Source: Sutcliffiella sp. FSL R7-0096 (GTDB lineage: Bacteria; Bacillota; Bacilli; Bacillales; Bacillaceae_I). From it: a stretch of 64,000 nt of DNA. Positions 1 through 64,000 of the stretch are shown in pieces. Made by a program: the position numbers and the translations under genes. The stretch is from positions 2,708,001 through 2,772,000 of the forward strand of contig NZ_CP152003.1 of assembly GCF_038595065.1 (NCBI RefSeq), read 5' to 3'. The notes beneath the pieces are model-generated. The model did not search any database. It was given only the letters and a program-made list of their open reading frames with translations, and was not told the DNA's origin. The stretch's first letter is position 1; every line of letters begins with the position of its first letter.

Positions 1-458
1 CTTAACATCCAGGCATTCAACAATGTAAAAACCGTGGCTGTTAAATAGGCATTAAACATTAGCGGTATCAGCATGATTTCAAGCACCACGATCGTATAAT
101 TGGGATGACGCAAGAACTTATATGGACCAGATATCACAATTGATGCATCCGGCAAAATCAAAATCTTAGTATTCCAGAATTTACCTAATGACTGGATTGC
201 CCATATACGGAGAGATTGTGTCAAGAGAAACAGAATAAGGATGACCGGCCAAAAGGAACTGAGTGTTCTATCAAAAAACAAGACTTCCAATAAGAAACAT
301 ATCAAAAAAGCAATATGTAAACTGACCATAAATTTGTAATGTTCCTTCCCGCATTCAACAGCACCTTGCGACATGATCCATTTTTCGTTTCTTTTGGCAA
401 TGCCAAGCTCCAGGACTCTTTGAGTAACGATAAATGCAAAAAACAAAGAGAAAACCAT
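1..458 (-). CDS. bpsB: Isoprenylcysteine carboxyl methyltransferase-family protein BpsB/YpbQ (3' end outside window)
   Basis: Open reading frame of 152 codons running off the window edge, so the C-terminus is missing. It begins with ATG (456-458) 6 nt after the bpsA stop; the SD GGAG overlaps the end of bpsA. The protein is strongly hydrophobic with several membrane segments. Near its visible end is the segment GPYKFLRHPNY, typical of ICMT/phospholipid-methyltransferase-like membrane enzymes. In B. subtilis the equivalent gene follows bpsA and its product methylates the alkylpyrones made by BpsA; the same role is inferred here from position and motif. Confidence 0.85.
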   Translation of the reverse strand, partial: MVFSLFFAFIVTQRVLELGIAKRNEKWIMSQGAVECGKEHYKFMVSLHIAFLICFLLEVLFFDRTLSSFWPVILILFLLTQSLRIWAIQSLGKFWNTKILILPDASIVISGPYKFLRHPNYTIVVLEIMLIPLMFNAYLTATVFTLLNAWML

Positions 459-464
459 TTTTCT

Positions 465-1544
465 TCACTCCCATTCCAATAATAACATTTCAGAGCTGAA
501 ACCAGGTCCAAGTGCGGCAGCTATTCCCTTATCACCTTTATCCGGATTCTTTTCCATGATCTCCTTCAGGACATACAGCACCGTAGCTGAAGACATATTC
601 CCGTAATCCTTTAATACCTGAAATGATGTAGCGAGCTTATCCGTTTCCATTCCAAGACACTCTTGGTATGCTTCCAATACTTTTTTCCCACCAGGATGCA
701 GAACGAAATGTTCCAAGTCTTCCAACTGTACATGATGACTTTCTAGAAATCTGCTCACGTTTGGAGCAAGCCAGTTTGTGATGATTCTAGGAATGTCTCT
801 TGAGAATATAACAAATAGCCCCTCATTCTTAACCTCCCATCCCATGACATCTTCCGAATCCTTCATTAAAGTGGATTGGCTACCTAATACTTTTGGATAA
901 CTTCTACTATCCTCCAATTGCACGTCATTACCAACCATCAAGACACAGGCGATGCCATCAGCAAATAGTGAGGTGCCTACCAGATTACTTTTCGATCGGT
1001 CATGCTTTTGGAATGTAAGACTGCAAAGTTCCACACATAATACGAGAACCTTTGCTTTCGGAAATGCTAGACAATATTCATATGCTCTGGATAGTCCAGC
1101 GGCACCACCAGCACATCCGAGTCCCCATATTGGAACTCTTTTGGTATATGGGGAAAAAGGTAGGACATTCATAATCCTCGCCTCAATACTGGGTGTCGAC
1201 ATTCCTGTTGTAGAAATATAGAAAATGGCTTCAATATCTTCATGGGGTATAGGTTGTGAGAGAGTTGCTGAATTATGCAAGCATGCATTTATCGCTTCTG
1301 AACCATAAGCCACTGCTTCTTTAATGTAAATATCATTTTTCTCTTCTAATGTATGAGGTTCCCTGAACCATTCAACATCCCTTGCAAAATACCGTTTTTC
1401 TATTTGCCCATTTTGAAAAACCGTGAGAAGGCGATTTATATCGTTAAAGGATTCTTCAAATAATTCTTTGGCAAATTCAACAACCGTATCCTGTTGGATT
1501 GGATATTTAGGAATGGACGTTCCAACAGACAATATTTTTGGCAT
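465..1544 (-). CDS. bpsA: Type III polyketide synthase BpsA
   Basis: 359 aa, full length for a chalcone-synthase-like enzyme. The thiolase-fold Cys-His-Asn triad is visible: Cys144 in GLGCAGGAAG, the His in FVLHPGGKK and the Asn in DYGNMSSAT. Such enzymes extend a fatty acyl-CoA with malonyl-CoA to give triketide pyrones in the cytoplasm. SD GAGGTG lies 8 nt before the ATG. The stop is 6 nt from bpsB, so the two are translationally close and form an operon. Substrate chain length cannot be judged from sequence. Confidence 0.95.
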   Translation of the reverse strand: MPKILSVGTSIPKYPIQQDTVVEFAKELFEESFNDINRLLTVFQNGQIEKRYFARDVEWFREPHTLEEKNDIYIKEAVAYGSEAINACLHNSATLSQPIPHEDIEAIFYISTTGMSTPSIEARIMNVLPFSPYTKRVPIWGLGCAGGAAGLSRAYEYCLAFPKAKVLVLCVELCSLTFQKHDRSKSNLVGTSLFADGIACVLMVGNDVQLEDSRSYPKVLGSQSTLMKDSEDVMGWEVKNEGLFVIFSRDIPRIITNWLAPNVSRFLESHHVQLEDLEHFVLHPGGKKVLEAYQECLGMETDKLATSFQVLKDYGNMSSATVLYVLKEIMEKNPDKGDKGIAAALGPGFSSEMLLLEWE

Positions 1545-1662
1545 AATTCGTGCACCTCATCCGTTTTGGTACTGTTAATTTTTCCATAATTTATATAAAT
1601 ATACAGATGGGTAGGCGATCTATGCGATCAGATCGGAAGTTGAATGTAGAAGAGGAGAGAAT

Positions 1663-1693
1663 AAAAAAAACCTCCCCAATTATCTTGGGAAGG
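1663..1693 (-). terminator. Intrinsic terminator of the GNAT gene
   Basis: The stem CCTCCCCAA / TTGGGAAGG (1671-1693) is followed on the minus strand by eight U (1663-1670). It lies about 85 nt beyond the stop of the GNAT gene and separates it from bpsA. Confidence 0.8.
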
Positions 1694-1778
1694 TACATTT
1701 CGTTTTAAAGGAGTTATTGTGTTGTGCCCCCTTATTATAACGAAAACAGCTTGTAATAACACTATAAATTATTGGAAA

Positions 1779-2312
1779 TCAACTTTTGTAGAACTTTGCC
1801 ATCCAAAGCTCATCCACATATTCTCCTTTGATGAAAGCTTGTTCCTTTTGATTTCCTTCTTCATGAAATCCATATTTCTTATATAATTGATAGGCGATTT
1901 CGTTCGAAGAAAAGACGGTTAAGGATAGTTTTCTTATATGTTGATCACACCACATATCAGTGTAATCCATTATCTTTTTCCCAATACCAAGCCCTTGTGC
2001 TTCCTCAGCAAGCCAGGTACGAAAAAGGCCTGTATGTCGTTTCATTTGAATTTCACCACGAATGATCCGTGCAATCCCAACCACTTTTCCATTACGCTCT
2101 ACTCCAATATACATATTCTCCTTGGCTTTCATATCACGAATAAACAGCCTTTCTTCCTCAGGGGTACGAGGTACGTCTTTCTGAATGTATTGGCCAGCAG
2201 CAATAATACTCTCTACAGCGGTCACTATATCTTCTGCATCCGCTTCTTCCACCGGACGTAAAATTACTGTCGATTCATCCTTAGCTGTAAATTCAAACCG
2301 TAAATCTAACAT
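1779..2312 (-). CDS. GNAT family N-acetyltransferase
   Basis: 177 aa. The GNAT fold is recognisable by the acetyl-CoA pyrophosphate-binding loop EAQGLGIGKK, the preceding strand and the C-terminal segment NEIAYQLYKKYGFHEEG. SD AGGAGG sits 6 nt before the ATG. The acceptor substrate cannot be predicted. It is a single-gene unit with its own terminator downstream and the divergent CheX-like gene upstream. Confidence 0.85.
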   Translation of the reverse strand: MLDLRFEFTAKDESTVILRPVEEADAEDIVTAVESIIAAGQYIQKDVPRTPEEERLFIRDMKAKENMYIGVERNGKVVGIARIIRGEIQMKRHTGLFRTWLAEEAQGLGIGKKIMDYTDMWCDQHIRKLSLTVFSSNEIAYQLYKKYGFHEEGNQKEQAFIKGEYVDELWMAKFYKS

Positions 2313-2410
2313 GATGTTCCTCCTATAAACTCTTTAGGTACTACATCCTACTGCATTTATCTTTATTGTTCAACAAAAAACCCTTTATCAACCAAGGAAA
2401 TTGGTGAAAT

Positions 2411-2439
2411 TTGTTGAAAAATAATCTAGGAAATATGAT
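2411..2439 (+). promoter_or_regulatory. Sigma-A-type promoter of the CheX-like gene
   Basis: -35 TTGTTG (2411-2416), 17-bp spacer, -10 TATGAT (2434-2439). Transcription would begin near 2446, giving a short leader before the start at 2482. Confidence 0.6.
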
Positions 2440-2481
2440 ATGATAAAATCGTACTATCCAAATGAATTCAGGAGGTGCCAA

Positions 2482-2940
2482 ATGTACCTTTCAGAAAGTT
2501 CGAGACAAGTATTTATCAGGACTATAGACTCATTTAAATCAGTCATCCCAGTGGATATCAGCTTTGATGAACCAAGCCTTTACACTGAAAAACGGACGAA
2601 CGTTCCATACGGGGTACTCATCATCTTAACTGGTGACATCCGCGGCCAGCTCATTATACAAGGTGAACGACATGTTTTTCAGCACATTGGAGAAATGATG
2701 TTTGGTATGCAATTGGATGGTGATATGCTTCAATCCTTTACAGGAGAACTTGGAAATATGATTGCAGGGACTCTTTCATCCAAAATGGCGGGAAGTGGCA
2801 TCCATATGGACATCACTCCTCCTGATGTATTGAGTGAGCAGCAAAAAGAGTTCCACCTCATGCACCGACTACATACGCCTATTTATTTAAAAGATACAGT
2901 GAAAATGCAAATCATAATGGAGTTGGAAGATGCATCATAA
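2482..2940 (+). CDS. CheX/CheC-like chemotaxis phosphatase-family protein
   Basis: 152 aa from ATG 2482, chosen because SD AGGAGGT ends 5 nt upstream; the longer frame from 2440 has no SD and overlaps the promoter. The motif TGELGNMIAGTLSS matches the E-x2-N active-site helix of CheX/CheC phosphatases, which remove phosphate from CheY-P. Only one such helix is seen, as in CheX. There are no chemotaxis genes nearby, so the partner response regulator is unknown. Confidence 0.7.
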   Translation: MYLSESSRQVFIRTIDSFKSVIPVDISFDEPSLYTEKRTNVPYGVLIILTGDIRGQLIIQGERHVFQHIGEMMFGMQLDGDMLQSFTGELGNMIAGTLSSKMAGSGIHMDITPPDVLSEQQKEFHLMHRLHTPIYLKDTVKMQIIMELEDAS

Positions 2941-2950
2941 CTCCTTAGAA

Positions 2951-2975
2951 CCCTCCATATGGCGGGTTTTTATTT
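2951..2975 (+). terminator. Intrinsic terminator of the CheX-like gene
   Basis: The hairpin CCCTCC-ATAT-GGCGGG has one mismatch and is followed by a U-rich run (TTTTTATTTT), 10 nt after the stop. Confidence 0.75.
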
Positions 2976-3019
2976 TGGTTACTTTCATTACATTTTAAAA
3001 GTATTTCTACAAAATAAAA

Positions 3020-3203
3020 GGCTCTTTTCTCAAAGATTGTTGCTATTAACTCGTAAAAAGTCGGCAATTGGACTTTTTACTGCTCACTTACTCTGAAAAT
3101 TCCAAGTAGCTTTATAAATACATCAAGGAAAAGAGCACGATAGTAAGGAAAATAACGGCCTGTGTATTTATACGAAAAAGCAACAAAGTTTGCGAAAACA
3201 GCC
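3020..3203. mobile_element. 184-bp MITE (family A, copy 1) in the ypwA terminator U-tract
   Basis: Non-coding element bounded by ~25-bp imperfect terminal inverted repeats. The left end GGCTCTTTTCTCAAAG matches the complement of the right end (GGCTGTTTTCGCAAAC), and both continue to TTGTTGCT. It is flanked by the perfect 8-bp direct repeat AAATAAAA (3012-3019 and 3204-3211), which on the minus strand is the U-tract of the ypwA terminator. Inside is a hairpin AAAAAGTC/GACTTTTT (3056-3080). A second copy is at 20855-21034. The GGCT ends and 8-bp duplications recall ISL3-type transposases; that link is inference and no transposase is present. Confidence 0.9.
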
Positions 3204-3234
3204 AAATAAAAAGACCAGAGATTTCTCCCTGGTC
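3204..3234 (-). terminator. Intrinsic terminator of ypwA
   Basis: The stem 3213-3234 (GACCAG..CTGGTC core) is followed on the minus strand by TTTTTATTT. The U-tract is also the target-site duplication of the adjoining MITE. Confidence 0.85.
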
Positions 3235-3247
3235 CCTTTACCTTCTA

Positions 3248-4765
3248 TCATGTTAATTGATAGATTTTATTATACTTGTCTTCTAGATAATTGATGAGAT
3301 GGTCTGCGTTCAATTCCTCACCTGTCACATCTTTCAGGATTTCCAGTGGCTTTTTCAACTTACCATACTGATGAACCTTGTCGGTCAACCATTTCTTAAC
3401 AGGTTCAAGATCTCCATTTGCCAGTAACTCATCATAATTTGGAAGATCCTTCTGCATCGCCTGTTTGAATTGGGCAGCATACATATAGCCAAGTGCATAG
3501 GAAGGAAAATACCCAAAGCTACCTCCAGACCAGTGAACATCTTGAAGAACACCTTTCGCATCATTTGGTGGTGTGATGCCAAGATAGCTCTGATATTTCT
3601 CATTCCAAGTAGCAGGAAGGTCCTTCACTTCCAATTCATCATTAAATAGTGCTTTTTCCAATTCATAACGAATCATGATATGTAAAGAATAAGTCAATTC
3701 ATCTGCTTCGATACGAATCAGGGAAGGTTTGGATTCATTTATTGCCAAATAGAATTCTTCTAAGCTGATATCATCAAACTGTCCTCCTGCGAAGCGTTGC
3801 AGGCTCTTATAATGACGCTTCCAAAAGTTCTCATGACGCCCTACGAAGTTCTCATAAAATAAGGATTGTGATTCATGCATTCCCATAGATGTACCTGAGC
3901 ACAAGCCAGTTCCCTGTAAATCCTTTGAGATATTCTGCTCATAAAGGGCATGGCCACACTCGTGTATCGTTCCGAAAACAGCGGTGCGGAAATCTTCTTC
4001 GTCATATTTAGTTGTCACTCGGACATCTCCTGGATTCAGGCCTATTGCAAAAGGATGGACTGTTTCGTCCAATCTGCCAGAGTCGAAATCATAAGCTAAC
4101 TCCTTTAGGATTTCCATGCTGAAGTCCCGCTGTTTAGCTTTTGGGAAATGAACTAAAAGGTCTTTGGCTCTTAGCTGTACGGAAGATTCAGCGATGTTCT
4201 GAACAAGGGGAACAATTCGATCTTTCAATTTGGCGAATACCTCATCCAATTTCTCGACTGTAATTCCTGGCTCGTACATTTCTAATAATGTATTATACTT
4301 GTTTCCATCATAGCCCCAGTATTCAATAAATCTTTTATTGAAATCCACCAGTTTTTCCAAGTATGGCTCAAGCATGGAGAAATCCGACTTTTCTTTCGCT
4401 TCTTCCCACACCGACTCCGCCTTTGTGGAAAGAACCACATATTCCTGGTAATCCTTAGCCGGAATCTTTTTATTTCGGTCATAATTCTTTTTGCTCTCCA
4501 AGAGCGAGGCCTTTGTAACATCATCTAATGCCTTAAAATTTTCATCATGTAACAGCTGAGTAAGGTAACTTGCCATCTCTTCCGATGTAGACATTTTGAA
4601 GAGTTCTGAGGATAAAATCCCAATGACATCCGATCGACGGTCCACTCCCTTTTTAGGGGCGCCCGTTCTTAAATCCCAGAAAATGAGGGATAGTGCCTCA
4701 TTATAGCTGTCCATTTTATTAATATGATTTAAGTATTCTTCTCTTACTGTACTGATCTCTACCAT
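3248..4765 (-). CDS. ypwA: M32 family carboxypeptidase (YpwA)
   Basis: 505 aa from ATG 4763-4765, preceded by SD GGGGGAG; an ATG five codons upstream overlaps this SD and is less likely. Thermostable carboxypeptidase 1/Taq family: the zinc motif HECGH is present in GTIHECGHALYEQ, with the downstream GTGLCSGTSMGMHESQS block that carries further active-site residues. It is a cytoplasmic metallocarboxypeptidase removing C-terminal residues. The length matches the ~500 aa B. subtilis YpwA. It stands alone, with its own terminator. Confidence 0.95.
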   Translation of the reverse strand: MVEISTVREEYLNHINKMDSYNEALSLIFWDLRTGAPKKGVDRRSDVIGILSSELFKMSTSEEMASYLTQLLHDENFKALDDVTKASLLESKKNYDRNKKIPAKDYQEYVVLSTKAESVWEEAKEKSDFSMLEPYLEKLVDFNKRFIEYWGYDGNKYNTLLEMYEPGITVEKLDEVFAKLKDRIVPLVQNIAESSVQLRAKDLLVHFPKAKQRDFSMEILKELAYDFDSGRLDETVHPFAIGLNPGDVRVTTKYDEEDFRTAVFGTIHECGHALYEQNISKDLQGTGLCSGTSMGMHESQSLFYENFVGRHENFWKRHYKSLQRFAGGQFDDISLEEFYLAINESKPSLIRIEADELTYSLHIMIRYELEKALFNDELEVKDLPATWNEKYQSYLGITPPNDAKGVLQDVHWSGGSFGYFPSYALGYMYAAQFKQAMQKDLPNYDELLANGDLEPVKKWLTDKVHQYGKLKKPLEILKDVTGEELNADHLINYLEDKYNKIYQLT

Positions 4766-4865
4766 ATGTATCTCCCCCATTAATCATTAGAACTACTGTT
4801 AAGAATACACAATTTTCGCACTAGTTGGCAATAGATTTAGTCTAAACAGATAATAGTCTGCATGT

Positions 4866-4900
4866 AAAAAAAGCACCGAATCGAACTCCGGTGCTTTTTT
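4866..4900 (-). terminator. Terminator of the ypvA helicase gene (bidirectional)
   Basis: The hairpin GCACCG ... CGGTGC is flanked by an A-run on the left and a T-run on the right, so it can act on both strands. It lies 13 nt past the ypvA stop. Confidence 0.8.
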
Positions 4901-4912
4901 ATGTTTGAAATA

Positions 4913-6832
4913 CTATATTGTCACTGGGCTGGTTGGAAGTACACCTTCTAGTTTTTCACGAACATCTGCATGTAGCCCTAAAGGAAGATATAAGGTAATC
5001 TCCCCCTTATCTTCAGTGGTACGAATGAGTCGGCCCATCCCTTGACGCAGGCGTAGAAGCATGTACGGAACATCCAATTGCATATACGGGTCATCCAACC
5101 CTTTCCGTTTAGCAGCAAATACAGGATCATTCGGAGGGAATGGTAATGACCAGATGACAACATTGGATAAGGAAGGACCAGGAATATCTAATCCTTCCCA
5201 AAGGTGGTAGGCACACAGTACCGCACTTTCATCATTTTGAAACTCCGAAACCAGTACACTGATTTCTTTTTCCCCTTCATAAAGGAATGGAAAGTCTTTA
5301 TTGTCCACATTCTCCATTTTGAACCTCAAAAGATCCTGTTTGGAGGAGAATAAGACAAGTGTCCTGCCATCATTTCGCGTTATTGAATCCAGCGTCATGT
5401 TGAACTTTACATAAAAATCCTCTTCTACCGTTAAAGAAAGTTTCATATTTTCTTCATAGTCAAATGGTGAATTGATCGAAAATGATAAGTAATCTTCTAT
5501 TCCTAAAGAATTCGCCAAGTAACCAAAGTTTTCATTATCTGATAAAGTTGCCGATGAGAAGATAAAAGGAATGCGCTTTGAAAAGACATTCTCCTTTAAA
5601 ACCTCTTCAACCGTTTTTGGCATGACGACCAATGTTAGGTCCTTGTTTGCATGCTCAGCCCATGCGATTACATCTTCTTTCGATAAGAGCAACTTTAATA
5701 AGAACTCAATAGAATCCAAGTATTCTTCCACAATGTGAAGCTGGTAATGATCTACAGTATGAAGCTCTCCCTCAAAAACAAGTTGATTGCCTATCTCCTC
5801 GATTTTAGAAAGAAGGTCCTTTGCACTTTTAACAAATCGGATATCCATGGTTATATCTTTACGGTCCGAACCCTCAATACTTGTTAGATTATCTTCCAGC
5901 ATTTCAAAAAATAGATCGTTTGCCTGAAGAGAATCCTCTACTAGTAAGGCGAATTCTTCTCGTAAATCGTTCCCTAATAGGCGGGTAAGAATTTCTTCCA
6001 CTTGTTGATTTTTGATTTTGTATGTCAGAGCTTTTTGGGCAGCAAACTCCAGTAAGTGTCCTTCGTCAAACACTACACTTGAAGCATCTGGTAAAAGCGG
6101 AAGTTGTCCTTCGCGTTTACGCTTTTCATATGTCCACACATGCTCCATGTAAAAGTCATGAGAGCAGATGATAAGATCTGTTGATTTACGGTAATGATCG
6201 CGTGAAAGGGTTTGTCCACAACGATGTCTTTTTTCACAGCTGAAACAGTCTTGGAAGCTATCCCAAGCAATCATATCCCATTCTTCATCGTTCAGGTTGG
6301 CATAATCTTTTCGATCGCCATAGGCATGGAACGACTGCATGGCCGCAGGTTTATTAACAAATTTAGGAAGTGAGTCATACACTTCATCTATGTTGTCGCT
6401 ATCATACTTGTCCACTGCAAAATCCAGCTTGTTTAAGCATAAATATTGATCTGGAGACTTGGCAAGACGAACATCCACCGTGATGTCGAGAACCTTGGAA
6501 AGCTTTGAAATGTCTCCTTCTTTTTTAACAAGTTGTTCGATCAGTGATTCATCGGCACAAGTTATGATGGCAGGCTTTCCCATATACCTCGCGTAACAGA
6601 TTGCGTATAAAAGGTACACCATCGTCTTCCCTGTTCCAACACCGGCTTCCGAGAAAATCACTTTCTTCTCTTTAAACGCTCTTTCCAGTTGGAACGCCAT
6701 AAAAATCTGTTCATCACGCAATTCAAAACCAGCTTCAGGCAGGATGTCGTAAAATACATCCCCAATCCATTCGTTCAGGCGATCAAAAAAAGAATCCCCT
6801 TTGTTCATTGTAAATGGCAGACGATTGTTCAT
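4913..6832 (-). CDS. ypvA: DinG/XPD-family ATP-dependent helicase YpvA
   Basis: 639 aa from ATG 6830-6832, chosen for SD GGAGGT 8 nt upstream; 12 further codons upstream lack an SD. Superfamily 2 helicase: Walker A GVGTGKT at ~64-70, DEAH-type VFDEGHLLEFA, and motif VI QGMGRLIR near the C-terminus. Four cysteines (one in YLCLNKL, three in DCFSCEKRHRCG) form the iron-sulfur site of the XPD/DinG family. Unlike the DinG gene at 34-37 kb, all motor motifs are intact and there is no N-terminal exonuclease domain. Role inferred: 5'-3' DNA unwinding in repair. Confidence 0.92.
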   Translation of the reverse strand: MNNRLPFTMNKGDSFFDRLNEWIGDVFYDILPEAGFELRDEQIFMAFQLERAFKEKKVIFSEAGVGTGKTMVYLLYAICYARYMGKPAIITCADESLIEQLVKKEGDISKLSKVLDITVDVRLAKSPDQYLCLNKLDFAVDKYDSDNIDEVYDSLPKFVNKPAAMQSFHAYGDRKDYANLNDEEWDMIAWDSFQDCFSCEKRHRCGQTLSRDHYRKSTDLIICSHDFYMEHVWTYEKRKREGQLPLLPDASSVVFDEGHLLEFAAQKALTYKIKNQQVEEILTRLLGNDLREEFALLVEDSLQANDLFFEMLEDNLTSIEGSDRKDITMDIRFVKSAKDLLSKIEEIGNQLVFEGELHTVDHYQLHIVEEYLDSIEFLLKLLLSKEDVIAWAEHANKDLTLVVMPKTVEEVLKENVFSKRIPFIFSSATLSDNENFGYLANSLGIEDYLSFSINSPFDYEENMKLSLTVEEDFYVKFNMTLDSITRNDGRTLVLFSSKQDLLRFKMENVDNKDFPFLYEGEKEISVLVSEFQNDESAVLCAYHLWEGLDIPGPSLSNVVIWSLPFPPNDPVFAAKRKGLDDPYMQLDVPYMLLRLRQGMGRLIRTTEDKGEITLYLPLGLHADVREKLEGVLPTSPVTI

Positions 6833-7015
6833 TCTATGTACCTCCGAGAAAAGTTTGCATCTAGTCATTATCTAACATTCCAGGTGTGTTTGTCAAGTGG
6901 AGAATTAGGAGCAACAAAAAGGGGGGGATTCTCTAACTATGCCTCAAAAGCATTAGTTGATTGATTTAGCTTTATGTAAACTTCTCCATCTGAGTTTTTG
7001 CATTACGAGGATCTA

Positions 7016-7041
7016 AAATAAAATACCTCCAGGAAGGAGGT
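7016..7041 (-). terminator. Distal copy of the 7606-7800 gene terminator
   Basis: The hairpin ACCTCC-AGGAA-GGAGGT (7025-7041) is followed on the minus strand by ATTTTATTTT. It is the outermost of three copies of this hairpin, the other two at 7346-7366 and 7578-7598. It is the only one that keeps a minus-strand U-tract, which implies it is the original far end of the terminator. Confidence 0.75.
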
Positions 7042-7046
7042 TTTTT

Positions 7047-7343
7047 GAGACTTTTGACAAATCCTAATGATCTTTAGATTTGCATTTACTTGTTGATCTT
7101 TGATCCAGGCGCTTCTCGCTTTCCTGCGGGCGGTCTGGAAGCCTCCTCGGGCTGCGCCATGGCCACTGATAAACCTAATAACTTATCTTTTTTTATGGTT
7201 TCTAGCTGTTGATTGGAGCAATAGGCGAAGACTCCTGCGGGGTCTTCCCTGTTCCTTCCTCCCGTGGAAGTCTGCGAGCCTTCCACTACGATCAACAAGG
7301 GAATTGCACATCATGAAACTATATTAACTTTTTCTACAAGCTG
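7047..7343. mobile_element. Terminator-duplicating repeat element, older composite copy (E1)
   Basis: 297-bp non-coding element lying between terminator hairpin copies 1 and 2. Its ends (GAGACTTTTGACAAA left; TTTTTCTACAAGCTG right) are decayed versions of the CAG(A/T)(C/G)TGT(T/A)GACAAA ends of the copies at 7367, 18412, 22321 and 27036. The GC-rich core spans 7092-7296. It is interrupted from 7161 by a half copy of another repeat beginning GGCCACTGATAAACC, whose complete relative is at 37139-37355. Confidence 0.75.
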
Positions 7344-7345
7344 AA

Positions 7346-7366
7346 AAACCTCCAGAAAGGAGGTTT
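7346..7366. terminator. Middle hairpin copy (21-bp duplication, left)
   Basis: A hairpin with arms AAACCTCC / GGAGGTTT, identical to 7578-7598. It is the left target-site duplication of the element at 7367-7577 and also the right-hand hairpin of element E1. Confidence 0.8.
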
Positions 7367-7577
7367 CAGTCTGTTGACAAACTATAGATTAGTTTGGTTA
7401 TTACCTATAACAGTTGATCTCCGTTACAGGAGCTTCGCTTTCCGCGGGCAGTCCGGAAGCCTCCTCGGGCTACGCCCTGCGGGGTCTTCCATGTCCTTTC
7501 CTCCCGCAGGAGTCTACGCTCCTTTCACTGCGATCAACGGGGAAACTATAACTTCAAATGACTTTGTCTACACACTG
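7367..7577. mobile_element. Terminator-duplicating repeat element (E2), 211 bp
   Basis: The left end CAGTCTGTTGACAAA and right end TTTGTCTACACACTG are imperfect inverted repeats. The GC-rich core (7413-7538, 126 bp) begins GTTGATC and ends GATCAAC. It is flanked by a perfect 21-bp direct repeat (7346-7366 and 7578-7598) that is a whole terminator stem-loop. Orientation is opposite to the copies at 18412, 22321 and 27036. No convincing ORF and no transposase, so it would have to be moved in trans. Confidence 0.88.
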
Positions 7578-7602
7578 AAACCTCCAGAAAGGAGGTTTTT
7601 TT
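7578..7602. terminator. Proximal terminator hairpin next to the 7606-7800 gene
   Basis: Third copy of the hairpin (7578-7598), followed on the plus strand by a T-run. It directly follows the stop of the minus-strand gene 7606-7800. Confidence 0.75.
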
Positions 7603-7605
7603 CAC

Positions 7606-7800
7606 TTAATTCTTTGTGATATGGATTATCTTATCATCAAGCAGAGTGGCGTACAGCATTGCTTTTGTATATTCATCACGTGCAGCATTCATTCGTTCCA
7701 CACATTCATGATTATCTAGTAGATTTTCACTTGCAAGTCGCTGATAGCTACTTTCCAATGCTTTGGAGATTCTCATAAAATCATTCACATGCAAAGGCAT
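7606..7800 (-). CDS. Small conserved-looking hypothetical protein, 64 aa
   Basis: The frame begins MPLHVNDFMRISKALESSYQ. SD GGAGGGG lies 6 nt before the ATG and terminator hairpins follow at once, so it behaves as a real single-gene unit. It is predicted mostly helical, with no membrane segment or cysteine pair; the only Cys is in NHECVERM. I do not recognise the family. Confidence 0.65.
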   Translation of the reverse strand: MPLHVNDFMRISKALESSYQRLASENLLDNHECVERMNAARDEYTKAMLYATLLDDKIIHITKN

Positions 7801-7893
7801 AGAAACCCCTCCAAACAGTATTGATAGAAGTATTCTATGCCCATTTTCTTAAAAATATTCACAAGGGGTGTTTTGGTTATTTATATCATTTGT

Positions 7894-8097
7894 TTAATTT
7901 TCTTTGCTTGATGAACGATCTTTGGAACCCTTTTTGTCACGTTCTTCCTCTTTTTCATATTTAATTTCTTCAAGTGGAAGCTCATCTATTGGCATGACGA
8001 GTTGATCACGGTCTTTCTGCTTCTTTTCGTTCTCCTTGAAGGCCTTCTCTTTCTCATTTCTCTCTAGTAATTCTTTATCTTTATTCTGGTCTCTCAT
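7894..8097 (-). CDS. Small highly charged hypothetical protein, 67 aa
   Basis: Start taken as ATG 8095-8097, which has SD AGGAG 8 nt upstream; a GTG and another ATG 6-9 nt further up are too close to that SD. The product is almost entirely Lys/Glu/Asp/Arg/Gln with no hydrophobic core, ending KKGSKDRSSSKEN, so it is probably unstructured. It lies between ypsC and the 64-aa gene. Function unknown. Confidence 0.55.
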   Translation of the reverse strand: MRDQNKDKELLERNEKEKAFKENEKKQKDRDQLVMPIDELPLEEIKYEKEEERDKKGSKDRSSSKEN

Positions 8098-8152
8098 CAC
8101 CATCACTCCTTTTTAGGAGTAATTCCCTGTGCTCGAAAGGGTTAAACGTCCC

Positions 8153-9295
8153 CTATCCTTTTCTAGGTGGGCGCTTACCCCAGTATTGATAGAAATCGGT
8201 TTTGATGAAACCATTGAATAGTTTACGTTTCTTTGTTGCTTTCTTCCCATAGAAGCTTTCAAAGCCTTCATGGGATGTCAACATATAAACAGACCATGTA
8301 TCCAATTCAGAGAAAGCCTTCCCCATCTCGCGGTACATCTTTTCCACTTCAGGTCGTTCTCCGAGACGTTCGCCGTATGGCGGGTTCCCGATTATGACTC
8401 CATATTCTTTTCTGGTAGTAAAATCACTTACTTGCATCTGTTTAAAGTCAATCAGTTCTCCAAGTCCAGCCTCGAATGCATTTTCTTTGGCAATCGTTAT
8501 CATACGGTGATCGATATCATAGCCGGCAATATCAAGGGGCTGATCATAATTGGCTTTGTCTTCCATTTCTTCACGTGCGGTATTCCATAAATCCTCTCCT
8601 ACCCAGTGCCAATCTTCAGAAACAAAGTCCCGGTTAAAGCCAGGCGCAATGTTTTGTCCAATTAATGCTGCTTCAATTGGGATAGTACCGGATCCACAAA
8701 ATGGATCAACAAACGGTTTATCAGGATACCAGTTAGTCAACATGACTAGGGCAGCTGCAAGTGTTTCCTTAAGCGGTGCCTCCCCTTGGTCAGCTCGATA
8801 GCCGCGTTTATGCAAGCCAATACCTGAAGCGTCGATGGTAATTTGAGCAACATCTTTCAACAGGGCCACTTCAATTTTATAAACGGCCCCTTTTTCATCC
8901 AACCAGGCGGATTGAATATTGTAATGCGCCTTCATTTTTTCCACTACTGCTTTTTTTACGATAGCTTGGCAATCCGGCACACTGAAAAGTTTGGATTTTA
9001 CCGACTTCCCAATAACCGGGAATTCAGCATCTTCCGGAAGAAAGTCACCCCAAGGCAGAGCCTTTGTCTTCTCAAAAAGCTCCTCAAAAGACGTGGCTCT
9101 GAACTCTCCCACCACTACTTTGATGCGGTCTGCTGTACGTAACCAAAGGTTTGCTCGACAGATTGCCATGGCATCCCCCTTGAAGATAACCTTCCCATTA
9201 TCCACTGTACATTCATAACCTAGATCTCTTACTTCCTTTGCTACAAGGGATTCTAGACCCATTGCTGCGGTTGCGATCAATGTATAGTTCTTCAC
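8153..9295 (-). CDS. ypsC: THUMP-domain rRNA/RNA guanine-N2 methyltransferase (YpsC/RlmL type)
   Basis: 380 aa, GTG start with SD AGGGTG 7 nt upstream. The N-terminal ~160 aa are a ferredoxin-like/THUMP RNA-binding region. The Rossmann methyltransferase domain follows, with SAM motif DPFCGSGTIPIEAA and catalytic motif IIGNPPYGERLG (N-P-P-Y), which marks exocyclic-amine N-methylation. It corresponds to the methyltransferase half of E. coli RlmL (23S rRNA m2G). It lies just downstream of rnpB, as in B. subtilis. Confidence 0.92.
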   Translation of the reverse strand: MKNYTLIATAAMGLESLVAKEVRDLGYECTVDNGKVIFKGDAMAICRANLWLRTADRIKVVVGEFRATSFEELFEKTKALPWGDFLPEDAEFPVIGKSVKSKLFSVPDCQAIVKKAVVEKMKAHYNIQSAWLDEKGAVYKIEVALLKDVAQITIDASGIGLHKRGYRADQGEAPLKETLAAALVMLTNWYPDKPFVDPFCGSGTIPIEAALIGQNIAPGFNRDFVSEDWHWVGEDLWNTAREEMEDKANYDQPLDIAGYDIDHRMITIAKENAFEAGLGELIDFKQMQVSDFTTRKEYGVIIGNPPYGERLGERPEVEKMYREMGKAFSELDTWSVYMLTSHEGFESFYGKKATKKRKLFNGFIKTDFYQYWGKRPPRKG

Positions 9296-9372
9296 TAAAG
9301 TTTCACCCTAACTGTAATCGATTTCTACTATGTATTTTTTACAACAAGTATCTAAAAATATCCCATCTATCA

Positions 9373-9402
9373 AATAAAGCTCTCCTGGCAACAGGAGAGC
9401 TT
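9373..9402 (-). terminator. Terminator of rnpB
   Basis: A strong stem with arms AAGCTCTCCTG / CAGGAGAGCTT, followed on the minus strand by TTATTTG. It begins ~33 nt after the 3' end of the RNase P RNA. Confidence 0.8.
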
Positions 9403-9435
9403 ATGTTACATAATCATAGTTGGATGCGACATTCA

Positions 9436-9844
9436 ATCAATAGTGATCTGTAAGCCATGTTCTGTTCCTTTGTACTGCAAACGGATCGCTCCTTGTACGC
9501 AGGTGGTAACCATCTGTCTACAGAAACTTTAAAGTATCTGTCCCTCTCATCGTTTGGTTCCTTAGAGAAGGTGCCCCTACCATTATTTGGGTTTCTCGCT
9601 CGAGGGGTTTACCTCGTTCCACTCTTACAATTTCTTGTAAGACTACGTCACTGTGGCACTTTCAAGGTATTAACACCATATCTTAAAAGACTTAGGTGCT
9701 TTCCCTGCCGTTAGCTTCGTCCGAAAACCAAGCTACCCTAGCTTATTTTTTCGCTAGGCACGAACACTACAGGCATCTCAGCCTGTGCGAGCATGGACTT
9801 TCCTCTACAGCCGAAACTGTAGCGGTTACCCAATCACTATTGAT
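9436..9844 (-). ncRNA. rnpB: RNase P RNA, Bacillus (type B)
   Basis: About 409 nt, near the B. subtilis length of ~401. Ends were set from the perfect 12-bp P1 helix (9833-9844 pairing with 9436-9447). Conserved blocks on the minus strand include GAGGAAAGTCCATGCTCGCA, AAAGTGCCACAGTGACG, GTGGAACG followed by GTAAACCCCTCGAGCGAGAA, and the 3' GAACATGGCTTACAGA. It is the catalytic RNA that cleaves tRNA 5' leaders with the RnpA protein. Its place between ypsC and gpsB is the usual Bacillus one. Exact termini may differ by a few nt. Confidence 0.96.
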
Positions 9845-9857
9845 GTCAGCAAAATAT

Positions 9858-9886
9858 AGTATAGTAAATTTGAGCGATGATTGCAA
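9858..9886 (-). promoter_or_regulatory. rnpB promoter
   Basis: On the minus strand: -35 TTGCAA (9881-9886), 17-bp spacer, -10 TATACT (9858-9863). The predicted transcription start near 9851 is a few nt before P1. Confidence 0.75.
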
Positions 9887-9899
9887 CTGTAAATTACTG

Positions 9900-10205
9900 T
9901 CAGTCGTATAACTTGCTTCCGAATACATGTTTCTCGAGGTTCGAAAGCCTTCTCAGTATGTCAAAGTTGGTAGAACCACTGTTTGTATTTGTCTGCTGTG
10001 GCTTTTTCCCTGCTTCTTCAACCTGTCTTTTCAGCCTTGCGTTTTCTTGGACCAATAGGTCATACTCCTGGTAAAACGTTTCGTAATCTTTGATTACCAC
10101 ATCTAAAAACTTATCCACATCCTCAGCTTTATAACCCCTCATACCTGATTTGAACTCTTTTTCCAGGATTTCTTTTGACGTTAACTTAATTTTATCTGAT
10201 AGCAT
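9900..10205 (-). CDS. gpsB: Cell division protein GpsB
   Basis: 101 aa. The N-terminal DivIVA-like membrane-binding domain contains [20 protein letters not shown] coiled coil follows (residues ~35-68, [20 protein letters not shown]), then a polar linker and a short C-terminal helix [15 protein letters not shown]. GpsB shuttles PBP1 and other wall enzymes between septum and side wall; ponA is in the same window. SD GAGGTGAGGA precedes the ATG. Confidence 0.97.
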
Positions 10206-10299
10206 AAGTTCCTCACCTCAATGCGAGTGCCCAATTTGTCGTGTTTCTCACTAATGGGTCACTTGTCAATTTCTATTTTTATAAGTTCTTCTTATCTCA

Positions 10300-10866
10300 T
10301 TACCAATTTTGTGGGTCATTAAACTGTTCTTCTTCAACTACAAGTTGAAGTTCATAGCTGTCAATTATATATAAAGGGTAATCGGATATTTCCGATTTTT
10401 TTCGGGCGAGCTCGATGATATATTTAGGACTCCCCGGACCCTCTTCATCATAAACCACTAGTAATCCATCTGACTTATCCACGATGAATTGATTTTTTAA
10501 TCGTAGCTGTAGAGGGGATTCGTACTTCTTTTTAGTAATGGAATCAATATGATTAGCTTGTGACAAAATAAACTCATAATACTCCCTATTTTGCTCACTC
10601 CATTTTTCTTCCTGCTCTAGAAATGGAGTGAAGACAGCCAATTTCAGCTCTGGAAATGTCAGCTGCAGATCATATACCACTTCCGCCGCCCAAAGCTCCA
10701 CTCCCAACTGTCCGCTGATGACAATCCATTCTAACTCATTGTTCTCTTCTAGTAAAGCTGTTAGCCGTTTCTGTATCGCCTTTTTAATGAAGCCGATGGC
10801 TGGATCATCTTTTTTAAATATTTGAAGTTCTTGCGGTTTATACCCAGTAATTACTAATACCTTCAT
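10300..10866 (-). CDS. ypsA: SLOG-superfamily protein YpsA
   Basis: 188 aa from ATG 10864-10866 with SD GAGGTG; the GTG two codons upstream is part of that SD. The N-terminus [17 protein letters not shown] and the [22 protein letters not shown] segment are typical of the YpsA (DUF1273) group of nucleotide-binding SLOG proteins, linked in the literature to cell division together with gpsB. Neighbour order matches B. subtilis. Confidence 0.92.
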
Positions 10867-10934
10867 AAGCACCTCTATCTAAAATAATAAATAGAAAGCG
10901 AAAAAAGCGCAAGTTTTATACGAATTATGTAAAG

Positions 10935-10965
10935 GAAAAAAGAACTGACATAAAGCCAGTTCTTT
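10935..10965 (-). terminator. Terminator of the cotD-like gene
   Basis: The stem AAAGAACTG / CAGTTCTTT is followed by U-rich sequence on the minus strand. It lies ~40 nt after the stop. Confidence 0.75.
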
Positions 10966-11006
10966 CACCCCATTATTTATTTTAGCAAAGCGAATGGTAA
11001 ATCCGC

Positions 11007-11438
11007 TTATCTTCCATAGCCATGAGACTTACATTTACCAGGCATTCCGCCATGTCCCATTCCAGGACCTTGTTGTGCACCCATTACCTGACCAGGCATT
11101 CCCATTTGACCATATGCCACATTGGCGTGGGCGCCCATTACTTGACCAGGCATTCCCATTTGGCCATATCCAGGGCCGGTTTGTGCTCCCATCACTTGAC
11201 CAGGTAGACCACCCATTCCAGGGCCACCAGGGCCACAATTGAAGTGTTGGTGAGACACAGAATCCACCATGGAATCCGTGTGTGGGTAATAGTGTTTGTG
11301 TTGGAACTGTTGGTTGTTTACATATGTTGTGTGTGAAGGATGGATGTGAGGAACCTCGGTAGTAGAATAAAGATTCTTTACACAACATTTAGTAGGGTGG
11401 ACGATTGGTGCCATCATGTTAGGTCTGCAGTTGTACAT
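11007..11438 (-). CDS. cotD: Spore inner-coat protein CotD with a long repeat tail
   Basis: 143 aa, versus about 75 aa for B. subtilis CotD as I remember it. Residues 1-~68 are CotD-like: MYNCRPNMMAPIVHPTKCC, then PHIHPSHTTYVNNQQFQHKH and a His-rich stretch. The remainder is a Gly/Met/Pro/Gln-rich tail with three repeats of GMPGQVMGA or LPGQVMGA, ending GKCKSHGYGR. SD GGAG before ATG 11438. The gene sits between ypsA and yprB as in B. subtilis. Expression in the mother cell is inferred from family knowledge. Confidence 0.88.
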   Translation of the reverse strand: MYNCRPNMMAPIVHPTKCCVKNLYSTTEVPHIHPSHTTYVNNQQFQHKHYYPHTDSMVDSVSHQHFNCGPGGPGMGGLPGQVMGAQTGPGYGQMGMPGQVMGAHANVAYGQMGMPGQVMGAQQGPGMGHGGMPGKCKSHGYGR

Positions 11439-11653
11439 ACTTTCAATCTCCTTTCAATTTGTTTTTCTCTTTACATTAACAAACTATGAAAGAAGGGAGA
11501 TACATGTACTAATACAAACACCTATTTTCACAAGATATATACATTTTCCTACCATTTTTATAGTAAAATCGTGTAGATATTTTCCTTTAAATTGGAAAGA
11601 CCAAATAACGTAAGGCCGATAACAACAAAAAACAGACATAAAATAAATCTAGA

Positions 11654-11733
11654 CAACGTGCTCTCTCTCCCATGTATCTAATAGTAGTTTTGTCATTCAC
11701 AATAGTTAATTTTACATGGTAAAAAGCACGTTG
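11654..11733. other. 80-nt imperfect long hairpin in the cotD-mrfB gap
   Basis: The arms CAACGTGCT...CATGTA and TACATGG...AGCACGTTG pair over ~21 nt with a two-base length difference. On the minus strand a T-rich run follows, so it may be an unusually large terminator for mrfB, or a small MITE. I see nothing else in 11439-11778. Confidence 0.5.
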
Positions 11734-11778
11734 ACAATATAAGTTTTACAGAAATTAAGACAAAAAGCGAAAAAAATT

Positions 11779-13041
11779 TCATTTATTCAACTTTCTTTGC
11801 AATCGTTTCATTCTCTTTTCAAAATCTGATATAACGGAAGGAATGTTTTTCGATAAACCTTTATTTCTTTGATTGTAATAATCCAGGGATTTTTCCGTAT
11901 AAAACAAGGCAAGCGACACGTCTTTTTCTTTATGCTCGAGGATTTTCGCCAATTCTATCCCTGCAACTTCCTTCTCGGGGTTATCTTCATGCTCAAAACA
12001 TTGGAGGAACAGCATTCTAGCCTCTTGATAATTTCGCTCCTGTTTCTTCAGCATACCCAATTTAAAAGTTGCCTCCCAAGAGGAACCGACAATGTTCTTA
12101 TATATTGCAGCTGCCGCTTTTTTTTCTCCCAATGCATCATACCAACGTCCTACCTCAAATTCTTCGATTTTATTTCTTTCTTCGTTCCCGACCAAAAGAA
12201 GCTTCGACAGGTGTGCATACAAGGTAATGAGGGTGAGCACATCCCATTCATTGTGTTTGAGCACTCCTTTAATCCCCCGCATTTCATGTGTTTTTACATA
12301 ATCAAAATAGATCATGGGAGCCAAAAAGCCTGGTACGTCATCTTTACGGTGAATGCCAAGGATTTCCTTCTCAACATTTGTAAGCCTAACCGATTCCATT
12401 TTATTTTTCCAAAGCCTTCTTGATGCATGCAAAAGATCATAGTGGCCGAAGGAAGGGAGCTTCGGCACATGCTCTCTTACTAGCGTGTGACGCGTCCTCA
12501 CTTGCGGCCAATCAAATGCCTTCCCATTATAGGTGACCAATGTCGTGTAATCTACTTCTTCCAAAAAGCTATGATAAAGCGCCACTTCGTTACCCGGGCC
12601 AGGAAGCAAGTGTTGCCTAACTATTACTTTATCTTCTAGCAACCTGGCATAACCAAGAAGAAAAATGGTGGTTCCCGTTCCACCACTTAACCCTGTAGTT
12701 TCCGTATCAAAAAAGAATAGGTCAGAAGCATGATGGCCTTTTGCAGATAATGGATGATCTACGTCAGATGCTTGCCACTCTTTCATTACAGGCAACAGGT
12801 CTCCAAGTCTATACTTTCCATGGCGATGGTCCAAATCATATTCCACTTCCCTGATAAGGCAATACTCACCATTGGCATAATACGGCCTAGTACCGAAAGA
12901 TTCCCACTCTTTCGTATTTGGTATTTCAATCTGGCTGGAAACAGAAGTCTCTTTGAATCGATCCACTTCCTTCTCTGTTGATATGGAAGCATCTGTTTGT
13001 AGATGTTTTTTCATCCTTTTGAGTTTGTTCCTCATGCTCAT
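11779..13041 (-). CDS. mrfB: DEDD exonuclease-fold protein MrfB/YprB with TPR-like C-terminus
   Basis: 420 aa from ATG 13039-13041 (SD GGGGTG 6 nt upstream; the upstream GTG is inside that SD). The RNase H-like/DnaQ-type domain has FFDTETTGLSGGTG (first Asp and Glu), TYNGKAFDWPQV (second Asp) and HNEWDVLTL (His/Asp). The last ~130 aa are helical and TPR-like. In B. subtilis MrfB acts with the helicase MrfA in excision of mitomycin C adducts. Here it follows mrfA by 15 nt with no terminator between them, an operon. Confidence 0.93.
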   Translation of the reverse strand: MSMRNKLKRMKKHLQTDASISTEKEVDRFKETSVSSQIEIPNTKEWESFGTRPYYANGEYCLIREVEYDLDHRHGKYRLGDLLPVMKEWQASDVDHPLSAKGHHASDLFFFDTETTGLSGGTGTTIFLLGYARLLEDKVIVRQHLLPGPGNEVALYHSFLEEVDYTTLVTYNGKAFDWPQVRTRHTLVREHVPKLPSFGHYDLLHASRRLWKNKMESVRLTNVEKEILGIHRKDDVPGFLAPMIYFDYVKTHEMRGIKGVLKHNEWDVLTLITLYAHLSKLLLVGNEERNKIEEFEVGRWYDALGEKKAAAAIYKNIVGSSWEATFKLGMLKKQERNYQEARMLFLQCFEHEDNPEKEVAGIELAKILEHKEKDVSLALFYTEKSLDYYNQRNKGLSKNIPSVISDFEKRMKRLQRKLNK

Positions 13042-13056
13042 TCTTTTCACCCCACT

Positions 13057-15324
13057 CTACACAAGTTCTCGAAGAAGTGATAGGGCCAACTGTTTGGAAT
13101 TTTCGTCAGGATAATCCGCACCTATACATGACGGACATCCAGATCGACATGGACAGCTACCAATCAACTCGCTTGCTCTACTAAGTAGTTCATTTATATG
13201 GGAAAATGCCTTTTCGCTAAGTCCTACTCCACCTGGATAACGATCATAGAAATATATTACGGGTTTCTCATCATGAGTGGATTTGACTTGTGGGACTACC
13301 TGAACATCCATCGGCTCACACATCAACAACAAAGGCGCCACATGTTTTAAGGCATGTGCGATGCCTAGCAAACTTTTTTCTAAATCATCTCCCTTGAGGC
13401 TTTGTGTGATTTCCTCCTCTAAGGTTATCCATGTGGCACTCGTCTGCAATTCTTCTTCAGGCAGGTATATGGGTCCAGACCCTATATTTTCATGTGTTTC
13501 AAATTTGATTTTCTTAAATATCGTTGCCATGGCTCTAACAGAAACATCCCCGAAAGATATGGTACCAGCGGAATACTCCATCTGCTTGTCCACTTCCAGA
13601 ACGTCCAAGGAAACCGCAAGATTCGCATCGGTAAAGTAGTCAACATTGACTTCCCTGACAAACGCCTTCTTTTCTTCCCAATCCAGCTTTTCCACTTGAT
13701 ATTGAACACCTTGATGAAGGTAGATTGCCTCATCATGAAGAAGTGTCATCGAGCTAAAACGGTCCATTTCTCCTATCACCTTATTGGCTGGTTCAGAGGA
13801 CTGATCGACAATGATGACGTTCTCCTGGGAAGCTGAACGTAAACTGATGTTATGAGCAGGAAATGCGTCATTCATCCAATGCCACTTGCCTCCGTTTTCG
13901 TGAAGAACCCTCTCTTCAGTCAAATAATCAAGGATGTCCTCTAACTCCACTCCATCAAAGGTATCCCCTTTTTTAAATGGCAACTCATATGCAGCACACT
14001 TAATATGATCAACGAGAATAACAAGGTTATTGGGGTTGATTCTTGCTGATTCTGGATTGCTCTTCAGGAAGAACTCAGGGTGCTGGATGACGTACTGATC
14101 AAGTGGATTGGAGCTTGCAACCATTACAATGACTGCTTCCCCCTGTCTTCTTCCAGCACGTCCCGCTTGCTGCCAAGCACTTGCAATCGTACCTGGATAA
14201 CCAGTCATGATACACACCTGTAACTGTCCTATATCGACCCCGAGTTCAAGTGCATTTGTACTGATGACACCATATATCTCACCATTCCTCAAACCTTTTT
14301 CAATTGCCCTTCGCTGAGTGGGCAAATAGCCTCCACGATACCCTTGAATGGATTTTTCCCCAAGCTGATCCTTCACGAGGTCTTTCAGGTATGTTAGTAA
14401 GATCTCCACCCTTACCCGGCTCTTTGCAAACACAATGGTCTGTATTTTTTCCTGAAGAAATTCGGAGGCTAGCTTTCTTACTTCCAATGTGGCACTCCTT
14501 CTTATATTGAGTGGCTTATTGACAATCGGGGGATTATAAAAAACAATATGCTTCTTGCTTGATGGTGCTCCGTTATTGTTAATTAGTTCAAAGGATTCTC
14601 CAGTCAGCTCTTCTGCCAATTCTTTCGGGTTCGCAATTGTGGCAGATGTACAAATGAATGTTGGATTGCTGCCATAAAAGTTGCAGATCCGTTTTAGCCT
14701 TCGTATCACATTGGCTACATGGCTGCCAAATACCCCCCTATAAGTATGCAGTTCATCTATCACGATATACTCCAGGTTTTCGAAGAGTGAAACCCATTTT
14801 GTGTGATGTGGCAAAATGGCGGAATGTAGCATATCGGGATTTGTGATCACCACATGTCCCGCTTTTCTTACCTTTTGTCTGATAGTCGGTGCGGTGTCTC
14901 CATCATAGGTATAGCTGTTGATTGGAACGCCCATCTGCGTAATGATTTCGTTCAATTCACTCTTTTGATCTTGTGCAAGTGCTTTCGTAGGAAATAGATA
15001 AAGTGCACGGGCATCATTGTTCTGAACGATTTTTTGAAGAACGGGCAGATTGTAACATAACGTTTTACCGGATGCTGTCGGTGTGACGGCAACAAAATGT
15101 CTTTTATATATAGCTGCTTCAAAAGCAGCAGCCTGGTGTGTATATAAAGAGGAAATACCTCTATTGGTTAATGATTGTAATAGCCTTTTGTCTATCTCTT
15201 TTGGGAATGGTACGGACTGTGCTTCTTTAGGAGGAACTGTTTCCCAGTGTACAATATTTTTTGCTATCGACTCTTCCCTTTTCATCCAGTCAATAACTTC
15301 ATAAATCGTTTTTCTCCATTTCAT
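13057..15324 (-). CDS. mrfA: DEAD/DEAH-box helicase MrfA/YprA
   Basis: 755 aa. SF2 helicase: Walker A TPTASGKT (81-88), DELH (190-193) in VIDELHTYRG, SATIANP motif III, and motif VI QQAGRAGRR. The C-terminal DUF1998-type region ends with a four-cysteine cluster CPCRSGCPSC that probably binds zinc. It is a 3'-5' helicase of the mitomycin repair pathway in B. subtilis. SD GAGGTG precedes the ATG. Downstream mrfB is in the same unit. Confidence 0.95.
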   Translation of the reverse strand: MKWRKTIYEVIDWMKREESIAKNIVHWETVPPKEAQSVPFPKEIDKRLLQSLTNRGISSLYTHQAAAFEAAIYKRHFVAVTPTASGKTLCYNLPVLQKIVQNNDARALYLFPTKALAQDQKSELNEIITQMGVPINSYTYDGDTAPTIRQKVRKAGHVVITNPDMLHSAILPHHTKWVSLFENLEYIVIDELHTYRGVFGSHVANVIRRLKRICNFYGSNPTFICTSATIANPKELAEELTGESFELINNNGAPSSKKHIVFYNPPIVNKPLNIRRSATLEVRKLASEFLQEKIQTIVFAKSRVRVEILLTYLKDLVKDQLGEKSIQGYRGGYLPTQRRAIEKGLRNGEIYGVISTNALELGVDIGQLQVCIMTGYPGTIASAWQQAGRAGRRQGEAVIVMVASSNPLDQYVIQHPEFFLKSNPESARINPNNLVILVDHIKCAAYELPFKKGDTFDGVELEDILDYLTEERVLHENGGKWHWMNDAFPAHNISLRSASQENVIIVDQSSEPANKVIGEMDRFSSMTLLHDEAIYLHQGVQYQVEKLDWEEKKAFVREVNVDYFTDANLAVSLDVLEVDKQMEYSAGTISFGDVSVRAMATIFKKIKFETHENIGSGPIYLPEEELQTSATWITLEEEITQSLKGDDLEKSLLGIAHALKHVAPLLLMCEPMDVQVVPQVKSTHDEKPVIYFYDRYPGGVGLSEKAFSHINELLSRASELIGSCPCRSGCPSCIGADYPDENSKQLALSLLRELV

Positions 15325-15383
15325 GCGCTCACCTCATTGTCTACTATCTATTTTAGCGAATAAGCGTTCGGTTCGTAAAGTCT

Positions 15384-15420
15384 AAAAAAGAAAAACCAAG
15401 CACTTTTCAGCACTTGGTTT
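15384..15420 (-). terminator. Terminator of the ydjO-like gene
   Basis: The stem ACCAAG..CTTGGT with further weak pairing is followed by TTTTTCTTTTTT on the minus strand. Confidence 0.75.
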
Positions 15421-15438
15421 TCCGTTCTGATAATGTAT

Positions 15439-15651
15439 TTACATCTTCTGATTTTGACTGTAGTTGTTGATGACTGCTAAGACTTTGGTGGATTGTGTCA
15501 TGTCACTCTGACATAAAGGGCATGTAGGGACTTCGCTCTCACTGTTCTTGAAATTATCTCTCATCCAGCCGTTGCAATCCTCTGATTCACAAACCCATAC
15601 TTTCGTTTCCTCGGTAACGATCTCTTCAACTTCTCTTCTTCCAAAAGCCAT
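15439..15651 (-). CDS. YdjO-like (cold-inducible) zinc-ribbon protein
   Basis: 70 aa. Two cysteine pairs, VWVCESEDCNGWMRDNF and TCPLCQSDM, form a small zinc ribbon as in the YdjO family. SD GGAGAG lies 8 nt before the ATG. Single-gene unit with its own terminator. YdjO has been described as cold-inducible in B. subtilis; no molecular role is known. Confidence 0.85.
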   Translation of the reverse strand: MAFGRREVEEIVTEETKVWVCESEDCNGWMRDNFKNSESEVPTCPLCQSDMTQSTKVLAVINNYSQNQKM

Positions 15652-15815
15652 AGTACCACTCTCCTATCTGTTGAGGTGGGGCGCAGTTTATCCTCACTAA
15701 TATACTCTTAGTATTCCAATTTACGAGGAAAAAATAAGAAAAAAATAAAAAAAGCATCCTCGCCATACAATCTCTTCCATTAAATTATAACATATATTCA
15801 GTGAAAAAGCATGCT

Positions 15816-17738
15816 TCATGTCATTTTATTAACGATGCGATTTAACCATTTTATATTCGTTTTTGCGACAATTTGCGGTACATTATTCGATAAAGCATAG
15901 ATTGTTTCTTCTTCTTTAATAATCTGAAACCCCGCATCAAGGAAAGAAGGAACCTCTTCTTTATTTATACTCGGAACAATTACGATAAAACCGTATCTAT
16001 CCATCTCATTTTCAAACTTCTGACACAGAAAAACACTCTGCATATGTGAGTCGTGGTCCAATTCGATCCTTTCCATCACAATAAGATTGTCCATCCATTT
16101 TTGATAATAAATATTTCCTTGATCAGAGGAGTAGACATAGATTGTTTTATTGTTGAAAAGTGGGTGTGCAATATGATGTTCACCCTCAGAAACCATCTCA
16201 AACAAAGAGGAAGATTCCTTCCATCTTTTGAAAAACAAACCAAAATAGATAAGCAGGATTGCCAGCAATACTCCAAAACTTACGTCTTGCCACAATGACT
16301 GTGTATCAAGAGAAAAGAGGTCTTGCAATCTCCTTGGTACAATACGTTGTATATAAGAGATCTGGAGAGATCCCACGATAACATAAATCAAGGCAATTGC
16401 TAAAAGGATAACACCGTCAATAAGGCCTTTCACAAAAGTATATTGACTGCTTTTTCTGTAAAAAAGCTTTCTTGAAAAATACAATAGTAGCATCGCAACA
16501 ACGAAAAGAACCGCTTCCCAGAAATGGAATCCTTTCGAAAAGCTTACTAGTATTCCGAAAGCAAGAATGAAAAATGTAAAATAATATGCCCTCTTCACCC
16601 TATCTTCAATGGCTCTTGCCAAAACAAGTAAAGTGATACCTATAGTAATAGAAAACTGATGGGAGATTTGCATCATTTCCATGGATAGAAATTCATTCGC
16701 AATGGTAATTTTTCGTACGATTGCAGGAATGACCGGAAACAATACTAATAATGCTCCCACAATAAGTACCCATATGGAAAGGATCCGATGGCATAATAAC
16801 GACCAAGAACGTCTTTCTGGCAACAGCGATTTCCATGCTTTCTCCTTAAACATAAAGTAAAAGAAAAAAACAACACTTATGAGAAAAGGCACTACATAAT
16901 ACACTAAACGATACAGGAGAAGCAGTGCCACCAGTTTTTCTTCATAAACCCCAAAAGAAGCGAATCCCACTAAAACCACAAAATCAAAAGCCCCAACACC
17001 ACCTGGCACTGTGCTTAATACACCTGCAATGGCTGCCATAAAGAAAAGAGTAAAGGTTATGACTACCGGAACCTCGACATTCAACAGAACGGAAGTCTGC
17101 CAGAACACAATCCCTGCAAAAGCCCACTCCAAAATAGAAACGCCTATCAGCATGAACTGTTGCCTTGTTTGCAAGCTTTTCGTTAAATGACTTGCTATGA
17201 AAATGAAGAACAAATAACCGCTCATAATGAGGAGAGGCAATTTCAATATCGGATATTCTAAAAGTAGAGCAGGGTATGACCATTCATAAAAGACAATCCA
17301 CCACGCAAATAAGGATAGACCGCAAAGCATATAAGGCAGGATTATTGTTACACTTTTTAATAGCATAGGGAATTCCCCTGTATATTTGCGATAATACAAT
17401 GTTCTTAACCCTACCCCCGCAAAACCGCCAAAACCCATAAAATTCGCGAAGGAATTGGAAGAAAAACCGTAAATCACCAGCTTTCTTGAAGGTATTTTCA
17501 AATTCAACCCCCTGGAAATGAAAATATCGTAAAAAATCATGGTGGAAACAGCCAACAATCCTAAAATCACTAGCCACGCAAAAGAGAAAAATCCTATATC
17601 CCGTATCTTTTCCAATACAAGAACCATATTAATGGATTGAATCTGTTTTTTCCCTTCAATATATAAAACAATCAAGATTGTTAACGGAAAAACAACCTTA
17701 AGTACTTTTAAAAAATATGTATTTTTTAATAACTGCAT
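15816..17738 (-). CDS. MprF-like membrane protein with shortened C-terminus
   Basis: 640 aa with about a dozen or more membrane helices through residue ~500. The block FSSNSFANFMGFGGFAGVG and the later GVLSTVPGGVGAFD are typical of the N-terminal flippase part of MprF (phosphatidylglycerol lysyltransferase), which translocates aminoacylated lipids and gives resistance to cationic peptides. MprF proteins are ~850 aa and end in a double-GNAT synthase domain. Here only ~135 soluble residues follow the helices, which looks like part of one GNAT half, so synthase activity is doubtful. The stop is natural: no matching frame continues downstream. Confidence 0.75.
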   Translation of the reverse strand: MQLLKNTYFLKVLKVVFPLTILIVLYIEGKKQIQSINMVLVLEKIRDIGFFSFAWLVILGLLAVSTMIFYDIFISRGLNLKIPSRKLVIYGFSSNSFANFMGFGGFAGVGLRTLYYRKYTGEFPMLLKSVTIILPYMLCGLSLFAWWIVFYEWSYPALLLEYPILKLPLLIMSGYLFFIFIASHLTKSLQTRQQFMLIGVSILEWAFAGIVFWQTSVLLNVEVPVVITFTLFFMAAIAGVLSTVPGGVGAFDFVVLVGFASFGVYEEKLVALLLLYRLVYYVVPFLISVVFFFYFMFKEKAWKSLLPERRSWSLLCHRILSIWVLIVGALLVLFPVIPAIVRKITIANEFLSMEMMQISHQFSITIGITLLVLARAIEDRVKRAYYFTFFILAFGILVSFSKGFHFWEAVLFVVAMLLLYFSRKLFYRKSSQYTFVKGLIDGVILLAIALIYVIVGSLQISYIQRIVPRRLQDLFSLDTQSLWQDVSFGVLLAILLIYFGLFFKRWKESSSLFEMVSEGEHHIAHPLFNNKTIYVYSSDQGNIYYQKWMDNLIVMERIELDHDSHMQSVFLCQKFENEMDRYGFIVIVPSINKEEVPSFLDAGFQIIKEEETIYALSNNVPQIVAKTNIKWLNRIVNKMT

Positions 17739-17894
17739 AACAAACTTCCTTTTTTAACTTCTTAATTCCAAAAATATCATAGATTGTACGCGCTTACCAT
17801 GAAAATTTTGTCGTTTTCTCCATCACTAAAATATGTAACCCATGTAGGCAGGGTTCAATATAGTAATGATAAAGAGCAAGAAAGGAGAAATTCC

Positions 17895-18359
17895 ATGAAA
17901 GATGATCAGGATAAGTTTCCACAGAAAAGACATACCCAAAACAACCTTATGACATCCATTGATTCTTTTTTCAGTAGTTCCCCTATAAAAGGGATGTTGC
18001 AGCAACTGGATGATTTTTTCGGGAATACCTTTGCGGAAGCTTCACTACCGATTGAAACAAGAGAAACACCTGGAGATTTTATTGTAAGCTGCAAGCTTCC
18101 AGGAGTGAAGAAGGAACAGATCAGTATTGAAACCTTTGACAGATATTTAACTATCTCGGTCAAAAATGAAGAACAACTCGAAACAATCGATGACACAACC
18201 CGTTATGTAAGCAACAGTTATTCCATGAAACAATCCAAGCGCACCATCCCTGTCCCTGCTTACGTGAAATTGAACGCTCTACAGGCAAACTACCGGGACG
18301 GTCTTTTGCAAATCCGCATACCCAAGAAAAACATAAAACAAATCAATATTCAGGATTAG
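17895..18359 (+). CDS. Hsp20/alpha-crystallin family protein (CotM-like)
   Basis: 154 aa from ATG 17895, which has SD AAAGGAG 8 nt upstream; a longer frame from 17784 has none. The alpha-crystallin domain spans ~56-150, from ETPGDFIVSCKLPG to NYRDGLLQIRIPKKN with the terminal I-x-I-like motif. Family members are ATP-independent chaperones; in Bacillus several (CotM, CotP) are coat-associated. The segment SKRTIPVPAYVKL resembles the spore-coat subgroup, so a coat role is a guess. Confidence 0.85.
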   Translation: MKDDQDKFPQKRHTQNNLMTSIDSFFSSSPIKGMLQQLDDFFGNTFAEASLPIETRETPGDFIVSCKLPGVKKEQISIETFDRYLTISVKNEEQLETIDDTTRYVSNSYSMKQSKRTIPVPAYVKLNALQANYRDGLLQIRIPKKNIKQINIQD

Positions 18360-18384
18360 CTATTCCATTTCGGATCCACAAACG

Positions 18385-18411
18385 AAACAACGCAGGGTAG
18401 CTGCGTTGTTT
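18385..18411. terminator. Duplicated terminator hairpin, left copy
   Basis: 27-nt stem-loop with arms AAACAACGCAG / CTGCGTTGTTT. It matches 18622-18648 with one mismatch and is the left flank of the element at 18412-18621. It lies 25 nt after the Hsp20 gene stop. Confidence 0.85.
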
Positions 18412-18621
18412 CAGTGTGTAGACAAAGCTTAAAATAATGAAATATTCTAGTTGATCGCAGTGGAAGGAGCGAAGACTCCTGCGAGAGGAAAGGACATGGA
18501 AGATCCCGCAGGGCGTAGCCCGAGGAGGCTTCCGGACTGCCCGCGGAAAGCGAAGCTCCTGGAACGAAGATCAACTCTTCCAACAGATAACCTAATTAGT
18601 TTATAGTTTGTCAACAGTCTG
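18412..18621. mobile_element. Terminator-duplicating repeat element, 210 bp
   Basis: Begins CAGTGTGTAGACAAA and ends TTTGTCAACAGTCTG (imperfect inverted repeats). The GC-rich 126-bp core is 18450-18575. It is flanked by two copies of a 27-bp terminator hairpin. It sits between the convergent Hsp20 gene and a 49-codon minus-strand gene. The core contains spurious ORFs but no supported gene. Confidence 0.9.
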
Positions 18622-18650
18622 AAACAACGCAGGATAGCTGCGTTGTTTTT
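18622..18650. terminator. Duplicated terminator hairpin, right copy
   Basis: The same stem-loop as 18385-18411, with T-run on the plus side. On the minus strand it directly follows the stop of the gene at 18656-18805. Together the two copies give each convergent gene its own terminator. Confidence 0.85.
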
Positions 18651-18655
18651 GTATT

Positions 18656-18805
18656 TTAGTTTTTATGTGACTTAGAACCGTATTTTTCGTTTTCTTCAGG
18701 AGTCGAGTCCATCTGAATACTTGCGAGCTCTTTCGCAGTTTCTTGGGTGTGCTGGTTATTAGGGTATTTATTTTTACGTTCTCTGTTATCATTTCTGTTT
18801 GTCAT
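18656..18805 (-). CDS. Small hydrophilic protein, 49 aa (possible spore protein)
   Basis: An ATG at 18803-18805 with SD AAAGGGGGGG 7 nt upstream opens a 49-codon frame starting MTNRNDNRERKNKYPNNQ and ending KYGSKSHKN, followed at once by a terminator. It is rich in Asn, Lys, Glu and Gln with no hydrophobic core, resembling minor small acid-soluble spore proteins in composition. I cannot assign it to a named family. Confidence 0.6.
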   Translation of the reverse strand: MTNRNDNRERKNKYPNNQHTQETAKELASIQMDSTPEENEKYGSKSHKN

Positions 18806-18943
18806 GATATTTCCCCCCCTTTCTTACATTTCCTTCTTAGCTTGGATAAAAGCTTTTCATTTTATGATTGGAAATGAATTTCTACCTAATCTCTACATAA
18901 TTTTCATCTACAGACACAGGATAATTTTTAGGAGGTGTACATG

Positions 18944-19135
18944 ATGAGCAAAGAAACATATAAAAAAGTGTACGCAAGTCCATCAACTTCGCCTTCACTG
19001 GTTATTAAGACGAATCTTGATGATAAACAGAAAGATGAAAATCCCTATTACAGTTCTTCCCTTAACCATCAGGAAGAAGAGCAGCTAGACAACTTTTTCT
19101 TTGAACAGGAACCTAAAGGTGAATATCATAAATAA
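18944..19135 (+). CDS. Small hypothetical protein, 63 aa
   Basis: ATG 18944 lies 8 nt after SD GGAGG; ATG 18941 is an alternative. The product starts MSKETYKKVYASPSTSPSLV and is polar with an acidic C-terminal half (EEEQLDNFFFEQEPKGEYHK). A terminator follows at 19145-19173. Family not recognised. Confidence 0.55.
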   Translation: MSKETYKKVYASPSTSPSLVIKTNLDDKQKDENPYYSSSLNHQEEEQLDNFFFEQEPKGEYHK

Positions 19136-19144
19136 ACGGCAACT

Positions 19145-19173
19145 AAAAGGGAGAGTATGCCACTCTCCCTTTT
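19145..19173 (+). terminator. Terminator after the 63-aa gene
   Basis: Stem AAAAGGGAGAGT / ACTCTCCCTTTT with a 5-nt loop. It lies between the 63-aa gene and the GNAT gene, which shows that the GNAT frame does not begin upstream of it. Confidence 0.8.
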
Positions 19174-19196
19174 ACCATCGGCCGGGAGGAATCGCT

Positions 19197-19697
19197 TTGG
19201 AGATGCGTGTATTACATAAAAGAGATGCAGAGCAATATCAAAAGCTAAGGTTGGAATCATTACAAAAAGAACCAGCTTCTTTTGCTTCAAGCTTCGCGGA
19301 AGAAAAATTACATACTTTACAAGAAATAAAAAGAAAGATACCAGAAGATGTTGATTCTTTCATCTATGGCCTTTTTCATCAGTCCGATCTTGTTGGTATG
19401 ATCGGATTTCAGAGGGCAGACAAACTCAAGTTTAGACATAAAGGCAGCATCTGGGGTGTATATATTTCAAGAGATTATAGGGGTAAAGGATTCAGTAAGC
19501 AAATGTTTGAATACACCCTAACACGTGCTAAAAAGATTCCAGGATTGAAACAAATTCAATTAACGCTCGCAGCAAGCAACACATCTGCCAAAAAGTTATA
19601 TGAAAACTATGGATTTGAAGTATATGGATATGAAAAAGCCGCACTTTATGTGGATGGCTTATACTTAGACGAAGAACATATGGCCGTGCATTTATAA
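19197..19697 (+). CDS. GNAT family N-acetyltransferase
   Basis: 166 aa if TTG 19197 is used (SD GGAGGA 6 nt upstream); ATG 19203 is the alternative. The longer frame from 19101 crosses a terminator and is rejected. The acetyl-CoA loop is YRGKGFSKQM and the C-terminal helix region SNTSAKKLYENYGFEVYG. Substrate unknown. Confidence 0.82.
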   Translation: MEMRVLHKRDAEQYQKLRLESLQKEPASFASSFAEEKLHTLQEIKRKIPEDVDSFIYGLFHQSDLVGMIGFQRADKLKFRHKGSIWGVYISRDYRGKGFSKQMFEYTLTRAKKIPGLKQIQLTLAASNTSAKKLYENYGFEVYGYEKAALYVDGLYLDEEHMAVHL

Positions 19698-19704
19698 GCA
19701 ATAT

Positions 19705-19732
19705 AAAAAGATGCCTTTTATTGGCATCTTTT
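19705..19732. terminator. Bidirectional terminator between GNAT gene and yppG
   Basis: Stem AAAAAGATGCC / GGCATCTTTT. Convergent genes end on both sides. Confidence 0.75.
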
Positions 19733-19750
19733 ACGTGGGAATCGTAACAT

Positions 19751-20386
19751 CTATGCTTTGAAGGTAGCTGCGAGACCTTTAAACATATTGTTTAATTGAT
19801 TCACCGTGTTCATCATCTGACCCGCAGTATCCATCATTTTCTTCATATCGACATTTCCGTCCTGGCCTTTGAATTGGTTCATAAAAGAACTCACCTGAGA
19901 TGCCTGCGGTTTAGCTGATTGTGACTGAGTCGGATATGGATTCATAAAAGGCATACCCATCTGGTTGGGCATTAACCCTCCATTCAAACCTCCACCTTGA
20001 GCCATTCCAGGCATATGCATCCCCATAGGGAATCCATTTTGCCCCATTCCACCCATCTGCATGCCTTGCTGATATGCATTCTGACCTCCTACCCCCACTT
20101 GCATGTTTGGTGGATATGCATTCAGCCCCATCTGATTCGTTATATTTGTAGGAAACCCTGACGATGGAACATTTCCTCCTGAAAAAGGCATCGTATTCAT
20201 GAAGTTAGGATTCAACCCCTGATGATTCATCCACCCTCCACCCATAAACTGCTGAGGAAACATCCCTTGCATTCCTCCACCATTTCCGTTAGGCAGAATG
20301 TTGTTTAAGAAAGGAAGCTGATTAAATATTGACATGTTGCGGTTATATGATAAATGTCTAGGTCTGCCATACATTCTCCTAAACAT
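19751..20386 (-). CDS. yppG: YppG family protein
   Basis: 211 aa. A long Gly/Met/Asn/Gln/Pro-rich low-complexity body (residues ~30-150) precedes a conserved C-terminal domain SFMNQFKGQDGNVDMKKMMD..GQMMNTVNQL, the mark of the YppG family of spore-forming bacilli. SD GGAGGGG before the ATG. It is adjacent to yppF as in B. subtilis. Coat association is suggested by composition only. Confidence 0.88.
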   Translation of the reverse strand: MFRRMYGRPRHLSYNRNMSIFNQLPFLNNILPNGNGGGMQGMFPQQFMGGGWMNHQGLNPNFMNTMPFSGGNVPSSGFPTNITNQMGLNAYPPNMQVGVGGQNAYQQGMQMGGMGQNGFPMGMHMPGMAQGGGLNGGLMPNQMGMPFMNPYPTQSQSAKPQASQVSSFMNQFKGQDGNVDMKKMMDTAGQMMNTVNQLNNMFKGLAATFKA

Positions 20387-20565
20387 TCAAACCCCTCCTC
20401 TTTTCTAGCTATACCTAACATATGAATCGGAATCAGGAAAGGTGCCTATTCCCATCACTGAAGGAGTGGAGAAAACGGGTTACAAATAATCTTACCCGGT
20501 TCGCAAAATTCGTCTTTTTTTGTCGGAAGTTTCATTTTTTAAAAAACAAGAAAAATTGTCTTTGC

Positions 20566-20575
20566 ATGCTATCAT
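20566..20575 (+). promoter_or_regulatory. Candidate promoter of yppF (TG before the -10)
   Basis: TATCAT (20570-20575) is preceded by TGC, giving an extended -10, with no good -35. It lies 31 nt before the yppF start. Confidence 0.4.
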
Positions 20576-20605
20576 AAGATTAACTTCAAGAGTGGGGGGA
20601 TTTGC

Positions 20606-20809
20606 ATGGTACTAGAAGAGTTGCGACATAAATTTGTCGCCTGTAAAAACTATGAACCGATCGAACACAACGAGTTAATGGATTTTGCCAGAAAGCTTTA
20701 TCTTCGCGGAGACCTGACAATAGGTCATTTTCGTAATCTGATCCGTGAATTAGAAGCGAAAGGTGCTGTTCCACCTAATACATTTGAAGATTTTTTAGAA
20801 CTAACTTAA
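20606..20809 (+). CDS. yppF: YppF family protein
   Basis: 67 aa, SD GTGGGGGG before ATG. It begins MVLEELRHKFVACKNYEPIE; small helical cytoplasmic protein typical of YppF. Function unknown. Its terminator at 20829 hosts a MITE. Confidence 0.88.
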   Translation: MVLEELRHKFVACKNYEPIEHNELMDFARKLYLRGDLTIGHFRNLIRELEAKGAVPPNTFEDFLELT

Positions 20810-20828
20810 TACTGTGAATATTACTTTG

Positions 20829-20854
20829 AGACCTTTTAAGGTCTCTTTTTATTT
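20829..20854 (+). terminator. Terminator of yppF
   Basis: The perfect stem GAGACC-TTTTAA-GGTCTC is followed by TTTTTATTT. The last 8 nt of the U-tract are the left duplication of the MITE at 20855-21034. Confidence 0.85.
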
Positions 20855-21034
20855 GGCTCTATTCTTAAAGATTGTTGCAATTCACATTCAAAAAGTCGGT
20901 AAATTGGACTTTTTGCTTCTTACATACTCTTGAATTTGCAAGTTGTATTCTTAGCGCAACAGGGAAAAGAGCACGACATTAAGAAATATAACGAATGAAG
21001 ATACGAAAAAACAATAAAGTATACAAAAACAGCC
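20855..21034. mobile_element. 180-bp MITE (family A, copy 2) in the yppF terminator U-tract
   Basis: It is recognisably homologous to 3020-3203 along its length, sharing the internal hairpin CAAAAAGTC/GACTTTTTG and the block GGGAAAAGAGCACGA. It starts GGCTCTATTC and ends ACAGCC. It is flanked by the perfect 8-bp repeat TTTTATTT (20847-20854 and 21035-21042). No coding capacity. Confidence 0.9.
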
Positions 21035-21108
21035 TTTTATTTTCTATCCTATGAGTAATGAGAAATTAATTTGCGTGGAAAGCTAAGTCAAGTAAAGGAG
21101 GGAAAAAA

Positions 21109-21276
21109 ATGAGTCGTGGAAAAAGCTTTAATCATAAGAAAAAAGGGCATGAACCAACAATAGGTGCAATGCCTGCCGAGAAGAAGGTCTTCGAAAAGGT
21201 AGAATATGCAATTGAGCCTGTCGCAACTGCTGAGGACCGACCAGTAAGCAATAAAGCAGAAAAGGATCGCTCATAA
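21109..21276 (+). CDS. Small basic hypothetical protein, 55 aa
   Basis: SD AAAGGAGG lies 7 nt before ATG 21109. The product begins MSRGKSFNHKKKGHEPTIGA and ends VSNKAEKDRS; it is polar, with a basic N-terminus. Size, composition and location in a cluster of spore genes suggest a minor spore protein, but I do not recognise the family. Confidence 0.6.
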   Translation: MSRGKSFNHKKKGHEPTIGAMPAEKKVFEKVEYAIEPVATAEDRPVSNKAEKDRS

Positions 21277-21281
21277 GTAAT

Positions 21282-21318
21282 AAAAAAAGAAGCCTGACCT
21301 ATTTCTTGGTCAGGCTTC
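21282..21318 (-). terminator. Terminator of yppE
   Basis: Stem GAAGCCTGACC / GGTCAGGCTTC with a U-run on the minus strand. It also ends the convergent 55-aa gene. Confidence 0.85.
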
Positions 21319-21327
21319 ACCATCATT

Positions 21328-21684
21328 TTATTTTGATAGGGTATCATTCAATACATATCTAATGGATTGTAGCATGCCCTTAAACCGTTTTTCGCGCGTA
21401 TCAGGATAGAAACACTGTACAGACACCATGTTTATGTTTTCTAAAGTACTGTCTATCTGCTGGGTATGGATGTTCTTCGGCTTTTCTGTCAAAATCCACT
21501 CTTTAACCGTTTTTTCCCACTGCTGTACCGTTGCATAAACTTCATCAGCAAAGGGCTTTACCGTAAGAAAAAAATCGGGATCTTCATTCTTTTCTCTAGT
21601 TAAATGAAATATTTCTTCCACCCTGTCCAAATAACCCAAAATTTGAGCAGATTGTTTATGAACACTCTTTTGATTGCCAGACAT
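21328..21684 (-). CDS. yppE: YppE family protein (DUF1798)
   Basis: 118 aa from ATG 21682-21684 with SD GAGGTGAAGG; 11 more upstream codons have no SD. Helical bundle protein with the segment YATVQQWEKTVKEWILTEKPK typical of the family. Cytoplasmic, unknown function. It lies downstream of yppD in the same direction. Confidence 0.88.
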   Translation of the reverse strand: MSGNQKSVHKQSAQILGYLDRVEEIFHLTREKNEDPDFFLTVKPFADEVYATVQQWEKTVKEWILTEKPKNIHTQQIDSTLENINMVSVQCFYPDTREKRFKGMLQSIRYVLNDTLSK

Positions 21685-21723
21685 TATACCTTCACCTCTA
21701 GCAATACATATTACCATATCTTC

Positions 21724-21981
21724 TTATACAGAGTAAGCGTTCTGGTTAAAGTTGATTGCTTTTGGGGCCGGCAACTTTGACATACGATGTTCTGCCATCA
21801 CTTTTTCCACTTCATCCAATGTCACGTGCAGGCGATTAATCTGATGTTTCATTACCTCTTCCATTTCTTCCCGCTCTATTTTAAGTGAACTTGACATCGT
21901 CTCTTCCAATACATCCATTTGAAGCATCATTTCATGGAACAAGTCCGTAATCTCACTTCTAGAAACCAATACACTGGACAT
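21724..21981 (-). CDS. yppD: YppD-like protein
   Basis: 85 aa from ATG 21979-21981 (SD GGAGGGG 7 nt upstream). Charged helical protein with a Met/Glu-rich middle (EREEMEEVMKHQINRLHV). Called YppD from its position between yppE and yppC and its similar length; similarity itself could not be tested. Confidence 0.72.
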   Translation of the reverse strand: MSSVLVSRSEITDLFHEMMLQMDVLEETMSSSLKIEREEMEEVMKHQINRLHVTLDEVEKVMAEHRMSKLPAPKAINFNQNAYSV

Positions 21982-22172
21982 ACGAAATCCCCTCCATACT
22001 TTGTTAGTATATAATTTCTCCGTTTCAATCACTCTACCTTCCTGTGTGACAAAACTAGAAGCAATTCGTCAAAGAAAGTGTTTATTTGCAAATCCCCTTC
22101 CATTTTTCGCATGAATCCACGCCAAATAGTGAAAAATACTTATGAATGATAATGCAAGGAGGAGTTTTTACC

Positions 22173-22280
22173 ATGTCCAAACAACAGAAAAATCAGCAAC
22201 AACAACGTAAAAACCAAGTGGAAAGCGCACCTGGGCAAGAAGACAAAAAACTAAAAGGGCCAAACCGCCCTTCGACATGA
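22173..22280 (+). CDS. sspM: Small acid-soluble spore protein M
   Basis: 35 aa with SD AAGGAGGAG before the ATG. It starts MSKQQKNQQQQRKNQVES and ends with the family signature GPNRPST. Minor SASP of the spore core, expected to be made in the forespore. Its terminator is split by a repeat element 40 nt downstream. Confidence 0.92.
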   Translation: MSKQQKNQQQQRKNQVESAPGQEDKKLKGPNRPST

Positions 22281-22294
22281 TGTACGAAACATGA

Positions 22295-22320
22295 AAACAG
22301 CTCCTCTAACGGGAGCTGTT
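22295..22320. terminator. Duplicated terminator hairpin, left copy (sspM side)
   Basis: 26-nt stem-loop with arms AAACAGCTCC / GGGAGCTGTT, identical to 22529-22554. Confidence 0.85.
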
Positions 22321-22528
22321 CAGTGTGTAGACAAAGCTTAAAATAATGAAATTCTCAGTTGATCGCAGTGGAAGGAGCGAAGACTCCTGCGGGAGGAAAG
22401 GACATGGAAGACCCCGCAGGGCGTAGCCCGAGGAGGCTTCCGGACTGCCCGCGGAAAGCGAAGCTCCTGCAACGGAGATCAACTCTTCCAACAGATAACC
22501 TAACTAGTTTATAGTTTGTCAACAGTCT
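22321..22528. mobile_element. Terminator-duplicating repeat element, 208 bp
   Basis: Begins CAGTGTGTAGACAAA and ends TTTGTCAACAGTCT. Sequence is nearly the same as the copies at 18412 and 27036, with the same GC-rich core. A perfect 26-bp duplication of the sspM/yppC terminator flanks it. Confidence 0.9.
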
Positions 22529-22558
22529 AAACAGCTCCTCTAACGGGAGCTGTTTTTT
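22529..22558. terminator. Duplicated terminator hairpin, right copy (yppC side)
   Basis: The same stem-loop as 22295-22320 with a plus-strand T-run. It abuts the yppC stop codon. Confidence 0.85.
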
Positions 22559-23570
22559 ATAGCCAGCTTTTTAATGCAATTAGGCTGTGCATCTGATGTT
22601 GTTTATGGATAAACCATTTGGTAATGTCCATTTTTCCGTTTATTACTGGGGATATTGGTTTTCTCCATTTCGAAATATGCTTGGCCTGTCCAAAAACCCA
22701 ATCATTCTGCGTTTTTACTTTTTCATGTGGGATGACGGGGTATACCCCCCTAAGAAAAGGTGTCTCTCTATAAGAATTACCATGTAAATATTGTTCATAA
22801 TCATAACGAGATCCGGTATGTTCGGTTTGCAGGGAAAAGTTATAAAAGGAATCTTTGAGTTCATCGAAAAACAACAATGCAGCCAATTTCTTTCCAAGCT
22901 CAATTCTATTATCAAGTTTTTGAAAACCATGGACAGAGTAACCATATAACCTGCCCTCAAGTGTCGGAAAGATGACACAACTGAAATGTCCCATGTCCTG
23001 GAAAGCATATACACTTGTACCAAATACTTTTCTTTTTATTTTTTTATTTTGTAAAACTGGTTCTTGTATCAAATTTTGTTCATTGATGATCAAGGATGTC
23101 ATCAATCTTTCCTTATCTCCTTCTTCCCAAAAACATTGCCATTCTGCTTCCATAAAGCAAGATACATTAAATTCTTTCAATAAATGAAAAAACGGTCTGT
23201 TATAATGAAGGGATAATTCATATAGTAATAATTGTGGATAAGCATCATTAAAGATTAGCCAATTGGCCATCTCGTACGTAAGAAATATGGGGAAACGTTT
23301 TTGCCAGTCCAATGCAAGAGAAAACCATCTTCCTTGAAGATCCGTCATATTCCATCCGGCATTTCGGGATACCATGCTCGCCAAAAAGGCCCATTTGATC
23401 TCGGGATTTCTATTAAAATAGGCGGCATATGCTTTAGTACGGGAGATATTATCGAGATTGTATTTTGCTGTATTTTTTTTAATAGTAGTGATAAACTTAT
23501 TTTCTTGAAAGGAGTGCTTATCCTCCTCCCTTCTTTCATTTATCTGCGAATATAAAGAAACATGCTTCAA
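22557..23570 (-). CDS. yppC: YppC family protein (DUF2515)
   Basis: 337 aa if TTG 23568-23570 is the start (SD AAAGGAAG ~9 nt upstream); the frame is open to a TTG at 23606 that has no SD. Aromatic-rich globular protein with FNRNPEIKWAFLASMVSRNAGWNMTD-type conserved N-terminal segment of DUF2515. Divergent from recU as in B. subtilis. Function unknown. Confidence 0.82.
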   Translation of the reverse strand: MKHVSLYSQINERREEDKHSFQENKFITTIKKNTAKYNLDNISRTKAYAAYFNRNPEIKWAFLASMVSRNAGWNMTDLQGRWFSLALDWQKRFPIFLTYEMANWLIFNDAYPQLLLYELSLHYNRPFFHLLKEFNVSCFMEAEWQCFWEEGDKERLMTSLIINEQNLIQEPVLQNKKIKRKVFGTSVYAFQDMGHFSCVIFPTLEGRLYGYSVHGFQKLDNRIELGKKLAALLFFDELKDSFYNFSLQTEHTGSRYDYEQYLHGNSYRETPFLRGVYPVIPHEKVKTQNDWVFGQAKHISKWRKPISPVINGKMDITKWFIHKQHQMHSLIALKSWL

Positions 23571-23670
23571 TGCTATTGACTTCCTTTCATCAACAATAAG
23601 TGACAAAGATTACGAAAAGATGACGTTTTTTTCTAATATAAGATTAGTTTTAGTCTAGAGGGGGAAATTT

Positions 23671-24267
23671 ATGAATATCCGATACCCTAACGGTAAGGTT
23701 TTTCAGGCTAATAGCAATGTACCTTCTAAAAAAACTGGTCCTACTTTGTATGGCAATCGCGGAATGAGTTTAGAGGATGATCTTCACAATTCCAATTTGT
23801 ATTATCTTCATCAAGGAATAGCAGTTGTCCATAAAAAACCTACGCCAATTCAAATAGTGGATGTTCATTACCCAAAAAGAAGTGCTGCCGTGATTAAAGA
23901 AGCCTATTTCAAACAGGCATCGACTACAGACTTCAATGGGGTATATAAAGGAAGGTATATCGATTTTGAAGCGAAGGAGACAAAGAACAAGACCTCCTTC
24001 CCCCTTCAAAACTTTCATGAACATCAAATTCAACATATGCGGCAGGTTGTGAAACAAAATGGAATCTGTTTCGTCATATTAATGTTCAGTATTTTTAATG
24101 AAGTGTATCTGCTACCAGCTGAGAAACTATTTCATTATTGGGAAAGGAAAGAATCCGGGGAAAGAAAATCTATTACAAAACTTGAAGTGGAACGTGATGG
24201 ATACTTGATTCCACAAGGCTACCAGCCTAGAATCGATTACATTAAAATTATTGACATGTATTATTAA
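23671..24267 (+). CDS. recU: Holliday junction resolvase RecU
   Basis: 198 aa with SD AGAGGGGG. The conserved [14 protein letters not shown] start of the nuclease domain and the catalytic block [19 protein letters not shown] (Asp, Glu, Lys) are intact. It resolves four-way junctions in recombination and helps segregate chromosomes. Followed after 45 nt by ponA, the conserved recU-ponA operon. Confidence 0.96.
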
Positions 24268-24312
24268 AAGCCCTGGAATATCTGTTAGAGTAAAGAAAGG
24301 CAGGTCTGAAAC

Positions 24313-26997
24313 ATGACTGAAAAGTATCAATCAAGAGAACAAAGAAGAAAAGCAATGGAAGAAGAGAGAAATGCCAAGAACGGAACAAAGAAGAAAGGTT
24401 CCAAAAAAGGGCTTTTCAAAAAGATATTTTTATCCGCACTTATTATTGGACTTGTTGGCTTATTAACCGGTATAGGAACATTCGCTTATTATGTGCAAAG
24501 TACCCCACCTTTAGATGAAACGTTACTTAAGGTTCCTGTTCCATCAAAAGTTTATGGAATGGATGGGGAGTTAGCGGCAGAGATTGGTGGCCATGAAGCA
24601 AGGGAATATGTAGATTCAGATGATATACCAGATCTTGTGAAAGATGCTTTCCTTGCAACAGAGGATGTCCGATTTTATGAGCATAACGGAGTGGACTACC
24701 GACGACTCGCGGGGGCTGTATTGGCCAACGTGACAAGAGGATTCGGTTCCGAGGGTGGTAGTACCATCACTCAACAGCTTGTAAAACTATCTTTCCTTTC
24801 CACGGATAAAACCCTAAAACGTAAAGCACAGGAATTTTACCTAGCTTATCAATTGGAATCTCGTTTTACTAAAGACGAAATATTAGAGATGTACTTAAAC
24901 CGTATCTATTTTTCTAACTATGCTTATGGAATTTCCAATGCTGCAAATAATTATTATGGCAAAACTTTGGACGAACTTGAGTTACATGAAGCTGCCATGC
25001 TTGCAGGACTTCCTCAGAGTCCAAACAGCTATAACCCTGTAACAAATCCTGAAAATGCCGAAAAGCGACGTAATATCGTCTTAAGCCTGATGGTGAAACA
25101 TGGCAAGATTACACAGGAAGAAGCCGATGAAGCAAGAGCAACACCTGTTGATGCCACGCTCACCGACGATGTAGAAAAAACGAACTACTCCAACAAATAC
25201 AACGCTTTTATTGATCGGGTCATTGAAGAGATCTCGGATCAATTAGGCGATGTCGACCCTCAGGCGGATGGATTGGAAATTTATACTACCCTAGATGTAG
25301 ATGCACAAGAAGAAGTGGAATATATTCTGTCAGATGAAAGTGGTATTCCACACCTAGATAATGAGGACTATCAAGCTGGCATCGCTCTGATAGACACACA
25401 AAGCGGTGAGATTCGTGCAATTGGTGGCGGACGCAATCATATGAAGACAGGGACAAACTATGCCACAGACATCAAAGTCCAGCCTGCATCCGCAATCAAG
25501 CCGATACTGGATTATGCACCTGCTATCGAATATTTGGATTGGTCCACCTATCATCAGATCAATGATGAACCATACAAGTACTCATCTGGTACCGAGCTGA
25601 ACAACTGGGACAACAAACATAAAGGCTATCTAAGCATGAGACAGCATTTAGCGGACTCCCGAAATATCCCTGCACTAAAAGCCCTGCAAGAAGTTGGCCT
25701 TGACCGCGCTCGTGATTTCGCCGTTAAATTAGGGATCCCCCTAGAGGAAGAAATCAACGAAGCTTATGCGATCGGTGGATTCACAAATGGTGTGTCGCCT
25801 CTTCAAATGGCTGGAGCTTACAGCTCATTCGGTAGTGGCGGGGTTTACACGGAACCTTTTGCTGTAACCAAAGTTGTCTTCCAAGACGGTACAAGTGTCA
25901 ATTTAAATAAAGAATCAGAAGTTGTCATGAAAGACTCTACAGCGTTTATGATTACAGATATGCTGAAAACATCTGTCAGAAGCGGCTTAGCTACCGCTGC
26001 AAACGTACCTGGATTAAATATTGCCGGTAAATCAGGTACGACCAACTTTTCAAAGGATACTATCAATGAATTTGGTATTCCAAACGGCGGTGTCCCTAGT
26101 ACATGGTTTGCAGGTTACACTCCAAGCTATACTGCTGCAGTTTGGACCGGTTTCAGAAGAACAGGCGAAGACAATTATTTGCGCCCTATTGATGGTGTGA
26201 ATCAAGATCAGTACTTGTCACGGATCATCTTCAAGCAATTGATGGAGAGAATTTCCACTACAAGTGAGGATAAAGCTGACTTCCCTGTTCCTAACAGTGT
26301 CGTGCGTGTCCCAATCGAGAAGGGCTCGAATCCCCCATTAAAAGCGAGCGAGTTTACTCCTTCAGATCAGATTACGAACGAATACTTTGTTAAGGGAACA
26401 GAACCTACTCAGGTCTCAAAAGAATATGACAAGCTTCCTACCCCTACTGGCTTTACAGCTCAGTATGATGAAGAAGCAAATGTCATCAATCTAAACTGGC
26501 AGTATCCAGAAGACCGCATCGAGGGTGTAACCTTCGTCATTAACGTAGCTGTTAATGAAGGCTCCCCTCAACCATTGACGGAAACGAAAGATCTTGGATT
26601 AGTTGTAGAATCACCAGACCCTGGGGCAACATTCACATTCGAACTGATTGCCGTACAGGATGAAAACAATGAAAACAGAAGTGACGCAGCTTCTCAAACC
26701 ATTACCATTCCTGAAGCTGTAGAGGAAGAGGATGAAGATGAAAGCATCATCCCAGAAATTCCAACTCCTCCTGGTGACGGTGAAGAGCCTCCTGGGGATG
26801 GCGAAGAGCCTCCTGGTGACGGTGAAGAGCCTCCTGGAGATGGCGAAGGGCCACCCGGCGACGGCGAGGAACCTCCTGGGGATGGCGAAGAACCTCCTGG
26901 TGACGGTGAGGAAACAGACGGTACCAATACACAGAGCAACACCAACCGTAATGGACAGGGTCGTGGCAATAATAATGACTCTGACGACAACGACTAA
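24313..26997 (+). CDS. ponA: Class A penicillin-binding protein 1 (PBP1)
   Basis: 894 aa. Basic cytoplasmic start, one membrane helix (~36-60), then the GT51 glycosyltransferase with its catalytic Glu in ATEDVRFYEH and the block EGGSTITQQLVKL. The transpeptidase follows with SxxK (SAIK in QPASAIKPI), SxN (SRN) and KSGTT. A fibronectin-III-like domain (~710-800) precedes a tail of seven tandem PPGDGEE units and an Asn-rich end. It polymerises and crosslinks peptidoglycan outside the membrane; GpsB, encoded at 10 kb, is its known partner. Confidence 0.96.
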   Translation: MTEKYQSREQRRKAMEEERNAKNGTKKKGSKKGLFKKIFLSALIIGLVGLLTGIGTFAYYVQSTPPLDETLLKVPVPSKVYGMDGELAAEIGGHEAREYVDSDDIPDLVKDAFLATEDVRFYEHNGVDYRRLAGAVLANVTRGFGSEGGSTITQQLVKLSFLSTDKTLKRKAQEFYLAYQLESRFTKDEILEMYLNRIYFSNYAYGISNAANNYYGKTLDELELHEAAMLAGLPQSPNSYNPVTNPENAEKRRNIVLSLMVKHGKITQEEADEARATPVDATLTDDVEKTNYSNKYNAFIDRVIEEISDQLGDVDPQADGLEIYTTLDVDAQEEVEYILSDESGIPHLDNEDYQAGIALIDTQSGEIRAIGGGRNHMKTGTNYATDIKVQPASAIKPILDYAPAIEYLDWSTYHQINDEPYKYSSGTELNNWDNKHKGYLSMRQHLADSRNIPALKALQEVGLDRARDFAVKLGIPLEEEINEAYAIGGFTNGVSPLQMAGAYSSFGSGGVYTEPFAVTKVVFQDGTSVNLNKESEVVMKDSTAFMITDMLKTSVRSGLATAANVPGLNIAGKSGTTNFSKDTINEFGIPNGGVPSTWFAGYTPSYTAAVWTGFRRTGEDNYLRPIDGVNQDQYLSRIIFKQLMERISTTSEDKADFPVPNSVVRVPIEKGSNPPLKASEFTPSDQITNEYFVKGTEPTQVSKEYDKLPTPTGFTAQYDEEANVINLNWQYPEDRIEGVTFVINVAVNEGSPQPLTETKDLGLVVESPDPGATFTFELIAVQDENNENRSDAASQTITIPEAVEEEDEDESIIPEIPTPPGDGEEPPGDGEEPPGDGEEPPGDGEGPPGDGEEPPGDGEEPPGDGEETDGTNTQSNTNRNGQGRGNNNDSDDND
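26767..26913 (+). repeat. Seven 21-bp coding repeats (PPGDGEE) in ponA
   Basis: In-frame tandem repeats with synonymous changes between units (GGT/GGG/GGA/GGC). They give an acidic proline-rich linker outside the cell. Copy number is likely to vary between strains. Confidence 0.9.
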
Positions 26998-27007
26998 TAC
27001 AAAAGTA

Positions 27008-27035
27008 AGAGGCTACCAAATACATGGTAGCCTCT
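27008..27035. terminator. Duplicated terminator hairpin, left copy (ponA side)
   Basis: 28-nt perfect stem-loop with arms AGAGGCTACC / GGTAGCCTCT, identical to 27246-27273. It lies 11 nt after the ponA stop. Confidence 0.85.
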
Positions 27036-27245
27036 CAGTGTGTAGACAAAGCTTAAAATAATGAAATTCTCTAGTTGATCGCAGTGGAAGGAGCGAAGAC
27101 TCCTGCAGGAGGAAAGGACATGGAAGACCCCGCAGGGCGTAGCCCGAGGAGGCTTCCGGACTGCCCGCGGAAAGCGTAACTCCTGCAACGAAGATCAACT
27201 CTTCCAACAGATAACCTAACTAGTTTATAGTTTGTCAACAGTCTG
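27036..27245. mobile_element. Terminator-duplicating repeat element, 210 bp
   Basis: Begins CAGTGTGTAGACAAA and ends TTTGTCAACAGTCTG. Flanked by a perfect 28-bp duplication of the terminator shared by the convergent ponA and ypoC genes. Same orientation and nearly the same sequence as the copies at 18412 and 22321. Confidence 0.9.
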
Positions 27246-27285
27246 AGAGGCTACCAAATACATGGTAGCCTCTCAGTTTATTTTT
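27246..27285. terminator. Duplicated terminator hairpin, right copy (ypoC side)
   Basis: The stem-loop 27246-27273 is followed on the plus strand by CAGTTTATTTTT. It adjoins the end of the convergent ypoC gene. Confidence 0.8.
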
Positions 27286-27778
27286 GTAACGCTTTGCTTT
27301 TATAAAAGAGCTTGGTGCATTCTGTAAAAAGTTGTTGTAATTGAATGTAGGCATGAAACAACTCCGGTTTTTTTATGATAAAGTCAAGCCTCTCCTCTAC
27401 ATTCACTGGCTTCCACTTTAACAACTGAACGTCTCTTTTCCAATCATTTATACTTCTGACAGGCTGTCCATTGATCCAAAACTGCATTTGGAGATACCAT
27501 GCTATGGCAGGTATCATCTGATTCTTCGCTGCTTTCCGATCCCTTTTTTCATGCAGGCTGTTGAGGATGTTCTCCTTTGCTTTCCAGCTCATTAGGATTA
27601 GGGGAATACTATCACTTGTATTCTCCCAAGGTAGACCATGTGGGGCAGCCCCAAGGTAGTAGGCAATATCATATTTAAAAGGGACGTTGATGATAGCCTC
27701 CAAATCAAATGGAGTGATAGGGATGGAGTCCTGTTTGGTATAAAAGTAAGGATGGACAAACGCCTCAGGAATCTTCAT
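27278..27778 (-). CDS. ypoC: YpoC family protein
   Basis: 166 aa, ATG overlapping the nth stop by one base (TAATG), so translation is coupled to nth. Tryptophan-rich helical protein with WKAKENILNSLHEKRDRKA. Position after nth and before ponA is that of B. subtilis ypoC. Function unknown. Confidence 0.88.
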   Translation of the reverse strand: MKIPEAFVHPYFYTKQDSIPITPFDLEAIINVPFKYDIAYYLGAAPHGLPWENTSDSIPLILMSWKAKENILNSLHEKRDRKAAKNQMIPAIAWYLQMQFWINGQPVRSINDWKRDVQLLKWKPVNVEERLDFIIKKPELFHAYIQLQQLFTECTKLFYKSKALQK

Positions 27779-28431
27779 TAACCCACCTTCTTTTTCATTC
27801 TCTTCTTTCCTTCTCTACACATCTCCAGTAATGGACAACTATCACACTGAGGATTTTGGGCTTTACAATGATAACGACCAAAGAAGATAAGGCGGTGATG
27901 AGTAGCGGACCATTCTTCCATTGGAATTTTTCTCATCAGTGTTCTTTCCACTTCCAACACACTATCTTTCCATTTGCAGATCCCCAGTCGTTTGCTAACT
28001 CTTTCAACATGGGTATCCACTGCGATAGCCGGTACACCGAAGGCTACGGATACCACTACATTAGCCGTTTTTCTTCCTACTCCAGGTAATTTAACGAGTT
28101 CATCCCGCTCTCTAGGCACTTCCCCTCCATAGTCTTCAAGTAACATATGACATAGACTGCGAATGTTCTTGGCTTTGTTTCTGAAAAGACCGATGGAACG
28201 GATGTCCTGTTGCAACTCTTCCAACGAGACAGCAAGATAGTCCTCAGGTTTTTGATATTTTTCAAACAAGTTTTTTGTCACTTTGTTGACGAGTGCATCT
28301 GTACATTGGGCTGAAAGTGCTACAGCAATAACCAGCTCAAATGGATTCTTATGATTTAGTTCACAATGGGCATCTGGAAACATTTCACCCATGACCTCTA
28401 CTACCTCTTTTATTTGTTTCAGGTTTAACAT
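27778..28431 (-). CDS. nth: Endonuclease III (DNA glycosylase/AP lyase)
   Basis: 217 aa. The helix-hairpin-helix with catalytic Lys is in LPGVGRKTANVV, and the catalytic Asp follows in AVDTHVERV. The C-terminal [4Fe-4S] cluster motif is C-x6-C-x2-C-x5-C (CKAQNPQCDSCPLLEMC). It removes oxidised pyrimidines. It lies 70 nt downstream of dnaD, separated from it by a terminator. Confidence 0.96.
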   Translation of the reverse strand: MLNLKQIKEVVEVMGEMFPDAHCELNHKNPFELVIAVALSAQCTDALVNKVTKNLFEKYQKPEDYLAVSLEELQQDIRSIGLFRNKAKNIRSLCHMLLEDYGGEVPRERDELVKLPGVGRKTANVVVSVAFGVPAIAVDTHVERVSKRLGICKWKDSVLEVERTLMRKIPMEEWSATHHRLIFFGRYHCKAQNPQCDSCPLLEMCREGKKRMKKKVG

Positions 28432-28460
28432 CTGTAGGTCCTACCTTTCCCTATTGATTG

Positions 28461-28496
28461 AAAAAGGAACACGCAATTCTTTCATTACGTGTCCCC
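28461..28496 (-). terminator. Terminator of dnaD
   Basis: Stem GGgACACG / CGTGTtCC with a 14-nt loop, followed by a run of U on the minus strand. It lies in the dnaD-nth gap, so nth may depend on read-through or a weak promoter of its own. Confidence 0.7.
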
Positions 28497-28501
28497 TGTT
28501 G

Positions 28502-29203
28502 TTAATCAAGCCAGTTATAAAATGGAACCGTGTTGTTGCTCGACTTATTTGGTGGAACAGAAGTAGGCTTGTGCTGAGTCTTACGAAACTTTTTGCCATA
28601 CTCATTTGCTTGGTTGATTGTTTTTATTCCGTTCTTTTTCCATTCGAATAAAATACGATCAATATAGCGGAAATTCAATTTCCCTGATATTACCGCTTCT
28701 CTAAGCGCAGCTTTTATAATAGTTGGATCATGGTGATCTTGGTCCATCCACATATTTAATGATTCACATTCAAAGGGAGACAAAGGTCTTCCAAATTCCT
28801 GCTCAAACACCGTATACAAGTTTATTTCATGCTCATGGTACGACTGTTGAGCGGCTTGCTTGTTCTGGTCCATCATAAAGTGAATCATTTTTTCCCAGAG
28901 GGGTTGGAGAGAATAGCGTTCGTATTTGATGGAGTATTCATCCATTTCATCACTGATGGATACATACCCTTTTTGGAGTAGATGACGCAGTATTTCCATA
29001 CACTCAGTAGGGTCTATCGTCATCTTATCTGCGATTTCCATTGGGGTTGGAAAAATTATTCCGCTTTCCACAAAAGAATGTACATGTAGGAGAAGTAAAA
29101 ATTCTTTTTCATTTAGCCCAAGTTTGACATAATTATTTAATAAATATTTAGGGACGGTAAGGTTCCCTTCTTCCATAAATTCAATAAATTGCTCTTTTTT
29201 CAT
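28502..29203 (-). CDS. dnaD: Replication initiation/restart protein DnaD
   Basis: 233 aa from ATG 29201-29203 (SD AGAGGTG), matching the usual ~232 aa; a longer frame has no SD. The N-terminal winged-helix oligomerisation domain (~1-95) is followed by the DnaD/DnaB2 domain containing LYTVFEQEFGRPLSPFECE and the YIDRILFEWKKNGIKT motif. It acts in primosome assembly at oriC and at restart sites. Confidence 0.95.
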   Translation of the reverse strand: MKKEQFIEFMEEGNLTVPKYLLNNYVKLGLNEKEFLLLLHVHSFVESGIIFPTPMEIADKMTIDPTECMEILRHLLQKGYVSISDEMDEYSIKYERYSLQPLWEKMIHFMMDQNKQAAQQSYHEHEINLYTVFEQEFGRPLSPFECESLNMWMDQDHHDPTIIKAALREAVISGKLNFRYIDRILFEWKKNGIKTINQANEYGKKFRKTQHKPTSVPPNKSSNNTVPFYNWLD

Positions 29204-29339
29204 TTGAGACACCTCTCCGATAAGTATAACAAATTTATAGGACATCTTCATAGGGGAATATTTTTCAAAGCGAATTAAAAAAAGCTTTTGGTGGAGGAGG
29301 TTAATGATTGGTAAATCAAAACAACCTGGTTAGCTCAAA

Positions 29340-29548
29340 TGTCCGAAGAATTTCTATTCTTGTCCGAAGTTTTCTTGAAGTTGTCCAAAGATTTTGCATT
29401 TTTGTCCGAAGTTTTGGAAAACTTGTCCGAACCGAAAAAATCAATGTCCCAAGGCCTAGTAAAAGTTGTCCTAACAGTTCTGCCATTTGTCCAAACCTAA
29501 GCTAATTACAGCATTTTTTTGTCCGAAGGAAGAAGAAAAATGTCCGAA
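29340..29548. repeat. Phased array: ten TGTCCGAA motifs every 21 bp
   Basis: Copies (consensus TGTCCGAA, variants at positions 6-7) start at 29340, 29361, 29382, 29403, 29424, 29445, 29467, 29488, 29520 and 29541. Spacing is 21-22 bp except one 32-bp step, so all sites stay on one face of the helix. The bases between are unrelated. It fills the asnS-dnaD gap, upstream of dnaD. A 65-codon TTG-start frame (29308) has an SD but is broken by the 32-bp step and is not called as a gene. Confidence 0.85.
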
Positions 29549-29671
29549 CAATATTTTCATCATAAAAAACAGGCATTTCCTTATAAAAATTCATTATTTT
29601 TACCCAGCGAACACCAAAAACCACCTCAGCAGCTGAGGATACAATTTTGCCACCTCATACAATACCCCAAC

Positions 29672-29703
29672 AACAAAAACAGGCACCCGCAAAAACGGGT
29701 GAC
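29672..29703 (-). terminator. Terminator of asnS
   Basis: Stem CACCCG / CGGGTG followed by CCTGTTTTTG on the minus strand, 21 nt past the asnS stop. Confidence 0.8.
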
Positions 29704-29724
29704 CCATCATAATCAAAAATAATA

Positions 29725-31017
29725 TTACGGATACAAGCGGTTAAGCAACCTTGGGAATGGAATAGCTTCACGTACATGCTCTGTTCCACTGATCCATGCG
29801 ACAGTACGTTCCAAGCCAAGTCCGAAGCCTGAGTGAGGCACGGAACCGTATTGACGAAGTTCCAAGTACCATTTATAAGCATCAGATTCTAAGTTGTGCT
29901 CTTTTAATCGCTGTTTCAATAGTTCATAATCATGGATACGTTCAGATCCACCGATAATTTCGCCATAGCCTTCTGGTGCAATCAAGTCTGCACACAATAC
30001 CACGTCATCTCGCTCTGGATGTGGTTGCATGTAGAAAGGTTTAATTCCTACAGGATAGTGCGTGATGAATACAGGCATATCATAGCTCTCTGCAATCGCT
30101 GTTTCATGAGGAGCACCAAAATCGTCGCCCCATTTAATATCGTCAAAGCCCTTCTCATTCAAGAATTTAATGGCATCGTCATACGAGATTCTCGGGAATG
30201 GAGCTTGGATCTTTTCAAGCTTTGATACATCTCTGTCCAAAACTCCGAGTTCCAATTTGCAGTTCTTTACCACCGACTGAACAATGTATGAGACATATTG
30301 TTCCTGTACAACAAGGTTGTCATCGAATTCGTAGAACGCCATTTCCGGTTCGATCATCCAGAATTCGATTAAGTGGCGTCTGGTTTTGGATTTTTCCGCA
30401 CGGAATGTCGGACCAAAGGAAAATACTTTCCCTAGTGCCATCGCTGCCGCTTCCATGTAAAGTTGTCCACTTTGTGAAAGGTAGGCATCCTCATCAAAGT
30501 ACTTGGTCGCAAAAAGTTCGGAAGTCCCTTCTGGCGCACTTCCGGTCAGGATTGGCGGATCCACTTTGGAGAATCCATTATCGTTAAAGAATTCGTAAGT
30601 TGCACGAATTACTTCATTTCTGATTTTCATGATGGCATGCTGCTTTTTGGAGCGTAACCATAAATGACGGTTATCCATAAGGAATTCTGTACCGTGATTT
30701 TTAGGAGTGATAGGATAATCCACCGCTTCATGGATGACTTCCACTCCTGTAACTCCTAATTCGTATCCAAATGGAGACCTTTCATCTTCTCGCACAACAC
30801 CTGTAACATATACGGATGTTTCTTGAGTAACAGTTTTAGCTGCTTGGAATACAGACTCGTCCACTTCCGCTTTCACAACTACTCCTTGAATGAAGCCTGA
30901 ACCGTCCCTTAGTTGTAAGAAAGCGATCTTTCCGCTTGATCGTTTGTTGGCAATCCAAGCACCGATGGTTACTTCTTCTCCAACATGTTTATGTACTTCT
31001 GCTATCGTTGTTTTCAC
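29725..31017 (-). CDS. asnS: Asparaginyl-tRNA synthetase
   Basis: 430 aa, GTG start with SD GGAGGGA. The N-terminal OB-fold anticodon-binding domain (~1-100) is followed by a class II catalytic core: motif 2 region [19 protein letters not shown] and motif 3 [13 protein letters not shown]. Charges tRNA-Asn in the cytoplasm. The 5' region is too short for a T-box and shows none. Confidence 0.96.
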
Positions 31018-31079
31018 TTCTTTGTTCCCTCCAACATTGTTCTAGCTAATATATTTACACATTTATGTACATATCCTCT

Positions 31080-31108
31080 ATTATACAAGCCTGTAATATC
31101 GTAAGCAA
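31080..31108 (-). promoter_or_regulatory. asnS promoter
   Basis: On the minus strand: -35 TTGCTT (31103-31108), 17-bp spacer, consensus -10 TATAAT (31080-31085). Confidence 0.7.
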
Positions 31109-31119
31109 ACACTTTCTAA

Positions 31120-31150
31120 ACAGAGAAAGGCTAAGTAATGTTACTTAGCC
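31120..31150 (-). terminator. Terminator of aspB
   Basis: The hairpin GGCTAAGTAA / TTACTTAGCC is followed by TTTCTCTGTTT on the minus strand. It is ~230 nt from the aspB stop because a GC-rich repeat lies between. A second, weaker hairpin (GGCT..AGCC, 31371-31387) overlaps the aspB stop and may be the other half of an old duplication. Confidence 0.65.
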
Positions 31151-31187
31151 TTCCGACACCTCTAGAAGATAAGATTTGCAAATAACC

Positions 31188-31365
31188 GTTAATTTCCGAT
31201 CCAGGCGCTTCGCTTTACACGGGTGGTCCGAAAGCCTCCTTACTTCGTTGCGGGGCTTCCAGTCCCTTCCTCCCACAGGACAAGGAAGGCTCCGAAAGCG
31301 ATTCATCGGACGAAGAAAATGCGTTAGCATTTTCGAGGATCTGCGCGCCTTCCACTGCGATCAAC
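31188..31365. repeat. GC-rich repeat core, solitary copy
   Basis: Begins GTTAATTTCC and ends GATCAAC, matching the cores at 7413, 18450 and elsewhere but longer (178 bp) because of an extra ~50 bp with its own small hairpin (GAAAATGC / GCATTTTC). No clear terminal repeats. It lies between the aspB stop and the aspB terminator. Confidence 0.8.
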
Positions 31366-31377
31366 TTAAAGGCTTTG

Positions 31378-32565
31378 TTATGTAGCCTTTACTTTTGCCA
31401 TGTAGTTTGCGATTCGTTCCACGGCACTTTCGAGTAAGTCGAGGCTTGTGGCATAAGATAGTCGGACATAGTCATCCGCTCCAAAGCCGGAGCCTGGAAC
31501 AAGCGCCACTTTTTCCTCTTCCAGTAATGCTTTTACAAAGCTGTCGACATCGTCAAAACCTGCCATTTTAGCCGCTTCTATCGCTTTTGGGAAAAGATAG
31601 AAGGCTCCTTGAGGCTTAAGGCAATGGAAGCCAGGAATCTGATTCAGCTTATCAAATATGATATTCAGCCGTTCTTCAAATGCTGTTCTCATCACTTCTA
31701 CATCATCCTGTGGCCCTTGATACGCAGCAATCGTTGCATACTGTGAAATGGAGGTAGGGTTCGATGTGCTGTGGCTTGCCAGGTTCGTCATCGCACTGAT
31801 AATGGTCTGGTTACCGACTGCATATCCGATTCTCCATCCTGTCATGGAGTGTGATTTGGACACCCCATTGATTATGATTGTTTGATTTTTGAGTTCTGGA
31901 GACAGTTGGGCAATGGAGACATGCTTGTTTCCGTCATATAGAAGCTTTTCATAAATCTCATCAGAAACGATCAAGATGTCATGCTCTAGGCATACTTTCC
32001 CTAACTCCTCAAGTTCTTCTTTACTGTAAACCATTCCTGTGGGATTGCTTGGGGAGTTCAATATTACCGCTTTTGTCTTGTCCGTGATCGTTGCCTTTAG
32101 TTGTTCAGCTGTAATTTTAAATTTATTCTCTTCCTTACCTTCTACATATACAGGGACACCTTCAGCCAATTTCACCTGCTCGGGATAGCTGACCCAATAT
32201 GGAGTAGGGATGATTACTTCGTCCCCCTCATCAAGGATAACCTGGAACAACGTATAAAGAGCATGTTTAGCACCGATACATACGATTACCTCGGAAGGCT
32301 TATAAGTTAGCTCCTGATCACGCTCAAGTTTGCTGATTATTTCCTTTTTCAAAGCCGGTAATCCACCAGAAGGTGTGTATTTTGTAAATCCTTTATCCAT
32401 CGCTTCTTTGGCGGCTTCCAAAATATGAGCAGGTGTATTAAAGTCCGGCTCCCCTGCACCAAGTCCAATTACATCATGACCTGCATCCTTCAATTCCTTC
32501 GCTTTTGCCGTGATTTCCAATGTCGTTGATGGTGTTAGTGTTGATACTCGCTTGGCTAATTTCAT
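31378..32565 (-). CDS. aspB: Aspartate aminotransferase (class I PLP)
   Basis: 395 aa, SD GGGAGG 8 nt before the ATG. The PLP-binding Lys is in NGVSKSHSMTGWRIGYA; substrate-binding SPSNPTGMVY and the C-terminal Arg in YVRLSYATS are present. Interconverts aspartate and oxaloacetate. Downstream of ypmB and upstream of asnS, the conserved ypmA-ypmB-aspB-asnS order. Confidence 0.95.
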   Translation of the reverse strand: MKLAKRVSTLTPSTTLEITAKAKELKDAGHDVIGLGAGEPDFNTPAHILEAAKEAMDKGFTKYTPSGGLPALKKEIISKLERDQELTYKPSEVIVCIGAKHALYTLFQVILDEGDEVIIPTPYWVSYPEQVKLAEGVPVYVEGKEENKFKITAEQLKATITDKTKAVILNSPSNPTGMVYSKEELEELGKVCLEHDILIVSDEIYEKLLYDGNKHVSIAQLSPELKNQTIIINGVSKSHSMTGWRIGYAVGNQTIISAMTNLASHSTSNPTSISQYATIAAYQGPQDDVEVMRTAFEERLNIIFDKLNQIPGFHCLKPQGAFYLFPKAIEAAKMAGFDDVDSFVKALLEEEKVALVPGSGFGADDYVRLSYATSLDLLESAVERIANYMAKVKAT

Positions 32566-32586
32566 CTGTACTTCCTCCCACTACCA

Positions 32587-33060
32587 TTAAAAGATTATTC
32601 GTTGAAAGTATTCTCCATTTTCATATTTGATGTAATGAAGATTATATTGATCATTATTATCTTTGAACTTGATTTCCCACAGTGGCGTATTCTTTTCCAT
32701 TGCCAACATAACGGAAATGATTTCTTTTGGTTCCCTGTCTGTTTGAAGGTAATTGAGCACTTCTTGATGAGGGATGCCGTCCTGCGCCTTCGCTAAATGG
32801 ACAATTTCATTTTCCTCATTCACCCATGCAACCATCTCTTCCTTTTCCTCATTGGTACCTTGCACGATGATGTAAGAATGAGTTCCATTGTATGTTGTAA
32901 CTTCTTCCACGGTATTCAGACTTGCTTCCTGCTTTGCAATTTCTGTTGCACGCTCCATCTCCTCCTTAACAGGAGACATAGCTGTTAGGTATATACTAAT
33001 GACTTGCCACAAAATAATAATGGCAATCATGACAATGCTGAAGATAATCCACTTTTTCAT
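32587..33060 (-). CDS. ypmB: Membrane-anchored PepSY-type protein YpmB
   Basis: 157 aa: one N-terminal membrane helix (IIFSIVMIAIIILWQVISIY) and an extracytoplasmic part with PepSY-like segments around ATEIAKQEASLNTVEEV. Follows ypmA by 12 nt. Function unknown. Confidence 0.88.
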   Translation of the reverse strand: MKKWIIFSIVMIAIIILWQVISIYLTAMSPVKEEMERATEIAKQEASLNTVEEVTTYNGTHSYIIVQGTNEEKEEMVAWVNEENEIVHLAKAQDGIPHQEVLNYLQTDREPKEIISVMLAMEKNTPLWEIKFKDNNDQYNLHYIKYENGEYFQRIIF

Positions 33061-33072
33061 TTCATCACTTCT

Positions 33073-33243
33073 TTATGTACGATATATTGTAAAAACTGCT
33101 TTTTCCTGGTTCTCCTGATCAAGTGCAAGACCAAACATTAGATTTTCTCTTTTTAACGTTCTGTTCAATGTATCCACAATCTTGTACAAATCGGATGAAT
33201 TCTCCACTGTTACGGTTGATAATATTTCGATTTTGCTTTCCAT
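33073..33243 (-). CDS. ypmA: YpmA family protein (DUF4264), 56 aa
   Basis: Short frame starting MESKIEILSTVTVENSSDLY and ending TIYRT, with a strong SD AGGAGG 8 nt before the ATG. The ypmA-ypmB-aspB arrangement identifies it. Small cytoplasmic protein of unknown role. Confidence 0.88.
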   Translation of the reverse strand: MESKIEILSTVTVENSSDLYKIVDTLNRTLKRENLMFGLALDQENQEKAVFTIYRT

Positions 33244-33423
33244 CCCAAAATCCTCCTGCGTCCAAACAATTTTTGTTACTCATACTCACCCTTAGAGTCG
33301 GTTAGAATATAAGTACTGAATCACCTATAGTGTTCAAACACATTATAACAGTTTCTATTCAGTTTAGTACATTGATGTACATGAATGTATAAAATTTTAC
33401 TCCTATCCCACACCAGCTTGAGT

Positions 33424-33459
33424 GGTGAATCTTTCTAAAAGGAAGATTCACCCTTTTTT
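33424..33459. terminator. Hairpin after the ComEC-like gene
   Basis: Stem GGTGAATCTT / AAGATTCACC. The better T-run is on the plus strand, but the position is just past the minus-strand gene at 33458. Confidence 0.55.
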
Positions 33460-34300
33460 AGGACATGGATCTATATGCATCAAGTGTGATCGTAAACACC
33501 TGGTAATCATGATCTTTTGCCTTCACAGAAATATTACCCACCTGCCGCGTCTGATAAATATCCATCCACGTCTCGTGAAGACGCTCCAACACGTCTGTAA
33601 TACCTTTTTGGTCGTCCTTATAAAATACAATGGCCACTTGTGGGTCACATTCCTCTAGAAAAGCTTCCGTTGTACCAGAAGGGTTTCCAAAGTCCCCCAC
33701 CTTGAGAATGTTCACCACACTCAAATCTTTCTTTTCCATTAGTTTATTTTCCACTTTTTCCATTGCGCTTGTCATGTAGAGAATATTTGTGCCCTTATAT
33801 TCCAGCAAGATATCCATGGTAAAATGATCATCTTTATTACCCTTGCTTAATAATTCACAATTTAGACCCTCGAATAGTTGTGTCATATCCCCCTCTGCCC
33901 ATGTCACATTCTTCATTTGTAATGGAGAATCCATGGAAGCATCGGGTAGCACGATATTGTGAACTTGTACATTTTTCACAACACTTTGAAGATTACCGAT
34001 ATACTCATCTGTTTCACTTGTGACGATAACGGTTTTCAGTTCATCCACACCATATATATCAAGGTAATATAATAGCTCTTCCCCTGCTTCCGGTCCGCCG
34101 GTATTTAGGAGGATATTATCTCCTGTACTTGATTGTATCAATGTACTTTCCCCCTGTGACAGGTCAAAAAATGTGAAGGCTATTTCATCTTTGGATAAAT
34201 TCAAGTTGATCTTTTCCACATCATGTGGAAGTTCGGGCTGAAATATCCCCCAATTGAACAGCAAAATACAAATGGTCATCAAATTCCACATTAAATTCAT
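33458..34300 (-). CDS. Degenerate ComEC-like metallo-beta-lactamase-fold protein
   Basis: 280 aa. A hydrophobic N-terminus (residues ~3-20) suggests a membrane anchor or signal. The segment FTFFDLSQGESTLIQSSTGDNILLNTGG aligns by eye with the DVGQGDS..LIDTG start of ComEC-type beta-lactamase domains. The metal motif expected next (THPHADHIGG) reads VTSETDEYIGNL, so the His ligands are gone, and the later TGD is also lost. It is probably a non-catalytic fold. It lies 52 nt downstream of the degenerate dinG in the same direction. Confidence 0.65.
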   Translation of the reverse strand: MNLMWNLMTICILLFNWGIFQPELPHDVEKINLNLSKDEIAFTFFDLSQGESTLIQSSTGDNILLNTGGPEAGEELLYYLDIYGVDELKTVIVTSETDEYIGNLQSVVKNVQVHNIVLPDASMDSPLQMKNVTWAEGDMTQLFEGLNCELLSKGNKDDHFTMDILLEYKGTNILYMTSAMEKVENKLMEKKDLSVVNILKVGDFGNPSGTTEAFLEECDPQVAIVFYKDDQKGITDVLERLHETWMDIYQTRQVGNISVKAKDHDYQVFTITLDAYRSMS

Positions 34301-34352
34301 CCATTCCGCTTCTTAGTTATGTTTATACTGTATTAACCTAACTAAAAAGGAA

Positions 34353-36926
34353 CTAATTAATACTATTCAATATGGAAAAAAAAGAATCTTTTTTAACGAT
34401 GGCATTCGGAATGGCATCTATAAACGAACTACCGTACCGTTTATCCACCACTCTTCTGTCAAAGATAAATATATCCTTTGAACGCCCTTCTTCTAGAAAC
34501 ACCCCTATCATTTTCTTGAAACTCAAAACGGCCATTGGCAGGGAAACATCTGTAAAGGAATTTCGCCCTTGACCTTCCACATTGGAAATTCTCGCTGCCA
34601 TCACCGGTTCATCCATCGCTTTAAATGGTAAACGTATTACCACTAATGTGTCTATTTGCTCATCATTCAAGGATACATCTTCTAAAAAGCTGTTAGACAC
34701 TAAGAGAATGGCTTTTTCAAAATTAGAGGATGCCTTCAGAATCTTCTGTTTGCCACCGGTCATGCTACTTTGACTAACAACCACTGTTTCCTCGGAATTA
34801 GGAAGAGACTTGATTTCCTGGTATACGGCTGCTAACATTTCAAGCGAAGAAAATGTGACAAGGATCCTCCCGCCCTTCTCAGCAAGTAACTCTTTTATCT
34901 GAATACCCGCCATTTGTACAAACATTTCATTCTTTCCCCTTGTGATGGTAGGCATGTCTGTAGGAATATAAACTCCCGGATACCCAACATCACCATTAGC
35001 TTTATAAGTAACTGTTTTAGGATAGAAGTCGGTCAACCCTAGTTCTTCAATCATATAGTCAAAACGGTCATCCACACTCATTGCCTGTGAAATGAATAGG
35101 ATACTGCTTTTTTTCTGATAGAATTTTTCCGCCAAGCTCTGCGAAATATCGATGGGTTGTTCATAGATGGTGACTGAATTCTTAGCACCTTTTGCAAGAA
35201 CATCAAACCATGTCAATGCATTGATATTTCTTTCAAATAAGAGCGAATAAAAGGTGTCCCTCATTTTTTTCAAAGGAAGTAGGTCGGACTCTTGATGTGT
35301 CCCCACTTCTACCCCACGCTTTTCCAATGAATGAAGTACCTCTGTTAGTTTCATGCTGAGACGCTGTGCGGCTTCCAAGACAGCAAACCAGCCAGGAGAA
35401 TTCTCTTTCAATAAATCAAATCTATATATGGCTCTTTGCTTCGTTTTCTTTGTCCTTGAAAGACAATAGCTTCTAATCATCCTGAATGCTTCATCGAGCT
35501 CTTCTTTTGCTTGCGTTACAATAGGTGTCTCCTTTAGTTTCGTTAATGCAAAGTATATATCAAGATAGCTTATTTGCTTTCCAAGAAACCTGCTGACATT
35601 TTGTTGAAAGAAATTAGCATCCTCTACAAGAAAATAATCTAAATGCTTAAAGACATCAGGCTTCCAAATCTCCTTCGCAAGAAATTGATGGTTGGTAAAA
35701 ATAACATAGGCTCCGTCCATTTTCTTTATGGCACGACGATAAAAGCAAAAATCATCTTTTTCTTTTTCCTGATTCCTATCGAATGTACAGTTTATCTCAT
35801 CCCATAACAACCTTCCGCCTGAAGACAGAGAAAGCTCCTCCATATCGCCTGTTTCAGTTTCCGTCAACCAGACTAATATCTGTGCTTTTGTTAGTACAGC
35901 GTCATAATTGTCATCTTCCTCTTCCAGGGTAGCAGAGAATCTCGGTAAGCTAAGATAATAATACTTCCCTTTTACTTCAGTAGTAATGAACGCAGAGCCT
36001 GATGTATTGGTAGGGACCAACTTTTCAAACATTCGTTTTGTATCCGACCTCACAGAAGAGATGCCAACCTGTTTGTTTTTATTGAGTGCAAACACCAATG
36101 CTCCCAATACATGATTTATTTTCTTTGCTTCTGAAGAAGGGAGTTCCAGTAATCCATGCTGCCTTGAGTCCAGAAGAGTACTCACATCATTCCCTAACGG
36201 CAGCATAAGAGTGGTCAAACGTTCCAAAATATCGCTTCTAAATTGGGCTTTTTCCATCAAACTGTATTCCCTGATTTTTTTGACCACCAGCTTATTTTCA
36301 TATAGCACATATTTTTCTGAAGTGGTTCCTCCTTGTGATTGAAATAAAAGATGGATGTCACTTTTCATGGTATGTAGAAATGTATGTAATTGCTTGATTG
36401 TGATGGAAGGAAGCATATTAATCTTCTCTAATAGCTTTAGGAAAATAATAGCGGTGGCTTCCGCATCGCTGTCTGCTCTATGTGGATTATCATGATCCAG
36501 CTGATAATAAATGGATAGGTCCGTCAATTTATAGCTTTTCTGTGTTGGTAGCAGAATCCTGGCTAGTTCCACTGTATCATAGGTGTTTCCTGAGAAAGCT
36601 GGAAAGCCACTTGACCTCAGTTCATGTTGTAAGAAAGAAAGATCAAACGGGACATTGTGTGCCACCAAAGAGGAGCCTTCAAGCATTTCATTCAACATCG
36701 GTGCGATCTGCTGGAAGGTTGGAGCACGATCAACCATTTCCTGTTTTATATTCGTTAACTGCTCAATAAATGGAGGAATGGCACATTCAGGATTTACAAA
36801 GCTCGAAAAACGCTCCACTATTTCGCCTTCTTCAATCAAAACAGCGCCAACTTGTATTATTTTGTCATTTTTTTTCGGGGAATTCCCTGTCGTTTCCAAG
36901 TCGAGAACCACAAATCGCTGTTTCAT
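34353..36926 (-). CDS. dinG: DinG-family protein: intact DEDDh exonuclease, degenerate helicase
   Basis: 857 aa. Residues 1-~175 are a DnaQ-like 3'-5' exonuclease with all ligands: D9 and E11 (LDLETTG), D95 (HNVPFD), H149 and D154 (HRADSDAEA). The rest follows the DinG helicase layout (e.g. EEEDDNYDAVLTKAQILVWL, IFIFDRRVVDKRYG). But the Walker A position reads GLLELPSSEAKK, the DEAH box reads VEDANFF, and QxxGRxIR reads KMIGVFLEEGR. It is thus a nuclease with a dead motor, as reported for Staphylococcus aureus DinG. Confidence 0.9.
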   Translation of the reverse strand: MKQRFVVLDLETTGNSPKKNDKIIQVGAVLIEEGEIVERFSSFVNPECAIPPFIEQLTNIKQEMVDRAPTFQQIAPMLNEMLEGSSLVAHNVPFDLSFLQHELRSSGFPAFSGNTYDTVELARILLPTQKSYKLTDLSIYYQLDHDNPHRADSDAEATAIIFLKLLEKINMLPSITIKQLHTFLHTMKSDIHLLFQSQGGTTSEKYVLYENKLVVKKIREYSLMEKAQFRSDILERLTTLMLPLGNDVSTLLDSRQHGLLELPSSEAKKINHVLGALVFALNKNKQVGISSVRSDTKRMFEKLVPTNTSGSAFITTEVKGKYYYLSLPRFSATLEEEDDNYDAVLTKAQILVWLTETETGDMEELSLSSGGRLLWDEINCTFDRNQEKEKDDFCFYRRAIKKMDGAYVIFTNHQFLAKEIWKPDVFKHLDYFLVEDANFFQQNVSRFLGKQISYLDIYFALTKLKETPIVTQAKEELDEAFRMIRSYCLSRTKKTKQRAIYRFDLLKENSPGWFAVLEAAQRLSMKLTEVLHSLEKRGVEVGTHQESDLLPLKKMRDTFYSLLFERNINALTWFDVLAKGAKNSVTIYEQPIDISQSLAEKFYQKKSSILFISQAMSVDDRFDYMIEELGLTDFYPKTVTYKANGDVGYPGVYIPTDMPTITRGKNEMFVQMAGIQIKELLAEKGGRILVTFSSLEMLAAVYQEIKSLPNSEETVVVSQSSMTGGKQKILKASSNFEKAILLVSNSFLEDVSLNDEQIDTLVVIRLPFKAMDEPVMAARISNVEGQGRNSFTDVSLPMAVLSFKKMIGVFLEEGRSKDIFIFDRRVVDKRYGSSFIDAIPNAIVKKDSFFSILNSIN

Positions 36927-37026
36927 TTAACTACACCTCATTACATCTGTTTAAGCATATATAAAAGGTACCATAGACACCCAATGAAAGTAATATGTAT
37001 TTTTATTTTTCCCATAGAAGGAATAG

Positions 37027-37050
37027 AAAAACCCCCTATTCATAAGGGGG
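37027..37050 (-). terminator. Terminator of the pan operon
   Basis: Stem CCCCCT / AGGGGG followed by TTTTTCT on the minus strand. It is ~400 nt beyond the panD stop because composite repeats lie between. Confidence 0.75.
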
Positions 37051-37070
37051 AATACAAATTAATACTAACA

Positions 37071-37425
37071 GTTGACCTCCGTTCCTCGGACTTCGCTTAT
37101 CCAAAGGGCGGTCCGGAATCCTTCTCGGCAAGCCTAAAGGCCACTGAAAAAAGTACTTTATTCTTACGATTTGTAACATACCGCTGTTAATCTCCGCAAA
37201 CGGCTACTCTTTCCGCAGGGCGACCCAGAGCCTCCTCGGGCTGCGCCCTGTGGGGACTCAAGATTGTCGGTATCCTCCGAGCGGGAGTTTTCACCTTTTG
37301 CTCCAATTAACTGCTAGAAATCATTAGAACGATAAGTTAATGGTTTTTCAGTGGCCTCGCTTCGCCTGCGGGATTTTCCATTCCAACCTCCCGCAAGAGT
37401 CTTCGTCCGTTCCACTACGGTCAAC
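37071..37425. repeat. Composite: GC-rich core split by another element
   Basis: The outer core starts GTTGACC (37071) and ends GGTCAAC (37425). It is interrupted at 37139-37355 by a second element. The whole fills the space between panD and its terminator. Confidence 0.82.
37139..37355. mobile_element. 217-bp MITE with GGCCACTGAAAAA ends, nested in a core
   Basis: 13-bp perfect terminal inverted repeats (GGCCACTGAAAAA / TTTTTCAGTGGCC). Inside is its own 126-bp GC-rich core (37186-37311, GTTAATC..AATTAAC). I find no clear target-site duplication. A half copy of the same element lies at 7161 onward inside element E1. Confidence 0.82.
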
Positions 37426-37448
37426 ATGGTTTCTTCAATCAAGAAGTG

Positions 37449-37832
37449 CTACATTATAGTAGCAGCCGGCTCTGTGCCTAGCATCTCTACAATTTCGTTG
37501 TATTCATTCATAACAGCAACCTTGGGTTGATGTTCTTTTACTTTTTCCTCTGCCATCATTGCATATGATAGGACGATAATGACATCGCCTTCTTGAACCA
37601 ACCTCGCTGCAGCACCGTTAAGGCAGAAGTCTTTACCACCTCTTTTACCTGGAATGATATAGGTTTCAAAGCGGGCACCATTGTTGTTATTTACAATGTG
37701 GACTTTTTCATTAGCTACCATGCCAACTGCATCCAAGATATCTTCGTCGATTGTAATGCTTCCTACATAATTCAAGTTGGATTCTGTTACTCGTGCACGA
37801 TGTATTTTTGCATTCATTAAAGTACGAAACAC
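37449..37832 (-). CDS. panD: Aspartate 1-decarboxylase
   Basis: 127 aa, GTG start ([17 protein letters not shown]) with SD GGGGGA, 3 nt after panC. The self-cleavage site Gly-Ser in YVGSITID generates the pyruvoyl group. It makes beta-alanine for pantothenate. Last gene of panBCD. Confidence 0.96.
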
Positions 37833-37835
37833 TTA

Positions 37836-38699
37836 CTATTCCCCCTTATTATATGAAAAGACAATATTGTCAATTAGTCTTGCCTTAGAGAACTTCACTG
37901 CCAAGGCTATAATGATGTTCTTTTCCTCTATTGGCGCTTTTAGCTCGTGAAGAGTAGGGTAGGCGTATACTTCCACATATTCTACTTGGGCTCCAGTATG
38001 AAGGGTGATATAATCTTCCAAGTCCTTCTTCACTTTCAGGATATCTTTTTGTCCTTCAACCACTTTCTCTTTTCCAAGGATGAGCGCTTTATACAGGTAT
38101 GCAGCCTTCTCTCTTTCTTTATCGCTCAAGTACACATTTCGCGAGCTTTTCGCCAGTCCGTCTTCCTCCCTGACCGTATTCACACGCACCAATTCAATTG
38201 GTAAATGATAATCATTTATCAGTCCGTCAATTACTGCCACTTGTTGTGCATCTTTCATACCAAAATAAGCCCTGTCCGGTGACACAATCTGAAACAGCTT
38301 CATGACGACGGTTGCCACCCCATCAAAATGTCCTGGACGATGCTTTCCACAAAGAACATCAACACGCTTCTCCACTTTGATGATGGTTGTCCGCTCTTCT
38401 TTGTACATTTCATCCACACTAGGATAGAACAGATAGTCCACTCCAAGATTGTTCGCAATTTCTTCATCCCGTTTTCTATCTCTCGGATAAGCATCAAAGT
38501 CTTCATTCGGTCCGAACTGCAACGGATTGACAAAAACACTCAACACGACAATCTCATTATTGTCCCTTGCTTTCCTCATCAAGGTCTGATGTCCTTCATG
38601 CAAAAAGCCCATCGTGGGAACAAACCCTATCCGCTTTCCTTTTTGCTTCTCTATTTTGATGACATGTTGCATGTCATTAATTCGTTTTACAATCTCCAC
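37836..38699 (-). CDS. panC: Pantothenate synthetase
   Basis: 287 aa, GTG start with SD GGGGGAT, 5 nt after panB. Nucleotidyltransferase-fold motifs [14 protein letters not shown] (HxGH) and [13 protein letters not shown] with the KMSKS-like AKSSRN. Joins pantoate and beta-alanine with ATP. Confidence 0.96.
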
Positions 38700-38704
38700 G
38701 CTGA

Positions 38705-39535
38705 TTATCCCCCATATAGTCGATGCAATGTTTCTTCTTTCATAGTAAAGCTGTGTTCCACCTTAGGAAATGCTTTATCTTTGACTTCCCCTACATATTG
38801 ACGCAAGCCGTCCTTCATCAACGTTTGGGAGTCGGCATATGATTGTACAAACTTTGGAACACGGTCAACGCCATATTTGACCACGTCATGGTACACCAGT
38901 ACCTGACCGTCCACTTCAACACCTGCCCCTATTCCGATTACAGGAATGGAAAGCTGTGCGGCAATATCCCTTGCAAGCTGCTTTGGCACGCATTCAAGTA
39001 CAAGTGCCATGGCACCTGCTTCTTCAGCAGTTCTTGCATCCTGTATCATTTTTTTGGCGCTTTCCACATCTTTCCCTTGGACTTTATAACCTCCGAGGAC
39101 TCCCACTGATTGAGGAGTAAGACCAAGATGTGCCACTACCGGAATCCCTGCACTTGTCAGAGAGGAAATGACATGGAAGACCTCTCCCCCACCTTCCACT
39201 TTAAGGGCATGAGCTCCAGACTCCTGAACAATCCTTTTGGCATTTTGAAGGGTGTTTTCCATAGAAAGATGGTACGACATAAATGGCATGTCTGTTACAA
39301 CAAATGTGGAAGGTGCTCCACGTTTTACTGCTTTTGTATGATGGATCATATCATCGACTGTCACAGGTACAGTGGATTCGTATCCAAGGACAACCATCCC
39401 AAGGGAGTCCCCTACGAGAATCATGTCCACTCCTGCTTCTTCTGCTAGCTTGGCGGATGGGTAGTCGTATGCCGTCAACATGGCGATTTTTTCATCATGC
39501 TTTTTCATTTTCAAAAAATCCGACGTAGTTTTCAT
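38705..39535 (-). CDS. panB: 3-methyl-2-oxobutanoate hydroxymethyltransferase
   Basis: 276 aa from ATG 39533-39535 (SD AGGAGG 7 nt upstream), matching the family; the longer frame includes the birA terminator. Motifs [13 protein letters not shown] and KVEGGGEV, with the metal/substrate residues typical of PanB. First step of pantoate synthesis. Head of panBCD. Confidence 0.95.
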
Positions 39536-39574
39536 TTTCCTTCCTCCTTTTTGATAAGGAGAGGAAATGAACCG

Positions 39575-39610
39575 AAAAAATCCTTCTTTTGCGCATGCGA
39601 AAGAAGGATG
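39575..39610 (-). terminator. Hairpin and U-run just upstream of panB
   Basis: Stem ATCCTTCTTT / AAAGAAGGAT with GC-palindromic loop, followed by TTTTTT on the minus strand, 38 nt before the panB start. It is either the birA terminator or a leader attenuator for panBCD. A good -10 (TATAAT) lies ~140 nt upstream of it, so both readings are open. Confidence 0.7.
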
Positions 39611-39780
39611 GTTGTATAGCATAATTAAACAAATTCAGTTCAATCCCTCTGTCCCAGTCCTTTGGATCAAGGCAGATATTTGGTTGGTTTACTTCTTCAC
39701 TCAATAATTCAACAGGTGCAGTTCTATTAGATACTGCCCATCATCACTATTATAGAATATATTTGGAAAAGATGCTATGA

Positions 39781-40767
39781 TTAATCGCTTCCAATTTGAA
39801 TATCCGCTGAATGAATATAATGAATCTCTTCTTGGTCATCTTCTAGCATCAGAACTCCATCATCTGTAATCCCAATTGCCCTACCCTCTAAAGTGCCTGA
39901 TATGGTACGGGCAATGATTCTCTTTCCAATACTGACGGCATATGACTCCCATAATAACTTTATTGGGTAAAATCCATGCTCTAAATACTTATGGTATAAA
40001 TTCTCAAACTTCAATAAAATCGTTTGAATGAGCTCGGCACGATTTACAGATTCACCAAGCTCGATAGAAAGAGAGGTGGCAATGGAGTGAAGTTCTTCCG
40101 GGAAGTGCTCTATTGCTTGATTTACATTGATTCCCGTTCCGATTATAACGGAATTTATTTTGTCCGCCTCTGCTTGCATTTCCGTCAGAATACCCACGGT
40201 TTTCTTTTTGTTAATCAAAATGTCATTCGGCCATTTTATATCCGGACGTAAACCTGTGACCTCTTCAATGGCTTGAGTAATGGCTACTGCCGTTAAAAGT
40301 GTCAATTGAGGGGCTTTGGCAGGCGGAAGATTGGGACGGAGGATCAGACTCATCCAGACACCTGTGTGCTTTGGGGAATACCATTCCCTGCTCAACCTTC
40401 CCCGGCCGGCGGTCTGTTCTTCAGCAACAATTAAGGTTCCTTCCGGTGCGCCGTCATATGCTAGTTGATGCGCGATCCTTTGAGTGGAAGTGACTGATTC
40501 CTCAAAATGGACCTTCCGCCCGAGAACTTCCGTTTTCAATCCCAATGAGATTTCATTGTGGGAGATCTTATCAGGAATCGTTTTAATTCGATATCCTTTT
40601 CTCCTCACTGCCTCGAGCTCATAACCCTCCTGCCTCAAGTCTTCTATATGCTTCCACACTGCAGTCCTTGAACAGCCGAGTTCTTCGCTAATCTTTTGGC
40701 CAGATAGGAAGTCCCCCTCTATTTCTGTAAACATTTTCAATAGTTTTGATCGTATTTCTGTAGCCAA
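39781..40767 (-). CDS. birA: Biotin operon repressor / biotin-protein ligase
   Basis: 328 aa, TTG start overlapping the cca end by 31 nt. The N-terminal winged helix-turn-helix (LSGQKISEELGCSRTAVWKH) is followed by the ligase core with GRGRLSREWYSPK and KWPNDILINKKK, and a C-terminal SH3-like domain. It biotinylates acetyl-CoA carboxylase and represses biotin genes. Confidence 0.95.
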   Translation of the reverse strand: MATEIRSKLLKMFTEIEGDFLSGQKISEELGCSRTAVWKHIEDLRQEGYELEAVRRKGYRIKTIPDKISHNEISLGLKTEVLGRKVHFEESVTSTQRIAHQLAYDGAPEGTLIVAEEQTAGRGRLSREWYSPKHTGVWMSLILRPNLPPAKAPQLTLLTAVAITQAIEEVTGLRPDIKWPNDILINKKKTVGILTEMQAEADKINSVIIGTGINVNQAIEHFPEELHSIATSLSIELGESVNRAELIQTILLKFENLYHKYLEHGFYPIKLLWESYAVSIGKRIIARTISGTLEGRAIGITDDGVLMLEDDQEEIHYIHSADIQIGSD

Positions 40768-41948
40768 TTACAAACCCACTCCTTCAAAGCCGCTCTTTCA
40801 TTTTGTGTTTCCTCATGTATCAATGCCAATTCCAAATCCTGATAAAGCATGGCTATCCATTTTCCCCGTTTCTCTCCTGCGATATTTATAAGGTCATTAC
40901 CATCGAAAACGATATCTTTCAAACTGTGAATTGGCAGGGAGTTGTATATTTTATGGATATGGACACTCATACCCTGTTTATCCCATCCTAGGACATTCAA
41001 TACTTGTTGAGCCTCTAAAGATTGCTCAAGACCTGATCTGTAGATGACTTCCTTTCCCCATCCCCTCAGTTTGACCTCTTCTATCACCTTCAAATTCTCT
41101 TGAACAGCCTTCGTCACCTTTTTCGGCAGCTTCCAACTGTTTAAGAAACATCCCACCTCATCCACTTCTAAAACAATGACCAACAATGTCCATAGAGCTG
41201 AACGGCTTTGAAGTTTATATATAGGTAATGTAGCAATCTCTCGCAAATGATTGCCCTTCTCTTCAAGATGAGGGAGGAATGAATGAAGCCCAGTTGTCAC
41301 CAAAAGTTCCAGCGCATTTTTTACACCTTGTCCCTTTAGTAGCTTTTCCATTTCCATCGTTTTCCTTTCAACGGAAACCATCTCCAAAAGGGCTTGATCT
41401 TTTTGTATACCGAGTAACGTATCCGTTTCAACGGAAAAGGACAATTGACTGGAAAAGCGAACCGCACGCAGCATTCGTAAGGCATCTTCTTTGAACCGCT
41501 CTGTAGCTTTCCCTACTGTCCGAATAACACTTTTTTTAATATCACTTTCCCCATAGAAAGGGTCCAGTATCTTCCCATTCTTGGTCATGGCGATAGCGTT
41601 CATGGTGAAGTCCCTGCGTTTAAGATCTTCCTCCAAGCTTTTCACAAATGTCACGGTGTCAGGATGACGGTTATCGGTATAGGTTCCATCTGTCCGAAAC
41701 GTCGTCACCTCATAGCTTTCCTGCTCTGATGTCACGACGATAATGGTTCCATGCTCTGCTCCGACATCTATCGTTTTTGGAAAAATAGCCTGAATTTCTT
41801 TCGGAGTGGCAGAGGTTGCAATGTCTATGTCACCTATTATTCTATTCATTAAGGTATCCCGAACAGAGCCCCCTACAAAGTAAGCTTCATGTCCGTTATC
41901 TTCTAAACGTTCGATAATTAGAATACCTTGATGGAAGGCTTTGTGCAT
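40737..41948 (-). CDS. cca: CCA-adding tRNA nucleotidyltransferase
   Basis: 403 aa from ATG 41946-41948 (SD GAGGGAG); a GTG seven codons upstream is weaker. Class II nucleotidyltransferase motifs GGSVRDTLM and DIDIATSATP, then RRDFTMNAIAM and the RFSSQLSF neck. Adds and repairs the 3' CCA of tRNAs. Ten nt after bshA and overlapping birA, part of a long operon. Confidence 0.95.
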   Translation of the reverse strand: MHKAFHQGILIIERLEDNGHEAYFVGGSVRDTLMNRIIGDIDIATSATPKEIQAIFPKTIDVGAEHGTIIVVTSEQESYEVTTFRTDGTYTDNRHPDTVTFVKSLEEDLKRRDFTMNAIAMTKNGKILDPFYGESDIKKSVIRTVGKATERFKEDALRMLRAVRFSSQLSFSVETDTLLGIQKDQALLEMVSVERKTMEMEKLLKGQGVKNALELLVTTGLHSFLPHLEEKGNHLREIATLPIYKLQSRSALWTLLVIVLEVDEVGCFLNSWKLPKKVTKAVQENLKVIEEVKLRGWGKEVIYRSGLEQSLEAQQVLNVLGWDKQGMSVHIHKIYNSLPIHSLKDIVFDGNDLINIAGEKRGKWIAMLYQDLELALIHEETQNERAALKEWVCNWLQKYDQNY

Positions 41949-41958
41949 CGTTTCTCCC

Positions 41959-43098
41959 TCAACTTTCACTTGGGTTATCGATTAATTGCTTGTACATATC
42001 TTCGTACTGTTCTACTATTCTTTGTGAGCTGAAGTGTTCTTTTACTCTTGAAATGGCATTCCCCGCAAATTTAGTATGTAAAGTGGTATCTCCCAATATC
42101 TTTATGGCATTTCTGGAAATATCCTCTACATCTCCCACATCACTAAGATAACCTGTTTTTCCGTTATCGATTACTTCCGGTATACCGCCGATCTTTGTCC
42201 CAACAGATGGAACGCCACACGCCATCGCCTCGAGTAGTACAAGGCCGAAACTCTCTTTTTCAGATAAAAGAAGCATAAGATCACTAATGGAGTACAAATC
42301 TTCCAGGTTCTCTTGCTTTCCAAGAAACAACACTTTATCTTTAAGCCCTAGTTCTTTTACAAGGTTACATACGACCGATATTTCAGGTCCATCTCCGACA
42401 AGCAGCAACTTGGATGGAATCTGCTTTTCAATAAGGTGGAAGGATTTCACCACATCTTGTACACGCTTCACCTTACGGAAATTAGAGACATGGATGACGA
42501 CCTTCTCAGCTTCTGAAATACCGTATTGTTCCTTCAAGTCCTGTGTATCCTTTTTAAAATACACCCGTTCATCAATAAAATTATAAACCGTTTGAATTGC
42601 TTTTTTAGGGTGAAGTAAATCGTATGTCTGCTGAACGAGTGACTCGGATACCGCTGTCACCACGTCAGACCCCTCGATACCAAATCGAATCATGTCGTTG
42701 AGAGATGGATCGTAACCAAGTACCGTAATATCTGTCCCATGGAGGGTCGTCACAATCTTCAATTTATCGTCTGTCATTTTTTTTGCCAGATACGCACACA
42801 CAGCATGTGGAATTGCATAGTGAACATGTAATAGATCCAGTTTTTCCCGTTTGGCTACTTCAGCCATCTTACTTGCCAATGCCAGATCGTATGGTGGATA
42901 CTGGAAGACAGAATACTGGTTCACCTGCACCTCATGATAATAGATGTTACTATACACTTTGTTTAGTCGAAATGGCATACTCGATGAGATGAAATGTATT
43001 TCATGCCCCTTTTCCGCTAAAAGCTTCCCCAATTCGGTTGCAATTACCCCGGATCCGCCCACCGTCGGATAGCAGGTAATGCCGATTTTCAATTTCAA
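41959..43098 (-). CDS. bshA: N-acetyl-alpha-D-glucosaminyl L-malate synthase (bacillithiol step 1)
   Basis: 379 aa, TTG start right after the bshB1 stop (SD AGGTGGG within bshB1). GT4 glycosyltransferase: [19 protein letters not shown] at the N-terminus, [10 protein letters not shown] and the nucleotide-sugar motif [16 protein letters not shown]. Couples UDP-GlcNAc and malate. Confidence 0.95.
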
Positions 43099-43809
43099 TT
43101 AAATCCCACCTAATAAATCATAATTAAGGACAATTGGTCCTTTTGCAAAAAATCCTTCTGCATACATAGAACCAATCTGTTTTCCGTATGCACGTTCCCG
43201 ACTGATGACCGCCTCCACATACCCGTTGGTCAACGGTGTGTCCACTCCTTCGGGGTTTTTCTCAAACTGGCTTGTGTAGGCTTCAAGCGCCTTTGTCTTT
43301 TTCTCGATCTGACTAGATATATCTATATAGAATTCCGGCTTATGTAACCCATTTATCTGATAAAAATAAAGGTTTTCAGGTTTATGTGCATTTTGCGCCT
43401 TAGAATCTTCCACACGCTTGATACCAGAGGAAAATACAGCTTCCTCCACCAACTTGGCACAATTTCCATGGTCAGGATGACGATCCTCGAAAAATGGTGC
43501 AAAGACAAGGCGTGGCTTGTATTCCCGGATGACAGAAACAATCTCAAGTATGTATTCTTCTTTTATGAAAAGGCCCCTATCCGGCAAGGAAAGCTGAATG
43601 CGTGCATCCAACTCAAGAATCCTTGCAGCATCACTTGCTTCCTTTTGCCTAATCTCAACGGTTCCATTGGATGACCTTTCCGCATAGGTCAAATCACAGA
43701 TACCGGTTTTATAGCCCTGTTCTTTGTATTTTGCAAGGGTACCAGCCATTCCAATCTCCACATCATCCGGATGGGCCCCAAATGCCAGGATGTCCAGTTG
43801 ATCAGTCAT
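43099..43809 (-). CDS. bshB1: N-acetylglucosaminyl-malate deacetylase 1 (bacillithiol step 2)
   Basis: 236 aa from ATG 43807-43809, the length I remember for this family; ATG 43828-43830 with SD GGAGAG is the alternative and would lengthen the overlap with mgsA. LmbE-type zinc deacetylase: [12 protein letters not shown] and RHPDHGNC carry the metal ligands. Overlaps the end of mgsA by 8 nt or more. Confidence 0.92.
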
Positions 43810-44221
43810 CGGTTTCTGCTTCTTTGCCATGAACAATTTCTCTCCAACCAAGCTCTCCCCTTGAAAGCCCATTGATCAATATCTCAGCTGTTCCCATATT
43901 GGTTGCAAGCGGAATGGAATAAACATCACACAGTCGTAGCAAAGCCGTAACATCTGGCTCGTGAGGCTGAGCAGTCAATGGGTCGCGGAAAAAGATGACC
44001 ATATCCATTTTATTCTGGGCAATCAAAGCCCCAATTTCCTGATCGCCTCCAAGTGGTCCGGATTGGAATCTATGAACAGACAGTCCAGTAGCTTCTGAAA
44101 TTCTTAAGCCTGTCGTACCTGTAGCAAAAATCTCATGTTTTTCTAGAACCGTTCTATAGGCTGTCGCAAATTGAATCATATCCGGTTTTTTCTTATCGTG
44201 TGCAATTAACGCTACCTTCAT
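43802..44221 (-). CDS. mgsA: Methylglyoxal synthase
   Basis: 139 aa from ATG 44219-44221 (SD GGGGGAA). Motifs [28 protein letters not shown] and FFRDP, including the catalytic Asp in GGDQ. Converts dihydroxyacetone phosphate to methylglyoxal. Its neighbours make bacillithiol, which is used to detoxify methylglyoxal, a sensible pairing. Confidence 0.95.
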
Positions 44222-44235
44222 GACCATTTCCCCCG

Positions 44236-45039
44236 TTACTCGATAATATTTTCCAAACCATATACTAGTACTTCTAGGGACATAATAGTTTCGACTGATA
44301 GCTTCACTCCTGACATGAAGCTTGCTCGATTGTAAGAATCGTGTCTGATTGTCAAGGACTGTCCTTCTCCACCAAACATAACCTCTTGATGTGCAACAAG
44401 ACCTGGAAGTCTGACACTATGTATACGGATTCCGTCTTTGGTTTCAGCCCCTCTTGCCCCTTTGATTGTTTCTTCTTCCTCAGGATGGCCTTGACGTTTC
44501 GGCTCCCTTGTTTGTGCTATCAATTCAGCTGTCTTGATTCCGGTTCCAGACGGTGCATCCAACTTTCGATCATGATGCAATTCGATGATTTCCACGTCCT
44601 GAAAATGCTTCGCTGCCATTTGCGCAAATTTCATCATCAGTATCGCTCCCACGGCAAAGTTTGGAGCAATGATGACCCCGGTTTTTTTCGATTCGGCAAG
44701 TTCCGATAATTCTTGAAGCTCCTCTTCATTAAATCCCGTCGTACCGACAACAGGACGAATTCCATACTCAAGTGCAAGCTTTGTATTGATTTTTCCAATT
44801 TCAGGTGTGGTGAGATCTATCAGAACATCCGCTTCCACTTCTTGAAAGCATTTTTCCGGATCGCTATAGATGGGTGCCTCAATGGAAGGAAACCCATCAA
44901 CCTCAGAAAGCATCCTCCCGTCGTTCACCCTATCCAGACACGCCACTAATTGAAAATGATCTACATTATGTATTAAATCAACCGCTTCACGCCCCATGCG
45001 TCCACGCGGTCCAGCCAGTATAATCTTAATGTTGTCCAT
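44236..45039 (-). CDS. dapB: 4-hydroxy-tetrahydrodipicolinate reductase
   Basis: 267 aa, ATG overlapping the ypjD stop by one base (TAATG). NAD(P)-binding [11 protein letters not shown] and catalytic [15 protein letters not shown] are intact. Lysine and diaminopimelate pathway; also feeds dipicolinate for spores. Confidence 0.96.
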
Positions 45040-45377
45040 TATTCCTCTTCCTCCTCAATTCGTGTCCATCTATCTTTGTCCCGCGTCTGAAATTTTTCCA
45101 TCACACGGTCGTGCGCTTCTTGTAAATCTATATTCAAAGAATTGGCGAAGCAAATCATGACAAACAGCATGTCACCTAACTCTTCCTCTACCGTATTCTC
45201 TTTTTCTGTACTCTTTTTTGGCTTTTCACCATAATAGTGGTTGATTTCCCTGGACAATTCCCCGAGTTCCTCCGTCATTCTCGCAAGCATCGCAAGAGGA
45301 CTAAAATAGCCTTCTTTGAACTGGGAGATATACTTGTCCACTTCCTGTTGCATTTGTTGCATCGTCTTCTCACTCAT
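45039..45377 (-). CDS. ypjD: MazG-like nucleotide pyrophosphohydrolase YpjD
   Basis: 112 aa from ATG 45375-45377 (SD GAGGTG). The Mg-binding motif appears as [14 protein letters not shown] and [17 protein letters not shown]. Probable house-cleaning NTP pyrophosphatase. First gene of the ypjD-dapB-mgsA-bshB1-bshA-cca-birA run. Confidence 0.92.
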
Positions 45378-45473
45378 ACATGTCACCTCACTTTATCATG
45401 TTAGCTAAAACCCTATCATTTGACAAATGTTTGAGCTTGACAGAAGAATCTGTTTGAAATGGAACCGATGATT

Positions 45474-45611
45474 CCTCCTGTCGATTAGGTGCAAGGTGAG
45501 AGACTCCAGCAGCAGGAGGTAGTGGTAGATTGAGACCTCGGAAGCGTTGTGAGGAGGCTCAAGCATCGCCCTCTGGATAAGCGAACACCTGGAACGAAAA
45601 TTGACAGGAGG
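45474..45611. repeat. Diverged GC-rich repeat core between ypjD and ypjC
   Basis: Arms CCTCCTGTC and GACAGGAGG bracket 138 bp that share short blocks with the other cores (GAGACTCC, GAGGAGGCTC, GGATAAGCGAA). No flanking terminator. It is unusual in lying upstream of two divergent genes. Nothing else is seen in 45378-45704 apart from the ypjC SD. Confidence 0.65.
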
Positions 45612-45704
45612 TTATACCTATTCAAACTAAAACCCATTTACTTCTCTTCTCCCTGTCTATTATAATGGAGAGGCTGTAAACTATCTAGGTCTTGGAGGTT
45701 CACC

Positions 45705-46580
45705 ATGTTAAAAGGCTTAAAAATCAAAAATATCACCTACATATTAATTGGTTCTGCCATCTTCGCATTTGGTTTAGTAAACTTTAATATGCAAAACAAT
45801 CTTGCAGAAGGCGGCTTTACAGGTATTACCCTACTTTTGTATTTTCTTTTTAGATTTGACCCTTCCTACACAAATCTTTTGCTGAACATCCCGATATTTT
45901 TTATCGGCTGGAAGCTTCTCGGAAGGAATACGTTCTTCTATACACTAATCGGTACGTTCAGTTTGTCGGTTTTCTTATGGATTTTTCAGAGGGTTCCGTT
46001 AATGTTCCCGCCCCTTGAAGATGACTTGACGTTGGCTGCTTTGTTTGCCGGGGTGTTCATCGGAATTGGATTGGGCATCATTTTCAGATACGGAGGAACG
46101 ACAGGTGGGGTCGATATCATCGCTCGCCTGGCTCATAAATATATCGGATGGAGTATGGGGAAGGCTATGTTCCTGTTTGACGCAGTGGTCATAGTATTGT
46201 CACTCATCATGTATCTTACCTATCAGGAGGCTATGTACACGCTTGTCGCAGTATTTGTAGCAGCGCGTGTTATAGACTTCATGCAGGAAGGTGCATATGC
46301 TGCTAAGGGGGCAACCATCATTTCCGATAAGCATGAAGAGATCGCTTCTAAAGTCCATCAGGAAATGGACCGCGGGGTTACCATCCTGCGTGGGCAAGGT
46401 TCTTTTTCAAAGGTGGAGCGCAATGTCCTTTACTGTGTAGTTGCGAAAAACGAGTTGGTCAAGCTTAAAAATGTCATTACCTCCGTTGATCCACACGCGT
46501 TTGTAGCGGTCAGTGATGTGCATGATGTGCTTGGCGAAGGGTTTACATTGGATGAGAATAAGAATCCGGTGGAGCGGTAA
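45705..46580 (+). CDS. ypjC: YitT family membrane protein YpjC
   Basis: 291 aa with five or so membrane helices in the first ~170 residues (e.g. GLVNFNMQNNLAEGGFTGIT, DIIARLAHKYIGWSMGKAM) and a C-terminal cytoplasmic DUF2179 domain ending SDVHDVLGEGFTL. SD TTGGAGG. Family members are predicted transporters of unknown substrate. Divergent from ypjD. Confidence 0.9.
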   Translation: MLKGLKIKNITYILIGSAIFAFGLVNFNMQNNLAEGGFTGITLLLYFLFRFDPSYTNLLLNIPIFFIGWKLLGRNTFFYTLIGTFSLSVFLWIFQRVPLMFPPLEDDLTLAALFAGVFIGIGLGIIFRYGGTTGGVDIIARLAHKYIGWSMGKAMFLFDAVVIVLSLIMYLTYQEAMYTLVAVFVAARVIDFMQEGAYAAKGATIISDKHEEIASKVHQEMDRGVTILRGQGSFSKVERNVLYCVVAKNELVKLKNVITSVDPHAFVAVSDVHDVLGEGFTLDENKNPVER

Positions 46581-46614
46581 GTTTTCTGCGGTTGGCTGAC
46601 TGTTTCTTGCTTGT

Positions 46615-46650
46615 AAAAGGCCTTCATCGAGGTGATGAAGGCCTTTTCTC
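46615..46650 (+). terminator. Terminator of ypjC
   Basis: Stem AAAAGGCCTTCATC / GATGAAGGCCTTTT with 4-nt loop and a T-run, 35 nt after the stop. The next 400 bp repeat a related CTTCAT/ATGAAG hairpin. Confidence 0.85.
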
Positions 46651-46668
46651 TTGGAAAAATCACTTAAG

Positions 46669-47062
46669 ATTGTCTTCATGATTGTGATGAAGACAATTCT
46701 AATTGGAAAACTTGCTTGTGATTGTCTTCATGCTCGAGATTGTCTTCATGACCCTTAGGATGACAATTCTAACAGCTAAATCCTCTCGAGATTGTCTTCA
46801 TGACCCTTAGGATGACAATTACAACCACAAAATCCGCTCGAGATTGTCTTCATGTGCCTTAGGATGACAATTCTAACCGCAAAATTCGCTCGAAATTGTC
46901 TTTATGACCCTTATGAAGATAATTACAACCATAAAATCCCTCGAGATTGTCTTCATGACTCTTATGAAGACATTTACACCCATAAAATCCGCTCGAGATT
47001 GTCTTCATGACCCTTATGAAGACAATTACAACCACATAATCCACTTGAAAATGTCTTCATCC
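46669..47062. repeat. Tandem array of 52-bp hairpin repeats
   Basis: Units begin ATTGTCTTCATG at 46669, 46721, 46739, 46791, 46843, 46895, 46946, 46998 and ~47050. Spacing is 51-52 bp with one 18-bp phase jump. The best units contain a perfect hairpin ATTGTCTTCAT / ATGAAGACAAT around a 7-nt loop, joined by a conserved ACAACC..AAAATCCGCTCGAG spacer. The spacers are alike, so this is not a CRISPR. It fills the gap between the convergent ypjC and the peptidase gene. Confidence 0.88.
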
Positions 47063-47083
47063 TTCAAATGTTCCCCTTACAGC

Positions 47084-47112
47084 CAAAAAGCAGCCCCTAA
47101 AAGGGCTGCTCC
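47084..47112 (-). terminator. Terminator of the YugP-type peptidase gene
   Basis: Stem AGCAGCCC / GGGCTGCT with a 6-nt loop and a U-run on the minus strand. Confidence 0.85.
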
Positions 47113-47131
47113 ATAAAATCATCTACCTATC

Positions 47132-47812
47132 CTATTCCCGACTTCCCAAATAAATCAGGATAAATCTAGTCAACTCCGCCACAGCCACAGCTGCTGCTGC
47201 AACATATGTCAACGCGGCCGCATTCAATACTTTCTTTGTTTCACGTTCCTCATAGTTATTGATGATCCCAAGTGATACTACTTGGTCCATTGCCCTGTTG
47301 GAAGCGTCAAACTCCACTGGCAGTGTGACAAGTTGGAACAATACCGCAGCTGCCATAAAGATGATCCCAATAAGGATCAGGTTGCTTGCTCCAAAAATAA
47401 GCCCAGCGAATATAAGGAAAAACGACATATTCGAACCAAGACTTGCCACAGGTACAAGCGAATGGCGGAATCGCAAAAACGCGTAATCCTGATTATCCTG
47501 AATGGCATGGCCCACCTCATGGGCTGCTATCGCTGCACCAGCGATGGAATTTCCGTGATAGTTATGAGAGGACAAGCGTATCGTTTTCGACCTAGGATCG
47601 TAGTGATCAGTCAAATGTCCCCTTGTTTCCTCCACATTCACATCGTAAATCCCATTATCATGTAATATTTTTCTTGCGACCTCTGCTCCCGGCATTCCTG
47701 AAGAGGAGGCAACTTTGGAGTATTTTTTATAAGCGCTTTTGACCCTTGACTGTGCCCACAATGGGACAATCAGCAAGATAGCGAAATAGATCAGATACAT
47801 TCCTAATCCCAT
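47132..47812 (-). CDS. Zinc metallopeptidase, YugP type
   Basis: 226 aa. An N-terminal membrane helix, the zinc motif HEVGHAIQ in AIAAHEVGHAIQDN, then further membrane helices (~105-160 and near the end). SD AAGGAGGG before the ATG. Membrane-bound peptidase of unknown target. Confidence 0.9.
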   Translation of the reverse strand: MGLGMYLIYFAILLIVPLWAQSRVKSAYKKYSKVASSSGMPGAEVARKILHDNGIYDVNVEETRGHLTDHYDPRSKTIRLSSHNYHGNSIAGAAIAAHEVGHAIQDNQDYAFLRFRHSLVPVASLGSNMSFFLIFAGLIFGASNLILIGIIFMAAAVLFQLVTLPVEFDASNRAMDQVVSLGIINNYEERETKKVLNAAALTYVAAAAVAVAELTRFILIYLGSRE

Positions 47813-47893
47813 TAGTAAGTCCCTCCTTAGCGTAAAATCCGCTAAATTTAGTCTTCCTATTAGGATTATTTTATTTGTTCTTTTTTATCCCTG

Positions 47894-48691
47894 TCAATCT
47901 TTAAGCTTCTTCCGCATCTCCAGCTTTTTGGCACCGAGGTATTTTCGAAAGCCTACATAGGACAGTGTCAGCAAAATAAAGCTTCCAGTGGAAATCATCA
48001 CCCATAAAAGCGATGGATCTGTTTCATCCTCCTTTAATTCCTTAAAGAGGGCTTTCAGGTCTGCTTCAATGACTTCCATGTCATCGAATTCTTCACTATG
48101 GGAAAGTAATGCTTGTCTATTTTTATCCAAATAATCTATATGGGCATCAACCTTTTGGATGTGTTCAGGTTTGACATCCAATCGGATACTTGGATGGATC
48201 ATATCGTATTCAAGCAATAGACGTCTATACAACTGTTCATAGGACTCACTATCCCGTGTGTCAACAGAATCTTTCAGTTGTTGAAACGTCATCACCATTG
48301 TGTCTTCCATCTCCACCCACATTGGCTGGTGGTGAGATGTCATAGCGTCCACTGCCAAGCGTAATCTTATAACCGCCCTCACCTTCTCCTCGTGCGGCAA
48401 GGTAACATCACTAAGGGAACTAAGGGATTGCTGATGTGCAACCGAAATGATTCGCACCTCACTCATTGGTATTTGCTGATTTCCGACCATAAGCTTGGTA
48501 AATTCATCAGAAAATATATCAAGCAGATTATGGGCCTCCACATATCTTTCTGTTCTTACAAGCTGAAGGGCATCATCCATGATGAAATTTAAAGCAAACG
48601 GCTGAAGTGGTTCATGAGAGTGTGCCTTTATTGCGGTAGGAAATATAAGTAGTAATAGTAGTATGGCAATAATAAGATTTTTTGCTTTCAT
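47894..48691 (-). CDS. ypjB: Sporulation protein YpjB
   Basis: 265 aa: signal peptide (IIAILLLLLIFPTAIKAHS), an extracytoplasmic helical domain (~25-225) and one C-terminal membrane helix (LLWVMISTGSFILLTLSYVG) with a basic cytoplasmic end. Downstream of ypjA as in B. subtilis, where it is linked to sporulation. Confidence 0.88.
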   Translation of the reverse strand: MKAKNLIIAILLLLLIFPTAIKAHSHEPLQPFALNFIMDDALQLVRTERYVEAHNLLDIFSDEFTKLMVGNQQIPMSEVRIISVAHQQSLSSLSDVTLPHEEKVRAVIRLRLAVDAMTSHHQPMWVEMEDTMVMTFQQLKDSVDTRDSESYEQLYRRLLLEYDMIHPSIRLDVKPEHIQKVDAHIDYLDKNRQALLSHSEEFDDMEVIEADLKALFKELKEDETDPSLLWVMISTGSFILLTLSYVGFRKYLGAKKLEMRKKLKD

Positions 48692-48750
48692 CGCTTGTCC
48701 CTCCCATATTCTCTACTACATGTTATGAGAGGGAGGACAAGGTTAGAACA

Positions 48751-49347
48751 TTAATCCAACGATATCTTCATCCTGTTTTTCCTTAACGAAAAATAATACG
48801 CGACCGCAATGGAAAATATGCTAAGCCAGAATGTAAAATAGCCTATTTGTGGTAAATATTTCATGAGACTGCCGTACCAAGGCATCATTTTGAATACATA
48901 GTCGATAATATCATTATGTAAAGTCCAAATCCCTGCTACGACAAGATGCCCTAATTTAAAACGATAATATGGGCTATATAATATGCCTTGCACAGCCATC
49001 GCACCATGGGAAACAATCAGCATATAGCCTTCTATCGGCAAATAGCCCGTTTCCATCAGTGTTAAAATATTCATCACGACTGCCCAGATCCCATATTTCA
49101 CAAGCGTTATTATCGCTAAGGCTTCAAAAAGCCTGAAATTCTTTTTCAAAATAAAGCCTAGCAGCACAAAACAGAAAAATAGGCTGGCAGTGGGGCTATC
49201 AGGGACAAATATAAGAAAGATGGTTGGTGTTTGTTCCAGTTGATACCCATACCAGATATAACCGTAAATGGTTCCTAACACATTGATGATTAATACCAAC
49301 CATAGCATTACTGGTGTTTTAAGAAGGTGTATAAACCAAGTTAACAT
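48751..49347 (-). CDS. ypjA: DUF1405 membrane protein YpjA
   Basis: 198 aa, six or so membrane helices; SD GAGGAAA. Its place after qcrC and before ypjB matches B. subtilis ypjA. Function unknown. Confidence 0.88.
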   Translation of the reverse strand: MLTWFIHLLKTPVMLWLVLIINVLGTIYGYIWYGYQLEQTPTIFLIFVPDSPTASLFFCFVLLGFILKKNFRLFEALAIITLVKYGIWAVVMNILTLMETGYLPIEGYMLIVSHGAMAVQGILYSPYYRFKLGHLVVAGIWTLHNDIIDYVFKMMPWYGSLMKYLPQIGYFTFWLSIFSIAVAYYFSLRKNRMKISLD

Positions 49348-49385
49348 GATATTTCCTCACTTTTATCGATAGATGCTTCCATTAT

Positions 49386-49414
49386 ACAAAAAAGCTGGCT
49401 AAATTAGCCAGCTT
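49386..49414 (-). terminator. Terminator of qcrABC
   Basis: Stem AAGCTGGCT / AGCCAGCTT with a 5-nt loop, followed by TTTTTTG on the minus strand. Confidence 0.85.
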
Positions 49415-49419
49415 TCTCA

Positions 49420-50214
49420 TTATTCTGCTTCCGCAGCAAGTTCGTTCATTTCAACTAGGTAATCAGCAAGGACTTGAAGCTCTTCGTCCGATCCTTGGAA
49501 TTGCCCAGCAGGCATCGTTCCAATACCATTGACTGCAATATCTTTATAGTCGTCAGCAGTTAATTCCTCGTGGTGTCCGAGTAATGAAGGTGCCAAGCCC
49601 GGGTTACCTTGTAGGTTATCACCATGACAGGACAAACAGCTTGCTTGTAGAAGCTGGTATCCTTCTGCTTCTTCATCTATTTCTATTGCTAACTCATCCG
49701 TGATTTCCCCTTGCTCTGCAGCAGCTTCCCAGTCATGAGAATCTACAGACTGCCAAGTCAAGAAGAAGATGGATGCGATACCTAAAAGCATTAAACCTGT
49801 TGCAATTGGACGTTTACTTGGGCGACGCTCTGGTCCTCGATCAAGGAAAGGAGCTAATAATAAAGCACCAAACGCAAGACCTGGCATGATCATTGCACCG
49901 ATTACAGTGTATGGTCCAGCTGCATAACGATATTTAAGTAGTTCATATAAGAATAAAAAGTACCAGTCTGGTAATGGGATATACGCAGTATCAGTTGGAT
50001 CTGCGATACGCTCTAGAGGCGGCTCATGAGCGACGGTCAAGCATAGGAATGCGATTAGGAAAACCGCACCGACCATCCATTCTTTCAATAAGAAGTTCGG
50101 CCAGAATGCTTCCGTTTTACCAGGAAACTCTGAGTAATCTTTTGGGATGTTAGGTTTTCGTACTGCTGGGACACGGGAGTCTCCAACAAACTTCATACCT
50201 TTTCCTCTATGCAT
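49420..50214 (-). CDS. qcrC: Menaquinol:cytochrome c reductase, cytochrome b/c subunit
   Basis: 264 aa. The N-terminus resembles subunit IV of b6f (membrane helices around EWMVGAVFLIAFLCLTVA and YLFLYELLKYR..). A fused C-terminal cytochrome c domain has the haem motif CLSCHGD and a Met ligand in GTMPAGQFQ. An acidic linker joins them. Part of the bc complex that passes electrons to cytochrome c. Confidence 0.95.
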   Translation of the reverse strand: MHRGKGMKFVGDSRVPAVRKPNIPKDYSEFPGKTEAFWPNFLLKEWMVGAVFLIAFLCLTVAHEPPLERIADPTDTAYIPLPDWYFLFLYELLKYRYAAGPYTVIGAMIMPGLAFGALLLAPFLDRGPERRPSKRPIATGLMLLGIASIFFLTWQSVDSHDWEAAAEQGEITDELAIEIDEEAEGYQLLQASCLSCHGDNLQGNPGLAPSLLGHHEELTADDYKDIAVNGIGTMPAGQFQGSDEELQVLADYLVEMNELAAEAE

Positions 50215-50251
50215 ATAGGTTCCCCTCCTTTGTTATCAGTAATAATGAAAC

Positions 50252-50926
50252 TTATAGCGGTCCTGAAATACCTTGCTTACGGATCATGACAAAGTGAGCT
50301 CCCATCAATCCGAATAGGGCAGCCGGCAAGAAGAATACGTGAATCGCAAAGAAACGAGTCAAAGTTTGTGCACCGACAATTTCAGGGTGTCCAGCAAGTA
50401 ATGTCTTCACTGCATCCCCGATGATCGGTGTTGCTGCAGCAATCTCAAGACCTACTTTTGTAGCGAATAACGCTTTCATATCCCAAGGTAATAGGTAACC
50501 TGTAAAACCAAGCCCTAACATGACGAAGAAGATAAGTACTCCCACGACCCAGTTAAGTTCACGAGGTTTTTTATATGCACCTTGGAAGAAAACACGTAGT
50601 GTATGTAAGAACATCATTACGATAACCAAACTTGCTCCCCAGTGATGCATACCGCGAACAATTTGACCGAACGCTACTTCATTTTGAAGATAATAAACGG
50701 ATTCCCACGCATTTTTTATATCCGGAACATAATACATTGTCAGGAACATACCTGATAATACCTGGATGACGGTTACGAAGAACGTCAATCCACCGAAACA
50801 ATAAACGAATGCGGAGAAGTGATGTGCTGGGTTTACGTGTTCAGGTACCTCGTGGTCAGCGATATCGCGCCACATCGGCGTAATATCTAATCGTTCGTCA
50901 ACCCAGTCATAAATCTTATTTAACAA
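50252..50926 (-). CDS. qcrB: Menaquinol:cytochrome c reductase, cytochrome b6 subunit
   Basis: 224 aa, TTG start with SD GGGGAGG inside the qcrA end, 3 nt after its stop. Four membrane helices with haem-ligand His pairs (RGMHHWGASLVIVMMFLHTLR; FFAIHVFFLPA). Cytochrome b6-type length, with subunit IV carried by QcrC. Confidence 0.95.
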   Translation of the reverse strand: MLNKIYDWVDERLDITPMWRDIADHEVPEHVNPAHHFSAFVYCFGGLTFFVTVIQVLSGMFLTMYYVPDIKNAWESVYYLQNEVAFGQIVRGMHHWGASLVIVMMFLHTLRVFFQGAYKKPRELNWVVGVLIFFVMLGLGFTGYLLPWDMKALFATKVGLEIAAATPIIGDAVKTLLAGHPEIVGAQTLTRFFAIHVFFLPAALFGLMGAHFVMIRKQGISGPL

Positions 50927-50929
50927 TTA

Positions 50930-51439
50930 TTACGCCTCCCCTTTAGGTTTCGCGCTACCTAGATATACTTTTCCATCTTCCACTTTGTGTTGGTACACAT
51001 CAAGTGGAGCAAGTGGTGGAGTATTAGGTACGTTGTCACCATTTTTTTCATACAAGCCGTAGTGGCATGGACAGAAGAATCTGTTAGGATTTGCTTCGTC
51101 GGATGCCCAGTTCACCGTACAGCCTAGATGTTTACATACAGGTGATAAAGCAATTACATCACCATTTTCGGATTTAAAAATCCATGCAGATCTTGGTTCT
51201 TCGGATTCGTACCATGCATCAACTTGATCGATTTTAAAGTCAAAACGTTCTGGTTCAGTTGTCAATTCACTCTCTTCACAAACATAAACCATTTCTTGGT
51301 CTGCACCAGCTTTCAAAACTGGATCAATTGCAAAACGGACCATTGGCATCAGCATACCTGCTGCCATGAAACCGCCTACACCAGTAAGGGTATAGTTCAA
51401 AAATTGACGTCTAGACACGCGATGGTTTTTCTCGCTCAT
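50930..51439 (-). CDS. qcrA: Rieske iron-sulfur subunit of the bc complex
   Basis: 169 aa. Twin-arginine-like N-terminus (VSRRQFLNYTLTG) and one membrane anchor, then the [2Fe-2S] motifs CKHLGC and CPCHYG. SD GGGGGG before the ATG. First gene of qcrABC. Confidence 0.96.
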   Translation of the reverse strand: MSEKNHRVSRRQFLNYTLTGVGGFMAAGMLMPMVRFAIDPVLKAGADQEMVYVCEESELTTEPERFDFKIDQVDAWYESEEPRSAWIFKSENGDVIALSPVCKHLGCTVNWASDEANPNRFFCPCHYGLYEKNGDNVPNTPPLAPLDVYQHKVEDGKVYLGSAKPKGEA

Positions 51440-51516
51440 TGTTTTCCCCCCTCTATAGAAAGAACTAAGTCCATACGGACAGTAGATGATAACACATAGA
51501 AAACTAGGACATTCTC

Positions 51517-51545
51517 ATGATATATCAATCTTGTCCCAAGGTCAA
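51517..51545 (-). promoter_or_regulatory. qcrABC promoter
   Basis: On the minus strand: -35 TTGACC (51540-51545), 17-bp spacer, -10 TATCAT (51517-51522). It leaves a ~70-nt leader before qcrA. Confidence 0.7.
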
Positions 51546-51686
51546 TAATCTCCTGACCCGAAAAAATGGCAAGGTTGTGACTTATTTCAGATACTTTGAA
51601 AATATTTTCTTTTTTCTATTGCTTTTTTAATATCATTTTGCTTATAAGGGTCCCTTTGGGGGTATTTTGTGCAATTTATGGCACTT

Positions 51687-52145
51687 TTAGTCCTGCCATT
51701 TTTGAATGAACATTGGAAGTAGTTGATTCATTTGATCCTGTATGATTTTCTTTTTGTACTTTTCTTCCATATCCTCCAGTGGGATCGCAGGCAACCAAAC
51801 TAGTTTCCCTACAAGCTCCTGTTCAGACTGGCTCCAGGAAGCGTCGGACGTCATAAGAAAAACATGTTTAATATTATCTTTTTTAATATGTAGACTTAAA
51901 TTATTTAGTTGGTTGACTTTGTTCTCCGGTAGGTCTGATTCGACATAGGTGTAAGGCGGCAATAATATTACTCTCCCTTTAAACTGTCTTTCTAATTCAT
52001 AACTTAGTATGTTTATGTATTCTCCATGGGACGCGATGGTTTTAATGTTTTCACTAAAGCTGATTGGAATGAGGGGAATGATGACGGTATCAATATATTC
52101 TTTTGCTTGTACGTATTGCGAAATATCTTTGCTTGTCCATTTCAT
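51687..52145 (-). CDS. ypiF: YpiF family protein (DUF2487)
   Basis: 152 aa beginning MKWTSKDISQYVQAKEYIDT. The family sits between ypiB and qcrA in Bacillus and is of unknown function. The SD is weak. Two Trp/Ser-rich segments (SDASWSQSEQELVGKLVWLP) are conserved-looking. Confidence 0.88.
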   Translation of the reverse strand: MKWTSKDISQYVQAKEYIDTVIIPLIPISFSENIKTIASHGEYINILSYELERQFKGRVILLPPYTYVESDLPENKVNQLNNLSLHIKKDNIKHVFLMTSDASWSQSEQELVGKLVWLPAIPLEDMEEKYKKKIIQDQMNQLLPMFIQKWQD

Positions 52146-52249
52146 GAGTGATTTTCAGCTCTTTCTTTTGTGGATTTATACTCGTCCTTTAAATATAGAT
52201 ATTATCTATGGAGAGGTCAAATATTTAAATGTATATACTTTACGACATA

Positions 52250-52278
52250 AAAAATACCCCAACCTACATGGCTGGGGT
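52250..52278 (-). terminator. Distal terminator of ypiB
   Basis: The hairpin ACCCCA..TGGGGT (52256-52278) is followed by ATTTTTT on the minus strand. It is separated from the ypiB stop by a repeat element. Confidence 0.75.
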
Positions 52279-52452
52279 CAGTTGCTGACAAGTTATGAAC
52301 TTATTATAGAATTAGCCTTTAATTGTTGATCTCCTTTGCTGGAGCTTCGCTTTCCGTGGGATGACCTTGAGCATTTTTGGGCTGCGCCCTGCGAGATCTC
52401 AAGTTTGTAGCTATCCCCCGCTGGAGTCTTTGCTCCTTCCACTACGATCAAC
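52279..52452. mobile_element. Decayed terminator-associated repeat element
   Basis: Directly after the terminator hairpin comes CAGTTGCTGACAAG, a degenerate form of the CAGTCTGTTGACAAA end. The GC-rich core follows at 52325-52452 (GTTGATC..GATCAAC). The other end and the second hairpin copy are not recognisable. Confidence 0.7.
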
Positions 52453-52485
52453 TAGGTTATCGTTATTCAAAGATATTTTTTATAT

Positions 52486-53022
52486 CTATAACCTCTTCAA
52501 TTGACTTGTCAATTTCCGAAATGCCTCTTCGTCCTGGCGATCAAGGGCATCGTCAATCATTTTAAGCAGTTTTTCTTTTTGGAAGGTATAGATGGACTCC
52601 TCTAGCATCCGTTCTGCGAGGATCCGGTCCTTCTCATTGAATTGGGACTGCTTTGGCATGAAAGGATTATCTTCCAACACCGCAGCATATTGCGGCGAGT
52701 GATAAACAGAACGGAAGTTCAATTGGATGTAGATGTCCTCATCTCGATTGAGTCTGATATCATGAAAGGACTTTTCAGCGTCCGTTGTCATGACATTTTC
52801 TTTATAGAACCTGAATGGCACTTCTTCTACACAATGGGTTGACATGATAATACCGCGTGGGCAAAATTGGGCTTGCTCGACAAAGTGAACTTTCTTCATT
52901 AACTGGTCATGACTCATCAAATAGTTTAAAATCCATACACATTCACGTCTTTTTAACTGATAGTTTCCCAAGAACCACCTTATAAAGTCCTTCTTCTCGT
53001 TGACAGATACAGGGGTAGCCAC
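52486..53022 (-). CDS. ypiB: YpiB family protein with IDEAL domain
   Basis: 178 aa, GTG start with SD GAGGAGGG. The N-terminal UPF0302 domain ([21 protein letters not shown]) is followed by a C-terminal IDEAL domain ([20 protein letters not shown]). Unknown function; conserved downstream of ypiA. Confidence 0.9.
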
Positions 53023-53054
53023 AACTATCGTCCCTCCTCTGCGTAGAATATTCC

Positions 53055-54332
53055 CTACTCTTGTAAATTTAAATACAGATCCTGCAACTCTATGTTGGTT
53101 GGGTCTAGTTGTATTAGTTTCTCAAAAAGCGGCTTTGCTTCTTCTCGTTTCCCTTCCTCTAATAAAAAGTGCGCATAATCATAAAGGAAGCTGCTGTCAT
53201 CTTTAAAAGAAGTATATGCATGACGGTAATGGTTTAATGCATCAGAATATCTTTCTGTCTTTTGGTAAGCGACAGCCAGGTCCCACTCGTACTGAGGATC
53301 TGTTTCACCAAAGTTGATAAGTTCTTTTAGGCAGTCTATAACATTTTCATAGCGCTCTTCCTGCAAGAAGATTTTCGTTAGTGTTAAAGCTGCTTCTACA
53401 TAACCTGGATCAATGGCAATGGCTTCCCTTAACAATTTTTCGGCTTCATCTACATTCTGTTGCTTCATTGCCACCTTTGCTCCATAAACCTGCAATTCTT
53501 TGTTATATTCATTTACTGCCAAACCTTCTTTTGCAACGCCCAGGCTGTCTTCCAATAATCCTTCATGCTCATATGCTTTTGCAAGATACAGATAAAGAGA
53601 GGAGTATTCATAATCCAATTCTTTTACCTGATTAAGTTTTTCGATACTTGTCTTGAAATATCCTGCCTGAAAAGCGGTAAAACCGTATTGAAATAATACG
53701 TCAATTTTCAACTCTTTTTGCAGAGCCTGGTCGAAATAAGACATTGCCTCTTCAAATTGGCCTGTGGCACTGTAGCATTCCGCCAATCTTTCTTGCAAGG
53801 AGAAGTCTAGTTCATCTGCATGGGGAAGGACTGTTTGATAGAATGGAATGGCTTTTTTATAATCACCTTGGGACAGATATACTTCTCCAAGTGCCAGACT
53901 GATGATCGGTTCATTAGGAGCAATCTTTTTTGCAGCAAGCAATTTCTGCTCACTCACTTCGTATAATCCCTGTGCCTGATAAAGATCTGCCAAAAGAAGC
54001 AGGGACTGTACATAAACATTGTCCTCTTCCGAAATATTTTCAAGCAAGCCCATGGCTTCGTCCTCTTCATCAAGATCGATGTGTACTTCCGCCAAAGAAA
54101 TGATCAGATCCGATTCATTCGGAAATTGGAAGAGAAGGTTCTTGAAAAGTACCTTGGCATCTTCAAGCATTCCCAGTTGCTGATAGATCTGGGCAGTCTG
54201 GAACAGGTCTTCTTCGCCGAGCTTTGTTTCATTTTCTTTTAATAAGGAAAGTCCTTTTTCGATTTCTCCATTATCTATTAATTCTAAAGCTTGATCGATT
54301 ACTGTGTAAGACAAAATACTACTTCCCTTCAT
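53055..54332 (-). CDS. ypiA: TPR-repeat protein YpiA
   Basis: 425 aa composed of tetratricopeptide-like repeats throughout (e.g. [40 protein letters not shown]). The ATG at 54332 has only a weak SD; a TTG six codons in, behind AAGGGAAG, is an alternative. Scaffold-type protein of the aro/trp to qcr region, conserved in B. subtilis. Confidence 0.9.
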
Positions 54333-54383
54333 TTTAAAATCCTAGAGTACCGCCGGAAACAGCATTTCTCTTTTTTAAACTTT

Positions 54384-54572
54384 GGCTCTGTTAAACACCG
54401 CTGTTGATTTCCGCAAACGGCTTCGCTTATCCAGAGGGCGACCTTGAGCCTCCTCAGGCTACGCCCTGCGGGGTCTCAAGATTGTCGCTATCCCCCCCGC
54501 AGGAGTCTTTGCCTATTGCTCCAGTCAACAGCTAGGTTGCTGCAAAAATAAACCGGATGCTTTAACAGAGCC
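54384..54572. mobile_element. 189-bp MITE with GGCTCTGTTAAA ends, inserted at a stop codon
   Basis: 12-bp perfect terminal inverted repeats (GGCTCTGTTAAA / TTTAACAGAGCC) and a perfect 8-bp duplication TAAACTTT (54376-54383 and 54573-54580). The GC-rich core is 54403-54529. Its last base supplies the third position of the TAG stop of the gene at 54572-55483; without it that gene would end TAA. Ends and duplication length resemble MITE family A, but the interior is the shared core. Confidence 0.92.
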
Positions 54573-55483
54573 TAAACTTTATCGTTCAGCAAGAAATGTC
54601 CGGGCATTGTCACCGTACATTCATTACCAAAACCGGGCCGGAATAAAACATCCTCGCCAACTCTGATAATGGTACCTTTATGAACTGTAACTTCTGGAAT
54701 ATGACTATCATAATCCAGATTTTCAATTGTTTCAATAATATGGCCTTCTGGCGACATATAAAGATTATAGTCTAATTCTCCACCCACCCTCAATTCTCCT
54801 TTAGTTGGATAGATACCAATTTTCATGAGGAGGTCCAAATCAAGGGGCTTTCCCGCTTCCGGACAATGGATTGAATGAGACAACCTCTCTTCTTTCATAA
54901 TTATTTTCCACTCCTTTTTCTTCTTCGCTTTCTTGGAGGAAGAAAGGTTCTGCCAACACGGCAGAAAGGTTATCGGGAACTGATAAAGGCTATCCTTGAC
55001 CCAGCCCCATGGAATGGATGAAAGTTCACTATTATCCTCTAATTGCAGAAAAACAGCCGGGATCTTGTTGCGCCTGCATTGTCTAACAAAGGAAGAAGTC
55101 AGTTTTTCTAGAGGAATTCTTACGGAAAAATAATAATCTATCGGGCTGTTCAATAAAGTGGTCCTGGCTTTTCTGAGAGCGGGCAAAAGGTCTTGTTCTC
55201 GTTGGATGGTTACCAAAGAGAGAAGGGTTGTACAGCCTTTTTTCAGATAGTTCTCAGTGATGCATTGCTTGAAGTCTTGAAAGGGCATCTGTTCAAGGTC
55301 ATCTACAATCATGACATGACCGGGTGTCAGCACATAAGGGGAAACATCCATTCTCATGGACCGCGAATTCGTAAAAGGTCCTTCTTTCATATAATGGACT
55401 TTATTGTTTTTCACGAGTATGTTGCTTTTGAGGAGTGAGTTATTGTTCTTGACCATATTTGCTGCTTCCATAATATATTCCAT
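54572..55483 (-). CDS. Amidohydrolase-like protein lacking metal ligands
   Basis: 303 aa, SD AGAGGGGG 6 nt before the ATG. The first part resembles the beta-sandwich and first strand of amidohydrolases (NNKVHYMKEG.. PYVLTPGHVMIVDDLEQ; LKKGCTTLLSLVTI like the GVTT block), yet the HxH metal motif is absent. It lies between ypiA and aroA, where B. subtilis has no gene as far as I recall. The stop codon is shared with a MITE. Function unknown; a binding or regulatory role is possible. Confidence 0.6.
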   Translation of the reverse strand: MEYIMEAANMVKNNNSLLKSNILVKNNKVHYMKEGPFTNSRSMRMDVSPYVLTPGHVMIVDDLEQMPFQDFKQCITENYLKKGCTTLLSLVTIQREQDLLPALRKARTTLLNSPIDYYFSVRIPLEKLTSSFVRQCRRNKIPAVFLQLEDNSELSSIPWGWVKDSLYQFPITFLPCWQNLSSSKKAKKKKEWKIIMKEERLSHSIHCPEAGKPLDLDLLMKIGIYPTKGELRVGGELDYNLYMSPEGHIIETIENLDYDSHIPEVTVHKGTIIRVGEDVLFRPGFGNECTVTMPGHFLLNDKV

Positions 55484-55606
55484 AGCATCCCCCTCTTACT
55501 TTCGTCTTAAGACAAGCTATGCTAGTGAAGGGGGATATATTCTATGTACTTGATGATTGATTGTAAGAAAATATTGGGGGATCGCTAGTTAACCGCTATA
55601 CCCCCT

Positions 55607-55695
55607 GGCGGTACCATTTTCGATTTTGGGCGATATTTCGAATTTACGGGCGATTTTCAAGACTTATGGGGTGATACTTTCAGATTCCAGGCGAA
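55607..55695. repeat. Phased array: five GGCGAT motifs every 20-22 bp
   Basis: GGCGGT/GGCGAT/GGTGAT/GGCGAA motifs begin at 55607, 55629, 55649, 55670 and 55690, usually followed by T-rich sequence. The rest of 55484-55824 holds only a weak hairpin (GGTCC/GGGCC, 55785-55802) that may end aroA. Confidence 0.65.
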
Positions 55696-55824
55696 ACGCG
55701 TTAATCACCCCGCCCAAAACTCTCTTTAAACCCCCACCTTCTAGCTGTTGCGTTCCCCAAGTCAAGGTTAAAGCAAATAAACGAGGCCCAAAAAATGGAC
55801 CCCGCACACTTGCCAAGAGTAACC

Positions 55825-57123
55825 CTATCGTTCCCCTCTTCTCAAACTCTCCATATGCTCAAAGAAGCTTGGGTAGGAAACGTTAATTGCTTTATCATTT
55901 TGAAGAATTGTCTCTCCGTTCGCAATCAAGCTTGCAATGGCTCCCATCATGCCTATCCGGTGGTCTCCGTAACTATCAAGGGTGCCGCCATGCAAGTTTG
56001 TTTTGCCTTTTATAATCATGCCGTCCTCTGTTGCCTCTATATCTGCTCCTAGTTTTTTCAACTCGTTCACGACCGTATCGATACGATTTGTTTCTTTTAC
56101 CTTCAGCTCTTCCGCTTCCTTGATGATTGTTGTTCCTTCCGCTTGCGTCGCCATCAAAGCGATGATTGGCACTTCATCTATTAACCGCGGAATGATGTCG
56201 CCTCCAATTTCCACTCCTTTAAGTTCTGAAGTTTCCACTGTAATATCGGCATATGGTTCCGGTCCATCCTCTACAACATTGGTATAGGAAAGGCTCGCCC
56301 CCATATTCTTCAGCACTTCTAATATACCTGTTCGAGTAGGGTTTAACCCGACTCGTTGCAACGTTACCTTGCTGTGTGGCACAATCGCTCCAGCCACTAG
56401 GAAGAATGCAGCTGAAGAGATGTCGCCAGGAACGACAATGTGAAGGCCGGAAACCAACTCTTGACCGCCAGCTACACTTACCTTGCCGCCTTCCTCTTCT
56501 GTAACTTCCACACCAAATGCCCGTAGCATCCTCTCCGTATGGTCACGTGATTTAAATGGCTCTTTGACGCTTGTAACCCCTTCTGCCTGCAACCCTGCCA
56601 AAAGTATGGCGGATTTCACTTGTGCGCTTGCCACAGGTGACACGTAATCAAGACCGGTTAAACCTCCACCCTGAATTGAGATTGGGGTGAAATTGCCATC
56701 CTGGTTCCCTTGTATCCTTGCTCCCATATCACGCAATGGAACAGTAACCCTCTTCATTGGTCTTTTGGCGATAGACTCGTCCCCTATCAGCACAGAGTGA
56801 AAAGGTAAGCCAGAGAGAATACCCATCATCAACCTGGCTGTTGTTCCTGAATTTCCTACATCCAATATTTCTGATGACTCTCGAAGTCCCTTCAATCCGT
56901 TTCCATATACCGTCACATTGGAACCGTCCTGTTCGATCTTCACGCCAAGTTTGGAGAAACAACTGATTGTACTTAGACAATCATCACCTGGAAGGAAATT
57001 TTCCACTGTTGTTTTGCCTTCAGCCATGGAACCGAACATGACGGAGCGGTGAGATATCGATTTATCTCCTGGAATCTGTATGGTTCCTTTCAACCCACTT
57101 GCAGTACCTGTAAGTTTTTTCAT
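55825..57123 (-). CDS. aroA: 3-phosphoshikimate 1-carboxyvinyltransferase (EPSP synthase)
   Basis: 432 aa, SD TAGGAGAG. Motifs [39 protein letters not shown], and catalytic [11 protein letters not shown]. Called aroE in B. subtilis. Shikimate pathway; last structural gene of the aromatic block here. Confidence 0.96.
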
Positions 57124-57138
57124 TACACTCTCTCCTAA

Positions 57139-58251
57139 CTAAACAATATATGTTTCGTACATGGTGTATTGTCGCAAGCATGTTTCTGCAGAATGTCGGT
57201 CGTCCTCTGATTGGAAACTGAGTCTCAACACCCCATAGATTTCTTCTCTTGTTTCCATGATACGAATATTGGTAATGCTTATTTTTTCTTTTGCAAGAAT
57301 GCCAGTTATTTCAGAAATGATACCAGGGTAGTCAGGAACATCTACGTATAAATCGTAAAACGATGGTATGGCTCCCTTTGCCTTTACCGGCAATCCGTCT
57401 CTAAACTCCTTCGCCTTGCTGAAATATTCTAGCAAGAAGGCCTCATTATTTTGTGCTAAGCTGTCTTTTACGATTTCCATTTGCTCCATCCACTGATCTA
57501 AAAGTGATAAAATGGTTTCTTTATTATGTATCAAGATATCTTTCCACATAGTCGGGTTGCTCGAGGCGATCCTTGTGATGTCCCTAAAGCCCCCAGCTGC
57601 TAGTCTTGAGACAAACGGATTGGTAGATTGCATGTCCTCTGCCTGGTGAACAAGACCAGCCGCCACGACATGGGGGAAATGACTGATGACTCCCGCCACC
57701 AAGTCGTGTTCTGCAGCAGACATGGTGATAAAATTAGCCTTCGTTCCAGCAAGCCACATTTTTGTTAAGGCTATCTCCTTTTGTTTGGCTTCCTCCTTAA
57801 ATGGAGTAAGCACATAAAAAGCATTTTCAAAAAGATGGCTTTTGGCAGCAATCACTCCGCTTTTATGGGATCCCGCCATTGGATGTCCCCCGATGAATGT
57901 AACATTATCTTGGGGGAAAAGGGTAGACGCTAAAGTTGTAATACTATTTTTCGTGCTTCCTACATCGGTAATCACAACCTGTGGTTTCGTGAAAGTAATC
58001 TTGCTTAAATGTTTTAGCACTTCGTTTGCTTGCATGACAGGTACAGAAATGACGATAAAATCCGCATCTTTCGCTTCCGTATCATAATCTTCACAAAACT
58101 CATCAATGACTTTCAACGATTTCGCCAATTTTGCTTGCTGTAGATTAATATCGTATCCAATCATATCTGCATTAGGATGTTCTTTTTTTATGGCAAGGGC
58201 AATGGACCCGCCGATAAGCCCAAGGCCAATCACCAACACTTTCCCTTTCAT
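57139..58251 (-). CDS. tyrA: Prephenate dehydrogenase
   Basis: 370 aa. NAD-binding GLGLIGGSIALAI, catalytic GGHPMAGSHKSG and the helical dimer domain, followed by a C-terminal ACT domain (~300-370, VDVPDYPGIISEITGIL) for tyrosine feedback. SD AAGGGAC close to the ATG. 15 nt before aroA. Confidence 0.95.
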   Translation of the reverse strand: MKGKVLVIGLGLIGGSIALAIKKEHPNADMIGYDINLQQAKLAKSLKVIDEFCEDYDTEAKDADFIVISVPVMQANEVLKHLSKITFTKPQVVITDVGSTKNSITTLASTLFPQDNVTFIGGHPMAGSHKSGVIAAKSHLFENAFYVLTPFKEEAKQKEIALTKMWLAGTKANFITMSAAEHDLVAGVISHFPHVVAAGLVHQAEDMQSTNPFVSRLAAGGFRDITRIASSNPTMWKDILIHNKETILSLLDQWMEQMEIVKDSLAQNNEAFLLEYFSKAKEFRDGLPVKAKGAIPSFYDLYVDVPDYPGIISEITGILAKEKISITNIRIMETREEIYGVLRLSFQSEDDRHSAETCLRQYTMYETYIV

Positions 58252-58308
58252 GTCCCTTCACCGCCTGATGTCTATATATATGTAAATAGAGAGGATATCT
58301 CCTCTCTA

Positions 58309-59403
58309 TTAGATAGCTTGCTTCATTTTATATTCTTTCAAATAAGAGATGATTTCTGCATTCTGTTCTTGAGTTCCTACTGTAATACGTAAGCAAGTCG
58401 GGAATCCCAAAGCTTTTCCTGATCTCACAATATATCCTTTTTTCATTAAGTAATGAAATAATACATCTGAGTCTGTTTGGAAATCAATCAGAATGAAATT
58501 CCCCTCAGAAGGATAGTAGGCTAGCTTCATTTCTTCGCAAAAAGAATAATACTGCTCTAACCCTTCTTTATTTTTGGATACACATTCTTTGATAAAAGAT
58601 TGATCTCCTACCGCAGCCTTGGCGGCCACTTGCGCAAGGGAGTTTGTATTAAAAGGTTCCCTTGCAGGTTCAATCAGACGAATAAGCTTCTCATTCGCTA
58701 TTCCATAACCGATCCGGAAACTTGCAAGGCCGTAAGCTTTCGAGAAAGTACGTGTAATCAGAAGGTTTGGATAATCCTTTAGCCACTTCACTGTTTCAGG
58801 GTAATCCGCTGCTGTCACATATTCCTTGTATGCTTCATCTACCACTACTAATGTGCGGCTAGGTACTTTTTTTATAAAAGATAGAAGAAGTTCTTCATTG
58901 ATATAAGTCCCTGTTGGGTTATTTGGACTGCATAACCAAACGATAGCTGTGTTTTCATCAATAGCGTTCAGCATTTCATCCAGCTGGTGGTAACCATCTT
59001 TCAATGGAACTTCTCTAACGTCAGCGCCTTCTATAATGGCGTTGTGCTTGTATTGTGGGAAAGAAGGCGTTGGCATGACCGTGTTCTTACCCGGTTTTAA
59101 TAGTGCTCTGGAAAGAATTTGAATAACCTCATCGGAACCATTACCGAAAATAAGCTCTTTTTCTCCTACTCCTGTTTGAGCTGCAAGCACTTCTCGCAGA
59201 TCTCTTGCGTAACCATCCGGGTAGGTGGCCGACTTGCTAAGCTCTGCCAACAATGCCTGATTGACGGACGGCGAGCAGCCATAAGGGTTTTCATTGGAAG
59301 CCAGTTTCACTATTTTCTCCAAACCCAATTCCCTCTTGACTTCTTCCATCGTTTTTCCAGGTTGATACGGGGTTAAATTAAGCAGTTGTTCTTTTACATC
59401 CAT
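58309..59403 (-). CDS. hisC: Histidinol-phosphate aminotransferase
   Basis: 364 aa from ATG 59401-59403; a TTG three codons upstream is closer to the SD AAAGGTG and is the alternative. PLP-binding Lys in [28 protein letters not shown] substrate site. In Bacillus it also transaminates prephenate-derived tyrosine and phenylalanine precursors, explaining its place in the trp block. Confidence 0.95.
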
Positions 59404-59412
59404 CTTCAACAT

Positions 59413-60219
59413 TCACCTTTCTGCTAAAAGTGGAGAAATAAGCTCCTCTATTAGTTGCTTTAATTCCTGCAACGTCTTTTCTTCATCAACTTTAAATTGT
59501 TTTTCTTTTTCTTCGATCATTTTTATGAGCGCACTTCCTACCACAAAGCCGTCACAATATGGCTTTAAGGTTTGTATGTGTTCACTCTCTGAAATTCCGA
59601 ATCCTACCGCAGTCGGGACGTTGCTTTTCTTTTTAACCTCTTCAAGAAAAGCATATAACTCTTCGGAAAATTCCTTTCGCACTCCCGTCACTCCAAGTGA
59701 AGAGATACAGTAAAGGAATCCTTGAGCATTTTCTGTGATCCTGTTCATTCTTTCTTTGGAAGTCGGAGCGACAAGCGAGATATACGTTATAGCATGTTCG
59801 CTACATTTCTCGCGTATGCGTCCACTCTCTTCAAAAGGTAGATCAGGAATAAGGAGCCCATCGACCTGATTTTGTTCCGCTAAAGCGAAAAAGGATTCTT
59901 CCCCTAATTGTAACACAGGATTATAATACGTAAAGAGGATGATCGGAATTTTCAGTCCTCTTCGCCTCATTTCACCAGCTAGCTTCATGGTGCTTGTAAT
60001 CGTCGTTTTATGAGCCAACGCCCGATTGGAAGCACGCTGGATGACAGGTCCGTCTGCCAACGGGTCGGAGTATGGAACCCCAAGCTCCAGTACAGATGCG
60101 CCTACTTCCTCCAAAAGTAGTGCAAGCTTTATTGTGAGTTCCGGGGTAGGATCTCCGGACATGATAAATGGAATAAACAGCTTTTCATGTTTGGGTATTC
60201 GCTCAAGATAGGGAGTCAT
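59413..60219 (-). CDS. trpA: Tryptophan synthase alpha subunit
   Basis: 268 aa. Catalytic Glu45 in [15 protein letters not shown] with Asp56, and phosphate-binding [12 protein letters not shown] overlap with the trpB stop couples the two. Confidence 0.96.
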
Positions 60220-61415
60220 TCCACTGTTCCCTCCATTCGATTCATTAATGTATGAACATCCTTATCACCACGTCCTGATAAACAAACGAGAATCGTTTTA
60301 TCACGTGGCAATTTTTCCGCTTCTTTATAAGCCGTCGCCAGGGCATGAGCAGACTCGATTGCCGGTATGATTCCCTCTTCTTTTGCTAGAATGTGTAGGG
60401 CCTCTAGAGCTTCCTCGTCTGCTACACTTTGGTATTGCACTCTATTACTGTCCTTAAGGTATGCATGCTCTGGTCCGATTCCTGGATAGTCAAGGCCTGC
60501 AGAAATGGAATAAGGCTCAATGATTTGACCGTGTTCATCTTGAATCAGGTAAGTCAACGACCCATGAATAACTCCCTTCGTCCCTTTTGTTAATGTCGCT
60601 GCATGAAGGGGGGTGTCAATGCCTTTACCGGCCGCCTCCACTCCAATAAGTTCAACATCGTCGTCCACGAATGGAGCAAACATTCCAATTGCATTGGAAC
60701 CTCCGCCTACACAAGCTACAATTTTATCAGGCAACCCGCCTTCTCTTGTCTGGAACTGCCGTTTGGATTCTTCTCCAATCACACGTTGAAACTCACGCAC
60801 CATATATGGGTATGGATGCGGACCAACAACGGAACCAATCATATAGAAATGATCTTCACAATGTTGGACCCAATAACGAATCGCTTCATTTGTCGCATCT
60901 TTTAACGTTTTATTGCCGCTGGTTGCAGGGATGACCTCTGCTCCTAATAGCTTCATCCGAAACACGTTCAAAGCCTGCCGTTCAATATCTTCCTCGCCCA
61001 TGAACACCTTGCACTCCAGTCCGAACTTGGCAGCAACAGTTGCAGCAGCTACACCATGTTGTCCAGCCCCAGTTTCCGCGATAATTTTCTTTTTACCCAA
61101 GCGTTTTGCAAGCAAGGCTTGGCCGATTGCATTATTAATTTTATGGGCACCCGTATGATTCAGATCTTCTCTCTTCAGGTAAATTTTCGCTCCGCCAATT
61201 CGACTAGAAAGTTTCTCAGCAAACGTTAAAGCGGTGGGTCTGCCTGAATACTCTTTTAAATAATAATGATAGTCTTCTAGAAAAGTTGGATCTTTTAGGG
61301 CCTCTTGCAAGCCTTGTTCTAATTCTTCTAATGGTAGCATCAACGTTTCAGGTACATATTTTCCCCCGAACTCCCCAAATCTACCGAAGCTATCTGGCGT
61401 TTGTACGTTTGTCAT
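60216..61415 (-). CDS. trpB: Tryptophan synthase beta subunit
   Basis: 399 aa. PLP Lys92 in [14 protein letters not shown], phosphate loop [10 protein letters not shown] and [21 protein letters not shown] within trpF, 26-nt overlap. Confidence 0.97.
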
Positions 61416-62055
61416 GTTCCCTCACCATACTTTCTATCAGATTCATTTTTTCCTTACTTTTAACACGATCCACTTCCATCCCACTTGATAGATCGATTCC
61501 TTCTGGGTCATAAGGTAATAATTCTGGGAGTGTCTCTACATTTATTCCGCCAGCAATTAAATATGGAATATTATACTGGGTGGAAAGCTTGTCATAGAGC
61601 GGTATATGGGCCCAGTTAAAGCTTGTTCCCGTTCCACCGTACTGAGTGCCATTCTTTTTATCAATGACAAATCCGTCTATCAAGCCCAGGAATGATTCTA
61701 ATTTCTCGACGCTCGTTTCATCTTCGTGGTGAATCACTTTCCAAATCTCCACGTCACACGCTGCCTTTAACTCTTTTAAAAAATTCAGGTCTTCATCCCC
61801 ATGGCACTGAATGACATCAAGCGGAACTGTACGGACAGCTTGTAGAATTTCCTCTTTGCTTTGATTGACAAAAATCCCTACAAGCAACTTGTTCTGAGGC
61901 GGCAAATCGGCTACCCATTTTGCCACTTTTTCGGCTTTCACTTGACGCTTACTCTCGGCAAAAACGAACCCTAGATAATCTGCGCCAGTCTGTAAGGAAG
62001 CCTTATAATCTTCCAAACTTTTGTTTCCGCAAAACTTTATCTTCATTTTAGACAT
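61390..62055 (-). CDS. trpF: Phosphoribosylanthranilate isomerase
   Basis: 221 aa from ATG 62053-62055 (SD GGAG inside trpC); a second ATG three codons on is possible. [14 protein letters not shown] carries the catalytic Cys, and [18 protein letters not shown] the phosphate site. Confidence 0.94.
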
Positions 62056-62812
62056 GTTCAAGTTCTCCAAAGAGTCTTCTTACCCCTGTACCAGGTGTTC
62101 GATCTTTCATGAACGCTTCCCCTACCAGTACGGCTTTTGCCCCAAATTCTTTTACTTGGCGAAGGTCCTCTGCTTTCAGGATGCCGCTTTCGCTAACGAG
62201 CAAGGAAGAGCTTGGAATATGTGCGGCAAGTTCCTTAGTAGTTTGGATATCCGTTTCAAAGGTTGCGAGGTTTCTATTATTGACTCCAATGATTTTTGGA
62301 GAGATTGTTTGGAGGAGTTGCGTGAGCCTCTCCAAGCTATGCACCTCCACCAGTACATCCAACCCTAGGTCTGTTGCTTGTTTATATAACTCCGCTAATT
62401 TTTTATCAGACAGGATCTCAGCAATCAATAAAATCGCATCCGCTCCAATACACGCACTTTCCTCGACTTGAATCGGATCAATGATAAAGTCTTTTCTAAG
62501 AACAGGCAGACTTGTAGTTTCCTTTACCATCATCAAATCATGCTTTGACCCCTTAAAATAAGTCTGATCTGTGAGTACGGAAATTGCATCCACACCAACT
62601 TTTTCATATTCCGCTCCAATGTCTATTGGTGCAAAGCTTTCTTTTAAGATCCCTTTGGAAGGGGAGGCCTTCTTCATTTCAGCAATCACACCTAGTTCTC
62701 GCTTCGGATTTGCCAGTGCATCGTAAAACGAAAAACGCTCTACCTTTTTCTGTGTAGGTAATGTTAAGTTTTTCACTTCTATCTTTTTCGTTTCCACAAT
62801 TTTAGTTAACAT
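62048..62812 (-). CDS. trpC: Indole-3-glycerol phosphate synthase
   Basis: 254 aa. KKASPSKGILKESF and LTDQTYFKGS, with LRKDFIIDPIQV and IIGVNNRNLATF, the standard catalytic blocks. Overlaps trpD by 11 nt. Confidence 0.96.
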   Translation of the reverse strand: MLTKIVETKKIEVKNLTLPTQKKVERFSFYDALANPKRELGVIAEMKKASPSKGILKESFAPIDIGAEYEKVGVDAISVLTDQTYFKGSKHDLMMVKETTSLPVLRKDFIIDPIQVEESACIGADAILLIAEILSDKKLAELYKQATDLGLDVLVEVHSLERLTQLLQTISPKIIGVNNRNLATFETDIQTTKELAAHIPSSSLLVSESGILKAEDLRQVKEFGAKAVLVGEAFMKDRTPGTGVRRLFGELEHV

Positions 62813-63827
62813 GCTCGTTCACCCCTGCGTTCTTTAGTTGCTGTAGTAGTTCGTATGGTTTATTTGCCTCGATCAGTTGAACGCCAAGTTCGACACCCTT
62901 ATGGATGGTTTCGGTAATTCCTGATACATAGAGAGCGGCCCCAGCATTTAAACAAACAATGTCTCGTGCACTTTCGTTGCTTTTATTTTGAAAAATCTGT
63001 TTGATAAGATGAGAACTCTGTAAGCTGTTGGATACTTGTATGTCTTCCAGTCTGCCTCGTTTGAACCCAAAGTCCTCTGGCGCTATGGAATAAGAAGAAA
63101 TTTCCCCATTTTTCACTTCCACCACATGCGTGCTTGCAGTGATGGTGATTTCATCTAATCCGTCCTCTCCGGCTACAATCAAAACATGTTCCGAACCGAG
63201 TCTATTTAATACTTCCGCCATTTTATAAGCATAATCCGCTGAAAACACCCCGATCACCTGCTTTTTACATCGAACAGGATTGGCGAGTGGTCCCAGAAGG
63301 TTGAAAATCGTCCTAAATCCAATCTCTTTTCTCGGAGCCACAGCATGCTTCATTGCCTCATGATAGATAGGAGCAAAAAGAAAGCTCATTCCATTGTCTT
63401 GAAGGTTTGCTGTTGCTTCTTCTAAAGTTTGCTGTACAGGTATTTGTAATTGCTCTAACACATCTGCACTACCACTGGAGGAGGAAACTGCCCGATTACC
63501 ATGTTTGGCCACTATTGCCCCGCCACTTGCCGCCACGATTGCAGAAGCGGTAGAAATATTGAACGTCGATGCTCCATCCCCACCGGTTCCGCATGTATCT
63601 ATTAAATAAGGGTGCTCATAAGCTATCGGCTTCATATGTCCTCGCATCGCTTTCGTGAAACCCAACATTTCCTCTGGCGTTTCGCCTCGGAATCTAAGAA
63701 TAGAAATAAAACTTGCAATCTGACTGGATGTCACTTCCCCTTTCATCATCAAATCCATCGCACTTTCTGCTTCATCCGTTGTAAGGTTTGCGCCATCTAT
63801 TAGTTTTGTTAAATAGGCTTTAAACAT
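62802..63827 (-). CDS. trpD: Anthranilate phosphoribosyltransferase
   Basis: 341 aa from ATG 63825-63827 (SD AGGGGGGG), close to the usual length; the frame runs 10 codons further into trpE. Motifs DTCGTGGDGASTFNIST, KHGNRAVSSSSGSADVLE and LLGPLANP are intact. Overlaps the trpE stop. Confidence 0.96.
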   Translation of the reverse strand: MFKAYLTKLIDGANLTTDEAESAMDLMMKGEVTSSQIASFISILRFRGETPEEMLGFTKAMRGHMKPIAYEHPYLIDTCGTGGDGASTFNISTASAIVAASGGAIVAKHGNRAVSSSSGSADVLEQLQIPVQQTLEEATANLQDNGMSFLFAPIYHEAMKHAVAPRKEIGFRTIFNLLGPLANPVRCKKQVIGVFSADYAYKMAEVLNRLGSEHVLIVAGEDGLDEITITASTHVVEVKNGEISSYSIAPEDFGFKRGRLEDIQVSNSLQSSHLIKQIFQNKSNESARDIVCLNAGAALYVSGITETIHKGVELGVQLIEANKPYELLQQLKNAGVNEHVN

Positions 63828-64000
63828 AGCTGCATGCCCCCCCTGTCTTTTTTGCAAAATATTTATTTGCTACCTGGATTGTTTCTATTAATGCCGAAGC
63901 TTTATTAATCGTTTCCTTGTACTCTAGTTCTGGAACGGAATCTGCTACGACTCCTGCACCAGCCTGAACATAAAAACTGTTACCACGCTTTTGGATGGTC
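63820..64000 (-). CDS. trpE: Anthranilate synthase component I, C-terminal end (5' part outside window)
   Basis: 60 codons visible, including VQAGAGVVADSVPELEYKET, the conserved C-terminal motif of TrpE chorismate-binding domains. The TAA stop (63820-63822) overlaps the trpD start. Confidence 0.95.
   Translation of the reverse strand, partial: TIQKRGNSFYVQAGAGVVADSVPELEYKETINKASALIETIQVANKYFAKKTGGACSYV

Follow-up and report, generated by a model that had tools for sequence, protein, structure and literature searches.

A MITE family bracketed by duplicated terminator-like hairpins in Sutcliffiella, and its relatives in the IS1182 family

Introduction

The closest described systems are IS1272 and TnSha1 of Staphylococcus, members of the IS1182 family whose targets, in the parts of the two reports drawn on here, are inverted repeats, often terminators, that share no common primary sequence and often lie just 3' of genes (PMC5678879, PMC4923244). 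Both Wan et al. 2017 (PMC5678879) and Furi et al. 2016 (PMC4923244) observed that IS1272 takes the place of the hairpin, with no duplication left behind, and pathway b in Fig 13 of Wan et al. 2017 draws duplication of the whole stem-loop as a possible branch, for which the portion used here gives no examples (PMC5678879). Some other members of the IS1182 family had been reported as palindrome-targeting (Siguier et al. 2015, as cited in excerpts of PMC5678879 and PMC4923244). Palindromes also figure in the PATEs of Haloquadratum, which, in the sections of the report used here, carry them near their own ends and make no target duplication, and in the SMR-A elements, which insert into such palindromes, again without duplication (PMC3119063).

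The present work concerns a short mobile repeat in a window of 64,000 nucleotides from the genome of Sutcliffiella sp. FSL R7-0096. A preliminary description of this DNA had noted four copies of an element of 210 bp, each standing between two copies of a terminator hairpin, and had proposed that the target is recognised as a structure and copied whole.

Results

The four copies in the window

The element and its surroundings were resolved into the following features, given with the evidence for each.

7346 to 7366, unstranded: left copy of the duplicated hairpin, 21 bp (direct repeat, L165, and folding)
7367 to 7577, minus strand: MITE copy, A end at 7577 and B end at 7367 (sequence)
7578 to 7598, unstranded: right copy of the duplicated hairpin, then a T run (direct repeat and folding)
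18385 to 18411, unstranded: left copy of the duplicated hairpin, 27 bp (direct repeat and folding; the homologous site in G006 is a single hairpin)
18412 to 18621, plus strand: MITE, 210 bp, ends CAGTGTGTAGACAAA and CAGACTGTTGACAAA (sequence)
18622 to 18648, unstranded: right copy of the duplicated hairpin with a T run, of terminator shape (direct repeat and folding)
22296 to 22320, unstranded: left copy of the duplicated hairpin, 25 bp, or 26 if an ambiguous A is counted (L017, folding)
22321 to 22529, plus strand: MITE copy (sequence; one hairpin and no element in G011 and others)
22530 to 22554, unstranded: right copy of the duplicated hairpin (direct repeat and folding)
27008 to 27035, unstranded: left copy of the duplicated hairpin, 28 bp, 3' of the ponA-like gene at 24313-26997 (L015, folding)
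27036 to 27245, plus strand: MITE copy (sequence; one hairpin and no element in G007, G008, G009, G010, G013, G015 and G016)
27246 to 27273, unstranded: right copy of the duplicated hairpin (direct repeat and folding)
18450 to 18575, plus strand: core repeat inside the MITE (element positions 39-164), also found without these ends in many other Bacillales (genome matches)

All four bracketed copies were thus seen as first described, the third hairpin measuring 25 bp, or 26 with the ambiguous base. The two 27-bp hairpins around the element at 18412-18621 differ from each other by one base, and the copies at 7367, 22321 and 27036 are flanked by other hairpins. Folded as single-stranded DNA, the eight hairpin stretches reached -7.1 to -12.6 kcal/mol, a value equalled in each case by no more than one of 200 shuffles.

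The inner 126 bp (GTTGAT...ATCAAC; window 18450-18575, L067-L089) constitute a separate repeat, and another copy of a core-like repeat lies immediately left of the element at 7367 (window 7200-7310, by eye). The element was matched in 65 of 101 relatives and, in the more distant ones, the matches listed were mostly confined to this core (about positions 39-164). A search of Rfam found no RNA family inside the window MITEs, and a weak match at 26999-27037 that overlaps a hairpin (E 0.31, 25.5 bits against a cut-off of 50) was taken as chance. Elsewhere in the window, Rfam matched RNase P RNA class B at 9446-9837 (minus strand) and a pan motif at 39645-39740 (minus strand).

Copy number and spread

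The four window copies are members of a MITE family of about 210 bp. In their own genome (4.9 Mb, one contig), 244 first-look candidates yielded 40 scored matches, and 33 places carried both end cores at the right distance. The same pattern was found at 148 places in seven of 18 genomes of the family (33, 79, 17, 13, 4, 1 and 1), while the reversed end pattern gave one place in one genome. The own copies have a median identity to the consensus of 98.1% (43 rows, two of them chance pairs of ends; lowest row 43%), which suggests that their spread was recent. The element has the traits of a MITE: at 210 bp it is too short for a transposase gene, it is present in many copies, and its duplication is like that of the autonomous elements described below. 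The duplication analysis covered 125 rows, namely 124 element rows obtained by script, or 122 without repeats, plus three from G013 loci; 50 of the 79 places in G005, seven of the 13 in G012 and three of the four in G013 were analysed. Two L005 rows (six end mismatches each) and the second L095 row are probable chance pairs of ends and were kept among the 125.

Autonomous partners in the IS1182 family

The preliminary description had suggested a link to IS1182-type transposases and had advised looking for a full-length IS with the same ends. Such elements, with similar ends, exist; they encode IS1182-family transposases and make the same kind of duplication, and the suggested link has held on testing, through model matches above the cut-off, similar ends and long palindromic duplications. 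Thus, L031 and L032 match the IS1182 model NF033551 with 482 and 477 bits (cut-off 270), and the Pfam domains of the transposase are DDE_Tnp_1_6, DUF772 and DDE_Tnp_1. The autonomous elements carry CAG..TGT.GACAAA at both ends and are mostly about 1.5-1.85 kb long, IS1182 elements in general ranging from 1.3 to 2 kb. The B end of the MITE is identical at 15 of 15 positions to the right end of L054, an IS1182 remnant from G012, and the better-matching MITE end agrees at 13-14 of 15 with each end of the intact L031 and L032. All the IS with MITE-like ends examined in the family (L031, L032, the broken L048/L056, L053 and L060) show whole-hairpin duplications of 20-30 bp; L048 and L056 are two views of one element, which has lost some bases from its left hairpin copy.

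When named genomes were scanned with two of these proteins, 501 loci were obtained; the best 80 were kept and 79, many of them copies within the same genomes, were analysed, L191 being left out since the contig breaks off within the element. Of these 79 (from the best 80 of 501), 67 had a duplication of 19 bp or more and, with two plasmid loci added, the arms paired at 75% or more in 65 of 69 duplications. The 12 loci without a clean duplication comprise five at contig ends (L187, L189, L192-L194), three in which no second end was found (L196, L232, L233), two with outer ends beyond the search range in which hairpin duplications were recognised by eye (L197, L198), one with a clear hairpin on the right side only (L240) and one with unlike hairpins on its two sides (L262), the last two also judged by eye. 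L197 was seen by eye to hold one IS1182 of the hairpin-duplicating clade nested in another, each with its own hairpin duplication. Hairpin-duplicating IS1182 elements with similar ends were found, among the best 80 of 501 loci, in Bacillus, Neobacillus, Cytobacillus, Lysinibacillus, Sporosarcina and Saccharibacillus. The plasmid cases come from Staphylococcus arlettae (21 bp) and Klebsiella (20 bp; 44% identity), and an Enterococcus faecium plasmid carries a 27-bp hairpin duplication (L334); no matching pair of hairpins flanks the ISEfa7-type copies L267 and L335. The transposase on contig 4 of the congener G010 shares 99.8% identity with plasmid NZ_CP082921.1 of S. horikoshii.

In the genome of the window, the search gave no PF13751 match, two weak NF033551 fragments, one fragment of 55 residues at 36% identity and no intact transposase, so the MITEs of this genome look orphaned. 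In G005, which has 79 MITE places, stop codons interrupt the frame of the single partner with such ends that was examined (L048/L056), and the open-frame L039 has non-matching ends; in none of the genomes searched was the MITE shown to occur together with an intact transposase whose element has matching ends. The intact IS in L038, considered as a full-length parent of the window MITE, turned out to be a MITE copy with another IS1182 (ends GGCCACTGAAAAA) in its core. This belongs to a second IS1182 group (ends GGCCACTGAAAAA or similar; L034, L044, L051) whose apparent duplications are short and in many cases small palindromes (GGCTACGCC, GGACAGGTCC), and a member sits in the core of a MITE copy both in L038 (1164-3038) and in L050 (about 1354-1990).

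In the first 45 or so bases of L188, L212, L237, L268 and L032, the terminal repeat pairs with an inner copy of itself, and a T run follows; five of five such end hairpins folded, at -20.6 to -25.6 kcal/mol with RNA parameters. Such a terminator-like IS end, which resembles the element's own target, might protect the element from read-through.

A maximum-likelihood tree of 30 transposases, whose long branches warn against reading its deeper order, separated the group with MITE-like ends (14 rows, L267 included) with support of 99/97. An ISSau3-like group (L042, L033, L332) forms a separate clade (100/100), in which L042 and L033 (ends GAGGCTGGGACAAAA) show no duplication and a search for clear ends of L332 found none; judging from transposase length and size and from its behaviour, IS1272 would belong here. 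A third clade is the short-duplication group of Bacillaceae (100/97), with apparent duplications of 6-11 bp, and six proteobacterial relatives have duplications of 4-6 bp, none being found for a seventh, L331. A search of solved structures with the transposase returned just two chance matches (E 0.18 and 0.27), and a structure prediction with a mean pLDDT of 46 was discarded.

The duplication runs from foot to foot of the hairpin

Direct repeats of 15-34 bp flank 28 of the 30 copies examined in the own genome; the right copy in L013 consists of half a hairpin, and decay is seen in L010 and L030. Over seven genomes, a clear target-site duplication (score of at least 10; 15-35 bp) was found in 110 of the 125 rows. 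For each row, the flanks were joined to rebuild the empty site and the best hairpin was then located: its axis fell exactly at the centre of the duplication in 80 of 110 cases and within 1 nt of it in 104, the remaining six being, by eye, long-loop, mutated or half-lost hairpins. That the other copies of the family, too, would mostly carry duplicated hairpins, a point on which the first description had made its proposal depend, was therefore borne out. Among the 15 rows without a clean repeat, three are chance pairs of ends, seven show by eye a similar hairpin on both sides with indels or several changes (L030, L119, L127, L149, L175, L176, L183), the two hairpins of L178 are related but altered, those of L142 are unlike each other, as recombination between two copies would leave them, and L115, L139 and L172 have a hairpin on a single side.

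The symmetry of the duplicated stretch was measured as the pairing of its two arms about the exact centre. This amounted to 0.756 in the 109 MITE duplications that reach 18 bp or more, compared with 0.267 after shuffling (maximum of 500 shuffles, 0.305), and to 0.917 in 69 IS duplications (67 from the best 80 of 501 loci, two from plasmids), against 0.27; when the axis was moved by half a base, pairing dropped to 0.31-0.35. Counted from the end of the duplication, MITE arms pair at 0.73-0.83 over positions 1-9; the outermost position lies barely above expectation (0.73 vs 0.68) and the next eight far above it (for example, 0.79 vs 0.26), whereas outside the duplication pairing is near expectation (0.63 vs 0.57, 0.58 vs 0.53, 0.38 vs 0.37). 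The pairing and the centring together indicate that the duplication is the hairpin from foot to foot, within a base or so. Three duplications that fall short of the full palindrome are nevertheless centred (L188, L241, L260).

The length of the duplication varies from 18 to 35 bp in the MITEs (sd 3.7) and from 19 to 42 bp in the IS (sd 4.4; best 80 of 501 loci plus two plasmid loci), and it rises with stem length, with a correlation of 0.79 for MITEs and 0.91 for IS (stems of at least 5 bp; IS from the best 80 of 501 loci). The constant length of a canonical DDE insertion is thus absent from these elements, and duplications that stay centred while their length varies and tracks the stem exclude a fixed stagger. 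The IS1272 pattern, in which the hairpin is removed and no duplication is left, is likewise not the one found, because the hairpin stands on both sides of the elements. The two hairpin copies are identical in 53 of 109 MITE duplications and in 66 of 69 IS duplications (best 80 of 501 loci plus two plasmid loci).

The preliminary description had held that the duplicated sequences share nothing except palindromic form, and this is correct for the arms but not for the feet. Arm positions 4-10 carry 0.03-0.08 bit of sequence information in the MITEs and pair at 0.66-0.79; in the IS they pair at 0.86-1.00 (best 80 of 501 loci plus two plasmid loci), with 0.25-0.38 expected from composition. Beyond three A/purine-rich bases, the preference inside each arm is at most 0.08 bit per position. 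The feet, however, are A/T-rich: at MITE targets, A is the first base inside the 5' foot in 92 of 109 cases and the first base outside it in 83 of 109, so some sequence preference contributes.

Empty sites and re-used hairpins

The comparison with relatives gave what an insertion into a single hairpin predicts, as had been put forward for checking: at three window sites, relatives show one hairpin and no element. The 22321 site, for which 130-140 bases were read per genome, is empty and has one hairpin with the same stem in G011 (92% identity in the neighbouring gene), G006, G007, G008, G009, G013 and G016; G010 and G015 also have one such hairpin, with different DNA on its left. The 27036 site lies between the ponA-like gene and its convergent neighbour, and one hairpin is found there in G007, G008, G009, G010, G013, G015 and G016; G014 has another hairpin and G012 no recognised hairpin in the stretch read. 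In G011 and G005 this position holds decayed elements between two hairpins, and in G006 one complete hairpin and a core repeat. At the G011 locus (L273), the loops of the two hairpins have diverged and the stems are complementary and conserved, which suggests that both terminators are under selection there. At the homologue of the 18412 site, G006 has a single hairpin and G011 a different MITE inserted in the homologous hairpin with its own duplication; the other congeners read did not align at this site. No case of two hairpins without an element or a remnant was met among the stretches read at the three window sites.

The homologue of the 22321 hairpin is occupied in G005 by another MITE copy, nearer relatives being empty. 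Since homologous hairpins are occupied by different MITEs, terminators have probably been hit more than once. Moreover, L126, L131 and L153 of G005 are arrays of the form hairpin-MITE-hairpin-MITE-hairpin, built on one hairpin sequence with small changes, and L161 of the own genome contains the start of a similar array, showing that a duplicated hairpin serves as a new target.

Gene context

A mechanical ORF pass over 28 sites in the own genome classified nine as convergent, 19 as co-directional and none as divergent; every one of the 28 is located 3' of one or more mechanical ORFs, and no site falls within an ORF of this list. The nine convergent sites are a lower bound, because this pass missed small genes at two window sites: with ORFs of 49 residues (18656-18805, minus strand) and 44 residues (22146-22280, plus strand; a similar reading exists in several congeners), the 18412 and 22321 sites become convergent like 27036, making at least 11 of 28. 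The earlier picture of an element between two convergent genes therefore fits three of the four window sites, when the small ORFs are counted, and is not general. The orientation of the insertions relative to the terminator is unbiased (13, 16, 13 and 17 among 59 sites with a clear direction), and the test applied found neither a strong T run nor a strong A run at 40 of 109 MITE sites. In hairpin copies that differ, changes are rarer in stems (48 of 776) than in loops (28 of 218; Fisher p 0.002), as if both hairpins were kept as terminators; compensatory changes between the two copies were sought by script and none was found. An insertion may be nearly harmless to the host.

Discussion

Mechanism

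The best explanation of these data, and in our judgement a fairly probable one, is that the element enters a cruciform. The MITE, which has the ends of one IS1182 clade, would most likely be mobilised in trans by such a transposase, as its ends and its type of duplication suggest. The palindromes picked by the transposase would be short, for the most part hairpins of terminator type lying 3' of genes, and probably extruded as a cruciform, and the two 3' ends of the element would be joined to the two 5' feet of the cruciform arms, leaving each arm single-stranded at one side of the element and then filled by repair. As repair would copy both single-stranded arms, the whole hairpin would be duplicated, to a length set by the target and not by the enzyme; and, since the 5' feet are adjacent in a cruciform whatever the length of the arms, one enzyme geometry would serve all hairpins. 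The centred duplications that are shorter than the palindrome (L188, L241, L260) would fit a junction that branch-migrates. The part of the original proposal that concerns copying of the whole hairpin is thus directly visible in the duplications, and recognition of a structure is what would best account for them.

Other explanations account for part of the same evidence. The target could be a hairpin in single-stranded DNA, on the lagging-strand template or where transcription opens the duplex, with the second strand joined opposite the same foot. The same symmetric duplication would be expected, terminators fold readily as single strands, and targeting of single strands does exist in the IS200/IS605 elements; but opposite feet on both strands must be cut, which needs two hairpins or a second rule, and the insertions show no bias of orientation relative to the terminator, so that we regard this explanation as unlikely. 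It is less likely still that the transcription machinery guides the transposase to terminators, through the RNA hairpin or through an RNA polymerase that pauses or terminates there, and that this complex sets the boundary of the hairpin. Terminators may indeed be chosen through transcription and not through DNA shape, given that all 28 own-genome sites lie 3' of an ORF, none between divergent ORFs, and that T runs are many; such a complex is, however, directional, while the insertions are unbiased in orientation, exact symmetry about the axis would be unexpected, and the 40 of 109 MITE sites without a strong T or A run would find no place in it.

Two further explanations dispense with a folded target. 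A sequence motif at two facing feet (about AA/ARR across the foot) could be read in duplex DNA at variable spacing, palindromes being a by-product because terminators have such feet. The A found first inside the foot in 92 and first outside it in 83 of 109 targets is what this would predict, yet positions 4-10, with their 0.03-0.08 bit in the MITEs, pair far above composition, and AT-rich intergenic DNA should presumably hold many pairs of feet without a stem, whereas almost all the duplications have one; we consider it very improbable. As for two hairpins that existed beforehand, with the element recombined or inserted between them, tandem terminators are known, but the homologous empty sites have one hairpin, which refutes this course at the sites examined, and the copies are identical in 66 of 69 IS duplications (best 80 of 501 loci plus two plasmid loci) and 53 of 109 MITE duplications, leaving it a probability close to nil.

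The cruciform model can be carried a step further, and here we are tentative: possibly, this whole clade of DDE transposases reads mainly architecture, namely the four-way junction at the base of the extruded cruciform. The IS1272-like mode would then differ by the foot used, the 5' foot leading to duplication and the 3' foot to deletion, and the consequences would be near-neutral spread, self-made targets and arrays of terminators. If this is true, two terminators are returned for one, and each insertion makes the next target.

Comparison with described elements

To our knowledge, nearly all DDE transposons make a duplication of fixed or nearly fixed length, set by the enzyme; here, in well over a hundred duplicated sites, the length follows the secondary structure of the target. 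Structure-directed transposition thereby becomes directly testable in soil bacilli that are harmless, and the insertion sites may reveal at which places in living cells a structure-reading enzyme has access to small palindromes. The elements also show how a transposon can fill terminators with little apparent damage. An association with palindromes is common to these elements and to the REP-targeting IS, which, unlike them, recognise a given repeat family. The ISfinder tables give direct repeats of 0-60 bp for the IS1182 family, and whole-hairpin duplications may be among them.

Going by the sections of PMC5678879 and PMC4923244 used here, the IS1182 family was already known, and the taste of some of its members for palindromes had been noted in print. 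With the family at large, the elements share the NF033551 transposase and terminal inverted repeats, the detail of whole-hairpin duplication being absent from those portions of text. Among the papers that searches of the open literature listed, none was seen to describe whole-hairpin duplication by an IS or a MITE, apart from the branch drawn as a possibility in PMC5678879. As evidence of absence this is weak, and equally so for what else was not found there, namely hairpin duplication as the rule of a clade, its MITEs, the empty sites and the arrays; long direct repeats may be tabulated in ISfinder.

Prokaryotic MITEs, as treated in the parts of PMC10969869 used here, are likewise short, without a transposase gene, with terminal inverted repeats, a target duplication and many intergenic copies; those of the window family differ in that the duplication is long, variable and equal to a hairpin, a target that those parts describe for no MITE. 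The PATE and SMR elements are alike in their association with palindromes, and PATEs were rejected as an analogue because, in the sections of PMC3119063 used here, they make no target duplication. The closest likeness remains with IS1272 and TnSha1, which, in the text available from PMC5678879 and PMC4923244, share the transposase family and the palindrome or terminator targets. There, IS1272 deletes the hairpin, whereas the elements described here keep and duplicate it, by a mechanism which, as proposed above, would be pathway b of the model of Wan et al. 2017 in the part of PMC5678879 used here; they are thus the duplicating counterpart to the hairpin-deleting IS1272.
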